Shown here: piece by piece, positions 1 through 64,000 of the stretch | Numbering within the stretch: the stretch's first letter is position 1 | Layout: each line of letters starts with the position of its first letter | NCBI RefSeq assembly: GCF_001854245.1 | Contig: NZ_CP015381.1 | Coordinates: forward strand, 3,507,001 to 3,571,000 | Source of the DNA: Desulfococcus multivorans | GTDB lineage: Bacteria > Desulfobacterota > Desulfobacteria > Desulfobacterales > Desulfococcaceae | Direction: 5' to 3' | DNA: 64,000 nucleotides | The notes under the pieces: generated by a model | What the model saw: only the letters and a program-made list of their open reading frames with translations | Database searches by the model: none | What the model was told of the DNA's origin: nothing | Program-made: the position numbers and the translations under genes

Positions 1-2
1 AC

Positions 3-602
3 GTCCGGTGCCGAACCGGAATTCCCTCCCCGATGGTCGATATCGAGGTGACGGATATCAAGGGAACGCCGCTTCCCCACGACGGCAAGAGCATCGGCGA
101 GGTGGTCCTTCGGGCGCCGTGGCTGACCCAGGGATATGCCAAGGATCCCGAAAAAAGCGAAAAGCTCTGGAGCGACGGATGGCTCCACACCGGAGACATC
201 GGCTTTATCGATGCCGACGGGTATCTTCAGATCACGGACCGGACCCGCGACGCCATCAAGGCGGGGGGGGAATGGATCGACACAATGGCCCTGGAAGATC
301 TGATCTGTGAGCACGAGGGGATATCCGAGGCGGCGGTGGTCGCCGTTCCCGACGAAAAATACGGGGAGCGCCCCATGGCCTTCGTCGTTCTCAAGGAAGG
401 TTACAGAGACCGGATGACCGAGGAGGATCTCAGGGAGTTTCTATCGGCGCGGGTGAAAGCGGCCGGCCTTCCCGGAAGGGGTATCCCCGACAAGATCGCC
501 TTCGTGGAGACCATCCCGACCACCAGCGTCGGCAAAATCAGCAGAAAGCAGCTGCTCGAAAAGCAATCCCCGGTGCCCTTCGATCTGAAAAACGGCCCCT
601 GA
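3..602 (+). CDS. Acyl-CoA synthetase (AMP-forming), C-terminal part
   Basis: The gene enters from the left edge, so only about 199 C-terminal residues are visible; the frame is open from base 3. It shows the hinge and C-terminal lid of the ANL adenylating family: GWLHTGDIG, then a DRTRDAIKAGGEW stretch, and near the end TSVGKISRK, whose first Lys is the usual adenylation lysine. These enzymes activate a carboxylic acid to acyl-AMP and then acyl-CoA. Chain length cannot be judged because the acyl pocket lies upstream. The gene converges on the membrane protein at 622-1596. Confidence 0.9.
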   Translation, partial: VRCRTGIPSPMVDIEVTDIKGTPLPHDGKSIGEVVLRAPWLTQGYAKDPEKSEKLWSDGWLHTGDIGFIDADGYLQITDRTRDAIKAGGEWIDTMALEDLICEHEGISEAAVVAVPDEKYGERPMAFVVLKEGYRDRMTEEDLREFLSARVKAAGLPGRGIPDKIAFVETIPTTSVGKISRKQLLEKQSPVPFDLKNGP

Positions 603-621
603 TCCAGGCCGGCATTGAAAC

Positions 622-1596
622 TCATGAAGGGGTACGAACCGTCAATCCCACGGTCAGGCGGCGACGCAGCCGGAACCAGAGGTTGAGGAGCCAGACCGCC
701 GCCACAGCGCTGATCAGCCTCGGCACCCAGAGCCAGAAGGCCCCGATCCCCAACGGCAGAAACAGGGCCGGGTCCTCGATTACGGCGTGGTTGATGCCGA
801 TGGAAAGATGAAGCCGGGTCAGTTCGTCCGCCGCAAAGTCGTTCTCCTTGGCCTCCTCGACGATGACCGCGGCACCGTAAGTGATGCCGAAGAGACAGGC
901 GGTCAGCCACAGCATGCCCACCCGCCCATCGAGCCCCATGAACCGGATGACGGGCTGAAGCAGCGTGATGAGGTGGGTGATGAGCCGGAAGGCCTTCATG
1001 ATCTCCAGGACCACCATGATGGCGGTAATGACGGCGAGGATCTTGACGCTGAGCCATCCCATCCGGAGCGCCCAGTTCCCGAGAATGTCGAGAAACGGTC
1101 CCGCGGTGCCCGGGGTCGTCCCGCCGGAGAGGACGACAGTGGTGTCGGAGGGGAGAAACCGCGCCGTCACCATGACCGTGACGATGCTGGCGCCCAGGCG
1201 GAAGGCCGTGGCAATCCCGGGATGGATGCCCGAGCGACCCTGAATGATCCCCTCCTGGATCAGGTTGTGTGAAATCAGAAGAAAAATCGCGACGAGGGTC
1301 ATCTGATCGAGGGTCATGGGCAGAACCGTCATGGCGGCGACGGCGCCGTATATTCCCGTCAGCATGCCGATGATCAAGGGAAGCGCGGCAACGGCCGGAA
1401 GGCACAGCACCGCCATGAGCGGCGTGAGCAGAAAGTCGATTCTGCCGATGACGCCCCCGGCGTCCAACAGCAGCGTCAGGAAGGAAATGGGAATCAGAAT
1501 CTTCAGGATCCACAAAAATCCGAAAACCCCTTTTCTAACCCCCGCTTTTGCGGCGGGCCACAGTCTCGCTGTAACATGCATCATCAACGACATCAA
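622..1596 (-). CDS. Nucleoside-recognition (Gate) domain membrane protein
   Basis: A 324-residue, strongly hydrophobic protein with about eight predicted membrane segments. Two similar halves each carry a Gate-type pattern (an N-terminal stretch around SHNLIQEG and a C-terminal stretch around FGITYGAAVIVEEAKEN). This matches the nucleoside-recognition/SpoIIM-related membrane family, whose substrate is generally unproven. The start has several adjacent Met codons (MMSLMMHV), so it could shift by up to five residues. No transport partner is adjacent. Family call is good; function is unknown. Confidence 0.8.
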   Translation of the reverse strand: MMSLMMHVTARLWPAAKAGVRKGVFGFLWILKILIPISFLTLLLDAGGVIGRIDFLLTPLMAVLCLPAVAALPLIIGMLTGIYGAVAAMTVLPMTLDQMTLVAIFLLISHNLIQEGIIQGRSGIHPGIATAFRLGASIVTVMVTARFLPSDTTVVLSGGTTPGTAGPFLDILGNWALRMGWLSVKILAVITAIMVVLEIMKAFRLITHLITLLQPVIRFMGLDGRVGMLWLTACLFGITYGAAVIVEEAKENDFAADELTRLHLSIGINHAVIEDPALFLPLGIGAFWLWVPRLISAVAAVWLLNLWFRLRRRLTVGLTVRTPS

Positions 1597-1733
1597 CGCC
1601 CTTTCGTACGAGCCCTTATCGGACTATATTCTCCGGAGCGACGGCGATAGAGGACAGGAAACAAGCGCCGCGCGCAACCGCGCGGACGCATCTTTCAAGC
1701 CCATCGGTTAGACCGGACGTGTTGAAACAGTTC

Positions 1734-2420
1734 ATGCGCCCCGCCGTATCCATCGTCATCCCGGTATTTCATGAGGCCCATATCATAAATCCCCTGGTCG
1801 GTCACCTGCTTCGTATGCCCTTCGCGGGTAAACGGGAAATCATCGTTGTTGACGGCGCCGCCTCGGGTGACTCGCTTCGGGCGATCCGGGATCCGCGGGC
1901 CGTGAAACTCCGTTCGACACGGGGGCGGGCCGTCCAGATGAACACGGGCGCCCGGCACGCCACAGGCGACATCCTGCTGTTTCTGCACGCGGACACCCGC
2001 CTCCCCGATGACGGCCTCGAACGCATCATCGAGGCCCTTCAGGCGAAGGACTTCGTCGGCGGAGCCTTCGATCTCGCCATCGACTCCCCCCGCCCCTGTT
2101 TCCGATGGATCGAAAAAGCCGCCTCCCGCCGCTCCCGCATCACGCGCATCCCGTACGGGGATCAGGCCATTTTCATCCGAAAGGCCTATTTTCTGAGACA
2201 CGGCGGGTTCGCGGCGATTCCGATCATGGAGGACGTCGAATTGATGCGACGGATCCGGCGGCGGGGAGACCGGATCATCCTGCTCCCCCATCGGGTCACG
2301 ACATCGGCCCGCCGTTGGGAAAGAACGGGCGTCTGTCGGAACACGCTCCGCAACTGGATGCTGCTGATCCTGTATCACGCCGGCGTTGCGCCCGAGCGGC
2401 TGAGCCTTTTTTACCGATGA
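1734..2420 (+). CDS. TIGR04283-type family 2 glycosyltransferase
   Basis: About 228 residues. It begins with the GT-A signature VSIVIPVFHE, followed by IIVVDGAASGD, a GRAVQMNTGA segment and the LFLHADTRLP metal-binding region. The C-terminal half has GDQAIFIRK and IMEDVELMRR. This combination is typical of the TIGR04283 glycosyltransferases, some of which are annotated with arsenosugar biosynthesis. The usual partners (a TIGR04282 protein or arsenic genes) are not next to it. An in-frame GTG at 1719 is an alternative start; neither start has a convincing Shine-Dalgarno sequence, and the ATG fits the family's N-terminus better. Confidence 0.85.
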   Translation: MRPAVSIVIPVFHEAHIINPLVGHLLRMPFAGKREIIVVDGAASGDSLRAIRDPRAVKLRSTRGRAVQMNTGARHATGDILLFLHADTRLPDDGLERIIEALQAKDFVGGAFDLAIDSPRPCFRWIEKAASRRSRITRIPYGDQAIFIRKAYFLRHGGFAAIPIMEDVELMRRIRRRGDRIILLPHRVTTSARRWERTGVCRNTLRNWMLLILYHAGVAPERLSLFYR

Positions 2421-2508
2421 CAACCGCGTATCTTCACCAGCACGGGCACGTCGACCCCGTCCGGAATCTGCCGGAAGATCGCCCCGAAGGCGGCCTGACC
2501 CGCGTTAT

Positions 2509-2985
2509 TCACATCAGGTAAAACCCCAGGGCCTTGTCATAGACATTGTAGGGATCGATGGAAAAAAACTCCAGCCCGACAAACCGCCCCATGAGGGTTC
2601 GAACCAACGCCTCTTTTCGGATAAGGGTCTTTTTCTCGTCATCCAACCGGAACTCTACGGTCACCTTGTCGCCTATCGCCGGCGGATCGTCCTTCATCAG
2701 CTCGATCCGCAATCCTTTCCGGGACAGATTGTGGATATGGATGTCAACCGCCGGCACGCCCTCCCGCATCCGACACACGCCCGTCAATCGGACCGGTTTT
2801 CTGAAGAACTCCCGCCGCTCCAGAATCACCCGGTAAACATGCTTGCACGGACAGGTCACCTTGAAGCGGACAATGTGGTCGAGCCTGGAATATTCCTTGA
2901 CATCGACAACCCGCGTCGCATGACATCGAGGGCATTTGATGACGGCCTCCCCCGAATTGTCTATAAAAGCCTTCACTTCATTCAT
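2509..2985 (-). CDS. Zinc-ribbon plus PilZ domain protein
   Basis: A 158-residue protein in two parts. Residues about 15-55 hold paired cysteines (CPRC, later CPC) that look like a small zinc ribbon. The rest is a PilZ domain with the c-di-GMP-binding RxxxR-type segment (RREFFRKPVR) and the NLSRKGL box. PilZ domains bind cyclic di-GMP and act as effectors. No motility or polysaccharide gene lies beside it, so the target is unknown. It is transcribed away from gltA. Confidence 0.82.
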   Translation of the reverse strand: MNEVKAFIDNSGEAVIKCPRCHATRVVDVKEYSRLDHIVRFKVTCPCKHVYRVILERREFFRKPVRLTGVCRMREGVPAVDIHIHNLSRKGLRIELMKDDPPAIGDKVTVEFRLDDEKKTLIRKEALVRTLMGRFVGLEFFSIDPYNVYDKALGFYLM

Positions 2986-3565
2986 CCGTATACCCTGTCC
3001 AGAAGAGAGATCCGCATTTCATCGGCGGCTGCAAACCGTCACGGCGTCGTTTCAGAGGGCCTGGGCCGTCGCCCCCGGACATCTCAGGCTGTCATAGCCC
3101 ACCACGCCATGGCGGCAAGAGACGCGCTTTCGGCGCGTAAAACGCAAAAAAATGGATCAATGGCCTTTCGGATCTGAAAACCAGCCGGCCTGCGGGATCG
3201 AAGCGGAAACATCTGCTTGTAAATGGTTGTCTATAATACATCGAAAAGGCCTTTACAAACGAAAAATCGGAGACGGCGGCGCCCGTCCTGCCCGCCTCGC
3301 GATCACTGCTTGACCCATTCCGCATCTTCATGTATGGTTCCAGGGAACTCTCTTGCCTTCCAGTGCGTTCCGCCGGGCCGACCCAACGGCATCCGCAGGC
3401 GAAAAACTTCTTGACATTCATGGATTGACTGCAAGGACGCTCTGTTCCGGGACGGCCGGCGTGGATGATGGGCGGCATATTTTTTGTCCGGTGCTCACTG
3501 TTGGGGCACGATCCGCAAAGCGGTAACGGCGGTGACCCTTCCGCCTGAACAGGAAAGGAATATGT
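2986..3565. other. Intergenic region between the PilZ gene and gltA
   Basis: About 580 bases without a supported gene, between divergently read genes. A perfect TATAAT lies at 3232-3237 on the plus strand but has no good -35 box at the usual distance, so it is only a weak promoter candidate for gltA. An AGGAAAGGA Shine-Dalgarno sequence precedes the gltA ATG. I see no riboswitch or repeat. The long reading frame on the minus strand running into gltA has no family-like features. Confidence 0.5.
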
Positions 3566-4843
3566 ATGACTGAACACGTAAAGTTGATCTGGGGCGACCA
3601 GACCTACGAGCTGCCGGTCGTCACCGGATCCGAAGGGGAAAAGGCCATCGATATTTCCAGGCTCCGCCAGATGACCGGCATGATCACCCTGGATTCGGGC
3701 TTTGCCAACACCGGCAGCTGCAAGAGCGCCATCACCTTCATGGACGGCGAACGGGGCATCCTTCGGTACAGGGGCTATCCCATCGAGGCACTGGCGGAGC
3801 ACTCCTCCTTCCGGGAGGTCGCCTATCTGCTCATCAACGGCGAACTCCCCAACCGAAAGCAGATCACCCGCTTCTCGGTTCTCCTGAACGACCACTCCCT
3901 GGTTCACGAGGACATGCGGTCGTTTTTCGGGAGCTTCCCCCGGGCGTCCCATCCCATGGGAATCCTCTCCTCGATGGTCAACGCCCTGAAAAGCTTTTAC
4001 CCCTACCTCGAAGGCGAGGAGGAACTGAACACCACCGTCGCACGCCTCATCTCCAAGGTCCGGACCCTGGCGGCGATGTCCTACAAGATCTTCAGAGGAC
4101 ACACGGTGGTCTATCCCCGACCCGACCTCTCCTACTGCGAAAATTTTCTCAACATGATGTTCGACAGCCCGGTCAGGCCCTATGAAATCGATCCGGACGT
4201 CGTTCAGGCCCTATCCGTCTTTCTGATCCTTCACGCCGACCACGAACAGAACTGTTCGACCTCCGCCGTCCGTCTGGTGGGCAGCGGCCGGGTCAACCTC
4301 TATGCCGCCATATCCGCCGGCATCGCCGCCCTCTGGGGACCGCTCCACGGCGGGGCCAACCAGGCGGTCATCGAAATGCTGACGAACATCGTCGAGAAGA
4401 AGATCCCGTTGAAGGACGTGCTGGCCCGGGCCAAGGACAGGAACGACCCCTTCCGGCTCATGGGGTTCGGCCATCGGGTCTACAAAACCTACGATCCCCG
4501 GACCCGGATCATGAAGAAGATGTGCGATCGGCTCCTCACCAAACTCAACATCCACGACCCGCTTCTGGAAGTCGCCCAGGCCCTCGAGGAGATCGCGGTG
4601 AAAGACAGCTATTTCGTCGATCACAACCTCTATCCCAACATCGATTTTTACAGCGGCATCGTTCTGAGGGCCATCGGCATCCCCACCAACATGTTCACGG
4701 TCATGTTCGCCATCGGGCGTCTTCCGGGATGGATCGCCCAGTGGAAGGAAAGCATGGATGACCCGGAATGGCGCCTCAACCGCCCGCGTCAGATCTACAC
4801 CGGGCCGACCCAGCGGGAATACGTTCCCCTCGACGAACGGTAG
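3566..4843 (+). CDS. gltA: Citrate synthase
   Basis: A 425-residue protein, the normal length for bacterial type II citrate synthase. It condenses acetyl-CoA and oxaloacetate to citrate. Visible active-site regions are HADHEQNCSTSAVR, LWGPLHGGANQAV (catalytic His), GFGHRVYKTYDPR (catalytic His and Arg) and a late Asp/Arg region around LYPNIDFYSG. The ATG at 3566 follows AGGAAAGGA at good spacing. It is followed 52 bases later by queF in the same direction. The enzyme could serve acetyl-CoA oxidation or glutamate biosynthesis; the window does not decide between them. Confidence 0.97.
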   Translation: MTEHVKLIWGDQTYELPVVTGSEGEKAIDISRLRQMTGMITLDSGFANTGSCKSAITFMDGERGILRYRGYPIEALAEHSSFREVAYLLINGELPNRKQITRFSVLLNDHSLVHEDMRSFFGSFPRASHPMGILSSMVNALKSFYPYLEGEEELNTTVARLISKVRTLAAMSYKIFRGHTVVYPRPDLSYCENFLNMMFDSPVRPYEIDPDVVQALSVFLILHADHEQNCSTSAVRLVGSGRVNLYAAISAGIAALWGPLHGGANQAVIEMLTNIVEKKIPLKDVLARAKDRNDPFRLMGFGHRVYKTYDPRTRIMKKMCDRLLTKLNIHDPLLEVAQALEEIAVKDSYFVDHNLYPNIDFYSGIVLRAIGIPTNMFTVMFAIGRLPGWIAQWKESMDDPEWRLNRPRQIYTGPTQREYVPLDER

Positions 4844-4895
4844 TCGTCTTCCCGGACATCTGCCGCCGCAACCCTGCAGCAAGGAGTGTTTGACC

Positions 4896-5291
4896 ATGAC
4901 GGACGTTGTTTTGCAGAACATCGAAAAACCCGATACCATCCGCCGGGACCTTCTGGATCCCGTCGACTATCAGTATACGGGGCACCGGGATGTGCATATC
5001 GAGATCCGGCAGCCCGAGTTCACCTCGGTATGCCCCATGACGGGGCTTCCCGATTTCGGCACCATCACCATCCGGTACCGTCCCGACAAGAAGATCGTCG
5101 AGCTGAAATCCCTCAAGTTCTACCTGCTCCAATACCGCAATGTCGGCATCTTTTACGAGCATGTGGTCAACCGCATCCTGGACGATCTGGTGGCCGTCGT
5201 CAGCCCTAAACGCATGGAGATCATCGGTGACTTCACGCCGCGGGGGGGCATTTCGACGAGCGTCTCCGCGCTTTATGAAGGGCTCGCATGA
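4896..5291 (+). CDS. queF: NADPH-dependent preQ0 reductase QueF (short type)
   Basis: A 131-residue unimodular QueF, which reduces 7-cyano-7-deazaguanine (preQ0) to preQ1 for queuosine in tRNA. The nucleophilic Cys46 lies in SVCPMTGLPDFG with the conserved Asp seven residues later, and the ELKSLKFYLL and RNVGIFYEH segments follow. The usual FHE motif reads FYE here, so a commonly conserved histidine is a tyrosine. The ATG at 4896 is chosen because AAGGAG lies nine bases upstream; the longer reading frame begins inside gltA. The next gene starts 2 bases after its stop codon. Confidence 0.92.
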   Translation: MTDVVLQNIEKPDTIRRDLLDPVDYQYTGHRDVHIEIRQPEFTSVCPMTGLPDFGTITIRYRPDKKIVELKSLKFYLLQYRNVGIFYEHVVNRILDDLVAVVSPKRMEIIGDFTPRGGISTSVSALYEGLA

Positions 5292-5292
5292 C

Positions 5293-6255
5293 ATGTCCGC
5301 AAATACCGTTTCCCTGAAAATCTGCGGCGCGTCGCCGGCAAGACCGGCGATGCGGCTGCTGGCCGTCCTGTTGTCGGTCCTCTGCCTCTGGGGATGCGCG
5401 ACGGTGCGAAGCCAGACCCGGAAAGTGGTCGAGGCCATCCCTTTCACCGGTGAGCGGCTTCAGAAAAAGGTGGCGATCCTGCCCTTTGAAAACACGACGT
5501 TCATTTCGGATGCCGAGATAACGCAGCGCTTCATGAGCCGTTTCATGGACCGACTCTCGGCCGGCTGCAATGGCGTCCAGTGGCTGAAACCCGGCGATCC
5601 CGGCTACCCCGATGAAGCCGTCGACCGGATGCCCCGTCCGGCATCAGGCCGGATCGACAACCTCGCACTGGCCGAAATCGGCAGAACATCGGGCATCAAC
5701 GCCTTCCTGGTGGGTCACCTCGTCGGCATCGACGCCGAGGAAAAGGATGAGGGCTTTTTCATATTCCGGGATACCCATTACTACGAATCCGTCCAGGTGG
5801 GGCTGCAGCTTTACGATTCCGGAACCGGCGCCAAGCTCATGGACGAGTCCCCGAAGGCGACCGCGGAGGTGGACGGGGCTGAATATGATGCCGTTCTGGC
5901 CCGGGATCTGAAAGCCGTCTACGCGCTGGACGAGACCTTGGACCGTGTCGCTGAAATCGGCGCCGCACAGATCTGTGAAGTCCTCGGGAAACACCCCTGG
6001 CAAGGCTACGTCTTGGCGGTTCAGGACGGGAAGGCGATCCTGTCGTCCGGCCGGGAAATCGGCTTGAAGGCCGGGGACATCCTCGAGGTTTACAACGCGG
6101 GAGAGGTGATCGAGGGACGGATGGGGCAGCGCTTCATCATTCCGGGAACGCTTGCGGGAACGCTTGAGATCACCGCCGTCGACGACGGCCGGGCCGAAGC
6201 CCGTCCGATTGACGCGACGCCGGTGGCCGAAGGCGCCGCGGTCAGGCTCAAATAG
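5293..6255 (+). CDS. Putative outer-membrane lipoprotein, CsgG/FlgT-like
   Basis: About 320 residues starting at the ATG one base past the queF stop codon. An N-terminal hydrophobic stretch (MRLLAVLLSVLCLWGC) ends in a lipobox with Cys at about residue 35, so export and lipidation are likely; an internal ATG at 5350 would give a conventional short signal. Next comes a KKVAILPFENTT segment typical of CsgG/TolB-N-like lipoproteins. The C-terminus (GREIGLKAGDILEVY, then a GTLEITAVDD strand) resembles the FlgT C-terminal beta domain. No curli or flagellar genes are nearby. Function is not known. Confidence 0.65.
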   Translation: MSANTVSLKICGASPARPAMRLLAVLLSVLCLWGCATVRSQTRKVVEAIPFTGERLQKKVAILPFENTTFISDAEITQRFMSRFMDRLSAGCNGVQWLKPGDPGYPDEAVDRMPRPASGRIDNLALAEIGRTSGINAFLVGHLVGIDAEEKDEGFFIFRDTHYYESVQVGLQLYDSGTGAKLMDESPKATAEVDGAEYDAVLARDLKAVYALDETLDRVAEIGAAQICEVLGKHPWQGYVLAVQDGKAILSSGREIGLKAGDILEVYNAGEVIEGRMGQRFIIPGTLAGTLEITAVDDGRAEARPIDATPVAEGAAVRLK

Positions 6256-6267
6256 CCCTCGCCGGCA

Positions 6268-7878
6268 TCACGACGACCGGCCGGCAATCTGAAGCTCGCG
6301 AAGAGCCCAGGCCGTTTTCAACAGCGCCGTCACGGTATTTTCCCGCGGGCCGTCGGTGTCCACCGACACACGCATGGCCTGCGGGATATCCGTCAACGCC
6401 TCGAATTCGGCGGAAAGTCGGCTGAGGTGGCCGAGCCGGGCGTCCGACAGGCCGGGCGACCGATCCCGGCGGGCCAGGCGGCGCCGAAGGGTCTCCAGCG
6501 GAGAGACGCACTCGGCGAAGATCAGGCCGGCGTCCATGTCCGACGCCAGCTGCCGGACGCCGTCCCGCCAGTGCCTTCGGCCGTAGGTGGCATCCAGGAT
6601 CACCGACCGGCCGGAGCGAAGTTCGTCCTGGGCCAGGGCCAGAAGCCGACCGTAAACCCGGTTCCGCCGCTGGTCGGAATAGGTCCCCTTGCCGTAGGGT
6701 GAAACCCCGGACCCGGGCGCCATCGTCTTTCGAACCCGATCGGAGCTGAAAACCCGAATCCCCATCGCCTCGCCCAGCCGGGCGGCCAGAGATGACTTGC
6801 CCGAGGCGGGAAGCCCGCAGCAAACCCAGAGGGTGGGACGTGCGAACATGAGGGTGTGCCGGTAGGCGAGGTCCATGTATCGCCCGATCTCCGTGAGGAG
6901 GACAGCCCGCTCGTCGGCGTCGGCCGCCGAAAGCCGCATGCAGGAAACCTTGACGCGGACCAGTGCCCTGTAGACCACATAGAAGTCGATAAGGGCGAAG
7001 ACGCCGGGATCCGCCGCCGCCGCGGCATAGGCTGCCAGGAGCGTGTATCCCAGGGCCCCGTGCCCCAGTGCGGCCATGTCCATCACCAGAAAAGCGAGAT
7101 CCACCGCCGCATCCCCGTACCGGAACCGATCGTTGAATTCGATGCAGTCGATGATCTGGAGACCGCCGTCGAAATAGACGTGATCGGCCCGAAGATCCCC
7201 GTGGCCGTCCCGTATCCGGCCGTTGGCGATCCGCCCCTGGAAAAGGGCCTTGTGATCGACGAGAAAGGCACGGTTCGCCTCGCACAGAAACGGCCACGGC
7301 CACCCCGCCAGAACGGTGTCCACCCACGGCCCCAGCTGCCGGAAGTTTTCCTCCATGTTGTAGGCGACGGCATCCGGCGACCCGTAGGCGTCCACCGCGG
7401 AACTCCGCTCGCTCTCGTCGTAAAAACGCGCCAGCCGAAGCCCGATTTCGACCATGCATTCATGCCCTGCCCGACCCGTTTCCAGGAGCGTTCTCAGATT
7501 GGACGCTTCAGGCAGCTGCCGCATGGTCACGGCATATTCCACCACCCGACCGCCGGGCGACAGGGAGATTTTCCCATCGGGGCCGCGATGAATCGGAACG
7601 ACCTCGCGGTATACGTCATGACTCAATCGACGGTTCAGCTCGACCTCCCGAAGGCAGGCCGTCCGCCGATCTTCCAGGCGTCGAAAGTCCAGAAATCCGA
7701 GGGCCAGGGGCTTTTTCAGTTTGTAGACGATCGACCCCGTCAAAAAAACCGCGGAGATATGCGTATCCCGGCGCTCGACGCCGGTCACGGCATGAGGGTA
7801 GAAGGTCGGATCCGCCATGGCCGAACAAACGGCCTCGAATATCGTCCGCGGGTCATCCGCTTTTGTCGTTCGCGTCAA
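6268..7878 (-). CDS. APH-like kinase fused to a P-loop kinase domain
   Basis: A 536-residue two-domain protein. The first 340 residues look like an aminoglycoside-phosphotransferase-type fold (COG2187-like): VYKLKKP, then the catalytic-loop pattern GHGDLRADHVYF and an IEFNDRFRYGD metal site. The remainder is an AAA/zeta-like P-loop kinase (COG0645-like) with Walker A GLPASGKSS and a late RLARRDRS arginine lid. Such fusions are common in proteobacteria, but the small-molecule substrate is not established. It lies 103 bases downstream of the purine importer operon and may be read with it. Confidence 0.85.
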   Translation of the reverse strand: MTRTTKADDPRTIFEAVCSAMADPTFYPHAVTGVERRDTHISAVFLTGSIVYKLKKPLALGFLDFRRLEDRRTACLREVELNRRLSHDVYREVVPIHRGPDGKISLSPGGRVVEYAVTMRQLPEASNLRTLLETGRAGHECMVEIGLRLARFYDESERSSAVDAYGSPDAVAYNMEENFRQLGPWVDTVLAGWPWPFLCEANRAFLVDHKALFQGRIANGRIRDGHGDLRADHVYFDGGLQIIDCIEFNDRFRYGDAAVDLAFLVMDMAALGHGALGYTLLAAYAAAAADPGVFALIDFYVVYRALVRVKVSCMRLSAADADERAVLLTEIGRYMDLAYRHTLMFARPTLWVCCGLPASGKSSLAARLGEAMGIRVFSSDRVRKTMAPGSGVSPYGKGTYSDQRRNRVYGRLLALAQDELRSGRSVILDATYGRRHWRDGVRQLASDMDAGLIFAECVSPLETLRRRLARRDRSPGLSDARLGHLSRLSAEFEALTDIPQAMRVSVDTDGPRENTVTALLKTAWALRELQIAGRSS

Positions 7879-7981
7879 CGGCCTCGCCTCCTTTCACGTA
7901 TTCAAGGGCATCGGCCCGATGCCGATACATGTCTTTTCGGGTTCGGGATCGGCGCCGGACGGCCCGAACACACCGTTACCG

Positions 7982-9493
7982 TCAGGCCGCCGAGGAAATG
8001 CCGGCCATCAACATGCCGATTCGATCCACCTTATGAGTGTCGGACGCCTCAAAGACGTCCATGATCCGGCCGCCGAACATGACGGCAATGCGGTCTGACA
8101 GGGCCAAAGCCTCGTTCAGGTCGCCGGTGATCAGCAGGATGCCCGCCCGGGTCCGGGCCTCCAGCAGGTGCCGCCAGACCGCCTCGGTGGCGGCCACATC
8201 AAGCCCCTGGGTCGGCTGTTCGGCCACGATGAGGCGCGGCTGCCGGTAAAACTCGCGGCCCAGCACCATCTTCTGGAGGTTGCCCCCGGAGAGTTGCCGG
8301 GCCAACGCAAAGATATTCGCCGGTCGGACCTGAAAGATCTTCAAGGTCTCCCGAGCCTTCCCCTCGGCTGCCTTGCCCAGCAGCCACGGCCCCCGACAGA
8401 AGCCATACCGGGTGGTCAGCAGGAAATTATCCCGCAGGTCGAGATCGGGGCAGGTGGCGATCCCCAGCCGGTCCTCCGGAATGTAGCCGAGGGGCGTTTC
8501 CGTTCGGCATCGCGCGAAGAAGCATCCCCATTCCCGGCCCATGATCTCGACCTCTCCCGCCTCGGGCGCCAGAAGACCGCAGATAATCTCGGCGAGCGCT
8601 TTCTGCCCGTTCCCGGCAACCCCGACGATCCCCAGAATCTCCCCCTGGAAGAGTTCCAGGTCGATGGCTTTGAGGGCCTTTGAGCACAGGTCCCGAATCT
8701 TCAGGACCCTTTCGCCGCACGGCACCGGATTTTTTTCGATCTGCAGCAGCACCTCCCGACCGACCATACGCCGGGCCAGTTCCCCCACCGAGGCGACATC
8801 CGCGACCGGCATGGTGTCGACGATCTCACCCTTCCGCAGTATGGCGATGTCGTCCGCTACGGCCATGACTTCGCTCAATTTGTGGCTGATAAAGACGACG
8901 GCCTTGCCCTGCCCCGCCATCCGGCGCATCGCTTTGAAGAGCTGCTCGGTCTCGAGGGGCGTCAGCACCGCCGTCGGTTCGTCGAGAATCAGAACCCGGC
9001 TCTGGCGGAGAAGGAGCTTCAGGATCTCGACCCGCTGCCGCTCACCCATGGAAAGCGTCGATATCCGTCGGGACGGATCGACGGCGAGCTGGTAGATCTC
9101 GGCCAACGCCGCGACCTTGTCCCGCATCTGCCGGGGATGGAGCCAGAAGCCGCCCTCCTGGCCCAGAAAAACGTTTTCGGCGACGGTCATCGCCTCCACC
9201 AGCGTGAAGTGCTGGTAGACCATCCCGATCCCGGCATCGATGGCGGTCCTGGCCGTCGACAGAACGGTCCGCCGGCCGTCGATGACGATATGACCTGTGT
9301 CGGGCTGAAGCCGACCCGCCAGGATGCGCATGAGGGTGCTCTTCCCGGCGCCGTTTTCACCCAGAAGCGCCATGATCCGACCGGCATGAATGTCGAGACT
9401 GATATCGTGGTTGGCACGGACCCGTCCGAAGGATCTGCCGATCCCCGCCAGGCGTACCAGCGGCAAAGGCGCATTTTTTTCGCATTCGGTCAT
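7982..9493 (-). CDS. BMP-type sugar/nucleoside ABC importer, double ATPase
   Basis: A 503-residue protein with two ABC ATPase domains, as in the RbsA/YufO class. Domain 1 has Walker A GENGAGKST, signature LSMGERQR and Walker B LILDEPTAVL. Domain 2 has a degenerate P-loop region (GVAGNGQKA), signature LSGGNLQK and an EQPTQGLD Walker B. It energises the two permeases at 10032-12019. The start at 9493 overlaps the gpt stop codon by four bases (ATGA); the longer upstream reading frame is a shadow inside gpt. One asymmetric, non-canonical P-loop is normal for this family. Confidence 0.93.
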   Translation of the reverse strand: MTECEKNAPLPLVRLAGIGRSFGRVRANHDISLDIHAGRIMALLGENGAGKSTLMRILAGRLQPDTGHIVIDGRRTVLSTARTAIDAGIGMVYQHFTLVEAMTVAENVFLGQEGGFWLHPRQMRDKVAALAEIYQLAVDPSRRISTLSMGERQRVEILKLLLRQSRVLILDEPTAVLTPLETEQLFKAMRRMAGQGKAVVFISHKLSEVMAVADDIAILRKGEIVDTMPVADVASVGELARRMVGREVLLQIEKNPVPCGERVLKIRDLCSKALKAIDLELFQGEILGIVGVAGNGQKALAEIICGLLAPEAGEVEIMGREWGCFFARCRTETPLGYIPEDRLGIATCPDLDLRDNFLLTTRYGFCRGPWLLGKAAEGKARETLKIFQVRPANIFALARQLSGGNLQKMVLGREFYRQPRLIVAEQPTQGLDVAATEAVWRHLLEARTRAGILLITGDLNEALALSDRIAVMFGGRIMDVFEASDTHKVDRIGMLMAGISSAA

Positions 9494-9984
9494 GACCGGT
9501 CCTGTTTCAGGCCTGCGATGGGGCGGATAAACTGAGATGACGCGTCCCACGGAAAGAGAATCCACGTCTCCTGGTCGACCTCGGTGATGAAGGAGTCCAC
9601 CAGGGGCCGACCGGCGGGCTTGGCATAGACGGTGGCGAAATGGGCGCGGGGAATCATCTCCCGAACCACGGCGGCGGTTTTTCCGGTGTCCACCAGATCG
9701 TCGACGATGAGCCAGCCCTCGCCCTGATCGGCCACAGGCTTGATCACCTGGATCTTCCCCTGGTTCTGCCAGGTGTAGCTGGAAACGCATACCGTATCCA
9801 CCCGATGGATATCCAACTCCCGCGCGATGATGGCCGCCGGCACGAGCCCGCCCCGGGTGACGGCGATAATGCCCCGCCATTCACCGATCTCGAGAAGACG
9901 CCGCGCGAGAGTCCGGGTATCCCGTTGCAGCTGCTCCCATGAAATGGGATATGTTTTTCGATAACGTCTATCCAAATCAGACAT
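9490..9984 (-). CDS. gpt: Xanthine/guanine phosphoribosyltransferase
   Basis: A 164-residue type I phosphoribosyltransferase, very like Escherichia coli Gpt. The PRPP-binding loop is VDDLVDTGKTA, preceded by IIAVTRGGLVPA and HRVDTVCVSSY, and followed by FATVYAKPAGRPLVD and a late WILFPWD. It converts xanthine or guanine (and possibly hypoxanthine) plus PRPP to the nucleotide at the membrane's inner face. It sits inside the ABC importer operon, between the second permease and the ATPase and overlapping the ATPase start, which points to purine-base uptake coupled to salvage. Confidence 0.93.
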   Translation of the reverse strand: MSDLDRRYRKTYPISWEQLQRDTRTLARRLLEIGEWRGIIAVTRGGLVPAAIIARELDIHRVDTVCVSSYTWQNQGKIQVIKPVADQGEGWLIVDDLVDTGKTAAVVREMIPRAHFATVYAKPAGRPLVDSFITEVDQETWILFPWDASSQFIRPIAGLKQDRS

Positions 9985-10031
9985 CCGGTCATTCTCCTTG
10001 AAAGGGTCTCGCTTTTACGTCACCCCGGATT

Positions 10032-10955
10032 TTACTCTGCCGGCTCGGTATTGACGCCCAGAAAGGCCGGCGCCCGATCGCCCCGCCCCCGCCAGGACGA
10101 AAAAACGAGAACCAGGACGGTAAGTGCATAAGGCAGCATGAGCAACAGGGAGGAGGGAATATGGGTTCCTGTCGCCTGAAGCCGGAACTGGAAAGCCATC
10201 ACCCCCCCGAAGAAATAGGCACCCAGCACCGCCCGCCCGGGATGCCAGAAGGCGAAGATGACCAGGGCCACGGCGATCCAGCCCCTGCCGGCGGAAAGAC
10301 CGCTGGTCCACAGATGGGTGTAGGCCAGGGAGAGATACGCGCCACCCAGACCGCACAAGAACCCTCCCACCAGCACGCCGGCCCAGCGGAAGGCGGACAC
10401 GTTGAGTCCGGCGGCGGCGGCCGCGTGGGGATATTCTCCCACGGAACGCAGTCTGAGTCCCCACCGGGTGTTCCTGAAAAACAACCACATCAGCGGCGGG
10501 ACGGCGTAGGAGACATAGACGAGAGGGTCCTGCCGGAACAGGATCGCCCCCACCGCAGGGATCTCGGACAGCCCGGGAATCGGAACCGGAACGAATCCCG
10601 GCGCGCTCTGGCCGATGAAGGGGGTTCCCAGATAGTCGGCGAGCCCGATGCCGAGGATGGTGAGGGCCAGTCCGGAGACCACCTGATTCCCGCTGAACGC
10701 GATGCAGACCAAGCCGTGAATGCCCGCCAGACCGGCGCCGAAAAAACCGCCGGCCGCAAACCCCAGTACGGGGCTCCCGCTCCACATCGACGTCAGAAAT
10801 CCCGCCAGCGCGCCCGCGAGCATCACGCCTTCGACCCCTAAGTTAAGAACGCCGGCGCGCTCCGTAAAGATCTCTCCCAGGGTGGCGAACAGGATGGGCG
10901 TCCCCGACTGAACCGCAGCCGCCAGAAGCGGCACCAGCATGTCCCACCACGTCAT
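10032..10955 (-). CDS. Nucleoside/purine ABC importer permease (second)
   Basis: About 307 residues, polytopic, of the BPD_transp_2 family used by BMP-type importers. The N-terminus MTWWDMLVPL leads to the conserved ERAGVLNLGVEGVML segment. Later segments include AFSGNQVVSGLALTI and GLSAGRGWIAVALVIF, both typical of the YufQ-like permease. The start at 10955 gives a 4-base overlap with the preceding permease; the longer reading frame upstream is a shadow inside that gene. It pairs with the 355-residue permease to form the channel. Confidence 0.92.
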   Translation of the reverse strand: MTWWDMLVPLLAAAVQSGTPILFATLGEIFTERAGVLNLGVEGVMLAGALAGFLTSMWSGSPVLGFAAGGFFGAGLAGIHGLVCIAFSGNQVVSGLALTILGIGLADYLGTPFIGQSAPGFVPVPIPGLSEIPAVGAILFRQDPLVYVSYAVPPLMWLFFRNTRWGLRLRSVGEYPHAAAAAGLNVSAFRWAGVLVGGFLCGLGGAYLSLAYTHLWTSGLSAGRGWIAVALVIFAFWHPGRAVLGAYFFGGVMAFQFRLQATGTHIPSSLLLMLPYALTVLVLVFSSWRGRGDRAPAFLGVNTEPAE

Positions 10956-12019
10956 GACGGCCGCCTTGGGGTAAAACGATAACGGATAAAAAACGACGAC
11001 GCCAGAACCGACAGAAGGATCAGTCCCTCCAGGATCTCCCCGAAGGCGGCGGGAACCTGGATCTCCAGCTGGAGATTCTCGCCCCCCACGCGCAGCCCGG
11101 CCAGGAGGAATGCGGCGATGCCGATGTAGAGCGGGTTGAGCCGCGCCAGCCACGCCACCACGATGGCGGTGTAGCCGTATCCGACCATGATGCTGGGCTG
11201 AAGCCGGTTGAGGGTGACGGAAGCCTCGATGAATCCCGCCCAACCGGCCAGCCCGCCGCTCAGGACCATCACCAGAACCACCAGGTTTTCATAGGGTAGG
11301 CGGGCATACCGGGCCGCCTGAAGGCTCTCCCCGCCGGCCTTCAGTTCGAAGCCGAGCCGGGTGTGGCGGAAAAAGATCCAGATGATAAGACCCGAGACGA
11401 CGCAGAGCAGAAGCCCCCAATTGAGGTTGGTTCCGCCGATCCTGCCCACGACGGCGCTCTCCGGAAACGTGGGGGTCATGGGGAAACCGAAGCTCGCCGG
11501 GTCTTTCCAGCGGCCGTAGACGAGGTAATCGAGGAAGAAGACGGCGATGTAATTCATCATGAGGGTGACGATGATTTCGTTGGCGCGCATGCGCAGCTTC
11601 AGGAAAGCGGGAATCAGCCCCCAGAAGGCCCCGGCGGCGAAAGAGACCAGCATCATCAGCGGAATCAGCGTCCAACCGGGCAGGGCGGAAAACCGGTAGA
11701 CCGCCCATGCGGCGCCCACGGCTCCCAGGGCGAACTGCCCTTCGGCGCCGATGTTCCATATCTGGAGACGAAAGGCGACGGCGACCCCCAGGGAACAGAG
11801 GTAGATGGGAATCGCCTTTCCGACACAATCCTCCAGTGCCCAGCGGGAGCCGAAGGCCCCTTGAAGCAGCAGCCCCATACCCGAAAGCGGCGGTTTGCCC
11901 TGGATACTCAGCATGCCCATACCGATCCCCAGGGCAAAAAGCACCGCCCCCGATATGACGAGGCAGACGCCCCACCCCAAAGGCGCCTCCCTTTTAACGA
12001 TCCGAAACGGACTGTTCAT
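10952..12019 (-). CDS. Nucleoside/purine ABC importer permease (first)
   Basis: A 355-residue polytopic membrane protein of the YufP-like branch. Conserved features include FRLQIWNIGAEGQFALGA and LRMRANEIIVTLMMNYIA, then GLRVGGENLQLEIQVP near the end. It forms the heteromeric channel with the gene it overlaps downstream. It begins six bases after the stop of the binding-protein gene, so the two are almost certainly co-transcribed. Confidence 0.93.
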   Translation of the reverse strand: MNSPFRIVKREAPLGWGVCLVISGAVLFALGIGMGMLSIQGKPPLSGMGLLLQGAFGSRWALEDCVGKAIPIYLCSLGVAVAFRLQIWNIGAEGQFALGAVGAAWAVYRFSALPGWTLIPLMMLVSFAAGAFWGLIPAFLKLRMRANEIIVTLMMNYIAVFFLDYLVYGRWKDPASFGFPMTPTFPESAVVGRIGGTNLNWGLLLCVVSGLIIWIFFRHTRLGFELKAGGESLQAARYARLPYENLVVLVMVLSGGLAGWAGFIEASVTLNRLQPSIMVGYGYTAIVVAWLARLNPLYIGIAAFLLAGLRVGGENLQLEIQVPAAFGEILEGLILLSVLASSFFIRYRFTPRRPS

Positions 12020-12025
12020 GCGGTA

Positions 12026-13096
12026 TTATTGCGTCGAACCGACCACGCCCTCGACGAACCAGTCCATTCCCAGCAACTCGGCGTCCGTCATGGATTTCCC
12101 GGCGGGAATCCGAACGACGCCGCTCTGATCCCTCAGTTCGCCGGAGAAGGGTGCGAAGGTGCCGGCAATCAGCTCGGCCTTTACGGCCGCAACCCGTGCC
12201 CTGACCCTTTCCGGCACAACGTCGGCCATGGGACTGATATCGACGATGCCCTTGTCCATGCCGTACCAATAGGCACCGCTCTTCCAGGTTCCGTTTCTCA
12301 CCGCGTCCGTCATCTCCTTGTAGAAAGGCCCCCAGTTCCAGACGGCGGCCGTCAGATGCGCCTTGGGGGCGAAGGCGCTCATGTCGGTGTTGTACCCGAT
12401 GGCGTAAACGCCCCGCTCCTGGGCAGCCTCCTGGGGACCGGGAGAGTCCTGATGCTGGGCGATGACATCGGCCCCGGTGTCGAGGAGGCTCTTGGCCGCC
12501 TCCTTTTCGGTTGCCGGATCGTACCAGGTCTTGGTCCAGACCACGCGCACCACGGCATCGGGGTTGACGGCCCGGGCGCCAAGGGTAAAGGCGTTGATGC
12601 CGCGGATCACCTCGGGGATGGGAAAGGCGGCCACGTACCCCAGGGTATTGCTCCGGGTCATGCCGCCGGCCACCATGCCCGTCAGATACCGGGCCTGATA
12701 CATCCGGCCGAAATAATTGCCCATGTTGGCGGCGGCCTTGAATCCGGAGCAGTGCATGAACACGATATCGGGGAATTTTTGGGCCACCTTGAGCATGGGA
12801 TCCATATAACCGTAGCTGGTGGCGAAGATGAGATCGTAGCCCTTCCGGGCCATGTTGAGGATGACCCGCTCGGCATCCGGGCCTTCGGCAACCGCCTCCA
12901 CAAAAGCGGTGGTCACGCCGTCCTTGCCGTCTATGAATTTCCGGCCCATGTCGTGGGCATAGGAATAGCCCGCATCCCCTACGGGGGAGACATAAACGAA
13001 ACCGACCTTCATCTCTTTGTCGTCTTTGTCGGCGGACAACGCCGCCCCGCAGCACAACAGCACCGCCGCCGCCACCATGATTGCACGTTTCACCAT
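12026..13096 (-). CDS. BMP-family periplasmic binding protein
   Basis: About 356 residues. An N-terminal signal peptide (hydrophobic core IMVAAAVLLCCGAALSA) is followed by a Bmp/Med-type binding domain: KVGFVYVSPVGDAGYSYAHD, an FATSYGYMDP segment and GADVIAQHQDSPG. Homologues bind nucleosides or purine bases. The start at 13096 is supported by AAGGAGG about 12 bases upstream; the longer reading frame lacks a signal peptide at its N-terminus. It is the first gene of the importer operon and presumably sets its specificity. Confidence 0.92.
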   Translation of the reverse strand: MVKRAIMVAAAVLLCCGAALSADKDDKEMKVGFVYVSPVGDAGYSYAHDMGRKFIDGKDGVTTAFVEAVAEGPDAERVILNMARKGYDLIFATSYGYMDPMLKVAQKFPDIVFMHCSGFKAAANMGNYFGRMYQARYLTGMVAGGMTRSNTLGYVAAFPIPEVIRGINAFTLGARAVNPDAVVRVVWTKTWYDPATEKEAAKSLLDTGADVIAQHQDSPGPQEAAQERGVYAIGYNTDMSAFAPKAHLTAAVWNWGPFYKEMTDAVRNGTWKSGAYWYGMDKGIVDISPMADVVPERVRARVAAVKAELIAGTFAPFSGELRDQSGVVRIPAGKSMTDAELLGMDWFVEGVVGSTQ

Positions 13097-13188
13097 TGCT
13101 GTACCCCGCCTCCTTGAATCGATAGAAGAACAAACGCCGGCATGCATATTCCCGGACCCGGTCACGGCCGGCGACGATCTACGGTCTT

Positions 13189-13674
13189 TCAGCCACAGCA
13201 CTTCTTGTATTTCTTTCCGCTTCCGCAAGGGCACGGCGCATTCCGCCCCACCTTGGGGGAGGTGCGCACCACCTGTCGAATCGGGGGTGTCCCGGCGTCG
13301 AAAAAATACCATCGGCCGTCCTTTTTCTTGAACGTTGCCAGTTCGTGATGTTTTCTAGGCTTCCCTTTTTCCGTGTAATCCGCCTTGAACTCCACCGTTC
13401 CTTCCTCGTCATCGATGCCGCCGGCCTCGCAGTTCACGATCTCGAGTTTCCGCCATTCGGTGTTTCGGGACCATTTTTCCACTGTTTTCCGGCTGTCGGG
13501 TTCCTGCTGATCGGGATGGGTCGTGTCGACGATATAATCGACGATCTTCCCGGCATAGGCAGTGTAGCGGGACCGGAGGAGGGCCTCCGCGGTCTTCGCG
13601 GGTTGCGCGCCGGTGATCAGCGGTTCACAGCATTCGGTGTATGTCAGGCCTGATCCACAGGGGCATGATTCCAT
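13189..13674 (-). CDS. YchJ-family protein with two SEC-C-like motifs
   Basis: A 161-residue protein. It opens with [17 protein letters not shown] and ends with [17 protein letters not shown], two CxC...CC metal-binding SEC-C-type motifs, around a central NTF2-like domain that begins [13 protein letters not shown]. This is the normal YchJ architecture. The biochemical role of YchJ is not established. It is transcribed alone, upstream of the importer operon. Confidence 0.9.
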
Positions 13675-13910
13675 GGTCGACTCCTTTTCTGCTTTTCATC
13701 TCGGATGGATCCGGGGGCCTCGATCCCGCGGGGAGCGAAGACGCCCCGTTGGTTCTCATAACCGGCAAGGTTGTTGAAACTGACGGCCTATACCAATATC
13801 TCTTTCAAAAGTAAAGAAACGATCACCTGTACTTTTCCCGAGATGACCGCGCCAGGTAAAAGGAGGGCCTCTTCCAGGTCGGCGTATGTCAATGTCCGAC
13901 GCGCAGGGGG

Positions 13911-14735
13911 CTATTTGACGACGCGCAGCACCCCATCGGTGTTCCGAAGGGCGCGCCGGAGCGCCCGGATGACAACCTTCGCGGGCGCTTCATCAGGGGT
14001 GTCCGAACGGGCCCTGCAGTCATCCATGAGCGACGGGTTGCCCTGCCGCAGCCGAAATTCGTTCTGGATGTAGACGCCGATGGAGGGCATCAAGGTATCG
14101 AGACGCTTCTCGTCCATGTTGGCGATACGGGTTCGATCCCGGAAACTCAGCGCCGACAGAAGCACCGCCACCGCCTCGTCGACGGTCTTGGGAATCCGGA
14201 CGAATGCGTCCAGACGGACGTCCGCCCGCGTCGCGACGTCGCCGGGCCCCGACCGGTGATGCCGGGGGTCGATCATGAGCAGTTGATGGAGGGTCTCGAG
14301 AATGTCCGACGCTGTTCGATAGACCGCCGCGTCGGTCGTCTGGGACCCCGTGACGTTCAGCACGGCGATCCCCTTCTCCCGGATCCAGGCCTCGGCCTCC
14401 CGGGCCGCTTTGAAGGCCGGAATCCGATCCAGGTCCAGCACCTTTGCAGGCCGCCCGTATCGCTCCGCCAGCCGGAGATGGCGCGCGGCGCTTTCCGTCG
14501 CCGCCCCCCAGACGATGGCCAGCACACCGTCGGCGTTGGACACGTTCCGCGCCGCGGCCTGGTCGGCATCGGCGTCGATCAGCAGCGTCAACCGATAAGC
14601 CCTGACCAGAGCCTCGTCCTCCCCGTCGCGCCGCCGGGGCATCCACCCCCCGCAGTCGATCATGAATTTCTGGGCCGCGTCCAGTGCCGCGCGCTCCACC
14701 CCCGCCTCTCCGCCGGAAATCACCTTTCGAATCAT
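13911..14735 (-). CDS. cpYpsA (SLOG) protein with an extra C-terminal domain
   Basis: A 274-residue protein. Residues 1 to about 150 match the circularly permuted YpsA branch of the SLOG superfamily, often annotated as putative molybdenum carrier: VISGGEAGVERAALDAA, CGGWMPRRR, then GVLAIVWGAATESA. Residues about 165-274 (TVDEAVAVLLSALSFRDRT, then GVYIQNEFRLRQGNP) look like a separate small helical domain resembling DUF6794. SLOG proteins bind nucleotides or related ligands; the ligand here is unknown. Usual cpYpsA has GGQTG at the start; here it is GGEAG. Confidence 0.75.
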   Translation of the reverse strand: MIRKVISGGEAGVERAALDAAQKFMIDCGGWMPRRRDGEDEALVRAYRLTLLIDADADQAAARNVSNADGVLAIVWGAATESAARHLRLAERYGRPAKVLDLDRIPAFKAAREAEAWIREKGIAVLNVTGSQTTDAAVYRTASDILETLHQLLMIDPRHHRSGPGDVATRADVRLDAFVRIPKTVDEAVAVLLSALSFRDRTRIANMDEKRLDTLMPSIGVYIQNEFRLRQGNPSLMDDCRARSDTPDEAPAKVVIRALRRALRNTDGVLRVVK

Positions 14736-15131
14736 ACCGGATCGTCATCCCCCTGCATTGCCGGCCCCTCTTTTCGGAGCGGTCGCGGCCGTTGTCCCCA
14801 TCCTTCCCATGCCCGCCTTTCCACATTACCGTCTCAATTTAAGATGATTCAATTACAAAATCAATATATTGTTTCAAGCGCCCGCCCCGGGAACGGGAAG
14901 CGGCGCCGACGGTCGGTTTTCGGACTCCGGTGTTGCAATATCCCCCGATCCGTTGTATCTGGTGGCGTTACGTTCCGGCATTCAACTCGACGTTCAGAAG
15001 CCGGTCGACATCGGGTAATGCAAGGCAATGCAGAGAACCGCCCCTTACGAATGCATCCGCATCGAGCCCTTTGACGATGAACATCCCGGGCGGTCAACAG
15101 CCGAGGATCGCAGGCAATGAAGGAGATTGAC
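14736..15131. other. Divergent intergenic region upstream of hemL
   Basis: About 396 bases between the cpYpsA gene (minus) and hemL (plus). An AT-rich patch lies at roughly 14833-14880, unlike the surrounding GC-rich DNA, and is the likely promoter area for one or both genes, although no clean -35/-10 pair is visible. An ATG at 15117 lies in the hemL frame, but AAGGAG at 15120-15125 points to the ATG at 15132 as the real start. Confidence 0.5.
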
Positions 15132-16433
15132 ATGAACATAGACCACTCGTTGAAACTGTTTGAAGAAGCCCGGGAACTCATTCCCGGCGGGGTGAACAGC
15201 CCGGTCCGCGCTTGTCGGTCCGTGGGTTGCACCCCCCTGTTCATCGAACGGGCCCAGGGCAGCCGCATCTTCGACGTGGACGGCAACAGCTACATCGACT
15301 ACGTGGGATCGTGGGGACCCATGATTCTGGGGCACCGTCATCCCGAAGTGATCAAGCTGATCGAGTTCGAACTGACCCAGGGCACCAGCTTCGGTGCGCC
15401 CACGGTGCTGGAACTCCGGCTGGCCGAAATGGTGAAAGACGCCGTGCCGTCCATCGAGATGGTCCGCATGGTCAACTCCGGCACCGAAGCCACCATGAGC
15501 GCCGTCCGTCTCGCCCGGGCCTTTACAGGACGGGACGCCGTCGTCAAATTCGACGGCTGCTACCACGGGCACGCCGACTCCCTTCTGGTGGCGGCCGGCT
15601 CCGGCGTCGCCACCCTGGGCATTCCCGGCAGCCCGGGGATCCCCCAGGCCTTCGTCGCCCAGACGATCTCCCTGCCCTACAACGACATCGACGCCGTGAC
15701 CGCCTTGATGAACGCCCGGGGCGACGACATCGCCTGTATCATCGTGGAGCCGGTGGCCGGGAACATGGGGTGTGTACCCCCGGTGGACGGATTCCTCGAA
15801 ACCCTCCGGAAGGAAACGGAGAAGCACGGGACCGTTCTGGTTTTCGACGAGGTCATGACGGGGTTCCGCGTGGCCTACGGCGGGGCACAGGCGCTTTACG
15901 GCATCACCCCGGATCTGACCTGTCTCGCCAAGATCATCGGCGGCGGCCTGCCCGTGGGCGCCTATGGCGGACGCCGGGATATCATGGAACAGGTGGCCCC
16001 CGCAGGCCCCATGTACCAGGCCGGCACCCTCTCCGGCAACCCCCTGGCCATGGCCGCCGGCGTGGCCACCCTCAAACAGCTCCAGGAACCGGGCTTCTAC
16101 GACGCGCTGGATCAGAAATCCCGTCGGCTGGCCGTCGGGCTCGAAGGCGCCGCCGCTGTGGCCGGCATTCCGGTGACCTTCACCCGGGTGGGCTCCATGC
16201 TGGGCATGTTCTTCACCGACCGCCCGGTGACCCATTTCGAGGACGCCAAAACATCCGATCTCAAGATGTTCGCAGCCTACTATAACGCCATGCTCGAGCG
16301 GGGAATCTACCTGGCCCCGTCCCAGTTCGAGGCCGCCTTCGTCTCGGCGGCACACACCCGGGAGGATATCGACGAGACCGTCCGGGCGGCGGCCGAGGTG
16401 CTCAAGACCCTCGCCGCCGGATGTGAGTGCTAG
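15132..16433 (+). CDS. hemL: Glutamate-1-semialdehyde 2,1-aminomutase
   Basis: A 433-residue PLP enzyme that makes 5-aminolevulinate from glutamate-1-semialdehyde in the C5 route to haem, sirohaem and cobalamin. Diagnostic segments are [11 protein letters not shown] at the N-terminus, [37 protein letters not shown], and [17 protein letters not shown] carrying the PLP lysine. The start at 15132 is set by AAGGAG six bases upstream. The last four bases overlap the convergent sirtuin gene. Sirohaem demand for sulfite reductase makes this step important in a sulfate reducer. Confidence 0.97.
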
Positions 16434-17254
16434 GCCGCCTGGAAGAGCGCCAGGATCTCGGGAAGGATCTGCCCGCAGGTGCCGGTCACGGCGAACCCCC
16501 CCTGGCGGACGGCCAGGGCGGCGAAGGGGTTGCGGTCGGTGTTGACGTCGACGATGACCGCCTTGTAACGGCGGGAGACCTCCCAGGCCACCTTGTTGGG
16601 CAGGTTGGTGGTGCCGGAGGTGCCCGCGACGATGAGGAGATCCGTTTCCCGGGCGGCCGCGAGCGTTGTGGTCAACCGGTAGAACGGCTCGTCGTAGACC
16701 TCGTCGAACCAGAGTACGTGGGGTCTTAAAAGCCCTCCGCAGCGGGGGCAGCGGAGAAGTTCCGCCTCCCCGGAGGAAATCTCCCGGTCCCGGGGCCAAT
16801 CGTCAAAGGCCGCCGGCACCGGCGTCAAAGCCGCAGAGCATGCCTCGGCGCAGCGCATCAGAAAGATGTTGCCGTGGATTTCGAAGGTCCGCTCCGGCGT
16901 GCTGCCGGCCCGCAGGTGGAGATTGTCGACATTCTGGGTGACCAGTCGGAAACGATCGCCGAAGAGGCGCTCCATCCCGGCCACCGCGCGATGCCCGGGG
17001 TTGGGCTCGGCGCGGGCGCAGACCGAACGGCGGTAAAGATACCAGTTCCAGACCGCCAGGGGTGCTTTCAGAAACATGCGTTGGGTCGCCATCTCCTGGG
17101 GACGGTAGGCCTCGGATCCGATGGTCCAGTAGCCTTCGGGACCCCGGAAGGTGGGAATGCCGCTTTCGGCCGAGATGCCCGCGCCGGTGAGGACGGTAAT
17201 CCGCTGTTGAGAAGTGACGAATGCTTTCAAGAGGTTTTCGAGGGAGGTTTCCAT
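16430..17254 (-). CDS. cobB: SIR2-family NAD-dependent protein deacylase
   Basis: A 274-residue sirtuin. It shows [15 protein letters not shown] (NAD site), [13 protein letters not shown], the catalytic His in EIHGNIF, and two zinc Cys pairs (CAEAC and CPRCGG). Later come [13 protein letters not shown] and VDVNTDRNP. It removes acyl groups from protein lysines using NAD+. The start at 17254 is preferred because it begins just before the helix preceding the NAD site; the reading frame extends 27 codons further upstream. The deacylation preference cannot be read from the sequence. Confidence 0.92.
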
Positions 17255-17485
17255 GGAATGCGTCTCCGATGAGCGTGGTGTTGTCGTCTGCCGCCCGGCG
17301 CCGGGAGATGCTTCCCTGCGAAAGGCCGTTGCCAAATCCGATGCCTGCCGTTGACCCCGCGCGACCTTCCTTCAGCCGGCGGCGGTCGGGGAGGCAGGCC
17401 GCCCCCTGACGCCGCCGTCTGCATGCGGAACGGCGCCGCCCGAACCTGAACCCGGACTATCAGAAAACAAAGGAAGTGACAAGCC

Positions 17486-18907
17486 ATGGATGTGAACCGC
17501 AACCGGATTCCCGCCCATATAGAGACGATCCACCTCATCGCCGTTTGCGGCACGGGCATGGGCGCGCTTGCCGGCATGCTCAAGGACCTGGGCTACCGGG
17601 TCACCGGATCGGATCAGGGAATCTACCCGCCCATGAGCGATTTTCTCGCCGGAAAGGGCATTCCGGCGGCCCCGGGGTTTTCAGGGGACCACCTGGCCCA
17701 CCGCCCGGATCTCGTCGTGGTGGGCAATGCCGTCACCCGGGAAAACCCCGAGGCCCTGGCCCTGATGGAGATGGGGCTTTCGTACTGCTCCATGCCCCAG
17801 GCCGTCAACCATTTCGTCGTTCGAGACCGACAGGTCCTTATGGTCGTGGGAACCCACGGCAAGACCACCACGGCGTCGATCCTGGCCTGGATGCTCCATT
17901 GCGCGGGTCTGGACCCCTCCTTTTTCATCGGCGGGATTGTGCGGGATTTTCAGAGCAACTATCGTCTGGGCGGGGGCCCCTTCATCGTCATCGAGGGGGA
18001 TGAATACGACACGGCCTTTTTCGACAAGGGCCCCAAATTTCTTCACTACGATCCCGCCGTCGCCGTTCTTACCGGCGTCGAGTTCGACCATGCGGACATC
18101 TACAAGGATCTTTCCGCCGTCAAGCAGGCCTTCGGTCGCCTGATTCACCGGATGAACCCCACCAGCACCCTGATCCCTTATGACGGCGACCCCAATGCCG
18201 CGGAGTTGGCCAGCGCATGCGGGTGCCGGGTCCTGCCGTACGGCCATCGGCCCGACTCCCCCTGGCGGCTTGGAGGCATCGAATCGGCCCCGCCGTGGAC
18301 CCGCTTCGAGGTCCTCCGGGACGGCCGGCGCTTCGGCGCCTTCAACACCCGACTCATGGGCCGGCACAACCTCGAAAACATTCTCGCCTGCATGGCTGCC
18401 GGAGACGCCGTCGGCATCCCGAAGGCGGCCATGGCCGCGGCTCTCGAAAGCTTTCAGGGCCCGCGGCGACGCCAGGAGGTCCGGGGGGTGAAGCGGGGAG
18501 TCACCGTCATCGACGACTTCGCCCACCATCCCACGGCGGTACGGGAGACCCTCCGGGCCGTCCGCAGCTTCTATCCCGAAGGGCGACTCGTGGCCGTGTT
18601 CGAACCCCGGACCAACACGAGCATGCGCCGGGTGTTTCAGGCGGTCTACCCCCAGGTGTTCGAGGACGCCGATCAGGTCCTGATCCGGAAGCCCTCCCGC
18701 CTCGACAAGGTTCCGCCGGAGGAGCGCCTCTCCTCGGAAGCCCTGGTGGCGGATCTGAAACAGCGCGGCATGGACGCCCGCCATTTCGACGACACCGACG
18801 CCGTCATCCGGTTTCTGGTGGAAACCGCCGAATCCGGGGACACGATCCTGATCATGTCCAACGGCGGCTTCGACAACATTCATGAACGGCTGCTGGCGGC
18901 CCTGTAA
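17486..18907 (+). CDS. mpl: UDP-N-acetylmuramate tripeptide ligase
   Basis: A 473-residue Mur ligase of the Mpl type, which recycles peptidoglycan tripeptide by joining it to UDP-MurNAc. Features are the N-terminal IHLIAVCGTGMGALAG, ATP loop GTHGKTTTASIL, FIVIEGDEYDTAFFD, LMGRHNLENILA and DDFAHHPTAVRETL. The length matches the family. The gene stands alone between the sirtuin and the hairpin element upstream of hypC, with an AGGAAGTG ribosome-binding sequence in front. Confidence 0.95.
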   Translation: MDVNRNRIPAHIETIHLIAVCGTGMGALAGMLKDLGYRVTGSDQGIYPPMSDFLAGKGIPAAPGFSGDHLAHRPDLVVVGNAVTRENPEALALMEMGLSYCSMPQAVNHFVVRDRQVLMVVGTHGKTTTASILAWMLHCAGLDPSFFIGGIVRDFQSNYRLGGGPFIVIEGDEYDTAFFDKGPKFLHYDPAVAVLTGVEFDHADIYKDLSAVKQAFGRLIHRMNPTSTLIPYDGDPNAAELASACGCRVLPYGHRPDSPWRLGGIESAPPWTRFEVLRDGRRFGAFNTRLMGRHNLENILACMAAGDAVGIPKAAMAAALESFQGPRRRQEVRGVKRGVTVIDDFAHHPTAVRETLRAVRSFYPEGRLVAVFEPRTNTSMRRVFQAVYPQVFEDADQVLIRKPSRLDKVPPEERLSSEALVADLKQRGMDARHFDDTDAVIRFLVETAESGDTILIMSNGGFDNIHERLLAAL

Positions 18908-18972
18908 CGTCGCCGGCCGAAAGGACCCCCGTTTCATTGACAATCGGCATCACAATCGATAGAGTGATAATT

Positions 18973-19071
18973 CAACTGTCGACTTTCATGATGGCGACCG
19001 GAAAGCGGTTCCGGGAGGATACGGCCCGCGCCCCTTTCCTCCCGGAACCGGCCTGTGAAAGTCGACAGTTG
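18973..19071. repeat. Dispersed hairpin element, copy A (complete form)
   Basis: A nested palindrome in the mpl-hypC gap. The outer arms are 18973-18988 and 19056-19071 (16 bp, perfect, caactgtcgactttca). The inner arms are 19007-19019 and 19037-19049 (13 bp, perfect, ggttccgggagga). The loop is 19020-19036. A 16-base core, ccgggaggatacggcc, at 19011-19026 is shared with the copies at 32315 and 59056. This is the only copy in the window with both inner arms. It does not resemble a rho-independent terminator because no T-run follows immediately. Confidence 0.85.
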
Positions 19072-19193
19072 AGGTGATAAAAAGTGATTATTTAACGCCT
19101 TCGGGAATCGCCGCACAAGCCGGCGGACCTCCCGAGGCCGTCGGCGTCGGCATCGAAACCCGTGCCGTTCAACCAGAGGAGTAGCGCATCCAG

Positions 19194-19448
19194 ATGTGCC
19201 TTGCCATCCCCGCGAGGGTTATCGGGATCGACGGCGACACCGCCGTCGTCGACGTGGACGGAATTCGGCGGGAGTGCAGCCTGGTGTTGGCGGAAGACGC
19301 CGCGGTCGGCGCCTACGTGATCGTCCACGCCGGGTTCGCCCTCCACGTCATCGATGAGATCGTCGCCATGGAATCCCTCCGGCTGCTCCGGGAGGCGGGG
19401 GCCGCAATGGACGGGGAAGCTTTCGACGCTTCCGAACCGTCGAGTTGA
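19194..19448 (+). CDS. hypC: HypC/HupF-family hydrogenase maturation chaperone
   Basis: An 84-residue HypC. It starts with the invariant MCLAIPARV, whose Cys2 holds the Fe(CO)(CN)2 unit with HypD, and continues with the usual small beta barrel (DGIRRECSL, VGAYVIVHAGFALHVID). It works in making the NiFe-hydrogenase cofactor. hypF lies two genes downstream, but hypA, B, D and E are not in the window. The nfeD gene begins 15 bases later. Confidence 0.93.
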   Translation: MCLAIPARVIGIDGDTAVVDVDGIRRECSLVLAEDAAVGAYVIVHAGFALHVIDEIVAMESLRLLREAGAAMDGEAFDASEPSS

Positions 19449-19463
19449 TGTCGGAGGCCCGCC

Positions 19464-19922
19464 ATGGAGATGCTGAAAGACCCCGTGACCCTCTGGTTCC
19501 TCATCGGACTCTTCTGCGTCATCGTCGAATTTTTCGCGCCGGGGGTGATCATCGTCTTCTTCGGCGTCGGCGCCTGGGTGGTCGCCCTCCTCTGCCTCGG
19601 GGCGGATGTAGGCGCGCCGCTTCAGATCGCCGTCTTTGTCGTTGTCTCCATCGGCTCTCTCGTGCTGCTCCGCCGGAGATTCACCCCCCGCCCGGACAGC
19701 GGCCCGGACCTGACGGACGATTTCATCGGCCGGACCGCCGTCGTACTGGAGCCCCTTCGCCGGGGCCGGCCCGGCCGGGTGGTCTTCAAGGGCGCCGCAT
19801 GGAAGGCTGAAACCGCGTCCGAGGAGCTGCTGGAAAAAGGCCGCTACGTCTCGATCGTCGGTCGGGACAGCATCCTGCTGTTTGTCGAACCCCTTCACGA
19901 GGAGGAGTACCGAAAGATATGA
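19464..19922 (+). CDS. NfeD-family membrane protein
   Basis: A 152-residue protein with two or three N-terminal membrane segments (WFLIGLFCVIVEFFAPG, then IIVFFGVGAWVVALLCL and IAVFVVVSIGSLVLL) and a soluble C-terminal OB-fold domain (FIGRTAVVLEPL to SIVGRDSILLFVEPL). NfeD proteins pair with stomatin-like SPFH proteins, and the next gene is one, overlapping by four bases. The pair probably forms a membrane microdomain or protein-quality complex. Confidence 0.92.
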   Translation: MEMLKDPVTLWFLIGLFCVIVEFFAPGVIIVFFGVGAWVVALLCLGADVGAPLQIAVFVVVSIGSLVLLRRRFTPRPDSGPDLTDDFIGRTAVVLEPLRRGRPGRVVFKGAAWKAETASEELLEKGRYVSIVGRDSILLFVEPLHEEEYRKI

Positions 19923-20914
19923 GCCTCTACACCCTGATCACCGCCGGCATCGCGGTTTTCGTCATCGTCGTCTTCTTCAAGACCATCCGCATCGTCCCCC
20001 AGAGAACGGCCTATATCGTCGAAAGACTGGGCAAATACAGCCGGACCCTCGAGGCCGGATTCCACATCCTGGTGCCGTTTATCGACCGCATCGCCTACCG
20101 CCGTTCCCTCAAGGAGGAGGCGGTGGACGTGCCCCAACAGGTCTGCATCACCAAGGACAACGTCTCCATCGGGGTGGACGGCATCCTCTACCTCCAGGTG
20201 GTGGACGCCCAGAAATCCTGTTACGGCATCGAGGATTACAAGTACGCCGTCATGCAGATGGCCCAGACCACCATGCGGAGCGTCTTCGGCACCTTCGATC
20301 TCGACGGCACCTTCGAGGCCAGGGAGGTCATCAACATGCGGGTGGTGGAATCGGTGGACGAGGCCAGCGACGCCTGGGGCGTCAAGGTGACACGCTATGA
20401 AATCAAGGATATCGAGCCGCCCCAGAGCATCATCGAGGCGATGGAGAAGCAGATGAAGGCCGAGCGGGACAAGCGGGCCGAGATCGCCGAATCCGAAGGA
20501 AAACGACAGGCGGAAATCAACCGCGCCGAGGGGCGCCGCCAGGCCATGATCGCGGAGTCCGAGGGGGAAAAGCAGAAGCGGATCAACGAGGCCGAGGGTC
20601 GGGCACAGGAGATCGAGCGGGTGGCCGAAGCCACGGCCCGGGGCATCGGGAAGATCGCCCAGGCCATCCAGCAGGCAGGGGGGCTTCAGGCGGTCAACCT
20701 CCGCATCGCCGAACAGTACATCCAGGAATTCGGAAATCTGGCCCGAACCAACAACACCATGATCATCCCCGCCACCCTTTCGGATGTCGGCGGCTTCATT
20801 GCCGCGGCCAAGGGAATCCTGGACGTCTTCGACACACCGGCTGCGGAGCCCGGGGCCGCAACAGCGACCCCGCCGGCGTCGCCGGTGACCCGCTGGGATC
20901 TTCCCAAACCCTGA
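19919..20914 (+). CDS. Stomatin-like SPFH/Band 7 protein (QmcA-type)
   Basis: A 331-residue protein. One N-terminal membrane segment (LITAGIAVFVIVVFF) is followed by the SPFH domain (VPQRTAYIVERLGKYSRTLEAGFH, DGILYLQVVD) and a long charged coiled coil from about residue 180 to 240, rich in EAEGRRQA/ESEGEKQ-type repeats. It oligomerises into rings at the membrane. The overlap with nfeD shows translational coupling. hypF follows after three bases, so hypC-nfeD-SPFH-hypF read as one unit. Confidence 0.93.
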   Translation: MSLYTLITAGIAVFVIVVFFKTIRIVPQRTAYIVERLGKYSRTLEAGFHILVPFIDRIAYRRSLKEEAVDVPQQVCITKDNVSIGVDGILYLQVVDAQKSCYGIEDYKYAVMQMAQTTMRSVFGTFDLDGTFEAREVINMRVVESVDEASDAWGVKVTRYEIKDIEPPQSIIEAMEKQMKAERDKRAEIAESEGKRQAEINRAEGRRQAMIAESEGEKQKRINEAEGRAQEIERVAEATARGIGKIAQAIQQAGGLQAVNLRIAEQYIQEFGNLARTNNTMIIPATLSDVGGFIAAAKGILDVFDTPAAEPGAATATPPASPVTRWDLPKP

Positions 20915-20917
20915 TCC

Positions 20918-22414
20918 ATGGTATCCAGAACCCTCTACATCAGCGGCGTCGTCCAGGGGGTCGGGTTTCGTCCTTTCGTCTATCGGCTGGCCCGCCGACA
21001 CGGCCTGAAGGGAGAGGTGGCCAACGCGTCGGCGGGGGTCCGCATCCGTCTTGAGGGAACGGTCGACGCCGTCACGGCTTTCTCCCGGGAGATCACGGCG
21101 TCGCTGCCCCCCCCGGCCGTCATTACCGAAGTCCGGGCCGTGGACACGGCGCCCATCGCCGTCGACAACGACGCAGCGCATCGGGATCTGTCAGGCATCG
21201 CCGACGGATTTCTCATTCATGACCGGGACATCTGCCAGAGAAGCGACGATGCCGTTGTCCGGCATATCGACGGCCGCAGCCGCTTTATCCGCCGTTCACG
21301 GGGATATGCCCCCGCGCCCATCTTTCTGCACCGATCCCTGCCGCCGATTCTGGCCTGCGGCGCCGAATTGAAGAACGCGGTCTGCCTCACCCGGAAACGA
21401 TGCGCCTATTTGAGCCCGCACATCGGGGACGTGAGAAACCTCGAGACCTACCGGTTCCTGGACGCCGTCATCCGGCACCTCGAACACATCCTCGCCATCG
21501 CCCCCGAGATCATCGCCCACGACGCGCATCCCGACTACCTCAGTACCCGGTATGCCCGGATGCGATCTTCCGGAACGAAGATCCCCGTCCAGCACCATCA
21601 CGCCCACGTCGCGGCGGCCATGGCGGAAAACGGACTGGAAGGCCCCGTCATCGGTCTCGCCTTCGACGGCACGGGTTTCGGCACCGACGGGGCCGTATGG
21701 GGCGGAGAGGTCTTGACGGCCGACTACCGATCGTTTGAGCGGGCCGCGCATCTGGCCTACACCCCCATGCCCGGGGGTGATGCCGCCGTTCGGGAGCCGT
21801 GGCGAATGGCCGTGGCCTATCTCCACGGGGCTTTCGGTGATGCCCTCCGGGAACTGGACCTTCCCATGCTCAGACGCCTCGACGCGGACCGGATCGATGC
21901 CGTTCTCGCCATGGTCAGGGGAGGATTCCAGGCCCCGCTCACCTCCAGCCTGGGGCGACTGTTCGACGGTGTCGCCGCTCTTCTCGATATCCGGTATGAC
22001 GTCACCTTCGAGGGACAGGCGGCCATGGCCCTCGAAATGTCGGCCGATCCCTCGGAGACCGGCTGCTACCCCTGCGAACGCCCGGCTCAAAACAGCCGGG
22101 AAATCCCGCTCTTTCCCATCATCGAGGGCGTGGTCCGGGATCGTCTCTCAGGGCTTTGCGTTCCGGTCATCAGCCGAAAATTCCACAACACCCTTATCCG
22201 CCAATTCACGACGCTGTGCACCGATATTCGCTGCAACACCGGGCTTGACAGGGTCGTCCTGAGCGGCGGCGCCTTCCAGAACGTCATTCTGCTGAAGGGC
22301 TTGATCCGGGCTTTGACCGGAGCGGGATTCTCGGTCTTCAGTCACGCCCGCGTCCCCACCCATGACGGCGGGATCTCCCTGGGCCAGGCCATGGTGGCCG
22401 CCGCGACCGTCTGA
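20918..22414 (+). CDS. hypF: HypF with internal deletion of zinc-finger and YrdC regions
   Basis: 498 residues, whereas HypF is normally about 750. The acylphosphatase domain is intact (VVQGVGFRPFVYRLARRHG, residues 10-28) to about residue 76. The sequence then passes directly into the very end of the YrdC-like domain (GIADGFLIHDRDI, FIRRSRGYAPAPI), followed by the whole Kae1-like carbamoyltransferase domain (HHHAHVAAAMAENG, VLSGGAFQN). The four-Cys zinc fingers and most of the YrdC-like domain, which forms carbamoyl-adenylate, are absent, yet the frame stays open. HypF normally makes the thiocarbamate on HypE for hydrogenase cyanide ligands; this form should not do so alone. Confidence 0.88.
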   Translation: MVSRTLYISGVVQGVGFRPFVYRLARRHGLKGEVANASAGVRIRLEGTVDAVTAFSREITASLPPPAVITEVRAVDTAPIAVDNDAAHRDLSGIADGFLIHDRDICQRSDDAVVRHIDGRSRFIRRSRGYAPAPIFLHRSLPPILACGAELKNAVCLTRKRCAYLSPHIGDVRNLETYRFLDAVIRHLEHILAIAPEIIAHDAHPDYLSTRYARMRSSGTKIPVQHHHAHVAAAMAENGLEGPVIGLAFDGTGFGTDGAVWGGEVLTADYRSFERAAHLAYTPMPGGDAAVREPWRMAVAYLHGAFGDALRELDLPMLRRLDADRIDAVLAMVRGGFQAPLTSSLGRLFDGVAALLDIRYDVTFEGQAAMALEMSADPSETGCYPCERPAQNSREIPLFPIIEGVVRDRLSGLCVPVISRKFHNTLIRQFTTLCTDIRCNTGLDRVVLSGGAFQNVILLKGLIRALTGAGFSVFSHARVPTHDGGISLGQAMVAAATV

Positions 22415-22454
22415 CGAGCATAATGCCGCGGCGAGCGGCTGAAAAGGATCGTTC

Positions 22455-23183
22455 ATGATTGAGTTCAAAAAGGTCAACAAATGGTTCGGACGGCACCACG
22501 TGCTGAAGGACATCGATTTTCATGTGAAAGCCGGGGAAACGGCGGTCATCTGCGGGCCCAGCAGATCCGGAAAGAGCACCCTCATCCGGTGCATCAACCA
22601 GTTGGAACGGATCAAGTCGGGTGAAATCTTCGTGGACGACCTGCCGGTCCACGACAAGGCCACCAACATCACAAGGCTCAGGGCCGAGATCGGCTTCGTC
22701 TCTCAGCAGTTCAACCTCTATCCCCATATGACGGTCATGGAGAACATCACCATCGCCCCCATCAAGGTCAAGAACGTTCCCAGGAAAACGGCCGAAGCCA
22801 TCGCCCTGGACCTGCTGGAAAAGGTCGGCATCCATGACAGGGCGGGCGCCTATCCGGCGCAGTTATCCGGCGGACAGCGACAGCGCGTGGCCATCGCCCG
22901 GGGGTTGGCCATGCAGCCCAAAATCATGCTCTTTGACGAACCGACGTCGGCCCTGGACCCCGAGATGATCAACGAGGTTCTCGACGTTATGCGAAAGCTG
23001 GCTGCAGAGGGAATGACCATGGCCGTCGTGACCCACGAAATGGGGTTTGCCCGGGAGGTGGCGAGCAAGGTGGTGTTCATGGATGACGGCAGAATCATCG
23101 AAACCGGAACCCCCACGGCGTTTTTCACCGCACCGGAGGACGAGCGGACCCGCTCGTTTCTCGGCAAGATTCTCAAGCACTAG
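22455..23183 (+). CDS. Polar amino-acid-type ABC transporter ATPase (orphan)
   Basis: A 242-residue single ATPase of the GlnQ/HisP class: Walker [11 protein letters not shown]-loop [14 protein letters not shown], signature LSGGQRQRV, Walker [15 protein letters not shown] and H-loop VTHEMGFA. The family couples to amino-acid permeases and a periplasmic binding protein, but neither lies on either side. Its permeases must be elsewhere, or it is a remnant. It begins 40 bases after hypF and overlaps the convergent radical SAM gene by four bases. Confidence 0.9.
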
Positions 23184-24097
23184 CCGCCGTATCGCCCCCC
23201 CTGGAAACGATGGGCGGCGGTCAGGGTCTCACGAATGCGGTTCAGGGTGGATCGGTCGCGGGCCCAGTCGGGGGCGACAAGCTCATCCGGGTGAGGATCG
23301 CCGGTGAGACGCTGGATGACGACCTTTGGGGGGAGATGCTCCAGAAATTCACAGACCAGGTCTACGTATTCGGACTGGGTCAGGCATTGGTAAGCCCCAG
23401 TCCGGTACATGCGCTCCAGGGCCGTCCCCCTGACCACGTAAAGCAGGTGGATTTTGACTGCGTCAATCCCCATCTCGGCCAGAGCCTTTGCCGTTTCCAT
23501 CATCTCTCCGCGGCTTTCCCCCGGCAGCCCCAATATGACGTGGGCGCAAACGCGGATACCCCGCCGCCGGGTCTCGGCCGCCGCTCTCCGGAAACAGGCG
23601 ACGTCGTGCCCCCGGTTGATGCGCCGCAGGGTCTCGTCGTGGGCCGATTGGAGACCGTACTCCACCCACATCAGGGTCCGTCGGCCGTAATCCCCGAGGA
23701 GATCCAGCACCGCCTTGTCCACGCAGTCCGGCCGCGTGCCGATGCTGAGGCCCACTATCCCGGGAACGGCTCCGAGGGCCTCGTCGTACAGTCGCCGAAG
23801 CACGGGCACCGGCGCGTAGGTGTTGGAAAAGGACTGGAAGTAGATCAGAAACTTGCGGGCCTTGTAGCGGCGGGCGACGAATCGGCTGCCGACCCGGATC
23901 TGTTCGGTGATGGAAAGCCCTTTGGCATGATTGCCGGTGCCCGATCCCCGGCGGTTGCAATAGATACATCCGCCCCGGGCTACCGTGCCGTCCCGATTGG
24001 GACAGTCGAGGCCGGCATCCACGATAATCTTCTGGACCCGCTCCCCGAAGCGATCTCTCAAATAGGCGTTGAAATCCCTGTACGGCAAAGCCGTCAT
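23180..24097 (-). CDS. Radical SAM protein, TIGR01212/YhcC family
   Basis: A 305-residue radical SAM protein. The cluster cysteines are in [17 protein letters not shown], a family-specific spacing longer than the plain CxxxCxxC. Other conserved segments are [39 protein letters not shown] and [12 protein letters not shown]. Members are linked to tRNA modification or unknown reactions; the substrate here is not determined. A hairpin (24116-24141) separates it from qmoC upstream. Confidence 0.9.
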
Positions 24098-24115
24098 GGC
24101 GTTCCTCGAAACAGC

Positions 24116-24141
24116 GAGGGGAAGCCCGAAGGCTCCCCCTC
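24116..24141 (-). terminator. Hairpin downstream of qmoC
   Basis: An 11-bp stem with one mismatch (gaggggaagcc / ggctccccctc) and a CGAA loop, between the end of qmoC and the start of the radical SAM gene. On the minus strand it would stop or attenuate transcription leaving the qmo genes. No strong T-run follows, so it could equally be a 3'-end stabilising structure. Confidence 0.5.
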
Positions 24142-24175
24142 ATCATCCGAAGACAGCAGCGTCCCGGGTTGTCTG

Positions 24176-25324
24176 TTATTTTCTGCCGGTGTATTCGGCG
24201 TAGGCCATGGCCACCGTCCGGTAGATGATGTGGGCGAACTTGGAGAACGGCAGGCACATGAAAAACACCCAGATGCAGAGCAGATGGATGAAATAGATGA
24301 AATAAGAGAGACCGGCGGCGCCCCCCAGGCGGGTCATCTGGGTCAGCATGCCCGTGGCGCCCAGGGCCAGGGCCAGGCCGATGATGAACCAGTCTTTATA
24401 GGCGGAAACCTGGTCCGGCTTGGCCGTGCGGTCCTTGATCATCAGCGCCGCGCCGATGATGAGGGCTACGCCGGCAATGTTGGCGAGCCATTTCACCGGG
24501 TTCAGCTGGGAATAGGGCCCATGGATCCCGAAGCCGTAAAGGACGACAAAGAAGATGTTCGTCACGATGAACAGACCCAGAAAACCGAAGAAGACCATCA
24601 TGTGAGAGGTGGCCCGTTCGGTGTTCTCGCCGCACTCGGTGAATTTCTTGTGCTTGAATATCCCGGGAATGACCCGGACCAGCGCCTCCGCAAAACCCTT
24701 GGGGTCGATCTTCTGGAGGGTCGTCTTGCCGGTTTCGAGCGCATCCTTGTGGATGTCGGCAATTAAGCGTTTCAGGCCCATGGCAAAAATGCCGATGGCC
24801 GCGAAGAAGGTCGGAATCATGATGATGTCGACCAATGTGGTATGAATGAATTTGGCATGCACGATCTCCTCGCCCCCGGGCGTGAAATCCAGGAAGTGAA
24901 AGCCGAGGATGTTGCCGATAATGCCGAGCACGATGAAAAGAACGGCGGGAATCGCGAACAGCACCGGCAATTTCTTGGGATCGTTGAAAAGCTCGGCCAG
25001 CTTCTTGGGCTGGGCATACTCCTGGATGGCATAGGCCCGAATGGCGCCCAGAACGTCACCGGGTTTGGCGCCTCTGGGGCACAGGGTCGAACAGTCGCCG
25101 CAGTTGTGGCACAGCCAGATATCGGCATTCCCCACCAGCTTGTCCTTCAACCCCCAGGACGCCGCGATCATCTCTTTGCGGGGAAAGGGCTTATTGTCCG
25201 GAGAAATCGGACATGCCACAGCACAGGTCGCACACTGATAACACTTCTTGAGATCTTCGCCACCAAGCCCGATGACCTCGTTGATAAATCCGACGTCGGG
25301 CTCCACCACATATCTATCCGTCAT
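24176..25324 (-). CDS. qmoC: Quinone-interacting membrane oxidoreductase subunit QmoC
   Basis: A 382-residue protein. The N-terminal HdrC-like part has two iron-sulfur motifs (CYQCATCAVACP and CHNCGDCSTLCP). The C-terminal half is a HdrE/NarI-like membrane domain with about six hydrophobic segments that should bind haem b and quinone. It links the menaquinone pool to QmoA/B and hence to APS reductase. The start at 25324 is fixed by AGGAGG seven bases upstream. It is the last gene of the aprBA-qmoABC block. Confidence 0.96.
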   Translation of the reverse strand: MTDRYVVEPDVGFINEVIGLGGEDLKKCYQCATCAVACPISPDNKPFPRKEMIAASWGLKDKLVGNADIWLCHNCGDCSTLCPRGAKPGDVLGAIRAYAIQEYAQPKKLAELFNDPKKLPVLFAIPAVLFIVLGIIGNILGFHFLDFTPGGEEIVHAKFIHTTLVDIIMIPTFFAAIGIFAMGLKRLIADIHKDALETGKTTLQKIDPKGFAEALVRVIPGIFKHKKFTECGENTERATSHMMVFFGFLGLFIVTNIFFVVLYGFGIHGPYSQLNPVKWLANIAGVALIIGAALMIKDRTAKPDQVSAYKDWFIIGLALALGATGMLTQMTRLGGAAGLSYFIYFIHLLCIWVFFMCLPFSKFAHIIYRTVAMAYAEYTGRK

Positions 25325-25410
25325 CTCAGTACCTCCTGATCCGTTAAGAATGGCGTGCCGGCGGCGGAAACCCATCCTCCGCCGGCGTCCCACTTGCTGT
25401 TTTTACCTGA

Positions 25411-27747
25411 CTAGAATCCCTTGAACGGGTTCGGGCCCAGGGCTTCGATGGATTCCACGAAACCGTTGATGATCTCCGGAACCTTGTCGTATTGATCGAT
25501 GGCGATCTCGAACTGCGCCACACGCTCCTCCTCGAGGGCCAGGCTGGCGAGAGCGTCGCCGATTTTCTTCATCCGGATTTCGGCCAGCTCGCTCCCCTTG
25601 ACAAAGTGGCACTGGTAATCATCGCCATGCTTGCACCCCAGGAGGAAAACGCCGTCCATGCCCTGGGAAAGGGCGTCCTTGATCCAGATTACGTTGACGG
25701 ATCCGAGGCAGCGCACGGGGATCAGCCGGACGTCGGCCGAGTAGGACAGGCCGTTGATGGCCGCCATGTCCAGGGCCGGGAAGGCGTCGTTTTCACAGAC
25801 CAGTCCGAGAACCCTGAAGGGCGGTTCGGAATAATCGTCTTCCGATGGCACCTTGACGGACTTGACCATGGAACCGATGCTGTCGACGTTGTAGTCGGCA
25901 AATCCGATGATCCGCTCGGGGCAGGCCCCCATACAGGTGCCGCAGCGGCGGCATCGGGCGGGATTCGGCTTGGGCGTTCCCTTGGCGTCGTCGTCGAGAG
26001 CGCCGAAGGGACACTCTTCCGTGCAGCGCTTGCACTGGGTACACCGCTGGAAGAAGAAGTCCGGGAAGGTCATGTCGCCGGAGCGGGGGTGAACCGACAC
26101 ACCGCGGTTGGTGGACCGGATGCACTGGATGGCCTTGAGCGCGGCGCCGGCGGCGTCTTCGATGGACTCTTCCATCGTCATGCTGCGGCGGACGGCGCCG
26201 GCGGCGTAGATGCCGGTTCGCTGGGTTTCATAAGGAAAGCAGATGAAGTTGGAGTCGGAGTACCCGTTGAAAAGCCCGATATCCCGGAAGGCCGGTCCCT
26301 GACGGTAGGCGAGGTTGACGACGGGATCATCGGCCGTGGCCGGCACCATGCCGGTGCCCAGGACGACCATGTCGGCCTTGACCCGGATATTCTCCCCCAG
26401 GAGGGTGTTGTCGGCATCGATGACCAGGCCGTCGCCGTTACTGGAGACCTGGATGACCTCACCCTTGGTGAGGAAGATGCCGGGATCCTGCTGGATGCTT
26501 TTGTAGAAATTCTCGTTGAGGCCGGGGGTCCGCATGTGCTGGTAGAACACATAGGCCTTGCCGTCCTCGTAATCCTCGCGCACATACTTGGCCTGTTTCA
26601 GGGAGACCATGCTGGTCACGGCGCCGGCGTAGGAGAAGTCGGCGTCGCCCGCCTCGCCGCCGGGGCTCTGAATGAAGACGACGGACTTGGCGGGCTTACC
26701 GTCCGAAGGCCGCTTGACAGGGCCTGCGGCGGCAAGCTCCTCGAACCTGGCGTTGGTGACGACATCGGGGATCTCCCCATACCCTAAATTGGCAAACTCG
26801 CCGTCGGCGGGTTTGTAGGGGCGCCATCCGGCGGCCAGCACCACGGCCCCGAACTTCTCACCGTTGGGGTCCAGGGTCAGGATATCCTTCCGCCCCTTGT
26901 TGTATTCCATATACCGTTCATGAATCGTTTCGACGTCGAGCTCCTTGCCGCTTTCGTCGACCTTCATCTCGTCCGGAAGGGGATAAGGCACGTCGAACTC
27001 GATCTTTTCGCCGGGCTTCTTGAAAGTCACCGTGAAATCTCCGGGCTCCCCGGCGATGCGCGCCACCACGGTGTTGGTCTTGACCGTGATGTTGGGGTGT
27101 TTTTCAAGCGCATCGATCCTGCCCTGGATAATGGGGGGAATCAGGCTGTCGTAAGGCTCGCCTACGGGGGTCTGTTTCCGGACCTTGGCGGCATATCCGC
27201 CGAGGTAGGATTCTTTTTCGACGACGGTGACCTCATAGCCGGCCTTGGCCGCGTCCACCGCAGCGGATATGCCGGTGATGCCGCCGCCGATGACGAGGAT
27301 TCGCTCACTGAAATTGTCCTGCTTGTAGGCCTCGGGAAGCTTGACCTTTTCGACCCGGGCCATCCCCATACGAATATAATCCTCGGCCATCATCTGGACG
27401 CGGTCGAAATTGTCCTCGTCTTCCTTCTCTTCATCGGTAAGGGCCGGAAACTGATCCCGGGGATGGGACCAGACCACCCCTTCCCTGATATTCACCCGGT
27501 CGACGATGCAGCCGTCGAACCGGAAGGTGTCGAAATTGACGCGGCGGGAACAGGCCGCCAGGACCAGGGTGTTGGTACCGTCTGCAATGTCCTTCTTGAG
27601 CAGTTCGACACCCTCCTTGCCGCAGAAGCAGGGGTGCGTCTTGACCGGCAAGCCTTCATCCTCCGGCACAGCGCAGAGTGATTTAACATCCAGGGCTTCC
27701 CCGATTCCACAACCTGTGCAGATATATACACCGTACTTTTTATCCAT
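25411..27747 (-). CDS. qmoB: Quinone-interacting membrane oxidoreductase subunit QmoB
   Basis: A 778-residue HdrA-like flavoprotein. It begins with YGVYICTGCGIGEALD; the FAD site is VIGGGITGISAAVDAAKAG. Two ferredoxin-type clusters follow (CTQCKRCTEECPFGALD and CRRCGTCMGACPERI). The C-terminal about 130 residues resemble MvhD (GSVNVIWIKDALSQGMDG, LLGCKHGDDYQCHFVKG). It carries electrons between QmoC and the cytoplasmic QmoA/AprAB side. AGGAGG precedes the ATG at good spacing. Length and order match the family. Confidence 0.96.
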   Translation of the reverse strand: MDKKYGVYICTGCGIGEALDVKSLCAVPEDEGLPVKTHPCFCGKEGVELLKKDIADGTNTLVLAACSRRVNFDTFRFDGCIVDRVNIREGVVWSHPRDQFPALTDEEKEDEDNFDRVQMMAEDYIRMGMARVEKVKLPEAYKQDNFSERILVIGGGITGISAAVDAAKAGYEVTVVEKESYLGGYAAKVRKQTPVGEPYDSLIPPIIQGRIDALEKHPNITVKTNTVVARIAGEPGDFTVTFKKPGEKIEFDVPYPLPDEMKVDESGKELDVETIHERYMEYNKGRKDILTLDPNGEKFGAVVLAAGWRPYKPADGEFANLGYGEIPDVVTNARFEELAAAGPVKRPSDGKPAKSVVFIQSPGGEAGDADFSYAGAVTSMVSLKQAKYVREDYEDGKAYVFYQHMRTPGLNENFYKSIQQDPGIFLTKGEVIQVSSNGDGLVIDADNTLLGENIRVKADMVVLGTGMVPATADDPVVNLAYRQGPAFRDIGLFNGYSDSNFICFPYETQRTGIYAAGAVRRSMTMEESIEDAAGAALKAIQCIRSTNRGVSVHPRSGDMTFPDFFFQRCTQCKRCTEECPFGALDDDAKGTPKPNPARCRRCGTCMGACPERIIGFADYNVDSIGSMVKSVKVPSEDDYSEPPFRVLGLVCENDAFPALDMAAINGLSYSADVRLIPVRCLGSVNVIWIKDALSQGMDGVFLLGCKHGDDYQCHFVKGSELAEIRMKKIGDALASLALEEERVAQFEIAIDQYDKVPEIINGFVESIEALGPNPFKGF

Positions 27748-27843
27748 GGATATCCTCCTGATTTCAGTCGTCGGTTACCCGTCGCCCGCCGGCATCGACA
27801 ATGCCCCCGGGACGAATTTCCGATTCCTGTTCGCTGGTCACCG

Positions 27844-29121
27844 TTATTTGTTCACCAGGGTTTGAATCGCTTTCAGTGCCGTTCCGGTGGCATGTTGATT
27901 GGCCGACGTCACGTCAAAGGGCTTGGCTGCGCAACCGGTACCGAACATGCCGCCTTTTTCGAAATCGTTGATGATGAACCCGTCCGCGTTGTACTTCAGA
28001 TCCGCCGGCAGCTTGATGTTGGCGGCCGTCGGCTGCATGCCCGTGGCCAGCACGACCATGTCGACGGTTTGATGAATTTTTTCGCCGGTGACGGCGTTTT
28101 CCGCGACAACGGTGATATTCCGGGTGTCGGGATCCTCGCTGACTTCGGCGACCTTACCCTTGATAAAAAAGACATTCTCGTCCGCCTTGACCATGTTGTA
28201 GAATTTTTCATACCGCTGACCCGGGGAACGGATGTCGATATAGAAGATGTAGATTTTGGCGTCGGGATACAGGGCTCGGACATAGGTGGCCTGCTTCAGG
28301 GAGGCCATGCAGCAGATATAGGAACAGTAGGGAAGATGATTTTCGTCCCGGGAGCCGGCACACTGGACAAAGGCGATGGATTCGGGGGCCTTGTCGTCGG
28401 AGGGCCTCAGGATCTTGCCCTTGGTGGGGCCGTTGGGCGCCGCCAGGCGTTCGATCATCATGTTGGTGACGATGTTCGGGTACCGACCGAACCCGAGGTT
28501 GTCGATCCGGTTGGCATCGTAAGGCTCCCAACCCGTGGCCCACACGACGGAACCGACACTGAGGGATATGGTTTTCGCCTCCATATCCAGCTCCACCGCA
28601 TCATATTTGCAGGCGGCCTTGACCTTTTTGGCATCTTCGGTGCCGATGATCCTGGGCGAAATGACGTACCTGGCCGGAAACGCCATTTCATGGGGGAGAT
28701 AAGCCCCCTTGATGCGATCCATCCCGAAATTGAAGTCATTGGGGACTTCGGTCTCGCAGGCCTTGCCGCATTCCCCGCAGCAGGTGCAGTTGCTGTTGAC
28801 GTATCGGGGGCTCAGCTTTACATCGACGGTGTAGTTTCCGGGATTGCCGCTCACCTTTTCCACCTCGGCCAGCGTGAACACCTTGATGTTCGGATTGTCC
28901 TTGATCCGCCTGAAATTGATCTCGAGTCCGCAGGTCGGAGGACATAGCTTGGGAAAATACTGGTTTAATTGCGCCACTCGACCGCCCAGGTATGGGTTCT
29001 TCTCGATGATGAATACCTCATACCCCACTTCGGCAGCTTCGAGGGCCGTCGTTAACCCACTGATCCCACCGCCAACAACCATAATGCTTCCGCTACCAGG
29101 GGCTTGTTTGTCTACCGTCAT
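27844..29121 (-). CDS. qmoA: Quinone-interacting membrane oxidoreductase subunit QmoA
   Basis: A 425-residue HdrA-like FAD protein: VVGGGISGLTTALEAAEVG, then YLGGRVAQLNQYFPKLCPP with the family Cys pair, CTCCGECGKACE for the iron-sulfur region, and a C-terminal FAD segment around FGTGCAAKPFDV. It probably contacts AprAB directly. A GGAGGG site precedes the ATG. A terminator and an imperfect inverted repeat lie between aprA and this gene, so qmoABC may also have its own promoter. Confidence 0.96.
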   Translation of the reverse strand: MTVDKQAPGSGSIMVVGGGISGLTTALEAAEVGYEVFIIEKNPYLGGRVAQLNQYFPKLCPPTCGLEINFRRIKDNPNIKVFTLAEVEKVSGNPGNYTVDVKLSPRYVNSNCTCCGECGKACETEVPNDFNFGMDRIKGAYLPHEMAFPARYVISPRIIGTEDAKKVKAACKYDAVELDMEAKTISLSVGSVVWATGWEPYDANRIDNLGFGRYPNIVTNMMIERLAAPNGPTKGKILRPSDDKAPESIAFVQCAGSRDENHLPYCSYICCMASLKQATYVRALYPDAKIYIFYIDIRSPGQRYEKFYNMVKADENVFFIKGKVAEVSEDPDTRNITVVAENAVTGEKIHQTVDMVVLATGMQPTAANIKLPADLKYNADGFIINDFEKGGMFGTGCAAKPFDVTSANQHATGTALKAIQTLVNK

Positions 29122-29199
29122 GCTATCCCTCCGTGCATCATAATGTTTGTGTGATTAAAGTAAGGTTGCATAAATGTTCCATCCTAATCAAATACCGGG

Positions 29200-29270
29200 T
29201 GTTAGGAGTTATGTGCCGGCAACGTCCGGTTCTCGATGCATCTTTCGATGCGGGCACATAACGCCTGACA
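29200..29270. repeat. Imperfect inverted repeat upstream of qmoA
   Basis: The arms 29200-29219 and 29251-29270 match at 17 of 20 positions (conserved part gttatgtgcc / ggcacataac), around a 31-base spacer. It lies between the aprA terminator and the qmoA start. It could be an operator, a cruciform, or a leader structure in qmo mRNA. Its sequence is unlike the dispersed hairpin family elsewhere in the window. Confidence 0.6.
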
Positions 29271-29293
29271 CATGCGTCGTCACATCTTAACAA

Positions 29294-29327
29294 AAACCTC
29301 CGGGCATTCGAAAACACCCGGAGGTTT
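29294..29327 (-). terminator. Rho-independent terminator after aprA
   Basis: A perfect 11-bp stem (aaacctccggg / cccggaggttt) with a 12-base loop, followed on the minus strand by five T residues (29296 to 29292). It is placed 56 bases past the aprA stop codon and before qmoA. This is the clearest intrinsic terminator in the window; it would separate or attenuate aprBA from qmoABC transcription. Confidence 0.85.
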
Positions 29328-29382
29328 CGGTTCAATCTCTATTGGATATCGGAACTCCTGAGCATTCCGGTCTCCGCATCAA

Positions 29383-31356
29383 TTAATCGGGAATGATCTT
29401 GATGTATTCTTTCTTGAAGATATCCCATTCCTTCTTGGCCGGATCGTACTTGGAGTTGACGAAGCAGAACCAGTTTTCATCATCCTGACCCGGGAAGTCG
29501 GCCTGATAGTAGAAGCCGGGGTAACGGGTCTCTTTACGGAACTGGATGTGACGCAGGTGAGCCTCGACGGTCCAGATACGATGCTCGATCTCCCAGGCCC
29601 TCATGAGCTCGTGGAGGTCGCCCGCTGCCAGCTTCTCACAGTCCTCGCGCATGGTCTGGAGCAGATCCATGACCACTTCCAGCATCTTGCTGGAGGTCTG
29701 GTAGAAGGTCGCGGTGCCGGCACCGTACTCGTGGGTCGCCTTCATCAGTCGGTACATCATTCCATTGGGCTTGATGTATGCCGGGTTGATGTCGATGGCG
29801 GTGGTGTAGTTGCAGTTGTCCAGGAAGGTGCGGACCGGCTTGTAGACCAGGTCGACCAGCTCTTCCTTGGACTGTTTCAGGGTCGGTTTGAAGTCGGCGT
29901 TGTCGCGCACGAACTTGGCCATGGCCTTGGCGGCCATGCGGCCCTCGGCGTGGGAGCCGGAGGAGAACTTATGGCCGGAGCAGCCGACGCCGTCACCGGA
30001 GGTGAACAGACCGTTGACGGTGGTCATACGGTTGTAAACCTTGCCCTTGTATTTGATCTTGTAGGCTTCCGGCACCCAGTCGAAATCGGGGCCGGAGGTC
30101 CAGAGACCGCAGCAGCCGGAATGGGAACCCAGCAGGTAAGGCTCGGTGGGCATAACCTCGGAGTTCTTCTTCTCGGGCTCGGTGTTGGTGGCGCACCAGA
30201 GGTTGGCCTGGCCGCAGGTCATGTCGAGGAAGTCTTCCCAGGCTTCGGACTCGAGGTGCTTGAGTTCCTTCTTGTCCATGGTCTTGCCGAGTTCGGCCAG
30301 AGCGGTGACGGTGTCCATGATGATGGGGCCGCGGCCTTCCTTCATCTCGAACAGCATCAGGTGGTTACGCAGACAGGTCGGGGTGATGGCGGCGGTTCCG
30401 TAAGGCGCGTATTTCTCGAGCTCGGACTTGGCGGCGGCGCTGCCGGCAAAGGCTTCGCCCAGACCATTGAGGGTTTTGGCCTTGAACAGGAGGAACCATG
30501 CACCGACCGGGCCGTAGCCGTCTTTAAAACGGGCCGGGGTGAAACGGTTTTCCATCATGGACAGTTCGGCGCCGACCTTCATACACATGGTGTAGGTGGA
30601 ACCGGCGTTCCATACGGGATACCAGGCGCGGCCCTTGCCCTCGCCGACCGAACGGGGCTGGTAGATGTTGACGGCGCCGCCGCAGGCGACCATCATGGTA
30701 TTGGCCTTGATGATATAAACCTTGTTCTCGCGAACGGAAAAGCCAACGGCACCGGCGATGCGGTTTTCTTCATTGGCGTCCAGCAGCAGCTCGACGATGA
30801 AGCAGCGTTCGATGATGTTGTCTTCACCCAAAGCCAGCTTCGCGGCCTCGGCGACGATTCTCTTGTAGGATTCGCCGTTGATCATGATCTGCCATTTACC
30901 GGTGCGGACCGGGGCGGCGCCGGATTTCAGCGTCCCCATCTTCTGGCCCTTCTTGCCGTCGAGGTTCTTTCCGTCCTCGGTCTTTTTCCAGATCGGCAGG
31001 CCCCATTCCTCGAACAGATGCACGGAGTCGTCGACATGGCAGCCCAGGTCGAAGATCAGGTCTTCACGAACCAGGCCCATCAGGTCGTTACGGACCATCC
31101 GGACATAGTCGTCAGGGGTATTGCTGCCGATATAGGTATTGATGGCCGAGAGGCCCTGGGCAACGGCGCCGCTTCTTTCCATGGCGGCCTTGTCGCAGAG
31201 AAGGACCTTCTTGTCGCCGGCCCATTTCTTGATTTCAAAGGCCGCGCCGCAAGCAGCCATACCGCCGCCTACGATCAGAATGTCAACTTCGCGCTCGTCA
31301 ACTTCAGGATCCCTAACCGCTTTAAGCTCTCCCATCGGTTTGTTCGGTAATGCCAT
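29383..31356 (-). CDS. aprA: Adenylylsulfate (APS) reductase alpha subunit
   Basis: A 657-residue FAD subunit of dissimilatory APS reductase, which reduces APS to sulfite and AMP in the cytoplasm. It shows ILIVGGGMAACGAAFEI at the N-terminus, RSGAVAQGLSAINTYIG for the flavin region, the GSHSGCCGLWTSGPDF stretch, and a C-terminal ETRYPGFYYQADFPG segment. Length and motifs match sulfate-reducer AprA. AAGGAGG precedes the ATG. The codon pattern in this gene looks strongly biased, as expected for a highly expressed enzyme. Confidence 0.98.
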   Translation of the reverse strand: MALPNKPMGELKAVRDPEVDEREVDILIVGGGMAACGAAFEIKKWAGDKKVLLCDKAAMERSGAVAQGLSAINTYIGSNTPDDYVRMVRNDLMGLVREDLIFDLGCHVDDSVHLFEEWGLPIWKKTEDGKNLDGKKGQKMGTLKSGAAPVRTGKWQIMINGESYKRIVAEAAKLALGEDNIIERCFIVELLLDANEENRIAGAVGFSVRENKVYIIKANTMMVACGGAVNIYQPRSVGEGKGRAWYPVWNAGSTYTMCMKVGAELSMMENRFTPARFKDGYGPVGAWFLLFKAKTLNGLGEAFAGSAAAKSELEKYAPYGTAAITPTCLRNHLMLFEMKEGRGPIIMDTVTALAELGKTMDKKELKHLESEAWEDFLDMTCGQANLWCATNTEPEKKNSEVMPTEPYLLGSHSGCCGLWTSGPDFDWVPEAYKIKYKGKVYNRMTTVNGLFTSGDGVGCSGHKFSSGSHAEGRMAAKAMAKFVRDNADFKPTLKQSKEELVDLVYKPVRTFLDNCNYTTAIDINPAYIKPNGMMYRLMKATHEYGAGTATFYQTSSKMLEVVMDLLQTMREDCEKLAAGDLHELMRAWEIEHRIWTVEAHLRHIQFRKETRYPGFYYQADFPGQDDENWFCFVNSKYDPAKKEWDIFKKEYIKIIPD

Positions 31357-31451
31357 ACTCCATACCTCCTTAAAGTATTATCAGAATTTTATGATTTTTT
31401 TACTTCCGATTACTGCCGTGTCACCCGTAACGACGGTGTGGAATTCCGACG

Positions 31452-31889
31452 TTAGACCGTGGCGATCGGCTTCTTCAGGGTGACGCCGTCCGTCTCTTCG
31501 GTGGCGAGCAGCTCGCTGTCGAGATCCTTGCCCTTCAGGTCGGCGTATGCATTGGCGGCGCCTTCGGGAGTGGTACGGATGGGGAATTTGAAGCGTTTGA
31601 TAACACCATTTCTGAACTTACAGGTCCACATGACGTCTTCGGTACCCATCATCGGCATAATGGAGCTTCCCAGGGGCACGAAATCGGCATAGCCTCTGAC
31701 CTCGATGGCCTGAGTCGGGCAGATTTTCACGCAGGAGAAGCATTCCCAGCACTGATCGGGCTCCTGATTGTAGGCTTTCATTGCGTTGGGATCGAGAACC
31801 ATCAGGTCGTTGGGGCAGATGTACATACACGCGGTCTTATCTCCACCCTTGCAGCCGTCACATTTTTCCTGAATTACAAAACTTGGCAT
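31452..31889 (-). CDS. aprB: Adenylylsulfate (APS) reductase beta subunit
   Basis: A 145-residue ferredoxin-like subunit with two 4Fe-4S clusters: the first ligated by Cys residues in KCDGCKGGDKTACMYICP, the second in CWECFSCVKICPTQA. A C-terminal tail (GYADFVPLGSSIMP to IRTTPEGAAN) wraps AprA. It delivers electrons from Qmo to AprA's FAD. GTAGGAGG lies upstream of the ATG. It is the first gene of the block, transcribed out of the 640-base gap at 31890-32529. Confidence 0.98.
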   Translation of the reverse strand: MPSFVIQEKCDGCKGGDKTACMYICPNDLMVLDPNAMKAYNQEPDQCWECFSCVKICPTQAIEVRGYADFVPLGSSIMPMMGTEDVMWTCKFRNGVIKRFKFPIRTTPEGAANAYADLKGKDLDSELLATEETDGVTLKKPIATV

Positions 31890-32529
31890 TTACAATACCT
31901 CCTACAGTTAGCGTTTGGTGATGGTAAAGGTCTAACAACCTAAATCAGATGTGTTGCAACTTAAGCTGTCTGCACCTCCCTTCCTACCTGTGGCCAAAAA
32001 GCTGACTTTGGACCATTTCTCAAAAAAATTACCGACTTGCCTATGTCAAAGACTTACTGCCTGTGAGATCCCAAATTGCTTAACTATGTCAAATCCATCC
32101 CGGTGTAAACAACTTTCTTCGAGCGCCGATGTTTTTATCGACGGTTTCCCGACCCGGGATACGGCGCCGGAGTATCCGGCGGCGGCGCTTACGCTGGTGT
32201 TGAAAGCTGAAAGCCGACCTCTTGACAAGGTTTCTGACCTAACACCCTTTAAGGCGCTTGTCAACCTCTTTTGAAGGGGTGCGCCGTGGGTCCGCTTCAG
32301 TCTGGTTAATATTTCAACCTTCGACTTTCATGATGGTGACCGGATAGCGGTGCCGGGAGGATACGGCCTATGAAAGTCGAAAGTTGAGTTAAAAAGTTGA
32401 GTTAATATGATTTCATCCGGATCGGCGGTGCCGTTTTCACGCGGGTTTTGGGTTGACAATCCCGGCGAACCGTATCAAGCTGAACCTGACAGGGATAACC
32501 CCGCGCCAATCACGATGGAGAGATACGAT
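31890..32529. other. Divergent intergenic region upstream of aprB
   Basis: About 640 bases with no supported gene, less GC-rich than its surroundings near aprB. It must contain the aprBA promoter. A minus-strand TTGACA at 32268-32263 is followed 16 bases later by TTAGGT, a weak pair that would imply a leader of over 300 bases. It also contains hairpin element copy B and, just past it, a direct repeat of aagttgagtt (32381-32390 and 32394-32403). Upstream of ykgJ the ATG at 32407 has no ribosome-binding site. Confidence 0.5.
32315..32386. repeat. Dispersed hairpin element, copy B (short form)
   Basis: The outer arms are 32315-32330 and 32371-32386 (15 of 16 paired, ending tcgactttca / tgaaagtcga). 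The shared core ccgggaggatacggcc is at 32353-32368. Relative to copy A it lacks the loop remainder and the second inner arm, which are deleted precisely between the core and the right outer arm. The segment gatggtgaccggatagcgg (32332-32350) matches copy A in the same orientation. Confidence 0.82.
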
Positions 32530-33273
32530 ATGGAAAATGAATGGATTCCACTGTCCCCGGACGACGCCTTCACCTTCGCCTGCAGGCCGGGGGGCGTCTG
32601 CTTCAACGACTGTTGCCGGGACCTCAACCAGTTTCTGACCCCCTATGACATCCTGAGGCTCAAAAACCGCCTCGGCCTCCCGTCCGATGTCTTCCTCGAA
32701 CGATACACCGTCACACACATCGGTCCAGAAACCGGTCTTCCGGTCGTCGTTCTGCGCCAGGATTCCGCATCGGGCATGACCTGCCCCTTTGTCAGCGACA
32801 AGGGATGCACCGTTTACGCCGACCGCCCTTCCTCGTGTCGTGCCTATCCCCTGGCACGCCTCGCGTCCCGATCCCGGGAGACCGGACAAATAACGGAGCG
32901 GTATGCCCTCATCCGGGAGCCCCACTGCAAGGGCTTCCGGGAGGGAGAGCGTCGGACCGTTCGCGGGTGGATCGAGGAGCAGGGGCTGCCGGTCTACAAC
33001 GAGATGAACGACCGCCTGATGGAAATTATCGGTCTCAAGGCCCGGTGCCACCCCCAGCCGCTGGATGTCCGGGAACGGCACCTCTTTCACCTGGCCGCCT
33101 ACGATCTCGACGCCTTTCGCCGGCAGGCGGTCGAAAACGACCTGTTGAAGGATCTCGCCTCGCTTCCCCACGGGCCGGCCGTCGCCGACATCGACGACGA
33201 GACCCTGCTTCGCTTTTCCCTCGACTGGCTGAAGCGGACCCTTTTCCTTCAGGCGGGAGGCGGAACGTCATGA
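32530..33273 (+). CDS. YkgJ-family cysteine-cluster protein (first)
   Basis: About 247 residues. The family Cys cluster is FACRPGGVCFNDCCRD near the N-terminus, completed by MTCPFVSDKGCTVYADRPSSCRAYPLAR. This pattern is the YkgJ/CxxCxxCC family, proposed to bind a metal or iron-sulfur cluster; the role is unproven. The ATG at 32530 is chosen from the GGAGAG seven bases upstream; an in-frame start at 32407 would add 41 residues without family character. The SDR gene overlaps its stop codon by four bases. Confidence 0.82.
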   Translation: MENEWIPLSPDDAFTFACRPGGVCFNDCCRDLNQFLTPYDILRLKNRLGLPSDVFLERYTVTHIGPETGLPVVVLRQDSASGMTCPFVSDKGCTVYADRPSSCRAYPLARLASRSRETGQITERYALIREPHCKGFREGERRTVRGWIEEQGLPVYNEMNDRLMEIIGLKARCHPQPLDVRERHLFHLAAYDLDAFRRQAVENDLLKDLASLPHGPAVADIDDETLLRFSLDWLKRTLFLQAGGGTS

Positions 33274-34085
33274 GCCTGGCCGGGAAGACGGCGCTGGTGC
33301 TCGGCGCGGTCAAGGGCATCGGAAAAGGCGTGGGTCTGGCGCTGGCCGATGCCGGAGTCCGGCTGGCCCTGACTCATTACGACTGGGAAGAGAGCCTGGA
33401 CGCCATGCGTCGGGATTTCGCCGCCTCGGGTGCCGACCACCTGATCCTCCGGACAAACCTTCTCGACACCGATACGATTTCCGAGATGGTGGACCGGGTG
33501 ATCGACCGTTTCGGGCGGCTCGACATCCTCGTCAACAACATCGAGCGGGGCGGCTGGCCCATCGTTCACGGCGCCTACACCCGGGACCAGTGGGATCTGG
33601 AGATGGCCACGACCCTCCGGGCCAAGCAATGGGTTTTCACCGCGGCTCTCCCGCATCTCAAGGCCTCGGGCGACGGCGTCGTCGTCAACATCTCATCGAT
33701 TGCGGGAATCGTCGGCAGGTCGGGCCCGACCGCCTATATCTTCAACGAAGGGTATTCCGCCGCCAACCGGGGCATCTCTCTTCTGACGGAGACCTGGGCC
33801 CGGCTCGGCGCCCCCGAGGTTCGGGTGAACGAGATCATGCTGGGCATCTTCGACACCCGACATGCCCGGGAAACCCGGGGATGGGGGCTGCTCACCGAAG
33901 CCCGGAAGCGGGCGATCCTCGACCACACCCTCCTGGGACGGACGGGTGTCGTCGACGACATCGCCAAAGCCGTGATCTTCATCCTCCGGGACGCCCCCTT
34001 CATGACCGGGGCCGTTCTTCGTCTCGACGGCGGATATGTGCTCGGCGGCGAGGAAGTCGCCCCCATGCCGCCCGGCGTGGTATGA
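33270..34085 (+). CDS. SDR-family oxidoreductase lacking the canonical Lys
   Basis: A 271-residue short-chain dehydrogenase/reductase fold: GAVKGIGKGVG (nucleotide-binding GxxxGxG), LDILVNNIERGG in place of the usual NNAG, NISSIAGIVG with the catalytic Ser, and a C-terminal GRTGVVDDIAKAVIFIL and LRLDGGY. The active-site YxxxK reads YSAAN, so the lysine is an asparagine. Either another lysine substitutes or it is not a conventional oxidoreductase. The start at 33270 overlaps the YkgJ gene's stop (ATGA); the longer frame upstream is a shadow. Confidence 0.82.
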   Translation: MSLAGKTALVLGAVKGIGKGVGLALADAGVRLALTHYDWEESLDAMRRDFAASGADHLILRTNLLDTDTISEMVDRVIDRFGRLDILVNNIERGGWPIVHGAYTRDQWDLEMATTLRAKQWVFTAALPHLKASGDGVVVNISSIAGIVGRSGPTAYIFNEGYSAANRGISLLTETWARLGAPEVRVNEIMLGIFDTRHARETRGWGLLTEARKRAILDHTLLGRTGVVDDIAKAVIFILRDAPFMTGAVLRLDGGYVLGGEEVAPMPPGVV

Positions 34086-34105
34086 TCGCCGCCCCCTGTT
34101 TCGAC

Positions 34106-34888
34106 CTACCGGGGTCGGAAACGGGTGGGCGGCACCCCCCACAGGTAGAAGGCGATCCATTCGAAGCTCAGCTTCAGCAGCTCGATGTCGCTGCGCCGGT
34201 ATTTCCGCTGGCGCTCCGGCCTGACCTTGTATCGCTTCAGAAAGCTGCTCCTGAACACAAAATCACGGAACGCATCGATGTTGTAGGCCGCCATGAAGGC
34301 CATCCTGGCCTTGGGGCCCCGGGGCCCTTCGGCACCCCAGGGGTTCGCCTGGAAACGGCGCCTCACCGAGGCCCATGCCAGGGTCATCTCGTTGTGGCGC
34401 GTCGCGTCCTGATCCTCGGCCCAGGACGCGACGGTCCACGTCCGGTCCTCGTGGCGCCCCAGACAGAAAGACGGAGGCCGGAACAGATGGATGCGCTCGG
34501 CGCGCCCGGTTCCGGCGTCGAACAGCACGCCCTGCTCCACGGGAAACGTCCGGCAGGTGTCGGGACGATCCGGATAGACCGAGCACCCGGCATCGGTCAG
34601 GAAGGGACAGGTTTTTTCCGCGTTGTCCGCCATGCGAAGCAGCACCTCGGGGAAATGGCTTCCGGGCCGGAGAACCACGTCGACGTAGCGCTCCAGAAAC
34701 CGGTCCGAGGAGATGTCCAGGTTTTTCCGGAGCCGAACCACGTCGTAGGGGTACAGAAAGAGGTTGAGGTTCCGGCAACAACGGTTGAAACAGCCCACCT
34801 TCGGATGGCAGGCAAACGAGAAACGATCCTCCCCGCCAAGACGTCTGCCGGGAAGATCTTCAAGGGATTCCGGGTCGATATGCTTCAT
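34106..34888 (-). CDS. YkgJ-family cysteine-cluster protein (second)
   Basis: A 260-residue protein with the same layout as the gene at 32530: FACHPKVGCFNRCCRN at the N-terminus, a YPYDVVRLRKNLDISSDRFLE helix region, then KTCPFLTDAGCSVYPDRPDTCRTFP. The two share order and spacing, so they look like paralogues. It overlaps the third family member by four bases and converges on the SDR gene. Confidence 0.85.
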   Translation of the reverse strand: MKHIDPESLEDLPGRRLGGEDRFSFACHPKVGCFNRCCRNLNLFLYPYDVVRLRKNLDISSDRFLERYVDVVLRPGSHFPEVLLRMADNAEKTCPFLTDAGCSVYPDRPDTCRTFPVEQGVLFDAGTGRAERIHLFRPPSFCLGRHEDRTWTVASWAEDQDATRHNEMTLAWASVRRRFQANPWGAEGPRGPKARMAFMAAYNIDAFRDFVFRSSFLKRYKVRPERQRKYRRSDIELLKLSFEWIAFYLWGVPPTRFRPR

Positions 34889-35478
34889 GACGGCCGATCC
34901 TCGAAGGTCGCGATCATGTCCGCGACGGTCATTTTCAGTTTGACGGTGATCCCCGCGGCCTGCCTCAGTTCGTTTTCCAACAGCGCCATGGCCCTGTAGA
35001 ACGGCGTCCGATCGAACCGGAAATCATCGCGCCCCGCCGCCCGGCGCGAGAAGACCGCGCATCCCGGCGACCGGAAGGCCGGCCGGCCCGGCGGATGAAC
35101 CTCGTGGGCAATGCCGTGGAGGCGGCAGATCATGGGGCGGTAATCGTAAAGCCGGCACCATCCTTCCCCGTTCAGGGGGCACATGATCCGGGGAGGAGCG
35201 CCTTCTTTTTCGGCGGCGGCCGTCTGTTGCCGCGCCAGATCCGCCCGCTCCCGGATCTCCTCCCGCAGGGCGTCGGGAAGGCGGCGAAACCCTTCCCGGA
35301 GATACCGGTGTTCCAGGTGAGTGTGGTGAAAAAAACGGGTGAGGCAGCAGTTGTCCTCACAGCCGCGGCAATGAAACCCGTAGTGATCCGCCGCCTTTCG
35401 ATAGGCGGCGTCCATATCGGCATAAAGGGTTTTCAGCCGCCCGATGAAGGGGGCCGTAATGTCCGGGGTCGGGGTCAT
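34885..35478 (-). CDS. YkgJ-family cysteine-cluster protein (third, short)
   Basis: A 197-residue protein with FHCRGCEDNCCLTRF and IMCPLNGEGWCRLYDYRPMICRLHGI, followed by a distal PGCAVFS. This is a variant of the YkgJ cluster with a longer helical insert between the Cys groups (about residues 45-95). It lies 19 bases after dgt and overlaps the second YkgJ gene, giving a dgt-ykgJ-ykgJ order on the minus strand. Confidence 0.8.
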   Translation of the reverse strand: MTPTPDITAPFIGRLKTLYADMDAAYRKAADHYGFHCRGCEDNCCLTRFFHHTHLEHRYLREGFRRLPDALREEIRERADLARQQTAAAEKEGAPPRIMCPLNGEGWCRLYDYRPMICRLHGIAHEVHPPGRPAFRSPGCAVFSRRAAGRDDFRFDRTPFYRAMALLENELRQAAGITVKLKMTVADMIATFEDRPS

Positions 35479-35497
35479 GGCATATCCTTTAATGCGG

Positions 35498-36553
35498 TCA
35501 TACGAGAGGGCTGGGGAAAAACAACCGGGAATAGAGGTTCATGGCGTACCGGTCGGTCATGCTGGCAATGAAGTCGCACACCACGCGCTCGTAGGGCTGA
35601 CCATTGTTCATCAGATTCCGCATCTCGAGGTTGAGGAGTTCCCGCTCCAGCTGTGAGGGATTTTCCAGATAAAAGGCGTAGAGCTCCGACAGGATCTTCT
35701 TCGCCTTGACGAATTCCTTGTGGACCTTGGGGGACCGGTAGACGTTGTCATAGAGGAACCGGCGCAGCTCCGCCATGGCGTCGTGAACCTCCTGGCTGTT
35801 GCTGAGGATCAGACGGTCGTCTTCGACCCGGCTGGAAAAAATGAGGTCCCGCATCATGGCCGTGGCCCGATCGGAATGGGTCCGCCCCAGGACCCTCACG
35901 CAGAACTCGGGAACCTGACTCTCGTGAATGACTCGGCTTCTCATCGCATCCTCGAGGTCGTGGTTGAGATAGGCCATGATGTCGGCGATCCGGACGATCT
36001 GGCCTTCGGCGGTGCAGGGCGCATCCTCCGGGTCGTCGGGAATGATCTTGCCGTACCCTTTGGAATGTTTGAGAATGCCGTCCCGGACCTCGTAGGTCAG
36101 GTTGAGGCCGAGCCCCTGGTTTTCGAGAAAGTCCACCACCCGGAGGCTCTGTTCGTTGTGGGCGAAGCTGTGGGAAAAGATCTCCTTGAGAGCCGTCTCC
36201 CCACCGTGCCCGAAGGGGGTGTGGCCAAGATCGTGACCCAACGCGATGGCCTCGGCCAGATCCTCGTTCAGATACATCGCCCGGGCAATGGTCCGCGCGA
36301 TGTGGGCCACCTCGAGGGTATGGGTCAGACGGGTCCGGTATTGATCCCCCAGGGGGGACAGGAACACCTGGGTCTTGTATTTCATTCGCCGGAAGGCATT
36401 GCTGAAGACGATCCGATCACGATCCAGCTGAAAGGCCGTCCGTATGGATCGCAGGGGCTCCGGCCGAACCCGACCCCTCGAGCGGGAACTCAGACACCCG
36501 TGGGGGGACATGAAACGCCGTTCCCGTTCCTCGAAGTCCTCACGAATAGACAT
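35498..36553 (-). CDS. dgt: dGTP triphosphohydrolase, HD superfamily
   Basis: A 351-residue HD-domain enzyme of the dGTPase/Dgt-like type. The HD ligands are in RLTHTLEVAHIA and LGHDLGHTPFGHGG; RSIRTAFQLDRDRIVFSNAFRRM is the family N-terminal signature, and a late IADIMAYLNHDLEDA carries the final Asp. It hydrolyses dNTPs to deoxynucleoside and triphosphate. It is slightly short, which fits the non-enterobacterial Dgt group. Confidence 0.93.
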   Translation of the reverse strand: MSIREDFEERERRFMSPHGCLSSRSRGRVRPEPLRSIRTAFQLDRDRIVFSNAFRRMKYKTQVFLSPLGDQYRTRLTHTLEVAHIARTIARAMYLNEDLAEAIALGHDLGHTPFGHGGETALKEIFSHSFAHNEQSLRVVDFLENQGLGLNLTYEVRDGILKHSKGYGKIIPDDPEDAPCTAEGQIVRIADIMAYLNHDLEDAMRSRVIHESQVPEFCVRVLGRTHSDRATAMMRDLIFSSRVEDDRLILSNSQEVHDAMAELRRFLYDNVYRSPKVHKEFVKAKKILSELYAFYLENPSQLERELLNLEMRNLMNNGQPYERVVCDFIASMTDRYAMNLYSRLFFPSPLV

Positions 36554-36942
36554 CGTCGATCACTCCATACCCGTCATCATTAACGCTTATTCGACTCTCG
36601 GAAGCCGGTGACGCCGGAGAAGGACTCTCGCCCCATCCCGTTGTCTCAGGCGGAGCGGCTGAAGGCGAAAAACCCGATGGGTGACGCCGCGGCAGACGGC
36701 GTTTTGAGATTCCGGCAGCCCCGGCTCCCGACGCTGCCGTCTTCAGCCGTTTTCCGCAGGGCATCGCGAACGTCGACATTTGCGCTGTCATTTGCGTTAT
36801 CTTAAATGGGGACTATTGACGATTCCGCAAAAAAAGGTTTTATTTTATCCACAGCCATACTAAATTGTAAAGGACTATTTGGCCCGGGGACGCGGCGGAC
36901 AATATGTCGCAAAACGGCTGGAGAGGACGCATGGAGGCAACG
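36554..36942. other. Divergent intergenic region between dgt and HsdR_N-like gene
   Basis: About 390 bases. The left two-thirds are GC-rich with no clear signal; 36793-36880 is AT-rich and looks like the promoter area. In-frame ATG codons at 36904 and 36931 lie before the start I chose at 36943; the GGAGG at 36932-36936 favours 36943. Confidence 0.5.
36816..36843 (+). promoter_or_regulatory. Candidate sigma-70 promoter
   Basis: TTGACG at 36816-36821 and TTTATT at 36838-36843, spacer 16, in an AT-rich stretch that stands out from the GC-rich flanks. The -35 is five of six matches and the -10 is weak; a TATTTT three bases later is an alternative with a spacer of 19. It would drive the gene at 36943. 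Confidence 0.4.
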
Positions 36943-37512
36943 ATGACGGGACACCATCTCATACTGGGCGAATTGACCGACGCGGTCACGGGGGAGGTGC
37001 TGGCGGACAGTCACGATGAACGGTATCGACAGAAGGTCGCGCGTATCCTTCTGTCGGAGAAGGGGTACGTCAAGGCCGAGATCACCCCGCGAGTCCCCCT
37101 GACGGCGATCGCCGGAAAGCGTCGGGGGAAAATCCGCGTCGCGTTCGCGGTGTCTGTCGACGGCCGGATCGGCATGATCATCCAATACGGCCCCGGCTCC
37201 CTCGTCACCCGCCACCGACCGGCCCTGGCCATGTCGCGGCTCCTCGCGGACTACCAGATTCCCGTGGCGGTCGTGACCAACGGAGAAGACGTCGACGTGC
37301 TGGACGGTTTCTCGGGAAACATCGTGGGCCGGGGCTTCGACGCCCTCCCTGCCCGGGAAGCTCTCGGAAAAATCGTCGCCGGGTCCGCCTTCACCCCGAT
37401 TTCGCCCCGGCGGGCCGACCTGGAATCCCGGATCGTCTACTGCTACGAAATCGACGGCAGCTGCCCCTGCGACACCGACATCTGCCGGTTGGACGAGACT
37501 GATGAAGACTGA
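36943..37512 (+). CDS. HsdR_N-like small protein of unknown function
   Basis: About 189 residues. The order RQKVARILLSEKGYVKAEI, then a hydrophobic strand with YGPGSLVTRHRPALA, then VAVVTNGEDVDVLDG resembles the N-terminal domain of type I restriction HsdR subunits. The PD-(D/E)xK core is not recognisable: the expected ExK strand reads IIQYG. The C-terminus carries a Cys group (YCYEIDGSCPCDTDIC). No restriction genes are nearby. It may be a degenerate-nuclease fold with another role. The start is uncertain (36904, 36931 or 36943). Confidence 0.6.
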   Translation: MTGHHLILGELTDAVTGEVLADSHDERYRQKVARILLSEKGYVKAEITPRVPLTAIAGKRRGKIRVAFAVSVDGRIGMIIQYGPGSLVTRHRPALAMSRLLADYQIPVAVVTNGEDVDVLDGFSGNIVGRGFDALPAREALGKIVAGSAFTPISPRRADLESRIVYCYEIDGSCPCDTDICRLDETDED

Positions 37513-37549
37513 AGGGGCATAAAAGCCCCGTTCGTCACGCTTGCACCCC

Positions 37550-37577
37550 TTCAGCCTTCAGTCTTCAGCCTTCAGCC
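37550..37577. repeat. Four tandem 7-bp units TTCAGCC
   Basis: Units at 37550, 37557, 37564 and 37571 read TTCAGCC, TTCAGTC, TTCAGCC, TTCAGCC, directly before the deaminase ribosome-binding site. The opposite-strand form gaagactgaagg occurs at the end of the preceding gene (37504-37515), and a fragment ttcagttttcagcctga occurs near 38134 past the deaminase. A short ggggc-ataaaa-gcccc hairpin (37514-37529) lies between. Confidence 0.75.
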
Positions 37578-37598
37578 TGTTTTGAAAGGACCCCCCGT

Positions 37599-38111
37599 AT
37601 GAATCATCGCTATTTCATGGAAAAGGCCCTGGCTCAGGCCCGGTCGGCCCTGGATCGGGGAGAGTTCCCTGTTGGGTGCGTCATTGTCCATGAAAACGAG
37701 ATCATCGCCGTCGGCGCGCGCGAGGGCACGGCAGGCGGCGGCGTCAACGAAACCGATCACGCCGAGATGGTCGCCCTCCGCCGCCTCGACGCCCTCGGGA
37801 TCCAGGCCCCCAGGGAGCGGCTCACCCTTTATTGCACCATGGAACCATGTCTGATGTGTTTCGGTGCGATTCTCATCGCGGGCATCGGGGCCGTGGTCTG
37901 GGCTTACGAAGACGCCATGGGCGGCGGCACGGGATGCGACCGCTCGACCCTTCCCCCCCTCTACCGCGACCGGCGGATCACTATTGTCTCCGGGGTTCTT
38001 CGTTGCGAGAGCCTCGCGCTGTTCCAGGCTTTCTTCCGGGATCCGGCCAACGCCTACTGGTCGGGAAGCTTCCTGGCCCGGTATACCCTCGCCCAGGCGG
38101 CCGGGGGCTGA
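37599..38111 (+). CDS. Cytidine/adenosine deaminase-like protein (TadA type)
   Basis: A 170-residue zinc deaminase. The zinc and proton-shuttle residues are in DHAEMVAL and CTMEPCLMCFGA, with the FPVGCVIV strand before them. Length and the MNHRYFMEKALAQA helix fit the nucleoside/tRNA-A34 deaminase group. The substrate could be a free base or tRNA; sequence alone does not separate these. The C-terminal region (FFRDPANAYWSGSFLARYTL) is longer than in minimal TadA. Confidence 0.85.
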   Translation: MNHRYFMEKALAQARSALDRGEFPVGCVIVHENEIIAVGAREGTAGGGVNETDHAEMVALRRLDALGIQAPRERLTLYCTMEPCLMCFGAILIAGIGAVVWAYEDAMGGGTGCDRSTLPPLYRDRRITIVSGVLRCESLALFQAFFRDPANAYWSGSFLARYTLAQAAGG

Positions 38112-38152
38112 GGACCGGTGCAGCGGCATCCCCTTCAGTTTTCAGCCTGATC

Positions 38153-39154
38153 TCACTCCCGGATACGGGCCTTCAGTTCCCGAATCAACGCCGAACAGAC
38201 CTGGCTCGCATCAGCCACCACCGCGACGTCCGCCATCTTCATCATGGTCGCGTGGGGATTCTTGTTGACGGCGATGATGAAATCGGCGCCGGAGAGGGCG
38301 GCGGTATGCTGGATGGCGCCGCTGATGCCGAAGGAAAAAAGGATCTTGGGCCGAACGTGCCGACCCGCCTGCCCCACCAGGGCGTCGTGGCCGGCCCATT
38401 TGGCATGGACCACCGGCCGGGTTGCCCCCACCTCCCCCTCCATCAGCCGCGCCAGGTCGAAAAGCTTCTTGAATTTGGCCCTGGTGCCCATCCCCCTGCC
38501 GCCGCAGATGACGACGTCCGCCTCTTCCAGGCACTGAGTCCTCTGGGGAAGCCGCTGGGCGGAAATCAGCCGGACCCGGGGAACGGGAAGATCTTCGGGA
38601 AGCGGCAGCCGGACCACCCGGCCCCGGGCCGTGTCGTCGTGGGGGATCTCCTGGAAGGTTCCGGGTCTGACGGTGGCCATCTGCGGCCGGGCGTCCGGGG
38701 TGACGATATCGGCGATGAGGTTCCCGCCAAAGGAGGGCGCCGTCTGGACCAGGAGGCCGTCCTCGTCGATCCCGAGGTCGATGCAGTCCGCAGTGAGCCC
38801 GGTTTTCAGCCGTTTTGCAAGAACCGGAGCGAATTCACGGCCGAAATCGGTAGCCCCGACAAGGAGAATTCCGGGGGCGTGAACCGCGGCGAGGCGGGCC
38901 GTAAGATCGGCGTAGCGCTCGACATTGTAGTCCTTCAGGACCGGATCGTCCATGACGTAGACGGTCTGGGCCCCGTGTGCGATGTATTCCCCCACGTATT
39001 CTTCCAGCTCATGGCCCAGAATCACGGCGCAGACCTCGGCGTCGAGGGCGGGGGCGAGATCCCTGGCCCTGGACAGGAGCTGGAGCGTCACCCGATTCTG
39101 GAAATAATTCCGATAGTCGCCGAACACCCATATATTCTTCCCGGATTCAGTCAT
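38153..39154 (-). CDS. etfA: Electron transfer flavoprotein alpha subunit
   Basis: A 333-residue EtfA: N-terminal EtfA/B fold (ILLVGATDFGREFAPVLAKRL) and the C-terminal FAD-binding domain (GGRGMGTRAKF, ILFSFGISGAIQH, FIIAVNKNP, VADASQV). The usual GQTG reads GQAG here. With EtfB it accepts electrons from the acyl-CoA dehydrogenase at 40042. Its start overlaps the etfB stop codon by eight bases, so the subunits are co-translated. Confidence 0.94.
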   Translation of the reverse strand: MTESGKNIWVFGDYRNYFQNRVTLQLLSRARDLAPALDAEVCAVILGHELEEYVGEYIAHGAQTVYVMDDPVLKDYNVERYADLTARLAAVHAPGILLVGATDFGREFAPVLAKRLKTGLTADCIDLGIDEDGLLVQTAPSFGGNLIADIVTPDARPQMATVRPGTFQEIPHDDTARGRVVRLPLPEDLPVPRVRLISAQRLPQRTQCLEEADVVICGGRGMGTRAKFKKLFDLARLMEGEVGATRPVVHAKWAGHDALVGQAGRHVRPKILFSFGISGAIQHTAALSGADFIIAVNKNPHATMMKMADVAVVADASQVCSALIRELKARIRE

Positions 39155-40001
39155 TGTCTTCCCGTCCGTCTACGGCTGCATGCTCATGGGGATTGAGGTC
39201 CTTGCCGAGGGCCGCTCCGATCCGGTCTCCGAACCGCTCGAAGAGCGCGTCGACCACCTTTTTGGGCGACCCTTTCAGAACCACGTTTTCTTTCTGGGCC
39301 ACTGCGGAATAGACCTTGTGAATCCGCGTGGGCGAGGCCTTCATGCCGACGCTCACGGGGTCGAGCCCCAGGGCGTCGCAATCCAGGGTCTGAATCTCCA
39401 CCTCGCCGAAGGCGTCCTGGAGCCCGCTCATGGAGACATACCGGGGCGTATAACGCCGGGTGGTGATAGTGACCAGACCGGGCAGGTCCATCTCCAGGGT
39501 TTCCAGAAAATCGTCGGCCTCCCGTCGCATGCAGAGGGTCCGTCCGTCGATCTCCAGATGCTCCACATAGGCCACCCCGGGCACGTCCAGCTCCTGAGCC
39601 AGCTGGGGCCCCACCTGGGCGGTCTCGCTGTCGGTGGTGTAACACCCGCACAGCACCAGATCGAAATCCGGACAGGTTTGTTCGATGGCCCTGGCGAGGG
39701 TGAAGGAAGTGACGTCGGTATCGGCCCCGGCCATCCGGGGATCGGACAGGAGAACGCCGCCGTCGGCGCCCATGGCGACGGCTTCGTGAAGGATTTCCCG
39801 GGCGGCGGGAGGCCCCATGGTGACGGCGGTGATCCGCCCCCCCCACTGATGCTTGAGCTGGAGGGCGGCCTCCAGGGCGTGTTTGCAGGCAGGATTCATC
39901 ATGCCCGCTGCCAGTTCCCGTTTCAAGGTCCCCGTCCGGGCGTCCCAGGGAAGCTCGGAAACCTTGGGGACCTGTTTCATGCAGACTATGAGTTTCAACA
40001 T
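39147..40001 (-). CDS. etfB: Electron transfer flavoprotein beta subunit
   Basis: A 284-residue EtfB beginning MLKLIVCMKQVP, the family's N-terminus. The nucleotide-binding signature TDSETAQVGPQLAQEL and a PGLVTITTRRYTPRYVSM C-terminal strand are present. A longer reading frame reaches 40106, but the family start is clearly at 40001. Position between etfA and the acyl-CoA dehydrogenase indicates a single fatty-acid or branched-chain oxidation operon. Confidence 0.94.
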   Translation of the reverse strand: MLKLIVCMKQVPKVSELPWDARTGTLKRELAAGMMNPACKHALEAALQLKHQWGGRITAVTMGPPAAREILHEAVAMGADGGVLLSDPRMAGADTDVTSFTLARAIEQTCPDFDLVLCGCYTTDSETAQVGPQLAQELDVPGVAYVEHLEIDGRTLCMRREADDFLETLEMDLPGLVTITTRRYTPRYVSMSGLQDAFGEVEIQTLDCDALGLDPVSVGMKASPTRIHKVYSAVAQKENVVLKGSPKKVVDALFERFGDRIGAALGKDLNPHEHAAVDGREDND

Positions 40002-40041
40002 ATCTCTAATCGACAGGGTATAGGTAAAGGGGGGTTCGCCC

Positions 40042-41190
40042 TCAGACGGGCTGGGACAACACCGATCGGGAGATGACCATCCGCTGGACCTCGCTGGTCC
40101 CTTCATAGATTTCGGTCACCTTTGCATCCCGAAAATAGCGCTCGACGTCGTATTCCTTGCTGTAACCGTAACCGCCGTGAATCTGGACCGCCCGATCCGC
40201 CGTGCGCATCGCCAGGCGGCTGCAGAAAAGCTTCGCTTTGGCGGCTTCGGGCCCGAAAGGCCGGCCGGCATCCTTCTGCGCACAGGCACGGTAAAGCAGA
40301 AGGCGCCCCGCGTCGATTTCGGTGGCCATATCCGCCAGATAATTCTGAATGGTCTGAAACGCGGCAATGGGCTTGCCGAACTGTTGCCGCTCTTTAGCGT
40401 ACCGAACCGATGCATCGAAGGCCGCCTGGGCGATGCCCAGGGCCTGGGCCGCGATACCGATCCGCCCGGTGTCCAGAGCTGAAAGACCGATCTTGATGCC
40501 GTCCCCGGAGCGGCCCAGACGGTTCATTTCCGGCACGCTGCAGTCCTCGAAGAAGAGAGAGGAGACCGGATTCGCCCGCATGCCGCAGAGGTCCTCTATT
40601 TCACCCACCGAAAACCCGGGGGTACCCTTTTCCACGATGAAGACGTCGGCTCTGCGGCGGGGGTCTTCCGGATGGGTCACGGCGAAAATCAGCGCCGTCC
40701 CGCAAACGCCGCCGTTGGTAACGAATATCTTGGTACCGTTGATAACGTAGCCGCCGTTTTCCCGCTGGGCATGGGTTTCCACTCCGCCCGCATCGGAGCC
40801 GGCATTGGCCTCGGTCAGGCAGAAAGCCCCGATGCGCTCGCCGCCGGCCAGCGCCGGAAGAAAGCGGCGCTTCTGGGCTTCAGTGCCGAACATGACGATG
40901 GGATAGGCGCCGACGCTGTTGTGAACCGTCACGCAAAGCCCCAGGGCCGCGCTCACCCGGGACAGCTCCTCGATGACGACGGCGTAACTGACGGCGTCAA
41001 GGCCGGCGCCGCCGTAGGCTCTTGGGATCTGAAGGCCGAAGAAGTTGAGGGGCCGCATCTTTTCCACGACTTCCCAGGGAAACCGGGCCTCCCGGTCCAG
41101 GTCGTACACCAGCGGCGCGATTTCGGCCTCCGCGAACTCCCGGACCGTCCCGCGAACCAGCCTGTGCTTCATGCAGGGATTAAAATCCAT
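40042..41190 (-). CDS. Acyl-CoA dehydrogenase
   Basis: A 382-residue flavoenzyme of normal length. It shows TVREFAEAEIAPLVYDLD, GAFCLTEANAGSDAGG (FAD/substrate site), YAKERQQFGKPIAAFQ, and VQIHGGYGYSKEYDVERYFRDA followed by IYEGTSEVQ containing the catalytic Glu position of the short/medium-chain class. It oxidises acyl-CoA to enoyl-CoA and passes electrons to EtfBA. The start at 41190 (MDFNPCMKHRL) fits the family; the reading frame extends 63 codons further upstream without homology. Confidence 0.94.
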   Translation of the reverse strand: MDFNPCMKHRLVRGTVREFAEAEIAPLVYDLDREARFPWEVVEKMRPLNFFGLQIPRAYGGAGLDAVSYAVVIEELSRVSAALGLCVTVHNSVGAYPIVMFGTEAQKRRFLPALAGGERIGAFCLTEANAGSDAGGVETHAQRENGGYVINGTKIFVTNGGVCGTALIFAVTHPEDPRRRADVFIVEKGTPGFSVGEIEDLCGMRANPVSSLFFEDCSVPEMNRLGRSGDGIKIGLSALDTGRIGIAAQALGIAQAAFDASVRYAKERQQFGKPIAAFQTIQNYLADMATEIDAGRLLLYRACAQKDAGRPFGPEAAKAKLFCSRLAMRTADRAVQIHGGYGYSKEYDVERYFRDAKVTEIYEGTSEVQRMVISRSVLSQPV

Positions 41191-41526
41191 GATATCATTA
41201 TTGGTTTTGGGGTTATGACGTCTGTTCGGAAAGTGGTAACATCGGATCTTTATCCCTGTCAAGCGGAATGGCGCGGATGGACCCCATCGGACCGCAACAA
41301 ATTTTACACCCTGTAAAGGATTTCGACACCCGGACGTCCCGCCGGCCTCGGCACGTCCGCCCCCATCGGGGTATCGCAATGGATCTCAACCGGTTAAGTA
41401 CGGGACATTATGAGCATTCATTGGCACGGACTTTGCTGATTTTACCTTACATTCCTGCAAAGGAACAGCGACCGGACCCAATCGTCCCGTCATTCCAGAA
41501 CACCCTGTGCCTTCAGAGGGATATCG
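41191..41526. other. Divergent intergenic region with sigma-54 promoter
   Basis: About 336 bases between the acyl-CoA dehydrogenase gene and the first receiver gene. The left part (41191-41260) would hold the minus-strand promoter. The right part contains the -24/-12 promoter at 41421-41437. I see no gene and no clear enhancer palindrome. Confidence 0.6.
41421..41437 (+). promoter_or_regulatory. Sigma-54 (RpoN) -24/-12 promoter
   Basis: TTGGCACGGACTTTGCT matches the consensus TGGCACG-N4-TTGCT exactly, with the invariant GG at 41423-41424 and GC at 41435-41436, 12 bases apart. Transcription would start near 41448 and leave a leader of about 80 bases before the TTG start of the first receiver gene. 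It should require a bacterial enhancer-binding protein, none of which is in the window. Confidence 0.85.
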
Positions 41527-41946
41527 TTGAAATCGTCTCTACACATATTGGTTGCCGACCGGAACCCACACGTGCGGGAATTCATCAAACGCGAGATGGC
41601 CGCCGAGGGGCATCGTATCGATATCGCGGAAAACGGCAGGGAACTCCTGAAGCGGATCTTCCGCGATGACACCATCGATCTCCTGATCCTGGACCCCGAC
41701 CTTCCCGACGCCCAGGAATCCGCCCTGCTCACCAAGCTTCAGGATCGTCTCCCATACATCCCGGTGGTGTTTCACACCTTTCTTTCAGATTATCAGAACC
41801 GCCTCGACATCGTCAATGCCCTCGGCTATGTCGAGAAAGGCGCCAGAAGCATCGAGCATCTGAAACGCATCATTTCGGATTTTCGCAAAAATACGGGTCC
41901 GTCGACACTTGACGCCGTCAGGAAAAGAAAGCAGCCCGGCAAATGA
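41527..41946 (+). CDS. Stand-alone receiver domain protein (first)
   Basis: A 139-residue single-domain response regulator. The phosphoacceptor is Asp56 in LLILDPDLPD. Only one acidic residue (Asp11 in VADRNPH) stands where two are usual, and Lys104 (YVEKG) takes the conserved Lys place. The start is TTG at 41527 with AGAGGG upstream. A short basic tail follows the domain but there is no DNA-binding domain. The stop overlaps the histidine kinase start (ATGA). It is the first gene after the sigma-54 promoter. Confidence 0.85.
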   Translation: MKSSLHILVADRNPHVREFIKREMAAEGHRIDIAENGRELLKRIFRDDTIDLLILDPDLPDAQESALLTKLQDRLPYIPVVFHTFLSDYQNRLDIVNALGYVEKGARSIEHLKRIISDFRKNTGPSTLDAVRKRKQPGK

Positions 41947-43673
41947 AATTTCCCAAGCGACATCGGCGCTCCGAAAGCGGCTATTATCAATCGTTAACCC
42001 GCTGGATGGCCCTGATCATCATCTTCGTCTCCATCACCCCCGTGATCCTGGTCAGCGGTTTCATCCTGAACGCGTTTCGAAACTCCTATCAAGCCAAGAT
42101 CTACGACCACCTGGGCGAGTTGGTGCTGAAAAAAACACAGAACATCGACAGCTTTTTATGGGAAAAACTGAGCGACATCCGGTATGTGGCGGCATCGACC
42201 CCCTTTGGAGAACTGACCCGGGAGGCGGTCATCCAGGAAAAACTGCGACACCTCAGGCGGGAGTTCGACACCGTCTTCGAAGATCTGGGCGTGGTGAACC
42301 ACGAGGGCGTCCAACTCGCCTACTCCGGACCCTTCGAGCTGGAATACGCCGATTACTCCGAGGCGGAATGGTTCAAATCGGCCATACAGACCCGTTATTA
42401 CATCAGCGACGTCTTCAGCGGGCTTCGGGGAAAACCCCACTTCATCGTCGCCGTCCGAAACATGCATGACGGAAAGCCGTGGATCCTCAGGGCGACCCTC
42501 GATTTTCTCTCCTTCAACACCCTGGTGGAGCGGCTTCGGATCGGCCAGACGGGTTTCGCCATCATCCTCAACAAGTACGGCGAATACCAGACCAAACCCT
42601 TCTTCGAAAACATCGAAATCAACAACAAGAACCTCTATCAGTTCATGAAACAGGCGGACCCCACCCCCAAGGGCATTCACATCGTGGAGCGCGCCGGATC
42701 CGACGGCCGCCGGAAGATCTATGTGGGATCCTTTCTCAAGGATGACGATTGGCTTCTGGTCTACCAACAGGACAAGGACGACGCCTTCGCGGACCTCCGC
42801 CACACCCAGGACATCGCCGTCATCATCATCGTCGTCAGCACCCTGGCCGTCATTGCCGTTGCCGTGATGCTCTCCATGAAAATGATCCACCGCATCAGCG
42901 TCTCCGACAAGGAAAAGGAGATCATGAACCAGCAGGTCATCGAGACCGGCAAACTGGCGTCCATCGGCGAACTGGCATCCGGCATCGCCCACGAGATCAA
43001 CAACCCCGTCGCCATCATGGTGGAGGAGGCGGGATGGATCGAGGATCTCCTCATGGAGGAGGATCTCCACCAATGCAAGAACCTCGAAGAGTTTCAGCGG
43101 GCCGTCGGCCAGATCCGTCTGCAGGGCAAACGCTGCAAGGAGATCACCCACAAACTCCTCAGTTTCGCCAGAAAAACCGATTCATGGGTGCAGGACGTAC
43201 AGATCAACGACCTCGTGGAGGAGGTGGTCAACCTCTCGTCCCAGAAGGCCAAATACACCAATGTCGACATCGTCACCCGTCTCGACCCGAACCTTCCGGC
43301 CATCCGGGCGTCCTATACGGAAGGACAGCAGGTTTTGCTGAACCTGATCAACAACGCCCTCTACGCCCTCGAATCGAAAAACGACCGGGGCCGTATCGAG
43401 ATCAACACGAAACTGGCGGACGACCATATCGTCATCGACGTCATCGACAACGGCAGCGGTATCCCCGCGGCCGTCATCCCGCGGATATTCGACCCCTTCT
43501 TCACCAGCAAACCGGTTGGAAAGGGAACCGGACTGGGTCTGTCCATCTGTTACGGCATCATCAAGAAGCTGGGCGGAGAGATCACCGTCGACAGCGTCCT
43601 CGGCGAAGGGACCCATTTCCAGATCCGGATCCCTTCGGAAAACCCCGGGACGCCCCTTTCCGGTGACACGTAA
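41943..43673 (+). CDS. Cache-domain sensor histidine kinase
   Basis: A 576-residue membrane kinase. TM1 is about residues 20-42, a periplasmic Cache-like sensor domain about 45-290, TM2 about 292-312. The HisKA helix carries His350 in GIAHEINNPVAI, and the HATPase has NLINNALYAL, DNGSGIPAAVIPRIFDPFFTSK and GTGLGLSICYGI. It should sense a small extracellular ligand, plausibly a carboxylate given the DASS transporter downstream, and phosphorylate one or more of the receivers in the cluster. Confidence 0.92.
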   Translation: MKFPKRHRRSESGYYQSLTRWMALIIIFVSITPVILVSGFILNAFRNSYQAKIYDHLGELVLKKTQNIDSFLWEKLSDIRYVAASTPFGELTREAVIQEKLRHLRREFDTVFEDLGVVNHEGVQLAYSGPFELEYADYSEAEWFKSAIQTRYYISDVFSGLRGKPHFIVAVRNMHDGKPWILRATLDFLSFNTLVERLRIGQTGFAIILNKYGEYQTKPFFENIEINNKNLYQFMKQADPTPKGIHIVERAGSDGRRKIYVGSFLKDDDWLLVYQQDKDDAFADLRHTQDIAVIIIVVSTLAVIAVAVMLSMKMIHRISVSDKEKEIMNQQVIETGKLASIGELASGIAHEINNPVAIMVEEAGWIEDLLMEEDLHQCKNLEEFQRAVGQIRLQGKRCKEITHKLLSFARKTDSWVQDVQINDLVEEVVNLSSQKAKYTNVDIVTRLDPNLPAIRASYTEGQQVLLNLINNALYALESKNDRGRIEINTKLADDHIVIDVIDNGSGIPAAVIPRIFDPFFTSKPVGKGTGLGLSICYGIIKKLGGEITVDSVLGEGTHFQIRIPSENPGTPLSGDT

Positions 43674-43749
43674 CAAAAACGACAACCCCGCCCGGGCACG
43701 GGCAAAAACCCGTCACCCGGTTCACGATAAAACTCAGGAGGAGAACATC

Positions 43750-43917
43750 ATGACGAATTGCACGTTTCTGTCGGCCGGCGGCATCCCGGGAAAGAAAACA
43801 CCACGACACGCCACCCGGGAACCGCTCTGCATTACCCGATTCAGCCCCGTTCGACATGCCTCCCGGGCGCTTCGGAGACGCAGGGCATGCCGAACGGTCG
43901 CCGGCAGCCGTTATTGA
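43750..43917 (+). CDS. Small ORF with strong ribosome-binding site
   Basis: A 55-residue frame between the kinase and the second receiver gene. It is preceded by AGGAGGAG six bases before the ATG, better than many real genes here. The product begins MTNCTFLSAGG and has a very basic, Arg-rich C-terminal half; I recognise no family. It may encode a small protein or a leader peptide, or the sequence may only provide ribosome loading for the next gene 21 bases on. Confidence 0.4.
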   Translation: MTNCTFLSAGGIPGKKTPRHATREPLCITRFSPVRHASRALRRRRACRTVAGSRY

Positions 43918-43938
43918 ACGCGCGGCAGGGAGAAAGAA

Positions 43939-44352
43939 ATGGCCCATAACGCGACAACAAAACCGTCGGAGACCCCTCCGACGATCCGGCTCCTCCTGGT
44001 GGACGACGAGGTGGGATATCTCAATGTCCTCTCCAATCGGCTCGCCAGGCGAGGACTCGACGTCGTCAAGGCCCGCAGCGGATCCGAGGCCATCCAGGCC
44101 GTCCGGAAACGGGATTTCGACGTCGTCGTGCTCGACCTTCTGATGGAGGACATGGACGGCATCGAGGTGCTCAGGATCCTGAAGAAGATGGATCCCGGCC
44201 TGATGGTGGTCATGCTGACCGGGCACGGTTCGGAGCAGGCCTCGAAGGAGGGCATGCGTTACGGCGCCTTCGATTACCTGACCAAACCGTGCGAACTCGA
44301 GGAACTTCTGGAAAAGATACGGGAAGCCTACCGCAGGAAAAGTCGTCCCTGA
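43939..44352 (+). CDS. Stand-alone receiver domain protein (second)
   Basis: A 137-residue CheY-like response regulator. The acidic pair is in LLLVDDEV, the phosphoacceptor is Asp66 in VVVLDLLMEDMDG, the Thr is in VMLTGHGS and the Lys in DYLTKPCE. The first 15 residues are a variable extension. There is no output domain. It lies between the Cache kinase and the DASS transporter gene, in the same direction. Confidence 0.92.
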   Translation: MAHNATTKPSETPPTIRLLLVDDEVGYLNVLSNRLARRGLDVVKARSGSEAIQAVRKRDFDVVVLDLLMEDMDGIEVLRILKKMDPGLMVVMLTGHGSEQASKEGMRYGAFDYLTKPCELEELLEKIREAYRRKSRP

Positions 44353-44516
44353 CGGCCGGGAGCGGTATTTCCCACGGCAATCATCAAGCGTCGACCATAC
44401 CGAAACGTCCCGACGCCCCGTTCAACTGAAAACGCCCGGCCGACGGCAGCCGCCGGGGTTCCCCCGATCGGGGAAGGCCATCGGGTCGTTGCCCACTCAA
44501 CAGCGAGGAAGTGACC

Positions 44517-46091
44517 ATGCTAAAGAATAAGAACGTACAACTCGGATTTGCAATATTTCTCGGTTTAATCGTGCTTTTCCTGCCCAGACCCGAAGGGACT
44601 CAGTTCAGGGTTGTCGGCGACGGCGGCCGCCTCCTCATCGAACACCTCGCCCAGCACTTCTCCGTGGTGCCCGGCGAGGAGGGGACCGCCGACTACATCC
44701 TGAAGGCCCGCAATCCGGGTGCCCCGGAAGCCCGACAGGCCTTCATCGCCCAAAAGGCTGCGGCGCTCGACCTTCCGGAGATTCAGGTGGAATACGTCGA
44801 CGGCCTCTCTCCCAAGGCCAAACGGTTCCTGGCGGTGCTGGTGGTCCTGGTCTTCATGTTCGTGGCCGAACCCATCCCTCTCGAGATCACCGCCATCTGT
44901 ATCGGCGTTTTCCTCGTTCTCATGGGCATCTCCGACGTCAAGGAGGCCTGGGCCCCCTATATGCACCCCGTGGTCGTTTTCATCATGTGCTGCCTCATCT
45001 TCGCCATCTCCCTCGACAAGGCGGGCCTCACCAAACGCCTCGGCTATTTCATCATCAAGCAGGCCGGCGACTCCGTCACCCGCTTTACCTTCATCATCTC
45101 CATCGGACTGGGGCTCGGCTCGTCGGTGATGCACGACGCGGCCGCCTGCGCCGTCGGGATCGTCACCATGCTCCCCCTCATGCGGGCCGCGGGCATCGAA
45201 CCCCACTCCAGAACGGCCAAGTTCATGATGCTTTCCCTGCCCTTCGCCTGCTCCGCCGGCGGCATGGGAACCCTCATGGGCGGCGGCCGGAACATGGTGG
45301 CGGCCGCTTTTCTAAAAGAGTTCACCGGCATCGAGATCACCTTCTTCGACTGGATCAAGTTCTGCATGCCGGCGGCCATCCTGACGGTTCCCGCGGCGGT
45401 GTTCATCGTTTATCTGGTCTATCGGCCGGATCCCAAAATCAAGCTTCCCCAGTTCGATGAGGCGCTCGGCCCCCTCACCCCCATGGAAAAGAAGACCCTC
45501 GCCATCATCGGGGCCACCTTTATCCTCTGGCTCACCAAGGGCGTTCACGGCTTCGACTATTCAGTCACCGGCATGCTGGGCATCGCCGGACTGGTCCTGG
45601 GCGGCGTGCTCAAGTGGGACGACATCCAGGAGAACATGGAATGGGGCACGGCGCTCTTCATCTTCGGCGGCGGGATCTCCCTGGGGCTCGCCATGGGATA
45701 CTCGGGGGCGGCCGACTACTTCGCCCATCTCTTCTTCCCCCTGATCCAGGGGGGCGGCTGGTTCCTTCTTTTCGTGGGCGTCGGCGTGTTCGGGGCATTG
45801 GTCACCAACGCCATGGCCAACGTGGCCGCGGCAGCCCTGATTCTGCCCATCGTGATCCCCATGGCCCAGCTGGAGGGCGTCGACCCGACGGTCCTGGCCC
45901 TCTGCCTTGGGACGGCCACTTCCTTTGCCATGCTCCTGGTGATCGGCTGTCCTCCCAACGCCATCGCCTACAGCTACCGGTACTTCAAGGCCGCCGACCT
46001 GACCCGGGTCGGCCTGGTGGCCACGCCGGTTCTCCTGGCCCTCCTGATCCTGGTGGCGGCCACCTGGTGGAACATCCTGGGACTGGTGTAG
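44517..46091 (+). CDS. SLC13/DASS-family anion:sodium symporter
   Basis: A 524-residue polytopic transporter. Membrane segments begin at residue 8; a soluble loop of about 75 residues (roughly 28-100) lies between the first two, longer than usual. Family regions are FIMCCLIFAISLDKAGLTKRL, the first-half hairpin ACSAGGMGTLMGGGRN and the second-half VTNAMANVAAAALILPIVIP and IGCPPNAIAYSY. DASS proteins take up dicarboxylates, citrate or sulfate with sodium; the substrate is not readable here. The start is ATG at 44517 with GAGGA upstream; GTG at 44511 is possible. Confidence 0.92.
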   Translation: MLKNKNVQLGFAIFLGLIVLFLPRPEGTQFRVVGDGGRLLIEHLAQHFSVVPGEEGTADYILKARNPGAPEARQAFIAQKAAALDLPEIQVEYVDGLSPKAKRFLAVLVVLVFMFVAEPIPLEITAICIGVFLVLMGISDVKEAWAPYMHPVVVFIMCCLIFAISLDKAGLTKRLGYFIIKQAGDSVTRFTFIISIGLGLGSSVMHDAAACAVGIVTMLPLMRAAGIEPHSRTAKFMMLSLPFACSAGGMGTLMGGGRNMVAAAFLKEFTGIEITFFDWIKFCMPAAILTVPAAVFIVYLVYRPDPKIKLPQFDEALGPLTPMEKKTLAIIGATFILWLTKGVHGFDYSVTGMLGIAGLVLGGVLKWDDIQENMEWGTALFIFGGGISLGLAMGYSGAADYFAHLFFPLIQGGGWFLLFVGVGVFGALVTNAMANVAAAALILPIVIPMAQLEGVDPTVLALCLGTATSFAMLLVIGCPPNAIAYSYRYFKAADLTRVGLVATPVLLALLILVAATWWNILGLV

Positions 46092-46097
46092 GCTTTC

Positions 46098-47375
46098 ATG
46101 GAATCGACACATGCCCTGGAAAATATCCGGATGCTCCTCGTGGAAGATGAGGCCTACTTCCGGAGCACCCTGAAAAAACGCCTTGAACGGCGGGGGATGA
46201 CGCTCTTCGAGGCCGCCGACGGGGAAGCGGGCCTCGCCGCCCTGACGGAACACCCGGTTGACATCGTCATCACGGACATGAAAATGCCCGGAATGGACGG
46301 CCTTACGTTTCTCAAACGCGTCAAGGCGGATTACCCGGAAATCGAGGTCATCCTTCTGACGGGGCACGCCTCCACCACCGACGGCGTCGCCGGCATCAAG
46401 GCCGGCGCCTTCGACTACCTCACGAAACCCGTGGAGTTCGATCACCTGATGAGCAAGGTGGGACAGGCCTACGACCTGATTCTCCGTCGTCAGGCCCAGC
46501 GCAGGGAGGCCGAGCTCCACGAACGAATGGAACGGCAGATGGCCCTGACCGAACGGCTGGCCGCCCTGGGAACACTGGCCACCGGGGTGGCCCACGAGAT
46601 CAACAATCCTCTGGCCATCATCCGGGAGTCGGCCGGCTGGATGGAGACGATCCTCAAAAAGCCTGAAATGGCTGATATGCCCCGAAAAACGGATTTCGAA
46701 AAAGGTCTCGACAAGATCGAGAAGGCCGTCGAAAGGGCCAGACGCATTACGCACCAGCTCCTGGAGTTCGTCCGAAAGCCGGACAAGAAAGCCGCGGAAA
46801 CGGATCTGAAGGCCCTGATCGAGGAGTCCGCCCACCTGATCCACCGGGAAGCGGCCAACAAGGGCGTTGACATCGTCGAGGAACTGGATGAAAATGTGGG
46901 AACGATCATGAGCGATCCCTACCAGCTGCGCCAGGTCCTCCTCAACCTTATAACCAACGCCGTCCACGCCACGGAAAAAAGCGGAAGGATCACACTGGGT
47001 CTGGAAAATGCCCCGGGGGAATCGGTCCGGATCCGGGTGAGCGACACCGGATCGGGGATCGCCCCCGAAAACCTCGAAAAAATATTCGAACCTTTTTTCA
47101 CGACCAAAAGTCCCGGCAAGGGCACGGGGCTGGGACTGTTTGTCACCCGGGGGATCGTCGAGCAACTGGGCGGCACCATCGAGGTGGAAAGCACCTTGAA
47201 CGCGGGGACGACCTTCACCGTCACCCTTCCCCGATCCATCATACCCCGGGAGGCATCAGCGGAAGCGCCCAGAAAGCAGCGGCCGGGGATATTTCAAAAG
47301 ATAACCCAAGCACTATCCAAGGAGACCCAACACCATGATCAAGATTCCGACCCGCATACTCGTCGTGGACGATGA
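46098..47375 (+). CDS. Hybrid receiver-histidine kinase (soluble)
   Basis: A 425-residue protein with no membrane segment: N-terminal receiver (Asp60 in IVITDMKMPGMDG, Lys in YLTKPVE), a short coiled coil about residues 125-150, HisKA with His166 in GVAHEINNPLAI, and HATPase (NLITNAVHA, DTGSGIAPENLEKIFEPFF, GTGLGLFVT). The order receiver-then-kinase suits a phosphorelay in which an upstream kinase modulates this one. Its last 41 bases overlap the next receiver gene. It starts six bases after the transporter's stop. Confidence 0.92.
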   Translation: MESTHALENIRMLLVEDEAYFRSTLKKRLERRGMTLFEAADGEAGLAALTEHPVDIVITDMKMPGMDGLTFLKRVKADYPEIEVILLTGHASTTDGVAGIKAGAFDYLTKPVEFDHLMSKVGQAYDLILRRQAQRREAELHERMERQMALTERLAALGTLATGVAHEINNPLAIIRESAGWMETILKKPEMADMPRKTDFEKGLDKIEKAVERARRITHQLLEFVRKPDKKAAETDLKALIEESAHLIHREAANKGVDIVEELDENVGTIMSDPYQLRQVLLNLITNAVHATEKSGRITLGLENAPGESVRIRVSDTGSGIAPENLEKIFEPFFTTKSPGKGTGLGLFVTRGIVEQLGGTIEVESTLNAGTTFTVTLPRSIIPREASAEAPRKQRPGIFQKITQALSKETQHHDQDSDPHTRRGR

Positions 47376-47781
47376 AAAGGACTTTGTGGAAATGCTCTCC
47401 CTCAGGCTCGAGGAAACCGGGGAAAAGGTGACGGTTGCCTATGACGGCCAGGAATGCCTCGACATTCTTGCCCAGAAATCGAAAGAGATCGATGTGGTCA
47501 TCCTCGACATCCGCATGCCGGGGATGGACGGCATCGACGTTCTTCGCGAGATCAAGAAGCGTTTTCCCTTGATCGAAGTAATCATGCTCACCGGCCACGG
47601 CACCACCGAAAGCGCTGTCGAGGGCATGAAGCTGGGCGCCTTCGATTATCTGCTCAAGCCGGCCGACTTCGAAGATCTTTCCAAAAAACTCGAGGGCGCC
47701 CGGAAACGGAAGGACGAACAGGAGGAACGTATCCGACGCGCCGAAGCCAAGCTGCTGGTCCGCAGAACCGGCGGCACGTGA
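47335..47781 (+). CDS. Stand-alone receiver domain protein (third)
   Basis: A 148-residue response regulator: acidic pair in ILVVDDEKDF, Asp58 in VVILDIRMPGMDG, Thr in IMLTGHGTTES and Lys in DYLLKPADFED. The C-terminal about 30 residues form a charged helix (KRKDEQEERIRRAEAK) and not a DNA-binding domain. AAGGAGA lies 11 bases before the ATG, and the gene begins inside the end of the hybrid kinase gene. Confidence 0.92.
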   Translation: MIKIPTRILVVDDEKDFVEMLSLRLEETGEKVTVAYDGQECLDILAQKSKEIDVVILDIRMPGMDGIDVLREIKKRFPLIEVIMLTGHGTTESAVEGMKLGAFDYLLKPADFEDLSKKLEGARKRKDEQEERIRRAEAKLLVRRTGGT

Positions 47782-47982
47782 TGCCGGAAACCGCCTTTTT
47801 GCCGAGAGTCGGTTCTCCGTCGTCTTCTGGCCAAGGCTTTTTTCGAAAGGCCCCTGAAGGCTCGCCTTGCCTGAACCCCTCGATTCGGCTATATTTGCCG
47901 AAAAACGCCGATCGGATCCGGGGCCCTTTTCCGGGCGCCCGGGACCGCCGGCACGACCTTCGGAGCGGAAGGAGAGGGGTCA

Positions 47983-49110
47983 ATGGGAAAACATCTGGTC
48001 CTGGTGGGGGGCGGTCACGCACATCTGACGCTCCTCACCCATTTTGACCGGTTTACCGGCGGCGGCTGCCGCGCCACCGTCATCAGCCGAAGCGCCTATC
48101 ATTATTATTCAGGCATGGGACCGGGACTGCTGTCGGACGTCTATGCCCCTCAAGACGTCCGCTTTCACATCCGACGAATGACGGAGGATCGCGGGGGACG
48201 GTTTGTCGAAGACGGGGTGACGCGGGTGGACCCCGGGGCGAGGCTCCTGTACCGGCGGCACGGGGCACCCATCGCCTATGACGTCGTCTCCTTCAACACC
48301 GGCAGTTCGGTGGACTTCGACGCGGCCCGCAGCCTGAAGGCCCGATCGGTCTTTCCGGTAAAACCCATCGAGAACCTTCTGGCCGCCCGGGAGGCTGTTC
48401 GCAGACGTCTCAAGAGCGGCCCCCTGCGCCTCTGCGTGGCCGGCGGTGGTCCGGCGGGCATCGAGCTCTCGGCCAATCTGAGAAGCCTGGTCCGTCGGGA
48501 AGGGGGAGAGGCCGAGATCGTGCTGCTGGCCGGAAGCCGGCTTCTCTCCCATTTCCCAGGCCGCAGACTCAGGACGTGCGTCAAAAAGGAACTCCGCCGA
48601 CAGGAAGTCACCATGGTGGAAGGTCTTCGTCTCGCAGGCCTGGACGACCAATCGGTGACGCTCTCCGACGGATCGACACGCCCTGTCGACCTTCTCCTCC
48701 TGGCAACGGGAACGCGACCGTCGCGCATTTTTCGGGACTCGGGCCTCCCTGTCGGCGACGACGGCGGCCTGTTGGTGGATGACACCCTCCGGGCCGTCGA
48801 CCATCCCGAAATTTTCGGAGGCGGCGACTGCATCGCCTTCGGCCCCCGACCCCTTCCCAGGATCGGCGTCCATGCGGTCCGTCAGAATCCCGTCCTGCTG
48901 AACAACCTGACCGCCGCCTTGATGGACCGGGGCGCGCTCCAGCCTTACAAGCCCCAACGGTCCTGTCTGTTGATCCTCAATATGGGCGACGGCCGGGGGA
49001 TCCTATTCAAAAACGGTATCGCATGGCGCGGCAGGTGGGCCTTCCGGATAAAAGACTGGATCGACAGGAACTTCATGAAAAAATTTCAGGTCAGCGGCGA
49101 AACCGGCTGA
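47983..49110 (+). CDS. FAD/NAD-dependent oxidoreductase, NDH-2/SelD-N-like
   Basis: A 375-residue two-dinucleotide-fold protein: FAD site LVLVGGGHAHLTLL, NAD site LCVAGGGPAGIELS, then LLATGTRPSRIF and FGGGDCIAFG for the second FAD contact. The GGGHAH opening and YYSGMGPGLLSDVY match the NADH-dehydrogenase-like domain that in some bacteria is fused to the N-terminus of SelD. No selD is attached or adjacent here. It follows the signalling cluster after 200 bases. Confidence 0.85.
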   Translation: MGKHLVLVGGGHAHLTLLTHFDRFTGGGCRATVISRSAYHYYSGMGPGLLSDVYAPQDVRFHIRRMTEDRGGRFVEDGVTRVDPGARLLYRRHGAPIAYDVVSFNTGSSVDFDAARSLKARSVFPVKPIENLLAAREAVRRRLKSGPLRLCVAGGGPAGIELSANLRSLVRREGGEAEIVLLAGSRLLSHFPGRRLRTCVKKELRRQEVTMVEGLRLAGLDDQSVTLSDGSTRPVDLLLLATGTRPSRIFRDSGLPVGDDGGLLVDDTLRAVDHPEIFGGGDCIAFGPRPLPRIGVHAVRQNPVLLNNLTAALMDRGALQPYKPQRSCLLILNMGDGRGILFKNGIAWRGRWAFRIKDWIDRNFMKKFQVSGETG

Positions 49111-49157
49111 CGGTCCGGCCGCCGCTGCTCCCATCCCCTTGAGAAACCTCAGGCCGT

Positions 49158-50744
49158 CTACGGCATGGACGCTTCGGAAGCGTCGCTCTCCACCGCGGCA
49201 ACGCGGGTGGAGGAACACTGTCGCGGGGGCTTGTCCGCCGTATCCGGCACCCCGGCGATATCCTTCACAAGGGATGCGGCCATGAACAGCATCAGTATCA
49301 TAAACGGGAACGACACCACGAACGCAACGGTCTGAATCGCTTTCAGCCCCCCGGCCAGGAGCAGCATGGCCGCGATGCTCGAGCAGACGAGCCCCCAGAA
49401 GACCTTCAAGCCGGTTTTGGGTTCCAGGCTGCCGCCGGAGGTCATCATCCCCACGACGAAGGTCGCCGAGTCGGCCGAGGTGATGAAAAAGATGGAAACG
49501 ATGACCATGGAGAGCAGAGACAAAAACGCCCCGATGGGAAAATTGTCGAAAAGCGTGAAAATGGCGGTGGTCACATCCTTGAAGGTCGCGTCGGCAATGC
49601 CCGGGCTGCCGTTCAGTTCCATGAAAACGGCGGATCCCCCCAGGATATTGAACCAGACGGCGCAGAGCAGCGTCGGTGCCAGGAGCGCGCCCAGAACGAA
49701 TTCACGAATGGTTCGGCCCCTCGAGATCCGGGCGATGAAGACCCCCACAAAGGGAGCCCATGTGAGCCACCAGGCCCAGTAAAAAAGGGTCCAGGCACCG
49801 GACCAGTCATACCCGGTGTGCTTTGCGACGGCGCCGTTGGCGTCCACGAAGAAACTGAGCCAGACGATATTCTGCAGGTAATTGCCCAGGGACTCGACGG
49901 CGCTGTTGAGGATGTAACGGGTCGGCCCCAGGAAAAGCACCAGCAGCATGAGTCCGAAAGCCAGGATCATATTGATGTTGCTGAGCCACTTGATGCCTCT
50001 GTTGATGCCGGTCACCGCGGATGTGATGAAGAGAATCGTTACCGCGACGATGACGAAGATGGAGACGGATACGCCGCTGCCGACCCCGTAAAGCAGGTCG
50101 AGGCCGGTGCCGACCTGCATGGCTCCCAGGCCCAGGGAAGTGGCCACGCCGAACAGGGTCGTCACGACGGCCACGGCGTCAATGACCTTCCCGGTCACGC
50201 CGCTCACGGCCTTCTCGCCGAGAATCGGCGTCAGGGTCGCGCTGATGAGGCCGGGATATCCCTTGCGGAACTGGAAGTAGGCCAGAACCATCGCCACCAC
50301 GGCGTAACACGCCCAGGGGTGGAGCCCCCAGTGGAAGACCGCCGTCCTGAGGGCCTCCGCGGCCGCTTCGACGCTTTTAGGTTCGGCAAAGGGGGGGCCG
50401 GCGAAGTGATAGACGGGCTCGGCAACCCCCCAGAAAACCAGACCGATCCCCATGCCTGCGGCAAACAGCATGGCAAACCAGGCGGGAAGACTGAACTCGG
50501 GGTGTTCCTCATCTTTGCCCAGCCGGATCCTGCCGAAGCGGGAAAAAGCCATCACGAAACAGAACAGCACGAACCCGGCCACGCAAATCATGTAGGCCCA
50601 TCCGAAATTGGCGATAAAAAACTTGAAGATGTGGTCGAAAACCGCTTTCATCTGAGAGGGCGATGCCATGGTCATAAAAACGAAGGCCAGGCAGCAGACC
50701 GCCGACACAATGGACACGGTCTTGTCGATGGTGTTGTCGTTCAT
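49158..50744 (-). CDS. BCCT-family betaine/choline/carnitine transporter
   Basis: A 528-residue protein with 12 predicted membrane helices. The family substrate and Na+ regions appear as MGIGLVFWGVAEPVYHF, WGLHPWACYAVVAMVLAYF and WTLFYWAWWLTWAPFVG. It imports a trimethylammonium compound, most likely as osmoprotectant. The start at 50744 (MNDNTIDK) follows AGGAAGGA; the longer frame adds 13 residues with no support. It is transcribed as a single gene. Confidence 0.94.
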   Translation of the reverse strand: MNDNTIDKTVSIVSAVCCLAFVFMTMASPSQMKAVFDHIFKFFIANFGWAYMICVAGFVLFCFVMAFSRFGRIRLGKDEEHPEFSLPAWFAMLFAAGMGIGLVFWGVAEPVYHFAGPPFAEPKSVEAAAEALRTAVFHWGLHPWACYAVVAMVLAYFQFRKGYPGLISATLTPILGEKAVSGVTGKVIDAVAVVTTLFGVATSLGLGAMQVGTGLDLLYGVGSGVSVSIFVIVAVTILFITSAVTGINRGIKWLSNINMILAFGLMLLVLFLGPTRYILNSAVESLGNYLQNIVWLSFFVDANGAVAKHTGYDWSGAWTLFYWAWWLTWAPFVGVFIARISRGRTIREFVLGALLAPTLLCAVWFNILGGSAVFMELNGSPGIADATFKDVTTAIFTLFDNFPIGAFLSLLSMVIVSIFFITSADSATFVVGMMTSGGSLEPKTGLKVFWGLVCSSIAAMLLLAGGLKAIQTVAFVVSFPFMILMLFMAASLVKDIAGVPDTADKPPRQCSSTRVAAVESDASEASMP

Positions 50745-50936
50745 TCTTCTTCCTTCCTGTAGCAAAATCACACGCATTCGCACGGCGTCGAAAATCGGCG
50801 GTACCTTTCGGATGAAAGGCGTTCAGGAAATCCGCCTCCTGTCTCCGAAGAGCCGGATCTCCGGATGCGTCGGCCTCGGCCGGAAGAATTTGCAGGGAAG
50901 ATCGGCAAGCGCCGGTTGAAACATCGCGATCCCGGT

Positions 50937-51911
50937 CTATCGGAGGCTTTGGACGACCCGCTCGCAGGCGTCCTCGACCGTCCGGGCGAACGCGTCCTTG
51001 AACGCCCGTTGGTCGGCGGCGGAAAAAGCGTTAAAGTCGACGATGTCATACCCCCGGATTATTGTGAGAAGGGCCAGCAGCTGATCCGTCATTCCCATCT
51101 CCAGCGTTTTGAGCGCTGTTTCATCATTCCGGAGAAGGTCGTCCCGGGATACGGAAATCCCCGTTCCCCGGAGACGGGCCGCGGCATTGGCCCAACCCAG
51201 AACCGCTTCGATGTCCCCGGCGCACTCGGCCAGTGCGCTGCCCATCAGTTTGAAAAGGGCGTCCACCGGCTTGAGTCTGAGCAGGGTCGGAGAATGGATA
51301 TAGGAATGATTCGGGTTTACGGGAAGATCCGAGGCCCGGAAGGCGACGCTCTTCAGGAACCATCTCTCGGTATAGCGGATGCAGTCCTCCGCGGCCCATG
51401 GCCCCTTGCGTTTGAGATGGATCCATACCGCCTTCGACAGGCCGGCCATGCAGGCCTCGGTGGAATCGTACTCGTAGCTGCCCAGGAGAGCCCCCGCCTC
51501 GAAGATATCGATCCCCGGTCTGTCCGGCGCGAGTTCCGCCGCCATGATCCGGTCGACGTCGCCGACCCGGGTCAGAAGGAGTTTCATGGAGCCTTTGGCG
51601 GTGCGAACCAGGGGCGTCGCGATCTCTGCCGGGGTCAAGGTGTCGGCCAACGCGGACGGGAGAAAGACGCCCCAGACAAAGGGGGAAATGTCGAGGATCC
51701 GCTGGAGCTCCGCAAACCGGGCCGACGCATCGTTGTCCATGGCGGCAGCCGGGACCACCTCGCCGGGGGACAGGTACGGCGACACGGCCGTCAGCATCGA
51801 TTCCAGGGCCGCCTGCCAGAGAACCACGCCCGGATCGCGTCCGGCGTCGATACGCACCCGGACCTTATCTTGTAATGCTTTCAGTGCTGTTTCATGCATG
51901 TTCTTGTCCAT
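50937..51911 (-). CDS. Unknown protein, third gene of the sppA operon
   Basis: About 324 residues, mostly helical and soluble, that I do not recognise. No membrane segment, Cys cluster or nucleotide motif is visible. Recognisable local features are a WIHLKRKGPWAAEDC stretch near the middle and an ILDISPFVWGVFLPSALAD segment near residue 90. The start at 51911 has GGGGGA seven bases upstream; an in-frame start at 51962 would overlap the upstream peptidase gene. It is likely co-transcribed with the peptidase and SppA. Confidence 0.7.
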   Translation of the reverse strand: MDKNMHETALKALQDKVRVRIDAGRDPGVVLWQAALESMLTAVSPYLSPGEVVPAAAMDNDASARFAELQRILDISPFVWGVFLPSALADTLTPAEIATPLVRTAKGSMKLLLTRVGDVDRIMAAELAPDRPGIDIFEAGALLGSYEYDSTEACMAGLSKAVWIHLKRKGPWAAEDCIRYTERWFLKSVAFRASDLPVNPNHSYIHSPTLLRLKPVDALFKLMGSALAECAGDIEAVLGWANAAARLRGTGISVSRDDLLRNDETALKTLEMGMTDQLLALLTIIRGYDIVDFNAFSAADQRAFKDAFARTVEDACERVVQSLR

Positions 51912-51934
51912 AAGCTTTTCCCCCGCCGGCCGCG

Positions 51935-53434
51935 TCACTTCGGCTGAAGCGCCTCGCGCCATCGCTCGAGGAGCGGTTTCGTGTGAACCGGCGCCAGCCG
52001 GTTACGGGCCAGAAATTGAAAAATATCATATCGATTCCCCTGGTGCCACCATTTTCTCAGTCGGTCTCCCGAAGCCCTCCGGAACACCCACGCTGCCCCC
52101 CACCGGTCCCGCAGGGTTTTTTCCAGCGACGCTTCCCCCATCCACCCCAGGAGATAATTGAGGCTGTAGAACTCCGGCACCAGATCGAAAAGATGGCTCT
52201 CGGGCTGATGATAAAACCCGGTGTATCGCTGCATGGTCCGGGCATACGGATCGCCGTCGGCCAGGTTGCCGCCGGAAAACATCTCATATTCGGCCAGAAA
52301 CCTGGCGGCGTATCGCCGGAACGCCGCAAGATCCCGGAGAGACTTGTAATAATGGAGGATGTCGGCGTCTGCCGGAGAGATCTCCAGGTATCCGGTGAGG
52401 AACGGGCGGGACATAACCGCGTTCTGGAGCAGGAAGGCATAAGCCTCCGACAGGCTGTAGTTCGTACTCATGTTCCGGATGACCGCCGACAGGCCGCTGT
52501 CGGTAAAGACCGCCGACAGGCCGTGCCCCAGCTCGTGCCAGAGAGTTTCCAGATCGATCCATCCCCCCTGGGGGCGCATCAGGATGTGTATTGCATCGGG
52601 AATATCGACGAAAACGGAGAGCGCCTGGGCGCTCTGTTTATCCGTCCGCATGTCGAGGTGAAGCCCCGGGAGATCCTCCAGACGGAACCCCCATCGGGAG
52701 AAGAATTCGAGGGTGTCTTCAAGGGCGGTGGAGGGATACCCCCCGTCAAACTCCGCCAGGCTGAGGAGGTTGATGCTGTCGAAACGGGTCAGATCCGCCA
52801 TGGGACGGTGGAAACGGTCTTCGCACCAGCGCGCCATCCGGTCGAAATAGAGGGCGTCGGTCTGGTGAAGGAAGTCCCGCATAACCGGATACCAGCGGCC
52901 GTAATCCATGTCGTGTTTGCGGCTGCAGTAGTCGACGTATCCGTCGAAGCCCAGATCGTCCCGGATCGCCGAAAGCAGGAGCTCCCAGTGATTCAGAACA
53001 AAGGGCTTGAGAAATTTGCAGAGGGCGCCGGTCTCCTTCTGGAGGATCTGGCGTTTTTCGTAGGAATGGTCGGCCTGGCACCAGGGAATCACCTCATGAA
53101 ACCCGATTTTTTCACCGTCCACCTCCGCTTTTGCCCCCCGCATCCAGGTCCGCATCTCCAGCTCGTGGGGCAGGAGGAGCCGCTGGAGATAATGGTCCAT
53201 GAGCGCGTGCCTCAGGCATCGGCGCCGCTCCGGATCCCCAACGCCGTCCAGCCCGGCAAGGGTCTCGAGGCTCAGCAGGGCGTCATATCCGTCATAGATG
53301 GCGTACGGCGGTGTTTCGGGCGTCTCCCCTTTCCAGAGAGAGAGAATGTGGGCGCTCCATCGCCGGTTGAGGTCGTGAAGGGCGCGCTCGATCGCTGCCG
53401 GGGCGTCCGAAGCCCGTATCGATCGGTCATTCAT
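51935..53434 (-). CDS. M3-like zinc metallopeptidase
   Basis: A 499-residue soluble gluzincin-type peptidase. The zinc motif HELGH is at residues 300-304 (His300, Glu301, His304), and a candidate third ligand Glu330 is in SLSEAYAFLLQ, 26 residues later, as in the oligoendopeptidase F/M3 group. It is shorter than typical PepF (about 600), so it is a divergent member. The start at 53434 (MNDRSIR) overlaps the sppA stop by eight bases; the longer frame upstream is a shadow of sppA. Confidence 0.85.
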   Translation of the reverse strand: MNDRSIRASDAPAAIERALHDLNRRWSAHILSLWKGETPETPPYAIYDGYDALLSLETLAGLDGVGDPERRRCLRHALMDHYLQRLLLPHELEMRTWMRGAKAEVDGEKIGFHEVIPWCQADHSYEKRQILQKETGALCKFLKPFVLNHWELLLSAIRDDLGFDGYVDYCSRKHDMDYGRWYPVMRDFLHQTDALYFDRMARWCEDRFHRPMADLTRFDSINLLSLAEFDGGYPSTALEDTLEFFSRWGFRLEDLPGLHLDMRTDKQSAQALSVFVDIPDAIHILMRPQGGWIDLETLWHELGHGLSAVFTDSGLSAVIRNMSTNYSLSEAYAFLLQNAVMSRPFLTGYLEISPADADILHYYKSLRDLAAFRRYAARFLAEYEMFSGGNLADGDPYARTMQRYTGFYHQPESHLFDLVPEFYSLNYLLGWMGEASLEKTLRDRWGAAWVFRRASGDRLRKWWHQGNRYDIFQFLARNRLAPVHTKPLLERWREALQPK

Positions 53435-54533
53435 GGGCGGCTCCGGGATACCAGAGATAGTGGAAGCCCGTCTCGAAACGTCCCCAGTCCGCAGCTTCCG
53501 GGGCCCCTGTCGGAAAAATGGAGAAGCTGCGTCCGCCGCCCCACAAAGCGGCGCCGGCGCCGTAAACAGTGTCGTCGGCGATCTCGCTCCGGCGGTAGAC
53601 CACGACCCGGGCGTCGGAAGGCAGGCCGGCAAGTGTTCTGGCCCGTGCGAGCGCATCGTCCAGGTAGCCGATCTCATCGATCATCCCCAGGGCGAGGGCC
53701 TCTTCCGCCAGAAAGATGCGGGCCGTGGCGATGGTGTCCAAAGCCGCGTCTGTTATGGGCCGGTGCCGCCGCACCAGGGCCAGAAAGCGATGGCCCAGAT
53801 GATCGATCAGCCCTTCCATGATGCGGCGCTCTTCATCGGTGGGCTTCCGGAACAGGGTCCCCATATCCTTGTTCCTGCCGGTCTTGTAGACATCCAGGTC
53901 CAGCCCGATCTTGTCCATGAACCCGGTGATCTCCGGCTGAAGGAAAACAACCCCTACCGATCCGGTCACCGTTGTGGGATGGGCCAGGATGTGATCGGCG
54001 GGAAGCGAGATGTAGTAGGCCCCCGAGGCGGCCACGTTCATCATGGCGACAACGACCCCGGCGCCGGTCCGTTCCTTGAACCGCTGAATTTCATGGTAGA
54101 GAAGGTCTCCCGCGGTCACGGCGCCTCCCGGGGAATCGATCTTGAGCACCACGGCGCGGATCCGGTCGTCCTTTTCCGCTTTCCGGAGCCGGGCCGCCGT
54201 CTCCGCCACGACGCTCGGGCGGGTCCCGACCCATCCCCGCCGGGGGACGTCCGAAAGAACCCCCCGGATGGGGATCACCAGCACCTTCTGCCGGCCTGTC
54301 CCCTCGAGGGTGTATTCGCAAAGCGGATCTTCTCCATGGGACAAGAGGCGGATTCTGGGGGAACACCCGAGGCCCGTCGTCATCCACAGGGCGAGCAGCA
54401 GGACCGCCCGCCATCCCCGCCCCCGGCGCAATGCATGATACCGTTCCATCCGGCAGAGAAGCCGATCGCGCAGACGGGCCCGCTTCAGGATGTACGGCGC
54501 CATCTCCACCTGAGCGACGATTCTTTTGTTCAT
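53427..54533 (-). CDS. sppA: Signal peptide peptidase SppA-like (S49), lipoprotein
   Basis: About 368 residues. A basic N-terminus leads to a hydrophobic stretch (AVLLLALWMTTGLGC) ending in a lipobox. The S49 core follows: VVLKIDSPGGAVTAGD, the nucleophile Ser in NVAASGAYYIS, VTGSVGVVFLQPEI, and the catalytic Lys in VYKTGRNKDMG. It cleaves remnant signal peptides or misfolded membrane proteins. The ATG at 54533 has AAGGA eight bases before it; a Met at 54449 would give a shorter, more usual signal peptide, so the start is uncertain. Confidence 0.88.
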   Translation of the reverse strand: MNKRIVAQVEMAPYILKRARLRDRLLCRMERYHALRRGRGWRAVLLLALWMTTGLGCSPRIRLLSHGEDPLCEYTLEGTGRQKVLVIPIRGVLSDVPRRGWVGTRPSVVAETAARLRKAEKDDRIRAVVLKIDSPGGAVTAGDLLYHEIQRFKERTGAGVVVAMMNVAASGAYYISLPADHILAHPTTVTGSVGVVFLQPEITGFMDKIGLDLDVYKTGRNKDMGTLFRKPTDEERRIMEGLIDHLGHRFLALVRRHRPITDAALDTIATARIFLAEEALALGMIDEIGYLDDALARARTLAGLPSDARVVVYRRSEIADDTVYGAGAALWGGGRSFSIFPTGAPEAADWGRFETGFHYLWYPGAAHE

Positions 54534-54678
54534 GACGGCTGTCCTTTGGCTGATCATGTGGGTGGGGGTATCCGTCGTCCGCTCCCGTCGTCGATATCCG
54601 TCCGCCGGATGAAACGCCGCCGGCTTGTGGGCGGCGCCGTCAGTGCTGCAGGCGCCTGGACGCTCCACTGAAATACGC

Positions 54679-54695
54679 TTTGAATTTTATTCAAA
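54679..54695. promoter_or_regulatory. Palindrome in the sppA/ggt promoter region
   Basis: A perfect TTTGAAT-ttt-ATTCAAA palindrome (7-bp arms, 3-base centre) in an AT-rich stretch between the divergent sppA and gamma-glutamyltransferase genes. It could be an operator for either. No regulator is encoded next to it and no -35/-10 pair is clear. Confidence 0.35.
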
Positions 54696-54785
54696 ATAAC
54701 GATATTGTGAAGATTCGTCAAGCCTATGGCAGCGGTGCTGCCGCACGCCCGAACCATTTGCCGAAACCTTTTCCGGAGCAGCCGC

Positions 54786-56372
54786 ATGAACCCTATGACA
54801 TGGCATTTCCCTTACCCGTCCCGTCGGATGCCGGTCATGGCCGAGAGTGTCGTGGCCACGTCCCAGCCCCTGGCGGCGCAGGCCGGTCTTTGCATGCTGC
54901 TTGCCGGCGGCAATGCGGTGGATGCCGCCATCGCCGCTGCTGCGGCGCTCACGGTGGTGGAGCCCACCAGCAACGGCCTGGGCGGCGATGCCTTCGCTCT
55001 GGTCTGGGACACGCACGACCTTCACGGCCTCAACGGATCCGGCCGTTCCCCCGCCGCCTGGACCCCGGACCGATTCAACAGCCTCCGGGAAATGCCCGCC
55101 GTCGGGTGGGATACGGTCACGGTACCCGGCGCCGTGGATCTCTGGGTCCGCCTGTGGGAACGGTTCGGGAGGCTCCCCTTCGAAAACCTCCTGGTTCCCG
55201 CCGTCCGGTATGCCCGGGAGGGGTTTCCGGTATCCCCCGTCACGGCCGCGGCCTGGGCCGCCGCCGCGCCGACATACGCCCATCTGCCGGGGTTCGTCCG
55301 CATCTTTCTGCCCGGCGGCAGGCCCCCCGAACCGGGGCAATGGTTCACCTGCCCCGAGATGGCCGACACCCTCATCCGCATCGGCCGGAGCCGGGGAAAG
55401 GACTTTTACCGGGGGACGTTGGCCGAGAAGATCGCCGCCTGCGCCGCGGCCGACGGCGGCGCCCTGACGCTGTCGGATCTCTCGGCCCACCAGGCCGAGT
55501 GGACGACGCCGCTTCACATGGACTACCACGGCATCCGGCTCCACGAGATGCCCCCCAACGGCCAGGGCATGGCGGCCCTGATGGCGCTGGGCATCCTGGC
55601 ACACCACGAGCTGAGGGAATATCCGCCGGACTCGGCCGACAGCCTCCACCTTCAGATCGAAGCCATGAAGCTCGCCTTCGGGACGGCCCACGCCCACGTC
55701 GGCGATCCCGACGGCATGACGGTCGCCCCCAGAGATCTTCTCGACCCCGCCTTCCTTGGAAAGCTCGCCGCCCGGATCCAGCGTCGCCGGGCACTGGATT
55801 CGAGCCCCGCGCCTTCGCCGGACCGCGGCACCGTCTATCTTGCCGCCGCCGATCGGACGGGCATGATGGTCTCCTTCATCCAGTCCAACTACGCCGGATT
55901 CGGCTCGGGCATCGTGGTGCCCGGAACCGGCATCAGCCTCCACAACCGCGGGCGCGGCTTTTGCCTCACCCCGGGCCACCCCAACCGGGTCGCCGGCGGA
56001 AAGCGCCCCTACCATACCATCATCCCGGGGTTCGTCACCCGAAACGGCGCCCCCCTCATGAGCTTCGGCGTCATGGGCGCCCACATGCAGCCCCAGGGTC
56101 ATGTCCAGATGATCGTTCGGATCTTCGACTACGGACAGAACCCCCAGACCGCCTCGGACGCGCCGCGCTGGCAAGTCCTCGAGGACGGTACCCTGGCCCT
56201 TGAAAAGGGCATCTCCCCCGGGACGGCGGCCGACCTCGAGGCCCGGGGCCACCGCATCACCGGCGGTCTGCCCCCCTTCGGCTTCGGGGGCGCCCAACTG
56301 ATCCTCCGCCTCGAAAAGGGCTACTGCGCCGCGTCGGACCACCGCAAGGACGGATGCGCCGTCGGCTTCTGA
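54786..56372 (+). CDS. Gamma-glutamyltransferase family protein (YwrD-like)
   Basis: A 528-residue Ntn-hydrolase of the GGT family. It contains GNAVDAAIAAAAALTVVEP, SNGLGGDAF, the autoprocessing Thr in DRGTVYLAAAD (the usual TTH reads TVY, as in YwrD-like members), FIQSNYAGFGSG and GAHMQPQGHVQMI. No signal peptide is visible, unlike periplasmic Ggt, so it is probably cytoplasmic. The start at 54786 has CGGAG nine bases upstream. It may hydrolyse gamma-glutamyl compounds; the substrate is unknown. Confidence 0.92.
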   Translation: MNPMTWHFPYPSRRMPVMAESVVATSQPLAAQAGLCMLLAGGNAVDAAIAAAAALTVVEPTSNGLGGDAFALVWDTHDLHGLNGSGRSPAAWTPDRFNSLREMPAVGWDTVTVPGAVDLWVRLWERFGRLPFENLLVPAVRYAREGFPVSPVTAAAWAAAAPTYAHLPGFVRIFLPGGRPPEPGQWFTCPEMADTLIRIGRSRGKDFYRGTLAEKIAACAAADGGALTLSDLSAHQAEWTTPLHMDYHGIRLHEMPPNGQGMAALMALGILAHHELREYPPDSADSLHLQIEAMKLAFGTAHAHVGDPDGMTVAPRDLLDPAFLGKLAARIQRRRALDSSPAPSPDRGTVYLAAADRTGMMVSFIQSNYAGFGSGIVVPGTGISLHNRGRGFCLTPGHPNRVAGGKRPYHTIIPGFVTRNGAPLMSFGVMGAHMQPQGHVQMIVRIFDYGQNPQTASDAPRWQVLEDGTLALEKGISPGTAADLEARGHRITGGLPPFGFGGAQLILRLEKGYCAASDHRKDGCAVGF

Positions 56373-56516
56373 CGCGGCGAAGCCGCGACCGGCGCCCCAT
56401 AGGTGTCGGGAGAAGAAATTCCCCCGTCGGGTTTGACCGAAGACCCCATGGGTATTACCATAACCGTAAAACCGGTTGAAACCGATATGTCGAACCTTAC
56501 CCACAGGAAAGAAACC

Positions 56517-56684
56517 ATGACCGAACTCAGCAGAGAACAGACCATCCAGCTAATCAGCACCATCGTCGCCAAGCACGGGTGCGAAATCCTGGAGATGGAT
56601 GTCGACAACCACATCCTCGACATCGACGGTCCGGCGGAAGCCCGGGAAAACTGCGCCCGGGAACTGGAACTCTTTTTGGACTGA
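56517..56684 (+). CDS. Small acidic protein of unknown function
   Basis: A 55-residue acidic protein beginning MTELSREQTI with Shine-Dalgarno AGGAAAG seven bases before the ATG. It alternates a short helix (IQLISTIVAKHGCEIL) with a strand-rich DVDNHILDIDGP and a helical tail. I do not recognise a family. It is 12 bases upstream of an acetyltransferase gene and probably co-transcribed with it. A longer in-frame GTG start at 56403 is less likely. Confidence 0.65.
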   Translation: MTELSREQTIQLISTIVAKHGCEILEMDVDNHILDIDGPAEARENCARELELFLD

Positions 56685-56696
56685 CGGACAACGATC

Positions 56697-57155
56697 ATGC
56701 ACATCAGAAAAGCGACCATCGAGGACATCACGGCCATTCACGGCCTGCTTCATCGGCACAGCCACGAGGGGGATCTGATCCCCCGGCCCCTCAGCAAGCT
56801 CTATGACCATCTCCGGGATTTCGCCGTCGCCGTGGACGAGACCGAAGGCCGGGTCGTGGGCTGCTGCGCCCTGCAGTTCTGCTGGGAGGATCTGGGTGAA
56901 ATCCGCTCCCTGGTGGTGGAGCCGTCCCACCGGAATCAGGGCGTGGCCGCCGCCCTGGTGGAAAGCTGCATGGCCGAAGCCCGTGACTTCGGCATGACCC
57001 GCCTCTTCTCCCTCACCTTCAAGGCCGATTTTTTCGGCAAATTCGGCTTCGTGGAGATCCCACGATCCGAGCTGCCCATCAAAATATGGGCGGATTGCAT
57101 GCTCTGCATCAAATTCCCGGACTGCGAGGGCATCGCCATGATGAAAACCTTATGA
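56697..57155 (+). CDS. ArgA-like GNAT N-acetyltransferase
   Basis: A 152-residue single-domain GNAT protein: MHIRKATIEDI, LIPRPLSKLYDHLRDF, LGEIRSLVVEPSHRNQGVAAALV (acetyl-CoA site) and KFPDCEGIAM at the end. This pattern matches the short N-acetylglutamate synthase-like enzymes found in many proteobacteria. It may acetylate glutamate as the first step of arginine synthesis; other arg genes are absent from the window. Its stop overlaps the next gene's start (ATGA). Confidence 0.87.
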   Translation: MHIRKATIEDITAIHGLLHRHSHEGDLIPRPLSKLYDHLRDFAVAVDETEGRVVGCCALQFCWEDLGEIRSLVVEPSHRNQGVAAALVESCMAEARDFGMTRLFSLTFKADFFGKFGFVEIPRSELPIKIWADCMLCIKFPDCEGIAMMKTL

Positions 57156-57745
57156 CGAAAATGTCCGCCGCCCTGACGGCGCTGATCGCCCGCGTCCGCC
57201 GATGGGGCGCCGCCGACGCCGCAGTGGTGCCGGCCGCCGTCGTCGTCGTGGATGACGATCTGGCCCGGTGCTGCTGGGCGCCCCGGTGCGAGAACTACGG
57301 CCGATCGGCCGGCTGTCCGCCCCATGTCTCAGGGCCTTCGGGGTTTCGCCGACTCCTGAAAGACTACCGCCTGGCCCTGGCGGTCCGAATCGATGTTCCC
57401 GCGTCAGCCCTGCTCTCTTCCGAGCGCGACGCGGTCATGGCGATGCTCCACGACATCGTCGCCGATGTCGAACGTACGGCGGTGGAAATCGGATTCCCCG
57501 GGGCACGTGCCTTTGCCGGGGGCGCATGCAAAAGGATCTTCTGCGGCGCCCACACCGAATGCCGTGTCCTGTCGGGAAAAGGGACCTGCCGAAACCCCGA
57601 CCGGGCCCGTCCCTCCATGTCCGGATTCGGAATCGATGTCTCCCGGCTGATGCAGGCCGCCGGATGGCCCGGGGATTATCTCGGCTCCCCGAAGGCAACC
57701 GAAGACGGCATGTCATGGATTGCCGGACTGGTGCTGATCGTCTGA
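57152..57745 (+). CDS. DUF2284-family metal-binding protein
   Basis: A 197-residue protein with a Cys-rich region typical of DUF2284: CCWAPRCENYGRSAGCPPH, a distal GGACKRIFCGAHTEC, and CRNPDRARPSMSGFG. DUF2284 proteins are predicted to bind a metal or iron-sulfur centre; the role is not known. The start at 57152 is taken from the 4-base overlap with the acetyltransferase; the longer frame begins inside that gene. Confidence 0.82.
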   Translation: MTKMSAALTALIARVRRWGAADAAVVPAAVVVVDDDLARCCWAPRCENYGRSAGCPPHVSGPSGFRRLLKDYRLALAVRIDVPASALLSSERDAVMAMLHDIVADVERTAVEIGFPGARAFAGGACKRIFCGAHTECRVLSGKGTCRNPDRARPSMSGFGIDVSRLMQAAGWPGDYLGSPKATEDGMSWIAGLVLIV

Positions 57746-57803
57746 CCGGGAAGCGACAATCCGAAAACCGGAAGCACCCGCCGCCGGCCCCTGGTGAAAC
57801 CGT

Positions 57804-58847
57804 TCAGGCATCGCCGGCCAGGACCCGTCGGAAGGCCGACAGGGCCGCCTCGATATCCCCGGCCGACACCTGGTAGTGGGTGACCGCCCGGATCCGCCGG
57901 GGTCCGGCCGCCAGGAGGGCGACTCCCGAAGCCTTCATCCGCCGGGCCAAAGCCTGAGCGTCCATGTCCGGCCGGGTGACGTCGAAATAGACGATGTTGG
58001 TCCGCACCCCGGCCGGGTCCACCGCCACCCCTGCAATCTCCGCCAGGCCTTCGGCCAGTTTCCGGGCATTGGCATGATCCTCCGGGAGGCGGTCGACCAT
58101 CTCCGTCAAGGCCACGATGCCCGCCGCCGCGATCACCCCCGCCTGCCGCATGCCGCCGCCCAGGACCTTCCGATTGCGCCGGGCCTCGGCGATGAACTCC
58201 CGGCTGCCGCAAAGGAGCGACCCCACGGGGGCGGCCAACCCCTTGCTGAGGCAGAAGGAGATGGAATCCGCCGGCGCCGCCAATTCCCGAACGGAGACGC
58301 CCAGCGCCGCAGCGGCATTGAAAATTCTCGCGCCGTCCACATGGAGCTTCAATCCGTGCGCCGCGGCCAGTCGGCCCACCGCAGCCACATAGGCCGGGGT
58401 CAGGGGCGCGCCGCCGCACCGATTATGAGTGTTTTCCAGGAGAATCAGGCGGGTCCTGGGAAAATGGAGGTCATCGGGCCGGATCGCCGCGGTCGTCGCC
58501 TCGAGGTCCAGGGTCCCGTCGGGCCGGTTGGGGATCGTCCGGGGATGAATCCCGCCCAGGGCGGCGGCGCCCCCCTGTTCATAGTAAAAGACATGGGACT
58601 GGTCTCCCAGGATCGTTTCGCACCCCCGGCCGCAGTGGGTCAGCTGGGCCACCAGATTCCCCATGGTGCCGCTGGGCACCAGAAGCGCCGCCGCCTTTCC
58701 CGTGCACTCGGCCGCCATGGCCTCGAGGCGGTTGACCGTGGGATCCTCTCCGAAAACATCGTCCCCCACCGGGGCTTCTGCCATGGCCCGCCGCATGGCG
58801 GGGGTGGGTCGGGTAAGGGTGTCGGACCTCAATTCGATGACCTGCAT
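57804..58847 (-). CDS. ltaE: Low-specificity L-threonine aldolase family (GntG/LtaE)
   Basis: A 347-residue PLP aldolase: IELRSDTLTRPTPAMRRAM at the N-terminus, LLVPSGTMGNLVAQ, LENTHNRCGG, LHVDGARIFNAA with the PLP-binding Asp, and FCLSKGLAAPVGSLL with the PLP lysine. It splits threonine or allo-threonine to glycine and acetaldehyde. It is convergent with the DUF2284 gene and stands alone. Confidence 0.93.
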   Translation of the reverse strand: MQVIELRSDTLTRPTPAMRRAMAEAPVGDDVFGEDPTVNRLEAMAAECTGKAAALLVPSGTMGNLVAQLTHCGRGCETILGDQSHVFYYEQGGAAALGGIHPRTIPNRPDGTLDLEATTAAIRPDDLHFPRTRLILLENTHNRCGGAPLTPAYVAAVGRLAAAHGLKLHVDGARIFNAAAALGVSVRELAAPADSISFCLSKGLAAPVGSLLCGSREFIAEARRNRKVLGGGMRQAGVIAAAGIVALTEMVDRLPEDHANARKLAEGLAEIAGVAVDPAGVRTNIVYFDVTRPDMDAQALARRMKASGVALLAAGPRRIRAVTHYQVSAGDIEAALSAFRRVLAGDA

Positions 58848-59055
58848 TGGGACTCCTCTCTATCGGTTAAGAACCATTTCATGGGGATGCGCTCTTCAAA
58901 CTCGCTCGTGCCGTCATCTCATTATCGTGACACCGGGGATCGGGTCAAGCCGGATATGACGCGACCGAACGCCCGGACGAAATCGCCACGGCACCACAAA
59001 CCCTCCGCGATCCGCGTCGCGTGGATCCTCGCCGCTGCGGCATAAGGCAACTGAC

Positions 59056-59139
59056 TCAACTTTCGATTTCATAGGGCGGTGCCGGGAGGATACGGCCCGC
59101 GCCCCGCTTTCCGGTCACCATCATGAAAGTCGAAGTAAC
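59056..59139. repeat. Dispersed hairpin element, copy C (rearranged)
   Basis: The outer arms are degenerate: actttcgatttcat (59059-59072) against atgaaagtcgaagt (59123-59136), one base shorter on the left. The shared core ccgggaggatacggcc is at 59082-59097 on the same strand as in copies A and B, but the neighbouring segment ccgctttccggtcaccatc (59104-59122) is the reverse complement of the segment that lies left of the core in A and B. The loop and arms are thus in opposite relative orientation here. Confidence 0.75.
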
Positions 59140-59283
59140 TAACTATCATTCCTTGATATTCGCAATAACGGATCCCGAACGCATTTTCGAACCGCCTGAA
59201 GATCTTCTTTAGACAGATGCACAAATCTTGACACGACAATCGCTTTTTCCTATGATTCCAAATGGCGATGTCGACCCTGTTGC

Positions 59284-59299
59284 GGGGGGCTTTCCCCCC
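59284..59299 (+). promoter_or_regulatory. G6/C6 hairpin just before the TatT gene
   Basis: GGGGGG-CTTT-CCCCCC, a 6-bp all-GC stem with a 4-base loop, 16 bases before the GGAGG that precedes the TatT ATG. In the mRNA it would form a stable hairpin close to the ribosome-binding site. No T-run follows, so a terminator is unlikely. Confidence 0.4.
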
Positions 59300-59325
59300 G
59301 GTCATTCATGCACATGGAGGTTTCA

Positions 59326-60198
59326 ATGCACCCTTACCGCCCCCGCACCCCCTATTGGATCCTGCCGTGGACGGTGCTGCTGTTCCTGCCCCTGGTGTGG
59401 ACGGGGTGCGCGTCCGCCGTCGCCGGACGCTTCGCCGACAGCCTCTCGGCGGCCATCCTCGACGCCAACGACCTGGAAACGGTGGAGACCGGCGGACCCG
59501 CCTATCTGCTCATGATCGACGGTTTTCTCCGGGAGGACCCCCATGACGAATCTCTTCTCCTTTCGGCCGCCAACCTTTACGCCGCCTATGCCGGCCTCTA
59601 CGTAACGGATCCGGCCAGGAAGCGAAAGCTGACGGACAAGGCTCTCGATTACGCTCTCACGGCCTTCTGCATCCGGAACCGGAAAGGGTGCGATCTTCGG
59701 AAGGCGTCTTTCGAGGATTTCCGGAAGACCGTCGCTGCCGCCAAGACGGCCGACGTCCCGGTCATCTATACCCTCGGGGCGACGTGGGCCGCATGGATCG
59801 AGGCCCACCGGGACGACTGGGACGCCGTGGCCGAAATCTCCCGCGTCGATGCCCTGATGACCCGGGTGATCGCCCTCGACGAGGGGTATCGGGACGGCGG
59901 AGCCCATCAGTATCTGGCTATTCTGGCAACCCTGCTGCCGCCGGCTTTGGGGGGGCGGCCGGAAATCGGCCGGCACCACTTCGAGCGGGCCGTCGCCCTC
60001 AGCGAGGGCAAAAATCTGATGGTCAAGGTAACCTACGCCCGGCGGTATGCCCGGCTGGTTTTCGACAGAGGGCTCCACGACCGCCTCCTGACCGAAGTGA
60101 TCGAAGCGGACCCCGAGGTGGCGGGGCACACCCTCGTGAACACCATGGCCCAGAAGGAGGCCCGTCTCCTCCTGGACAACGCCGACGACTACTTTTAG
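59326..60198 (+). CDS. TRAP-associated TatT-like lipoprotein
   Basis: About 290 residues. A signal peptide (LPWTVLLFLPLVWTGC) ends in a lipobox, followed by helical, TPR-like repeats throughout (LLLSAANLYAAYAGLYV, ALDYALTAFCIRNRKGC, HHFERAVALSEGKNLM). This matches the TatT family, which forms a trimeric partner of the TRAP binding protein. Position directly before dctP supports this. ATG at 59326 is chosen for GGAGG five bases upstream; ATGs at 59308 and 59314 are in frame. Confidence 0.85.
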   Translation: MHPYRPRTPYWILPWTVLLFLPLVWTGCASAVAGRFADSLSAAILDANDLETVETGGPAYLLMIDGFLREDPHDESLLLSAANLYAAYAGLYVTDPARKRKLTDKALDYALTAFCIRNRKGCDLRKASFEDFRKTVAAAKTADVPVIYTLGATWAAWIEAHRDDWDAVAEISRVDALMTRVIALDEGYRDGGAHQYLAILATLLPPALGGRPEIGRHHFERAVALSEGKNLMVKVTYARRYARLVFDRGLHDRLLTEVIEADPEVAGHTLVNTMAQKEARLLLDNADDYF

Positions 60199-60248
60199 GC
60201 GAAGCGCGGCCCATCGGCACCCGAATTAGAATCGACAAGGAGATTCCC

Positions 60249-61250
60249 ATGGCATTGTATCACAGGCTTTGTTTGGCATTGGCGCTTGCCGTCATCCTGA
60301 CCGGTCCGACGGCCCAGGCCGCCCGCCTCAAATTGGCCACGCTGTCGCCGGACGGCTCCGCCTGGATGGAACGCATGCGGGAAGGCGCGGCCGAGGTGGC
60401 GGCGAAAACCGGAGGGCGGGTCCAACTCAAATACTATCCCGGCGGCGTCATGGGCAACGACGACGCCGTACTCCGGAAAATGCGGATCGGCCAACTGCAG
60501 GGCGGCACGGTGATGGCGGGAAGTCTTTCGGAGATCTATCCGGACATCGAGATCTACAGTCTCCCCATGAAGTTCCGGTCTCTTCCGGAGGTGGACCACG
60601 TCCGGAAGACCATGGATCCCCTCCTTCTCGACGCCCTGTCACAGAAAGGGCTGATCGCCTTCGGCATCGCCGAGGGGGGATTCGCCTACATCCTGTCCCA
60701 AAAACCCATCCGGAATCTCGCCGATCTTCGTCAGCGGAAGATGTGGATCCCCGACGACGACCCGAATGTCCTCGAGGGGGTGAAGGCCTTTGAACTCAAG
60801 CCGATCCCCCTTGCCGTCTCCGACGTCCTCGCCGGCCTCCAGACCGGGCTCATCGATACGGTCACCACTTCCCCCATCGGCGCCGTGGCGCTCCAGTGGC
60901 ACACCCGGGTCAACTATCTCCTGGACGTGCCGTTCATGTATATCTACGCGCTGCTGGTGGCGGACCAGAAAGCCTTCCTGCGGCTGCCCTCCGAAGACCA
61001 GACCGTGGTCCGGGAGGTTTTGACGCGCATGTTCGCGGATATCGACCGGCGCAACCGGGAGGACAACATCAAGGCCATGACGGCCTTGCGGCACCAGGGA
61101 ATCGAATTCATCACTCCCTCCCCCGAAGCCCTTGCGGAGTTGCGAAACCATTCCGACAAGGTGCCTCGGCGCCTGGTGGCGGCAGGTCGATTCTCCCCCC
61201 GCCTCGTGGAGGTCCTTGACAATCATCTGAACGCCTTCCGGCGACGGTAG
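60249..61250 (+). CDS. dctP: TRAP transporter substrate-binding protein
   Basis: A 333-residue periplasmic protein. The signal peptide (LALALAVILTGPTAQA) is followed by RLKLATLSPDGSAWMERMREG, KYYPGGVMGNDDAVLRKMRIGQLQ and RNLADLRQRKMWIPDD, a DctP/TAXI-type fold. The usual arginine of the carboxylate clamp may be the Arg in LRQRK. AAGGAG precedes the ATG. It binds the solute for DctQM; its identity is not determined. Confidence 0.92.
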   Translation: MALYHRLCLALALAVILTGPTAQAARLKLATLSPDGSAWMERMREGAAEVAAKTGGRVQLKYYPGGVMGNDDAVLRKMRIGQLQGGTVMAGSLSEIYPDIEIYSLPMKFRSLPEVDHVRKTMDPLLLDALSQKGLIAFGIAEGGFAYILSQKPIRNLADLRQRKMWIPDDDPNVLEGVKAFELKPIPLAVSDVLAGLQTGLIDTVTTSPIGAVALQWHTRVNYLLDVPFMYIYALLVADQKAFLRLPSEDQTVVREVLTRMFADIDRRNREDNIKAMTALRHQGIEFITPSPEALAELRNHSDKVPRRLVAAGRFSPRLVEVLDNHLNAFRRR

Positions 61251-61259
61251 ATCGGCGCC

Positions 61260-61775
61260 GTGCCCAGGACAACACCCCCCCGCGGCCGGATCGCGACTAT
61301 CCTGGATATGATCCGCCGCCTGGAGGACGCCCTCCTGGTGGGCCTGCTGCTTGCCATGATCGTCACGGCGACGTTTCAGATCGTCTTGAGAAACCTTTTG
61401 GGCGTCAGCATCGTGTGGGGGGACATCATGGTGCGGGTCATGGTCCTCTGGATCGGTCTCCTGGGGGCCATGATCGCCGCTCGAAAAGGGGAGCACATCC
61501 GCATCGACCTCCTGGGCCGCCTGATGCCGGGTCGATTTCAGACCTTCGTCGACGGCGCCGTGCAGCTGGCAACCGCCCTTCTCTGCGCCGCGGCGGCCGT
61601 GTCCGCCTTCCGGTTCGTCCGCTCCGAGGCCGTCTTCGGCCAGACGGCCTTCGCCCGTGTGCCGGCCTGGGCCTGCGAAGCGATCATCCCGACGGCGTTT
61701 TTCGTGATCGCTATCCGCTACCTGGCGCTGTCGATTCAAAATCTCCGGGGCGGAACACCGGCGAAGCACCCCTGA
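61260..61775 (+). CDS. dctQ: TRAP transporter small permease
   Basis: A 171-residue protein with four predicted membrane segments. It shows the DctQ pattern: LLVGLLLAMIVTATFQIVLR, WGDIMVRVMVLWIGLLGAMIAARKGEHI, and a C-terminal CEAIIPTAFFVIAIRYL. The GTG at 61260 is 10 bases after the dctP stop; ATG at 61308 is a shorter alternative. It anchors DctM for Na+-driven uptake. Confidence 0.9.
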   Translation: MPRTTPPRGRIATILDMIRRLEDALLVGLLLAMIVTATFQIVLRNLLGVSIVWGDIMVRVMVLWIGLLGAMIAARKGEHIRIDLLGRLMPGRFQTFVDGAVQLATALLCAAAAVSAFRFVRSEAVFGQTAFARVPAWACEAIIPTAFFVIAIRYLALSIQNLRGGTPAKHP

Positions 61776-61788
61776 GCCGGATATCGCG

Positions 61789-63075
61789 ATGTCGCTCTAT
61801 CTTCTCATTCCCGGCCTTCTGCTTCTGACGCTTTCAGGCGCCCCGATTTTCGCCGTCATCCTCGCTACGGCCATGGTCGGATTCCACTACCTCGAGGTCG
61901 ACCTCTCAGTCATCGCCATCGAGCTCTACCGTATCGCCGAAACACCGGTGCTGGTGGCGCTGCCCCTCTTCACCTTCGCCGGATATCTGCTGGGGGAAAG
62001 TAAGACCTCCCGGCGCCTGGTCCGGCTGACCCGCGCCTTCATCGGGTGGATGCCGGGAGGACCGGCCGTCGTCGCCTTCACGGCCTGCGCCCTTTTCACC
62101 GCCTTCACCGGGGCATCCGGGGTCACCATCGTGGCCCTGGGAGGGCTCCTCCTGCCCGCCCTCGGCGAAACCGGTTACAGCGAAAAATTCAGCCTCGGCC
62201 TGGTCACCGCCTCCGGCAGCCTGGGGCTGCTGCTGCCGCCTTCCCTGCCGTTGATTCTCTACGGCATCGTGGCCCAGCAGCTGGACGTCGGCCGGACGGT
62301 CACCTTCGAAGACCTGTTTCTGGCGGGAATCCCGCCGGCGATTCTGATGGTGCTCCTCCTGTCCCTCTACAGCCTGTGGGCGAACCGACACTCCCCGACG
62401 CCCCTCACCCGCTTCTCCGGTCGGGAGGCGTGGGCGGCCCTGAAGGAGGCCGCATGGGAGGTTCCGCTGCCGCTGTTCATACTGGGGGGCATCTATTCCG
62501 GCTACTTTGCCGTATCCGAGGCCGCAGCGGTGACGGCCCTCTACGTGCTGGTGGTGGAGGTCCTCGTCTACCGGGAGATTTCCTTTTCAGCCCTGCCGGG
62601 CATCATGCGGGAATCCATGGTGATGGTCGGCGGCATTCTCCTGATCCTGGGGGTTTCCCTCGCCTTCACCAATTTCCTCATCGACGCGGAGGTCCCGGAC
62701 CGCCTCTTCCAGGCGATCCAGGCCCGGGTGACCGACCCGATGATTTTTCTCATCCTCCTCAACATCCTGCTTCTCGTACTCGGCATGCTCCTCGATATCT
62801 TTTCGGCCGTTATCATCATGGTGCCCCTGATCCTGCCGGTGGCCGTGAGCTACGGGATCGATCCGGTCCACCTGGGAATCGTCTTTCTGGCCAACATGCA
62901 GATCGGCTATTTCACCCCGCCCGTCGGCATGAACCTCTTCATCGCCGGCTACCGGTTCAAGAAACCGGTGATCGAGCTCTACCGAGCCGCTCTCCCCTTC
63001 ATGGCGGTCCTCCTCGCCGCCGTGGTGATCATCACCTATTTTCCCCGCCTGAGCCTGCTCTTCATCCGGCCATAG
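61789..63075 (+). CDS. dctM: TRAP transporter large permease
   Basis: A 428-residue polytopic protein with about 12 membrane segments: LPLFTFAGYLLGESKTSRRLV, ALFTAFTGASGVTIVALGGLLLPAL, GLLLPPSLPLILYGIVA, and late FLANMQIGYFTPPVGMNLFIA, all conserved in DctM. It is the translocation pore of the TRAP carrier. Its ATG lies 13 bases after the dctQ stop. Together with TatT and DctP this makes a complete four-gene TatT-type system. Confidence 0.95.
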   Translation: MSLYLLIPGLLLLTLSGAPIFAVILATAMVGFHYLEVDLSVIAIELYRIAETPVLVALPLFTFAGYLLGESKTSRRLVRLTRAFIGWMPGGPAVVAFTACALFTAFTGASGVTIVALGGLLLPALGETGYSEKFSLGLVTASGSLGLLLPPSLPLILYGIVAQQLDVGRTVTFEDLFLAGIPPAILMVLLLSLYSLWANRHSPTPLTRFSGREAWAALKEAAWEVPLPLFILGGIYSGYFAVSEAAAVTALYVLVVEVLVYREISFSALPGIMRESMVMVGGILLILGVSLAFTNFLIDAEVPDRLFQAIQARVTDPMIFLILLNILLLVLGMLLDIFSAVIIMVPLILPVAVSYGIDPVHLGIVFLANMQIGYFTPPVGMNLFIAGYRFKKPVIELYRAALPFMAVLLAAVVIITYFPRLSLLFIRP

Positions 63076-63207
63076 CCCCGAAATCCATCCCGGCGAAAAA
63101 AGACTTGCCATGGGATTCCTTTTCGATCTATGAATATGACCACATGGTCATTTCAACCGGCCCATGCGCCGATCACGCCCCGACCGCGGGCGCTTCAAGG
63201 AGAATCC

Positions 63208-64000
63208 ATGGAAATGTCGTTCTGCGATCCAGCCCTCGCCCCTATTCTCGACAAGATCGAGGCCGGCCGACGCCTCGATGTCGAGGACGGCATGGCCCTC
63301 TATGCCAGTTCCGACCTCGTCGGGGTGGGGCGGCTGGCCGACCGGGTCCGTCAAAGTCGCCACGGCTCCCGGGCCTACTATGTCTACAACCAGCACATCA
63401 ACTACACCAACGTCTGCCGCAACCGATGCCGCTTCTGCGCCTTTGCCCGGGACGCGGGGGAGCAGGGCGCCTATACCTACACGGCGGCTGAGGTGCGGGA
63501 GCGGCTGCTCTCCCGCATCGACGAACCCATCCGGGAGGTACACATCGTGGGCGGCGTCAACCCGGCCCTGCCCTTCGACTACTACCTCGATCTGCTCACC
63601 ACCGTTCGGGAGATCCGTCCCCATGCCGTAATCAAGGCCTTCACCGCCGTGGAGATCGACCACCTTGCCGGGATCTCCGGCCTCGGCATGGCAGGTACCC
63701 TGGCGGCGCTCGAGGATGCCGGCCTCGGCATGGTCCCCGGCGGCGGCGCGGAGGTCCTCAACCACCGGGTCTGGTCGGCCCTCTTTCCCCGCAAAATCGA
63801 CGGCGAACGGTGGCTCGAGGTCATGGCGGACATCCACGGGGCGGGGTTGAGCGCCAACGCCACCCTGCTTTACGGACACATCGAAACCATCGAGGAGCGG
63901 GTCCGTCATCTGGTCCGCCTGCGGGAGCTTCAGGATCGGACAGGCGGGTTCTCGGCCTTCATCCCCCTCGCCTTCCACGCCGAAAACACCCGGCTCAGCC
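63208..64000 (+). CDS. mqnE: Aminofutalosine synthase, N-terminal part
   Basis: The gene starts at 63208 with AAGGAG before the ATG and runs off the window, so about 264 residues are visible. It is a radical SAM enzyme with cluster motif NVCRNRCRFCAFARD, preceded by YNQHINYTN, and followed by EVHIVGGVNPALPFDYYLDLL, IKAFTAVEIDHLA, and ATLLYGHIET. These are diagnostic for MqnE, which makes aminofutalosine in the futalosine route to menaquinone, the quinone partner that QmoC would use. Confidence 0.95.
   Translation, partial: MEMSFCDPALAPILDKIEAGRRLDVEDGMALYASSDLVGVGRLADRVRQSRHGSRAYYVYNQHINYTNVCRNRCRFCAFARDAGEQGAYTYTAAEVRERLLSRIDEPIREVHIVGGVNPALPFDYYLDLLTTVREIRPHAVIKAFTAVEIDHLAGISGLGMAGTLAALEDAGLGMVPGGGAEVLNHRVWSALFPRKIDGERWLEVMADIHGAGLSANATLLYGHIETIEERVRHLVRLRELQDRTGGFSAFIPLAFHAENTRLS

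Follow-up and report, generated by a model that had tools for sequence, protein, structure and literature searches.

HypF of known type carries out its whole reaction in one protein: carbamoyl phosphate is hydrolysed, the carbamate is adenylated, and carbamoyl-AMP is passed to HypE (PMC12134894). In HypF structures a tunnel shields the labile carbamate until adenylation (review PMC12134894). A truncated form is known from Cupriavidus necator, whose HypF1 retains one of the three domains, is inactive anaerobically in E. coli and probably depends on an external supply of carbamoyl adenylate (PMC9100943). HypF1 failed to replace E. coli HypF, although the synthesis of HypF1 was unproven in that work (PMC5350229). 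For Desulfococcus multivorans DSM 2059, a chromosome published as circular, it was reported that the strain uses no H2 and that its genome is devoid of periplasmic hydrogenases (PMC5109826), and a 2025 paper states that the D. multivorans genome contains no hydrogenase genes at all (PMC11887813).

We analysed a stretch of 64,000 nucleotides of this genome (hereafter the window), which contains a shortened hypF. D. multivorans is a strict anaerobe that reduces sulfate. We consider it probable that a real and recent internal deletion abolished carbamoyl-AMP synthesis in this gene and left the Hox hydrogenase of the organism without its Fe(CN)2CO unit.

Domain content of the shortened HypF

The hypF frame starts with ATG and runs uninterrupted to its end, giving 498 codons; the positions of its parts are collected in Table 1. 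Pfam searches found Acylphosphatase (PF00708) at residues 6-76 with 65.9 bits, and full-length matches of HypF_C (PF17788) at residues 142-237 and of HypF_C_2 (PF22521) at 246-490. From the 178 positions of the Sua5_yciO_yrdC profile, only 110-178 were matched, with 19.6 bits against a cut-off of 25.1, and zf-HYPF (PF07503) gave no match in the 498-aa protein. The NCBIfam hypF model (TIGR00143) scored 420.7 bits against a cut-off of 466.1, so that the curated equivalog level was not reached because a block is missing; the Kae1 stretch of this match pairs residues 77-494 with profile positions 324-740.

Table 1. Positions of hypF, its parts and its upstream neighbours in the window, and of the Hox operon elsewhere in the genome
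Feature	Position	Strand	Remark
hypC, 84 aa, N-terminal MC kept	19194..19448	+	
nfeD-like gene	19464..19922	+	member of the conserved hypC-nfeD-stomatin-hypF order
stomatin/band-7 gene	19919..20914	+	directly upstream of hypF, gap of 3 bases
hypF, internally deleted, 498 aa	20918..22414	+	sole hypF in the genome
acylphosphatase domain, residues 1-74, intact	20918..21139	+	conserved positions and high model confidence
deletion junction, codons ~75-79	21140..21155	+	alignment and Pfam; ~255 residues gone
YrdC-like C-terminal remnant, residues ~79-127	21152..21298	+	Pfam, low model confidence
Kae1-like carbamoyltransferase domain, residues ~140-490	21335..22387	+	Pfam, alignment, motifs, model
HoxEFUYH-type [NiFe]-hydrogenase operon and maturation protease	G000:C1 ~104.5-110.2 kb (L134:6495-12236)		

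Alignment with 108 full-length HypFs revealed that a single block is absent between residues 75 and 76 (nt ~21142). The median length of the block is 255 residues, and it measures 254-281 residues against order-level relatives. The placement of the junction holds to within a few codons in either direction, since the nearest full-length sequences found are only ~59% identical. The loss takes in the two zinc fingers and, from YrdC, the catalytic two thirds on the N-terminal side (profile positions 1 to ~109), including the YrdC blocks KGlGGfh, LRerKrReeKP, RPIvll, LPYtPlH, and mTSgN. The missing block has 65 positions at which more than 95% of the homologues agree, which supports the loss of function. 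Since the YrdC blocks and the zinc fingers are gone, the 498-aa polypeptide should not, by the known mechanism, make carbamoyl-AMP by itself.

These results agree with the original prediction, which had placed an in-frame jump near codon 76-82 (about 21143-21163), with 250-290 residues lost and the zinc fingers and most of the YrdC-like domain missing; alignment and Pfam together put the junction at codon ~75-79 (~21142-21155). It had also held that the rest, including the Kae1-like domain, is intact and open, that hypC is kept nearby, and that a normal HypF reaction is impossible unless supplied in trans. The first two statements were confirmed by the full-length Pfam matches, the conserved positions and the finding of hypC, and the last is supported by the lost YrdC blocks read against the known mechanism.

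What remains of the protein shows no decay, which speaks against a dead gene. The Kae1-like domain retains the motifs HHHAH, DGTGFGTDG, SGGAFQN, and DGG; all 32 of its positions with a conservation of at least 99% among HypFs are intact, as are 52 of 53 at the level of at least 95%. In the acylphosphatase domain all 16 positions conserved at the latter level are kept. Within the YrdC remnant a sole conserved position is altered, the Ser of the DDS motif being replaced by Ala (S112A). In the predicted structure the acylphosphatase and Kae1-like domains are well ordered, whereas residues 71-130 between them have pLDDT blocks of 55-72, and the top structural matches of the model are HypF structures (3vth, 3tsp, and 4g9i among them). 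The model thus predicts a poorly ordered stretch where YrdC belongs, which is consistent with the loss of function.

Sole copy, assembly and relatives

The DSM 2059 genome consists of one closed contig of 4,455,399 bp. A whole-genome search with the 498-aa protein returned the protein itself and one small acylphosphatase-like match. The same genome contains no copy of PF17788 besides this hypF and no match to the PF07503 zinc finger anywhere. The PF01300 family is represented by two complete stand-alone YrdC proteins and by the hypF remnant, and the scored family of both stand-alone proteins is L-threonylcarbamoyladenylate synthase. Stand-alone YrdC proteins also occur in 19 sampled relatives, normally two each, and there are two even in four relatives that lack HypF (G006, G010, G016, and G019). 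Since the same pair is found in relatives, some of them without HypF, no dedicated free YrdC substitutes for the missing domain, and an extra stand-alone YrdC dedicated to HypF was rejected, the count of two being that of the sampled relatives. The original prediction had left room for a second hypF or a free YrdC-like protein elsewhere; the searches recovered no full-length hypF from the closed genome, and the free YrdC proteins proved to be the ordinary pair with no extra member. The lack of a second hypF, of a zinc-finger piece and of an additional YrdC argues for the dead-gene reading.

It is improbable that the deletion is an assembly or cloning artefact, in which the true gene would be full-length and about 765 bp would have been lost in sequencing. 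The DSM 2059 genome was sequenced by the Sanger method at 15x, using two plasmid libraries along with a fosmid library that served to confirm the assembly, and the published error rate is below 1 in 100,000 (PMC5109826); because of this depth and the fosmid confirmation, a collapse is unlikely. The junction keeps the frame, no long repeat able to cause a collapse lies near it, and the genome-wide zinc-finger search gave no trace of the missing part. An observation that favours an artefact comes from the nearest genome, of the same genus (G001), where the assembly is interrupted at just this part of hypF. One G001 contig starts within hypF, at residue 350, and another stops within the stomatin gene, at residue 255 (contig ends: L136, L226), so that the contig gap falls exactly over the part deleted in D. 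multivorans.

No comparable deletion was found in the HypFs readable across the junction among order-level relatives with a complete locus, nor across 80 loci of other genomes; in both sets the architecture was full-length or interrupted where a contig stops. Of 241 genomes sampled at class level, 171 had the Kae1-like HypF family, and there was no comparable deletion among the matches listed. Chance can be set aside here, since no other HypF readable across the region has the deletion. The short HypF frames inspected as possible recurrences were rejected as contig ends (G216, G098, G176, G147, and G063) or frameshifts (G127 and G220). This singularity also favours a loss of function in D. multivorans.

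The frameshifts that break the hypF frames of G127 (L193, G127:C1:3222500-3229000) and G220 (L199, G220:C1:6256500-6261500) occur in nearly complete genomes, and these frames are either real pseudogenes or long-read errors. Another genome, G005, has a second copy with a frameshift on a 4.8-kb contig (L141, G005:C3) in addition to its full-length hypF.

Neighbouring genes, hydrogenases and the fate of the pathway

The order hypC-nfeD-stomatin-hypF is kept, complete or in part, in other family members (G002, G003, and G005), and hynD lies directly upstream of hypC in G003, G004, and G005. In the window mpl and a 99-nt palindrome occupy the place of hynD, and no remnant of hynA or hynD was found within the window. 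A single deletion that removed hynABD beside hypC was rejected as an explanation, as the adjacency is already broken in G001, where hynA-hynD lie on another contig than hypC. The palindrome (window 18973-19071, ~99 nt, just upstream of hypC) forms a very stable hairpin (z = -8) and belongs to a dispersed, REP- or MITE-like family with about 65 matches in the genome, spread over about 60 places besides this one. On contig C204 of G001 (L226:1627-7845), a cluster of TPR, DnaJ-like, GrpE-like, and DnaK-like genes lies between mpl and hypC, which is missing at the corresponding place in the window. Downstream of hypF, an ABC-transporter ATPase (window 22455-23183) is 89% identical to its G001 counterpart. 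Its Walker A reads GPSRSGKST (Gly to Arg) against GPSGSGKST in G001, and its Q-loop FVSQQF against FVFQQF; this ATPase may be inactive, or the changes may be a sequencing error.

A complete HoxEFUYH-type operon is encoded elsewhere in the genome (Table 1). HoxE and HoxU each score above their own equivalog cut-off, and the operon also contains a HoxF-like protein of the NuoF family and a small subunit. The HoxH-like large subunit has the motifs RICGIC and DPCLSC and a C-terminal extension, and a maturation protease gene follows it. Two sigma-54 regulator genes flank the operon. Intact-looking HypA and HypB are present in the genome. HypD and HypE are above their cut-offs, with one deviation each in 91 and 108 invariant columns, respectively, and HypE ends with PRIC at its C terminus. 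Judged from sequence, HypA-E and the Hox operon with its protease thus look intact, which is new for this genome, and the statement that hydrogenase genes are absent (PMC11887813) is not borne out, as the Hox operon sequence contradicts it. Since HypA-E and Hox are apparently intact, the hypF defect would be consequential and not the leftover of a wholly lost pathway.

Periplasmic hydrogenase is absent from the genome. The hynA-hynD hydrogenase is kept in most relatives that carry hypF, including G001 of the same genus. The lack of H2 use and of periplasmic hydrogenases (PMC5109826), together with the retention of hynA-hynD in the genus mate, fits a dead HypF. The missing periplasmic hydrogenase already explains the non-use of H2, which is therefore no test of HypF.

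We propose that an internal deletion recently took about 255 codons out of the single hypF and kept the frame, in a lineage that additionally lost the periplasmic hydrogenase kept by its relatives. The shortened HypF would still release carbamate from carbamoyl phosphate yet could not adenylate it, and ATP would not be bound in a YrdC site. HypE would stay uncarbamoylated, cyanide would not reach HypCD, and assembly of the Fe(CN)2CO unit of HoxH would fail. HypA-E, HoxEFUYH, and the protease would be produced but lead to an inactive apo-hydrogenase. The remaining frame would be undamaged because the deletion is recent. If the pathway were long dead, the intact HypD, HypE, and Hox operon would be odd.

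The age of the deletion bears on this proposal. The identity between the HypFs of D. multivorans (G000) and G001, over the 149 residues that they share, is not below the expectation from HypD and HypE. Relaxed selection was rejected, since the conserved positions show no excess of changes and this 149-residue fragment no excess divergence against HypD and HypE. A frame of 498 codons with neither stop nor frameshift means either that the deletion is young or that what is left of the gene is still under selection. The data fit both alike, and therefore a minor but appreciable probability is kept for a shortened HypF that works, in which Kae1 carbamoylates HypE using carbamoyl-adenylate from a TsaC/Sua5-like or other source and Hox is matured. 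The intact Kae1 residues and the intact remaining pathway are in line with such a function, and C. necator HypF1, of 394 aa with a Kae1-like domain only, gives a precedent. It was suggested that a truncated HypF of this kind needs an outside source of carbamoyl adenylate and may become functional when oxygen is higher (PMC9100943).

Several results make a supply in trans unlikely all the same. The two free YrdC proteins do not differ in kind from the pair carried by relatives, HypF-less genomes included, and in the YrdC tail a conserved Ser is replaced by Ala. C. necator additionally has a full-length HypF2. The strictly anaerobic life of D. multivorans also counts against it. In E. coli grown anaerobically or by fermentation HypF1 showed no activity (PMC9100943, PMC5350229), and the inactivity of the YrdC-less HypF1 as a replacement of E. 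coli HypF (PMC5350229) in turn favours a dead HypF in D. multivorans. The tunnel that shields carbamate in HypF (PMC12134894) argues against easy supply in trans. The specific form of this idea, that a strict anaerobe matures Hox with a sole acylphosphatase-Kae1 HypF to which a housekeeping TsaC/Sua5- or YciO-type protein delivers carbamoyl-adenylate, seems slightly less probable still. If true, such delivery would break the rule that carbamate passes through one continuous HypF tunnel.

A new role outside hydrogenase maturation, in which the acylphosphatase-Kae1 protein would use a different carbamoyl or acyl substrate, is very improbable. The acylphosphatase and Kae1 sites are indeed intact in the absence of YrdC, but the hypC neighbour and the hypC-nfeD-stomatin-hypF order are retained, the genome encodes all of HypA-E as well as a [NiFe] hydrogenase, and such an architecture was seen in no relative examined.

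Comparison with known HypF proteins

If the gene is dead, as we favour, the lack of [NiFe]-hydrogenase activity expected of D. multivorans would have a molecular cause in addition to the absent periplasmic enzyme, and the maturation pathway would have been caught just as its loss begins, with one gene broken and the others intact. If the gene works, it would be a natural test of whether a fused YrdC is needed in cyanide-ligand synthesis, the question raised by C. necator HypF1. Either way, a HoxEFUYH hydrogenase is encoded, which corrects the 2025 paper (PMC11887813).

With canonical HypF (TIGR00143; 3vth, 3tsp, 4g9i) the protein shares the acylphosphatase and Kae1-like domains, the motifs and the gene neighbourhood, and its identity to the nearest full-length relatives reaches 59% over residues 79-495. 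It differs from canonical HypF in lacking both zinc fingers and the catalytic YrdC part. C. necator HypF1 (pHG1, WP_011153939.1, 394 aa) likewise has a Kae1-like domain without a functional YrdC (PMC9100943, PMC5350229). HypF1 starts at the Kae1-like domain and thus has no acylphosphatase domain, whereas the D. multivorans protein has one. HypF1 is also more diverged, with 7 of 51 conserved Kae1 positions changed, and it is accompanied by the full-length HypF2, whereas D. multivorans has the shortened gene alone. TsaC/Sua5 and TsaD, in which YrdC-fold and Kae1-fold activities reside on two proteins, offer an analogy for working in trans, but they differ in using threonylcarbamoyl-AMP, in the Kae1 family involved, and in transferring to tRNA. 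The D. multivorans HypF is a variant of a known truncation and not a new kind of enzyme.

What the first reader, a model, noticed from the sequence alone, without database searches (positions are those of the whole stretch)
41421..47781. Sigma-54-driven phosphorelay cluster built around a DASS transporter, with no DNA-binding output
A consensus -24/-12 promoter leads into receiver, Cache kinase, small ORF, receiver, SLC13/DASS symporter, receiver-kinase hybrid and receiver, all co-directional with tight or overlapping joins. Three stand-alone receivers plus a receiver-HK make a multistep relay, yet no protein in the run has a helix-turn-helix or AAA+ domain. Inference: the cluster senses a carboxylate or other anion outside the cell and controls transport through protein contacts, or feeds an enhancer-binding protein encoded elsewhere. 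I know of no described system with exactly this order.
Basis: partly seen in the sequence, partly recalled or inferred. Interest (0 to 1): 0.65.

Follow-up and report, generated by a model that had tools for sequence, protein, structure and literature searches.

The report
Sulfate-uptake operon with conserved σ54 enhancer
A sulfate-reducing bacterium carries a salt-importer gene wrapped in sensor and relay genes that seem to lack an on-switch; the switch appears to be a regulator encoded elsewhere that reads a short DNA landmark shared by many related species.

Summary
The run is real: atypical receiver, Cache kinase, receiver, DASS symporter, receiver-kinase, receiver, behind a perfect -24/-12 promoter (41422-41437). 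The joins are not all tight (gaps of 265 and 158 nt), and the "small ORF" is absent from the nearest relative. The genome is Desulfococcus multivorans by exact size. Similar DASS/two-component clusters were published in 2025 as sulfate-uptake clusters, and 29 of 40 relative loci keep the core order, so the cluster itself is not new.

"No DNA-binding output" holds for the encoded proteins but not for the system. A palindrome (TTTACA-N3-TGTAAA-N7-GACA, 41303-41328) lies 119 bp upstream of the promoter. The genome has three perfect copies and one with one mismatch, each 111-119 bp before a σ54-type promoter. Palindrome plus promoter occurs in 78 of 194 genomes of the order; the reversed pattern in none. 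It co-occurs with one NtrC-type activator (71 of 78 versus 44 of 116 genomes; a control activator shows no association). Loci beside a different activator carry a different palindrome (4 of 4). The activator's D. multivorans ortholog lies about 316 kb away.

Best reading: a σ54/NtrC-type sulfate-uptake regulon. The lone receivers' role is unresolved.

The parts
41303..41328 (+). Enhancer-like palindrome (UAS) TTTACA-N3-TGTAAA-N7-GACA
   Evidence: Perfect match; one of 3 perfect sites in the 4.46-Mb genome; in window shuffles 0; conserved upstream of the cluster in relatives
41422..41437 (+). -24/-12 sigma-54 promoter TGGCACGGACTTTGCT
   Evidence: Perfect consensus; 119 bp start-to-start downstream of the UAS; similar promoters before the first cluster gene in 19 of 37 regions at up to 1 mismatch, shuffles 0.07
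41527..41946 (+). RR1, atypical lone receiver (TTG start), second acidic-pair residue replaced by Arg
   Evidence: Response_reg E=1.1e-10; that position is non-acidic in 28 of 28 homologs aligned
41943..43673 (+). Membrane histidine kinase with dCache_1 sensor, HisKA, HATPase_c; His350
   Evidence: Pfam; His position
43750..43917 (+). 55-aa small ORF, probably not a conserved gene
   Evidence: Read by eye; absent from closest relative L009
43939..44352 (+). RR2, lone receiver
   Evidence: Response_reg E=1.4e-29
44511..46091 (+). DASS/SLC13 symporter (GTG start) with an extra N-terminal segment
   Evidence: Na_sulph_symp E=3.9e-57; TIGR00785 dass 237 bits over cut-off 198.6
46098..47375 (+). 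Receiver-HisKA-HATPase_c soluble kinase; His166
   Evidence: Pfam; His position
47335..47781 (+). RR3, lone receiver, overlaps the kinase gene
   Evidence: Response_reg E=1.3e-31

Best explanation
This is an anion-uptake operon, most likely for sulfate, of Desulfococcus multivorans. A Na+-coupled DASS symporter is packaged with two histidine kinases and three lone receivers. Its transcription is σ54-dependent: an NtrC-type response regulator (REC-AAA+ with GAFTGA-HTH), encoded with its own 4HB-type kinase about 316 kb away, binds the palindrome at 41303-41328 and activates the -24/-12 promoter at 41422-41437. In this genome the same enhancer-promoter unit also drives a second Cache-kinase/receiver/receiver-CBS/DASS cluster, a lone receiver orthologous to the one missing from this operon (beside a third DASS gene), and an AMP-dependent acyl-CoA synthetase. 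Shown by sequence: gene anatomy, promoter, enhancer, their fixed spacing and conservation, co-occurrence with the activator, and activator/enhancer co-variation. Inferred: binding, activation, substrate, and the role of the Cache kinase and lone receivers, most likely a separate arm tuning the transporter or the kinases by protein contact, because their kinases and receivers differ from the activator pair.
For: Perfect -24/-12. Promoter conserved before the first cluster gene in 19 of 37 regions at up to 1 mismatch versus 0.07 in shuffles, 0 on the opposite strand. UAS: 3 perfect plus 1 one-mismatch sites in the genome, each with a σ54-type site 111-119 bp downstream. Composite UAS plus promoter in 78 of 194 genomes, reversed control 0 of 194. 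Activator orthologs in 71 of 78 UAS-positive versus 44 of 116 UAS-negative genomes, Fisher p=1.4e-14; a control activator of the same genome 59 of 78 versus 86 of 116, p=0.87. Among the 35 activator genes I compared (a hand-picked subset), 14 lie within about 1 kb upstream, same strand, of a UAS-promoter. 4 of 4 loci whose only neighbouring activator is of the EBP2 type have GGGG-N7-CCCC and no TTTACA palindrome; 5 of 7 loci with only the first type have the latter. Activator carries Sigma54_activat, HTH_8 and REC in relatives; the D. multivorans ortholog (69% identical) has GAFTGA and its kinase an HTIRNP H-box unlike the cluster kinases' HEINNP. Receiver domains of RR2, RR3, RRx and the receiver-kinase are 40-57% identical to each other, 29-39% to the activator's receiver; RR1 is a further outlier (20-29%).
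Against: No binding or expression data. 7 of 78 UAS-positive genomes had no activator match at E<=1e-150 and 44 activator-positive genomes have no exact composite site. 18 of 37 cluster regions show no promoter at up to 1 mismatch. 2 of 7 loci with only the first activator type lack the palindrome. Genomes are related, so the Fisher test overstates independence. GGGG-N7-CCCC and the relaxed promoter consensus were chosen after seeing some sites. Regulon members in other genomes include Usp, CBS, CoA-transferase and porin genes, so the signal may be energy status rather than sulfate.
Confidence: 0.68

Rival explanations
1. The cluster's main output is post-translational: Cache kinase and receiver-kinase phosphorylate lone receivers that bind the DASS symporter and gate transport; transcription control is secondary.
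For: No receiver has an output domain in any relative seen; RR2 and DASS, and RR-HK and RR3, are neighbours in most loci; lone receivers and the receiver-kinase's receiver resemble each other rather than the activator.
Against: No contact shown; RR2 and the Cache kinase sit in a divergent unit away from DASS in L010 and L011; at least L084, L085, L103 and L116 have the DASS gene without these partners. Compatible with, not exclusive of, the best explanation.
Confidence: 0.35
2. Cache kinase and lone receivers act upstream of the distant activator, as connectors, phosphate sinks or a relay through it, so sulfate sensing sets transcription.
For: Activator and its kinase are neighbours of the cluster in many relatives (activator-type gene in 24 of 55 fetched loci); RR1-like genes often directly follow the activator and a UAS-promoter.
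Against: The activator has its own adjacent kinase with a different H-box, and its receiver differs from the lone receivers; no HPt in the run.
Confidence: 0.2
3. Published model for this class of cluster: the cluster's own response regulators bind the promoters directly (PMC11887813 calls them WalR type).
For: Stated in the passages and figure legend read.
Against: In this locus every response regulator is a bare receiver or receiver-kinase, and RR2, RR3 and RRx ORFs of relatives are of receiver length. CBS-fused receivers of the second cluster also lack an HTH match.
Confidence: 0.05
4. The palindrome is read by some other transcription factor, such as a repressor or another σ54 activator, and the co-occurring activator is a bystander.
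For: 7 UAS-positive genomes without the activator match; a composite site does not name its protein; D. multivorans has many other activators.
Against: One control activator shows no association; activator genes often sit next to a UAS-promoter; the palindrome is replaced where the other activator type is the neighbour.
Confidence: 0.2

Closest known systems
DASS-type sulfate transporter clusters of Desulfobacteraceae (PMC11887813, Sci Adv 2025; passages read)
   Same: DASS symporter genes clustered with Cache-domain kinases, response regulators and CBS proteins in sulfate reducers
   Different: In the passages read the regulators are modelled as WalR-type promoter binders; here they are bare receivers, and a σ54 promoter with a palindromic enhancer and an unlinked NtrC-type activator is proposed. 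I could not align to the Desulfosarcina variabilis proteins themselves
DctB/DctD-σ54 control of the C4-dicarboxylate carrier gene dctA (recalled, not tested)
   Same: σ54 promoter of an anion symporter activated by an NtrC-type response regulator with upstream sites
   Different: Different transporter family; here the operon also carries two kinases and three lone receivers, and the activator is unlinked in this genome
VcINDY and human NaS1 (SLC13A1), solved DASS/SLC13 structures
   Same: Same family: P0004 matches 4f35_D at E=4.7e-37 and 8y5u_A (SLC13A1) at 3.4e-20
   Different: The two SNT motifs of VcINDY align to HDA and ANV; extra N-terminal segment of about 100 residues before the matched part
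σ54 regulome of Desulfovibrio vulgaris (PMC4641369; passages read)
   Same: Many activators and σ54 promoters in a sulfate reducer, including some for transporters
   Different: In the 12 passages read, no DASS gene or this palindrome is described

Membership tests
DASS family sodium-coupled anion symporter (TIGR00785) | Score over the curated cut-off | tested here: met
   237.2 bits versus 198.6
DASS family sodium-coupled anion symporter (TIGR00785) | SNT motifs in both inverted repeats, as in VcINDY (motif importance recalled) | tested here: not met
   Aligned residues are HDA and ANV; MHDAA in 53 of 56 and TN..AN in 56 of 56 DASS ORFs. Affects substrate inference, not family membership by profile
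Desulfobacteraceae DASS/two-component sulfate-uptake cluster | DASS gene clustered with Cache kinases and response regulators | tested here: met
Desulfobacteraceae DASS/two-component sulfate-uptake cluster | CBS-domain protein in the cluster | tested here: not met
   None in the window run; the D. multivorans second DASS cluster has a receiver-CBS protein
Desulfobacteraceae DASS/two-component sulfate-uptake cluster | Symporter moves sulfate | not testable with these tools
   Annotated as sodium/sulfate symporters in this genome's paper (PMC5109826, passage); no assay
NtrC-type σ54 regulon | -24/-12 promoter | tested here: met
NtrC-type σ54 regulon | Upstream activator site at conserved spacing | tested here: met
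NtrC-type σ54 regulon | REC-AAA+(GAFTGA)-HTH activator in the genome | tested here: met
NtrC-type σ54 regulon | Activator binds the site and drives the promoter | not testable with these tools
   Needs binding and expression assays
Multistep phosphorelay (His-Asp-His-Asp) | HPt domain or protein linking receivers | tested here: not met
   No HPt in the run; genome not searched for HPt

The most novel reading that the evidence does not exclude
An order-wide σ54 regulon, marked by a TTTACA-N3-TGTAAA enhancer and run by one NtrC-type activator with a 4HB-type kinase, coordinates anion (sulfate) uptake operons with energy- and stress-related genes in Desulfobacterota sulfate reducers. Inside it, Cache kinases and families of lone receivers, including an unusual receiver whose Mg2+-site aspartate pair is broken, form a second layer that adjusts the transporters or the activator by protein contact.
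Probability: 0.4. Interest if true: 0.72.

Novelty: new variant of a known kind. Interest (0 to 1): 0.55.

Why it matters
Sulfate uptake is the first step of dissimilatory sulfate reduction, and how sulfate reducers control it is largely inferred. If right, this replaces a model in which the cluster's own regulators bind DNA with a named, unlinked activator, a defined binding site, and a short list of target promoters in an organism with a complete genome and proteomes. Each piece can be tested directly by gel shift, footprinting or reporter assay. It also poses a clear question: what do three or four bare receivers per transporter do, if transcription is handled by another protein?

Tried and rejected
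Promoter and terminator scan: σ70-like and terminator-like sites near chance, no use. Rfam on 41200-48000: 0 families, so no riboswitch-type explanation from Rfam. Small ORF as a receiver remnant: considered, not tested by alignment; the missing receiver RRx was found elsewhere in the genome. dsrA as a marker linking the enhancer to sulfate reduction: 167 of 194 genomes have it, so uninformative. BirA site as identity of the palindrome: the published consensus has a 14-15-nt gap (PMC545781, passages), rejected. Literature searches for a σ54/enhancer link to sulfate uptake: searches listed none that I recognised (listings; passages of PMC11887813, PMC5840216, PMC4641369, PMC5109826, PMC545781 and PMC12316311 read). 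No supplements, and Figure 5C of PMC11887813 not seen. Structure prediction and fold search were not used.

Promoter regions were limited to loci with a Cache kinase upstream of DASS and at least 300 nt of flank (36 loci plus the window). One search's distance list used 35 of the roughly 120 activator matches and a hand-picked part of the UAS sites printed, chosen mostly because they share contigs, so '14 of 35' is not an unbiased rate. One search's and one search's match lists were truncated in print. One search used the 30 loci returned, of which 28 gave an ORF. One search's first look at relatives was superseded.

Full report
WHAT IS THERE. The window lies at 3507001-3571000 of a one-contig 4,455,399-base genome, the exact size published for Desulfococcus multivorans (PMC5109826, passage). 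From 41527 to 47781 six co-directional genes encode a lone receiver (RR1), a dCache_1 histidine kinase, a lone receiver (RR2), a DASS symporter, a receiver-HisKA-HATPase kinase and a lone receiver (RR3). No HTH, AAA+ or HPt domain matched. Joins are overlapping or short except 265 nt (CacheHK to RR2) and 158 nt (RR2 to DASS). A perfect -24/-12 element is at 41422-41437.

CONSERVATION OF THE CLUSTER. Relatives of the symporter were found in 22 loci of public genomes and at high identity in many of 194 genomes of the order. Of 55 non-duplicate loci with the symporter, 40 have at least 3.8 kb upstream and 3 kb downstream; 29 of these 40 keep CacheHK, RR2, DASS, RR-HK and RR3. A fourth receiver, RRx, lies between CacheHK and RR2 in most (34 of 48 loci with enough upstream DNA have RRx upstream). 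It is missing from the window and its sister L009, but the D. multivorans ortholog (up to 80% identical to cluster RRx of relatives) is at about 1.192 Mb, convergent with another DASS gene.

IS IT KNOWN? A 2025 paper describes DASS/two-component clusters in Desulfobacteraceae, proposes that Cache kinases sense sulfate, and draws response regulators, called WalR type, on promoters (PMC11887813, abstract and passages). The D. multivorans genome paper calls six genes sodium/sulfate symporters and reports two, Dmul_C10650 and Dmul_C18630, as constitutively formed. By gene number these fall near the DASS genes at 1.19 and 2.08 Mb (my positional inference). So the cluster type is known; the regulatory route proposed below I did not find in the searches named in Tried and rejected.

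THE PROMOTER IS CONSERVED. In 37 regions upstream of the first cluster gene (36 loci plus window), 12 hold TGGCAYR-N4-TTGCW exactly and 19 with up to one mismatch; shuffles gave 0.01 and 0.07, the opposite strand 0. The relaxed consensus was chosen after a first scan. 18 regions show none.

AN ENHANCER UPSTREAM. Printing the upstream DNA showed a shared palindrome, TTTACA-N3-TGTAAA-N7-GACA, about 110-138 bp before the -24 element. In the whole D. multivorans genome there are three perfect sites (1191760, 2080936, 3548303 = window 41303) and one with one mismatch (2157976); the reversed pattern gave 2 sites at up to two mismatches against 7. All four have a σ54-type site 111-119 bp downstream. 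They precede RRx, the Cache-kinase/receiver/receiver-CBS/DASS cluster of L033, the window operon, and an AMP-binding acyl-CoA synthetase. The exact composite of palindrome, 80-110 nt and promoter occurs in 78 of 194 genomes; the reversed pattern in 0 of 194. Among the 28 of 30 returned loci with a readable downstream gene, the genes include Cache kinases, lone receivers, CBS proteins, universal stress proteins, CoA-transferases and a porin (some by eye).

THE ACTIVATOR. Many relatives carry next to the cluster a kinase with CHASE3/4HB sensor and an NtrC-type regulator with Response_reg, Sigma54_activat and HTH_8 (activator-type gene in 24 of 55 fetched loci). D. multivorans has a 69%-identical ortholog at 3231271-3232740 with GAFTGA, preceded by a 4HB kinase. 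Orthologs occur in 71 of 78 genomes with the composite site and 44 of 116 without (p=1.4e-14). A control activator of the same genome is in 59 of 78 and 86 of 116 (p=0.87). Activator genes often lie directly before a UAS-promoter (14 of 35 compared, a selected set). Where the only neighbouring activator is of a second type (EBP2), 4 of 4 loci have GGGG-N7-CCCC instead of the TTTACA palindrome; where it is of the first type only, 5 of 7 have the TTTACA palindrome at up to two mismatches. This swap is the evidence least explained by shared descent, though GGGG-N7-CCCC was read off these loci.

THE RECEIVERS. RR2, RR3, RRx and the receiver-kinase's receiver are 40-57% identical to each other and 29-39% to the activator's receiver. 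The cluster kinases share an HEINNP H-box followed by AGW; the activator's kinase has HTIRNP. This suggests two insulated arms (inference). RR1 is unusual: the second residue of the acidic pair is never acidic (R 23, P 3, K 1, H 1 of 28), while the phosphorylatable Asp (27 of 28) and the Lys (28 of 28) are kept. CheY variants with a basic residue there are recalled to be active without phosphate; I did not check this.

THE SYMPORTER. P0004 is a DASS protein by profile. Its best solved relatives are VcINDY entries, with human NaS1 further down. VcINDY's two SNT motifs align to HDA and ANV, and the replacements are conserved. This does not prove sulfate, but a plain dicarboxylate carrier is less likely.

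LIMITS. Everything is sequence-based. Genomes are related, match lists were truncated in print, and dsrA is too common in the order (167 of 194) to link the enhancer to sulfate reduction. The signal sensed by either kinase type is unknown.

Noticed in passing
window 41527-41946; relatives L009, L013, L016, L080 and others: RR1 family of receivers with the acidic pair Asp-Asp changed to Asp-Arg/Lys/Pro/His in 28 of 28 aligned members; often the gene right after the activator and a UAS-promoter.
   Followed up: partly
window 44511-46091: DASS protein has about 100 extra N-terminal residues before the part that matches VcINDY and lacks both SNT motifs.
   Followed up: partly
L034 5985-6419 (genome about 1191.98 kb): The receiver missing from this operon survives at another locus behind its own enhancer and σ54-type promoter, convergent with a third DASS gene.
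   Followed up: yes
L145 5102-6844 (genome about 2158.1 kb): An AMP-binding acyl-CoA synthetase sits behind the fourth enhancer-promoter unit, between two large genes that by eye resemble ADP-forming acyl-CoA synthetases.
   Followed up: partly
L165, L166, L169: In other genomes the same enhancer-promoter unit precedes universal stress protein genes (Pfam Usp; L168 and L172 look alike by eye).
   Followed up: partly
L012, L017, L100, L107: Loci beside a second activator type carry a GGGG-N7-CCCC palindrome 117-167 bp before the promoter.
   Followed up: partly
L031 7506-9098 (-): A close paralog of the window symporter (66%) stands alone in the same genome, without neighbouring kinases or receivers; only a weak two-mismatch palindrome lies upstream.
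   Followed up: no
L018 695-2275 and 4247-5830: One relative has two copies of this symporter type in one cluster.
   Followed up: no
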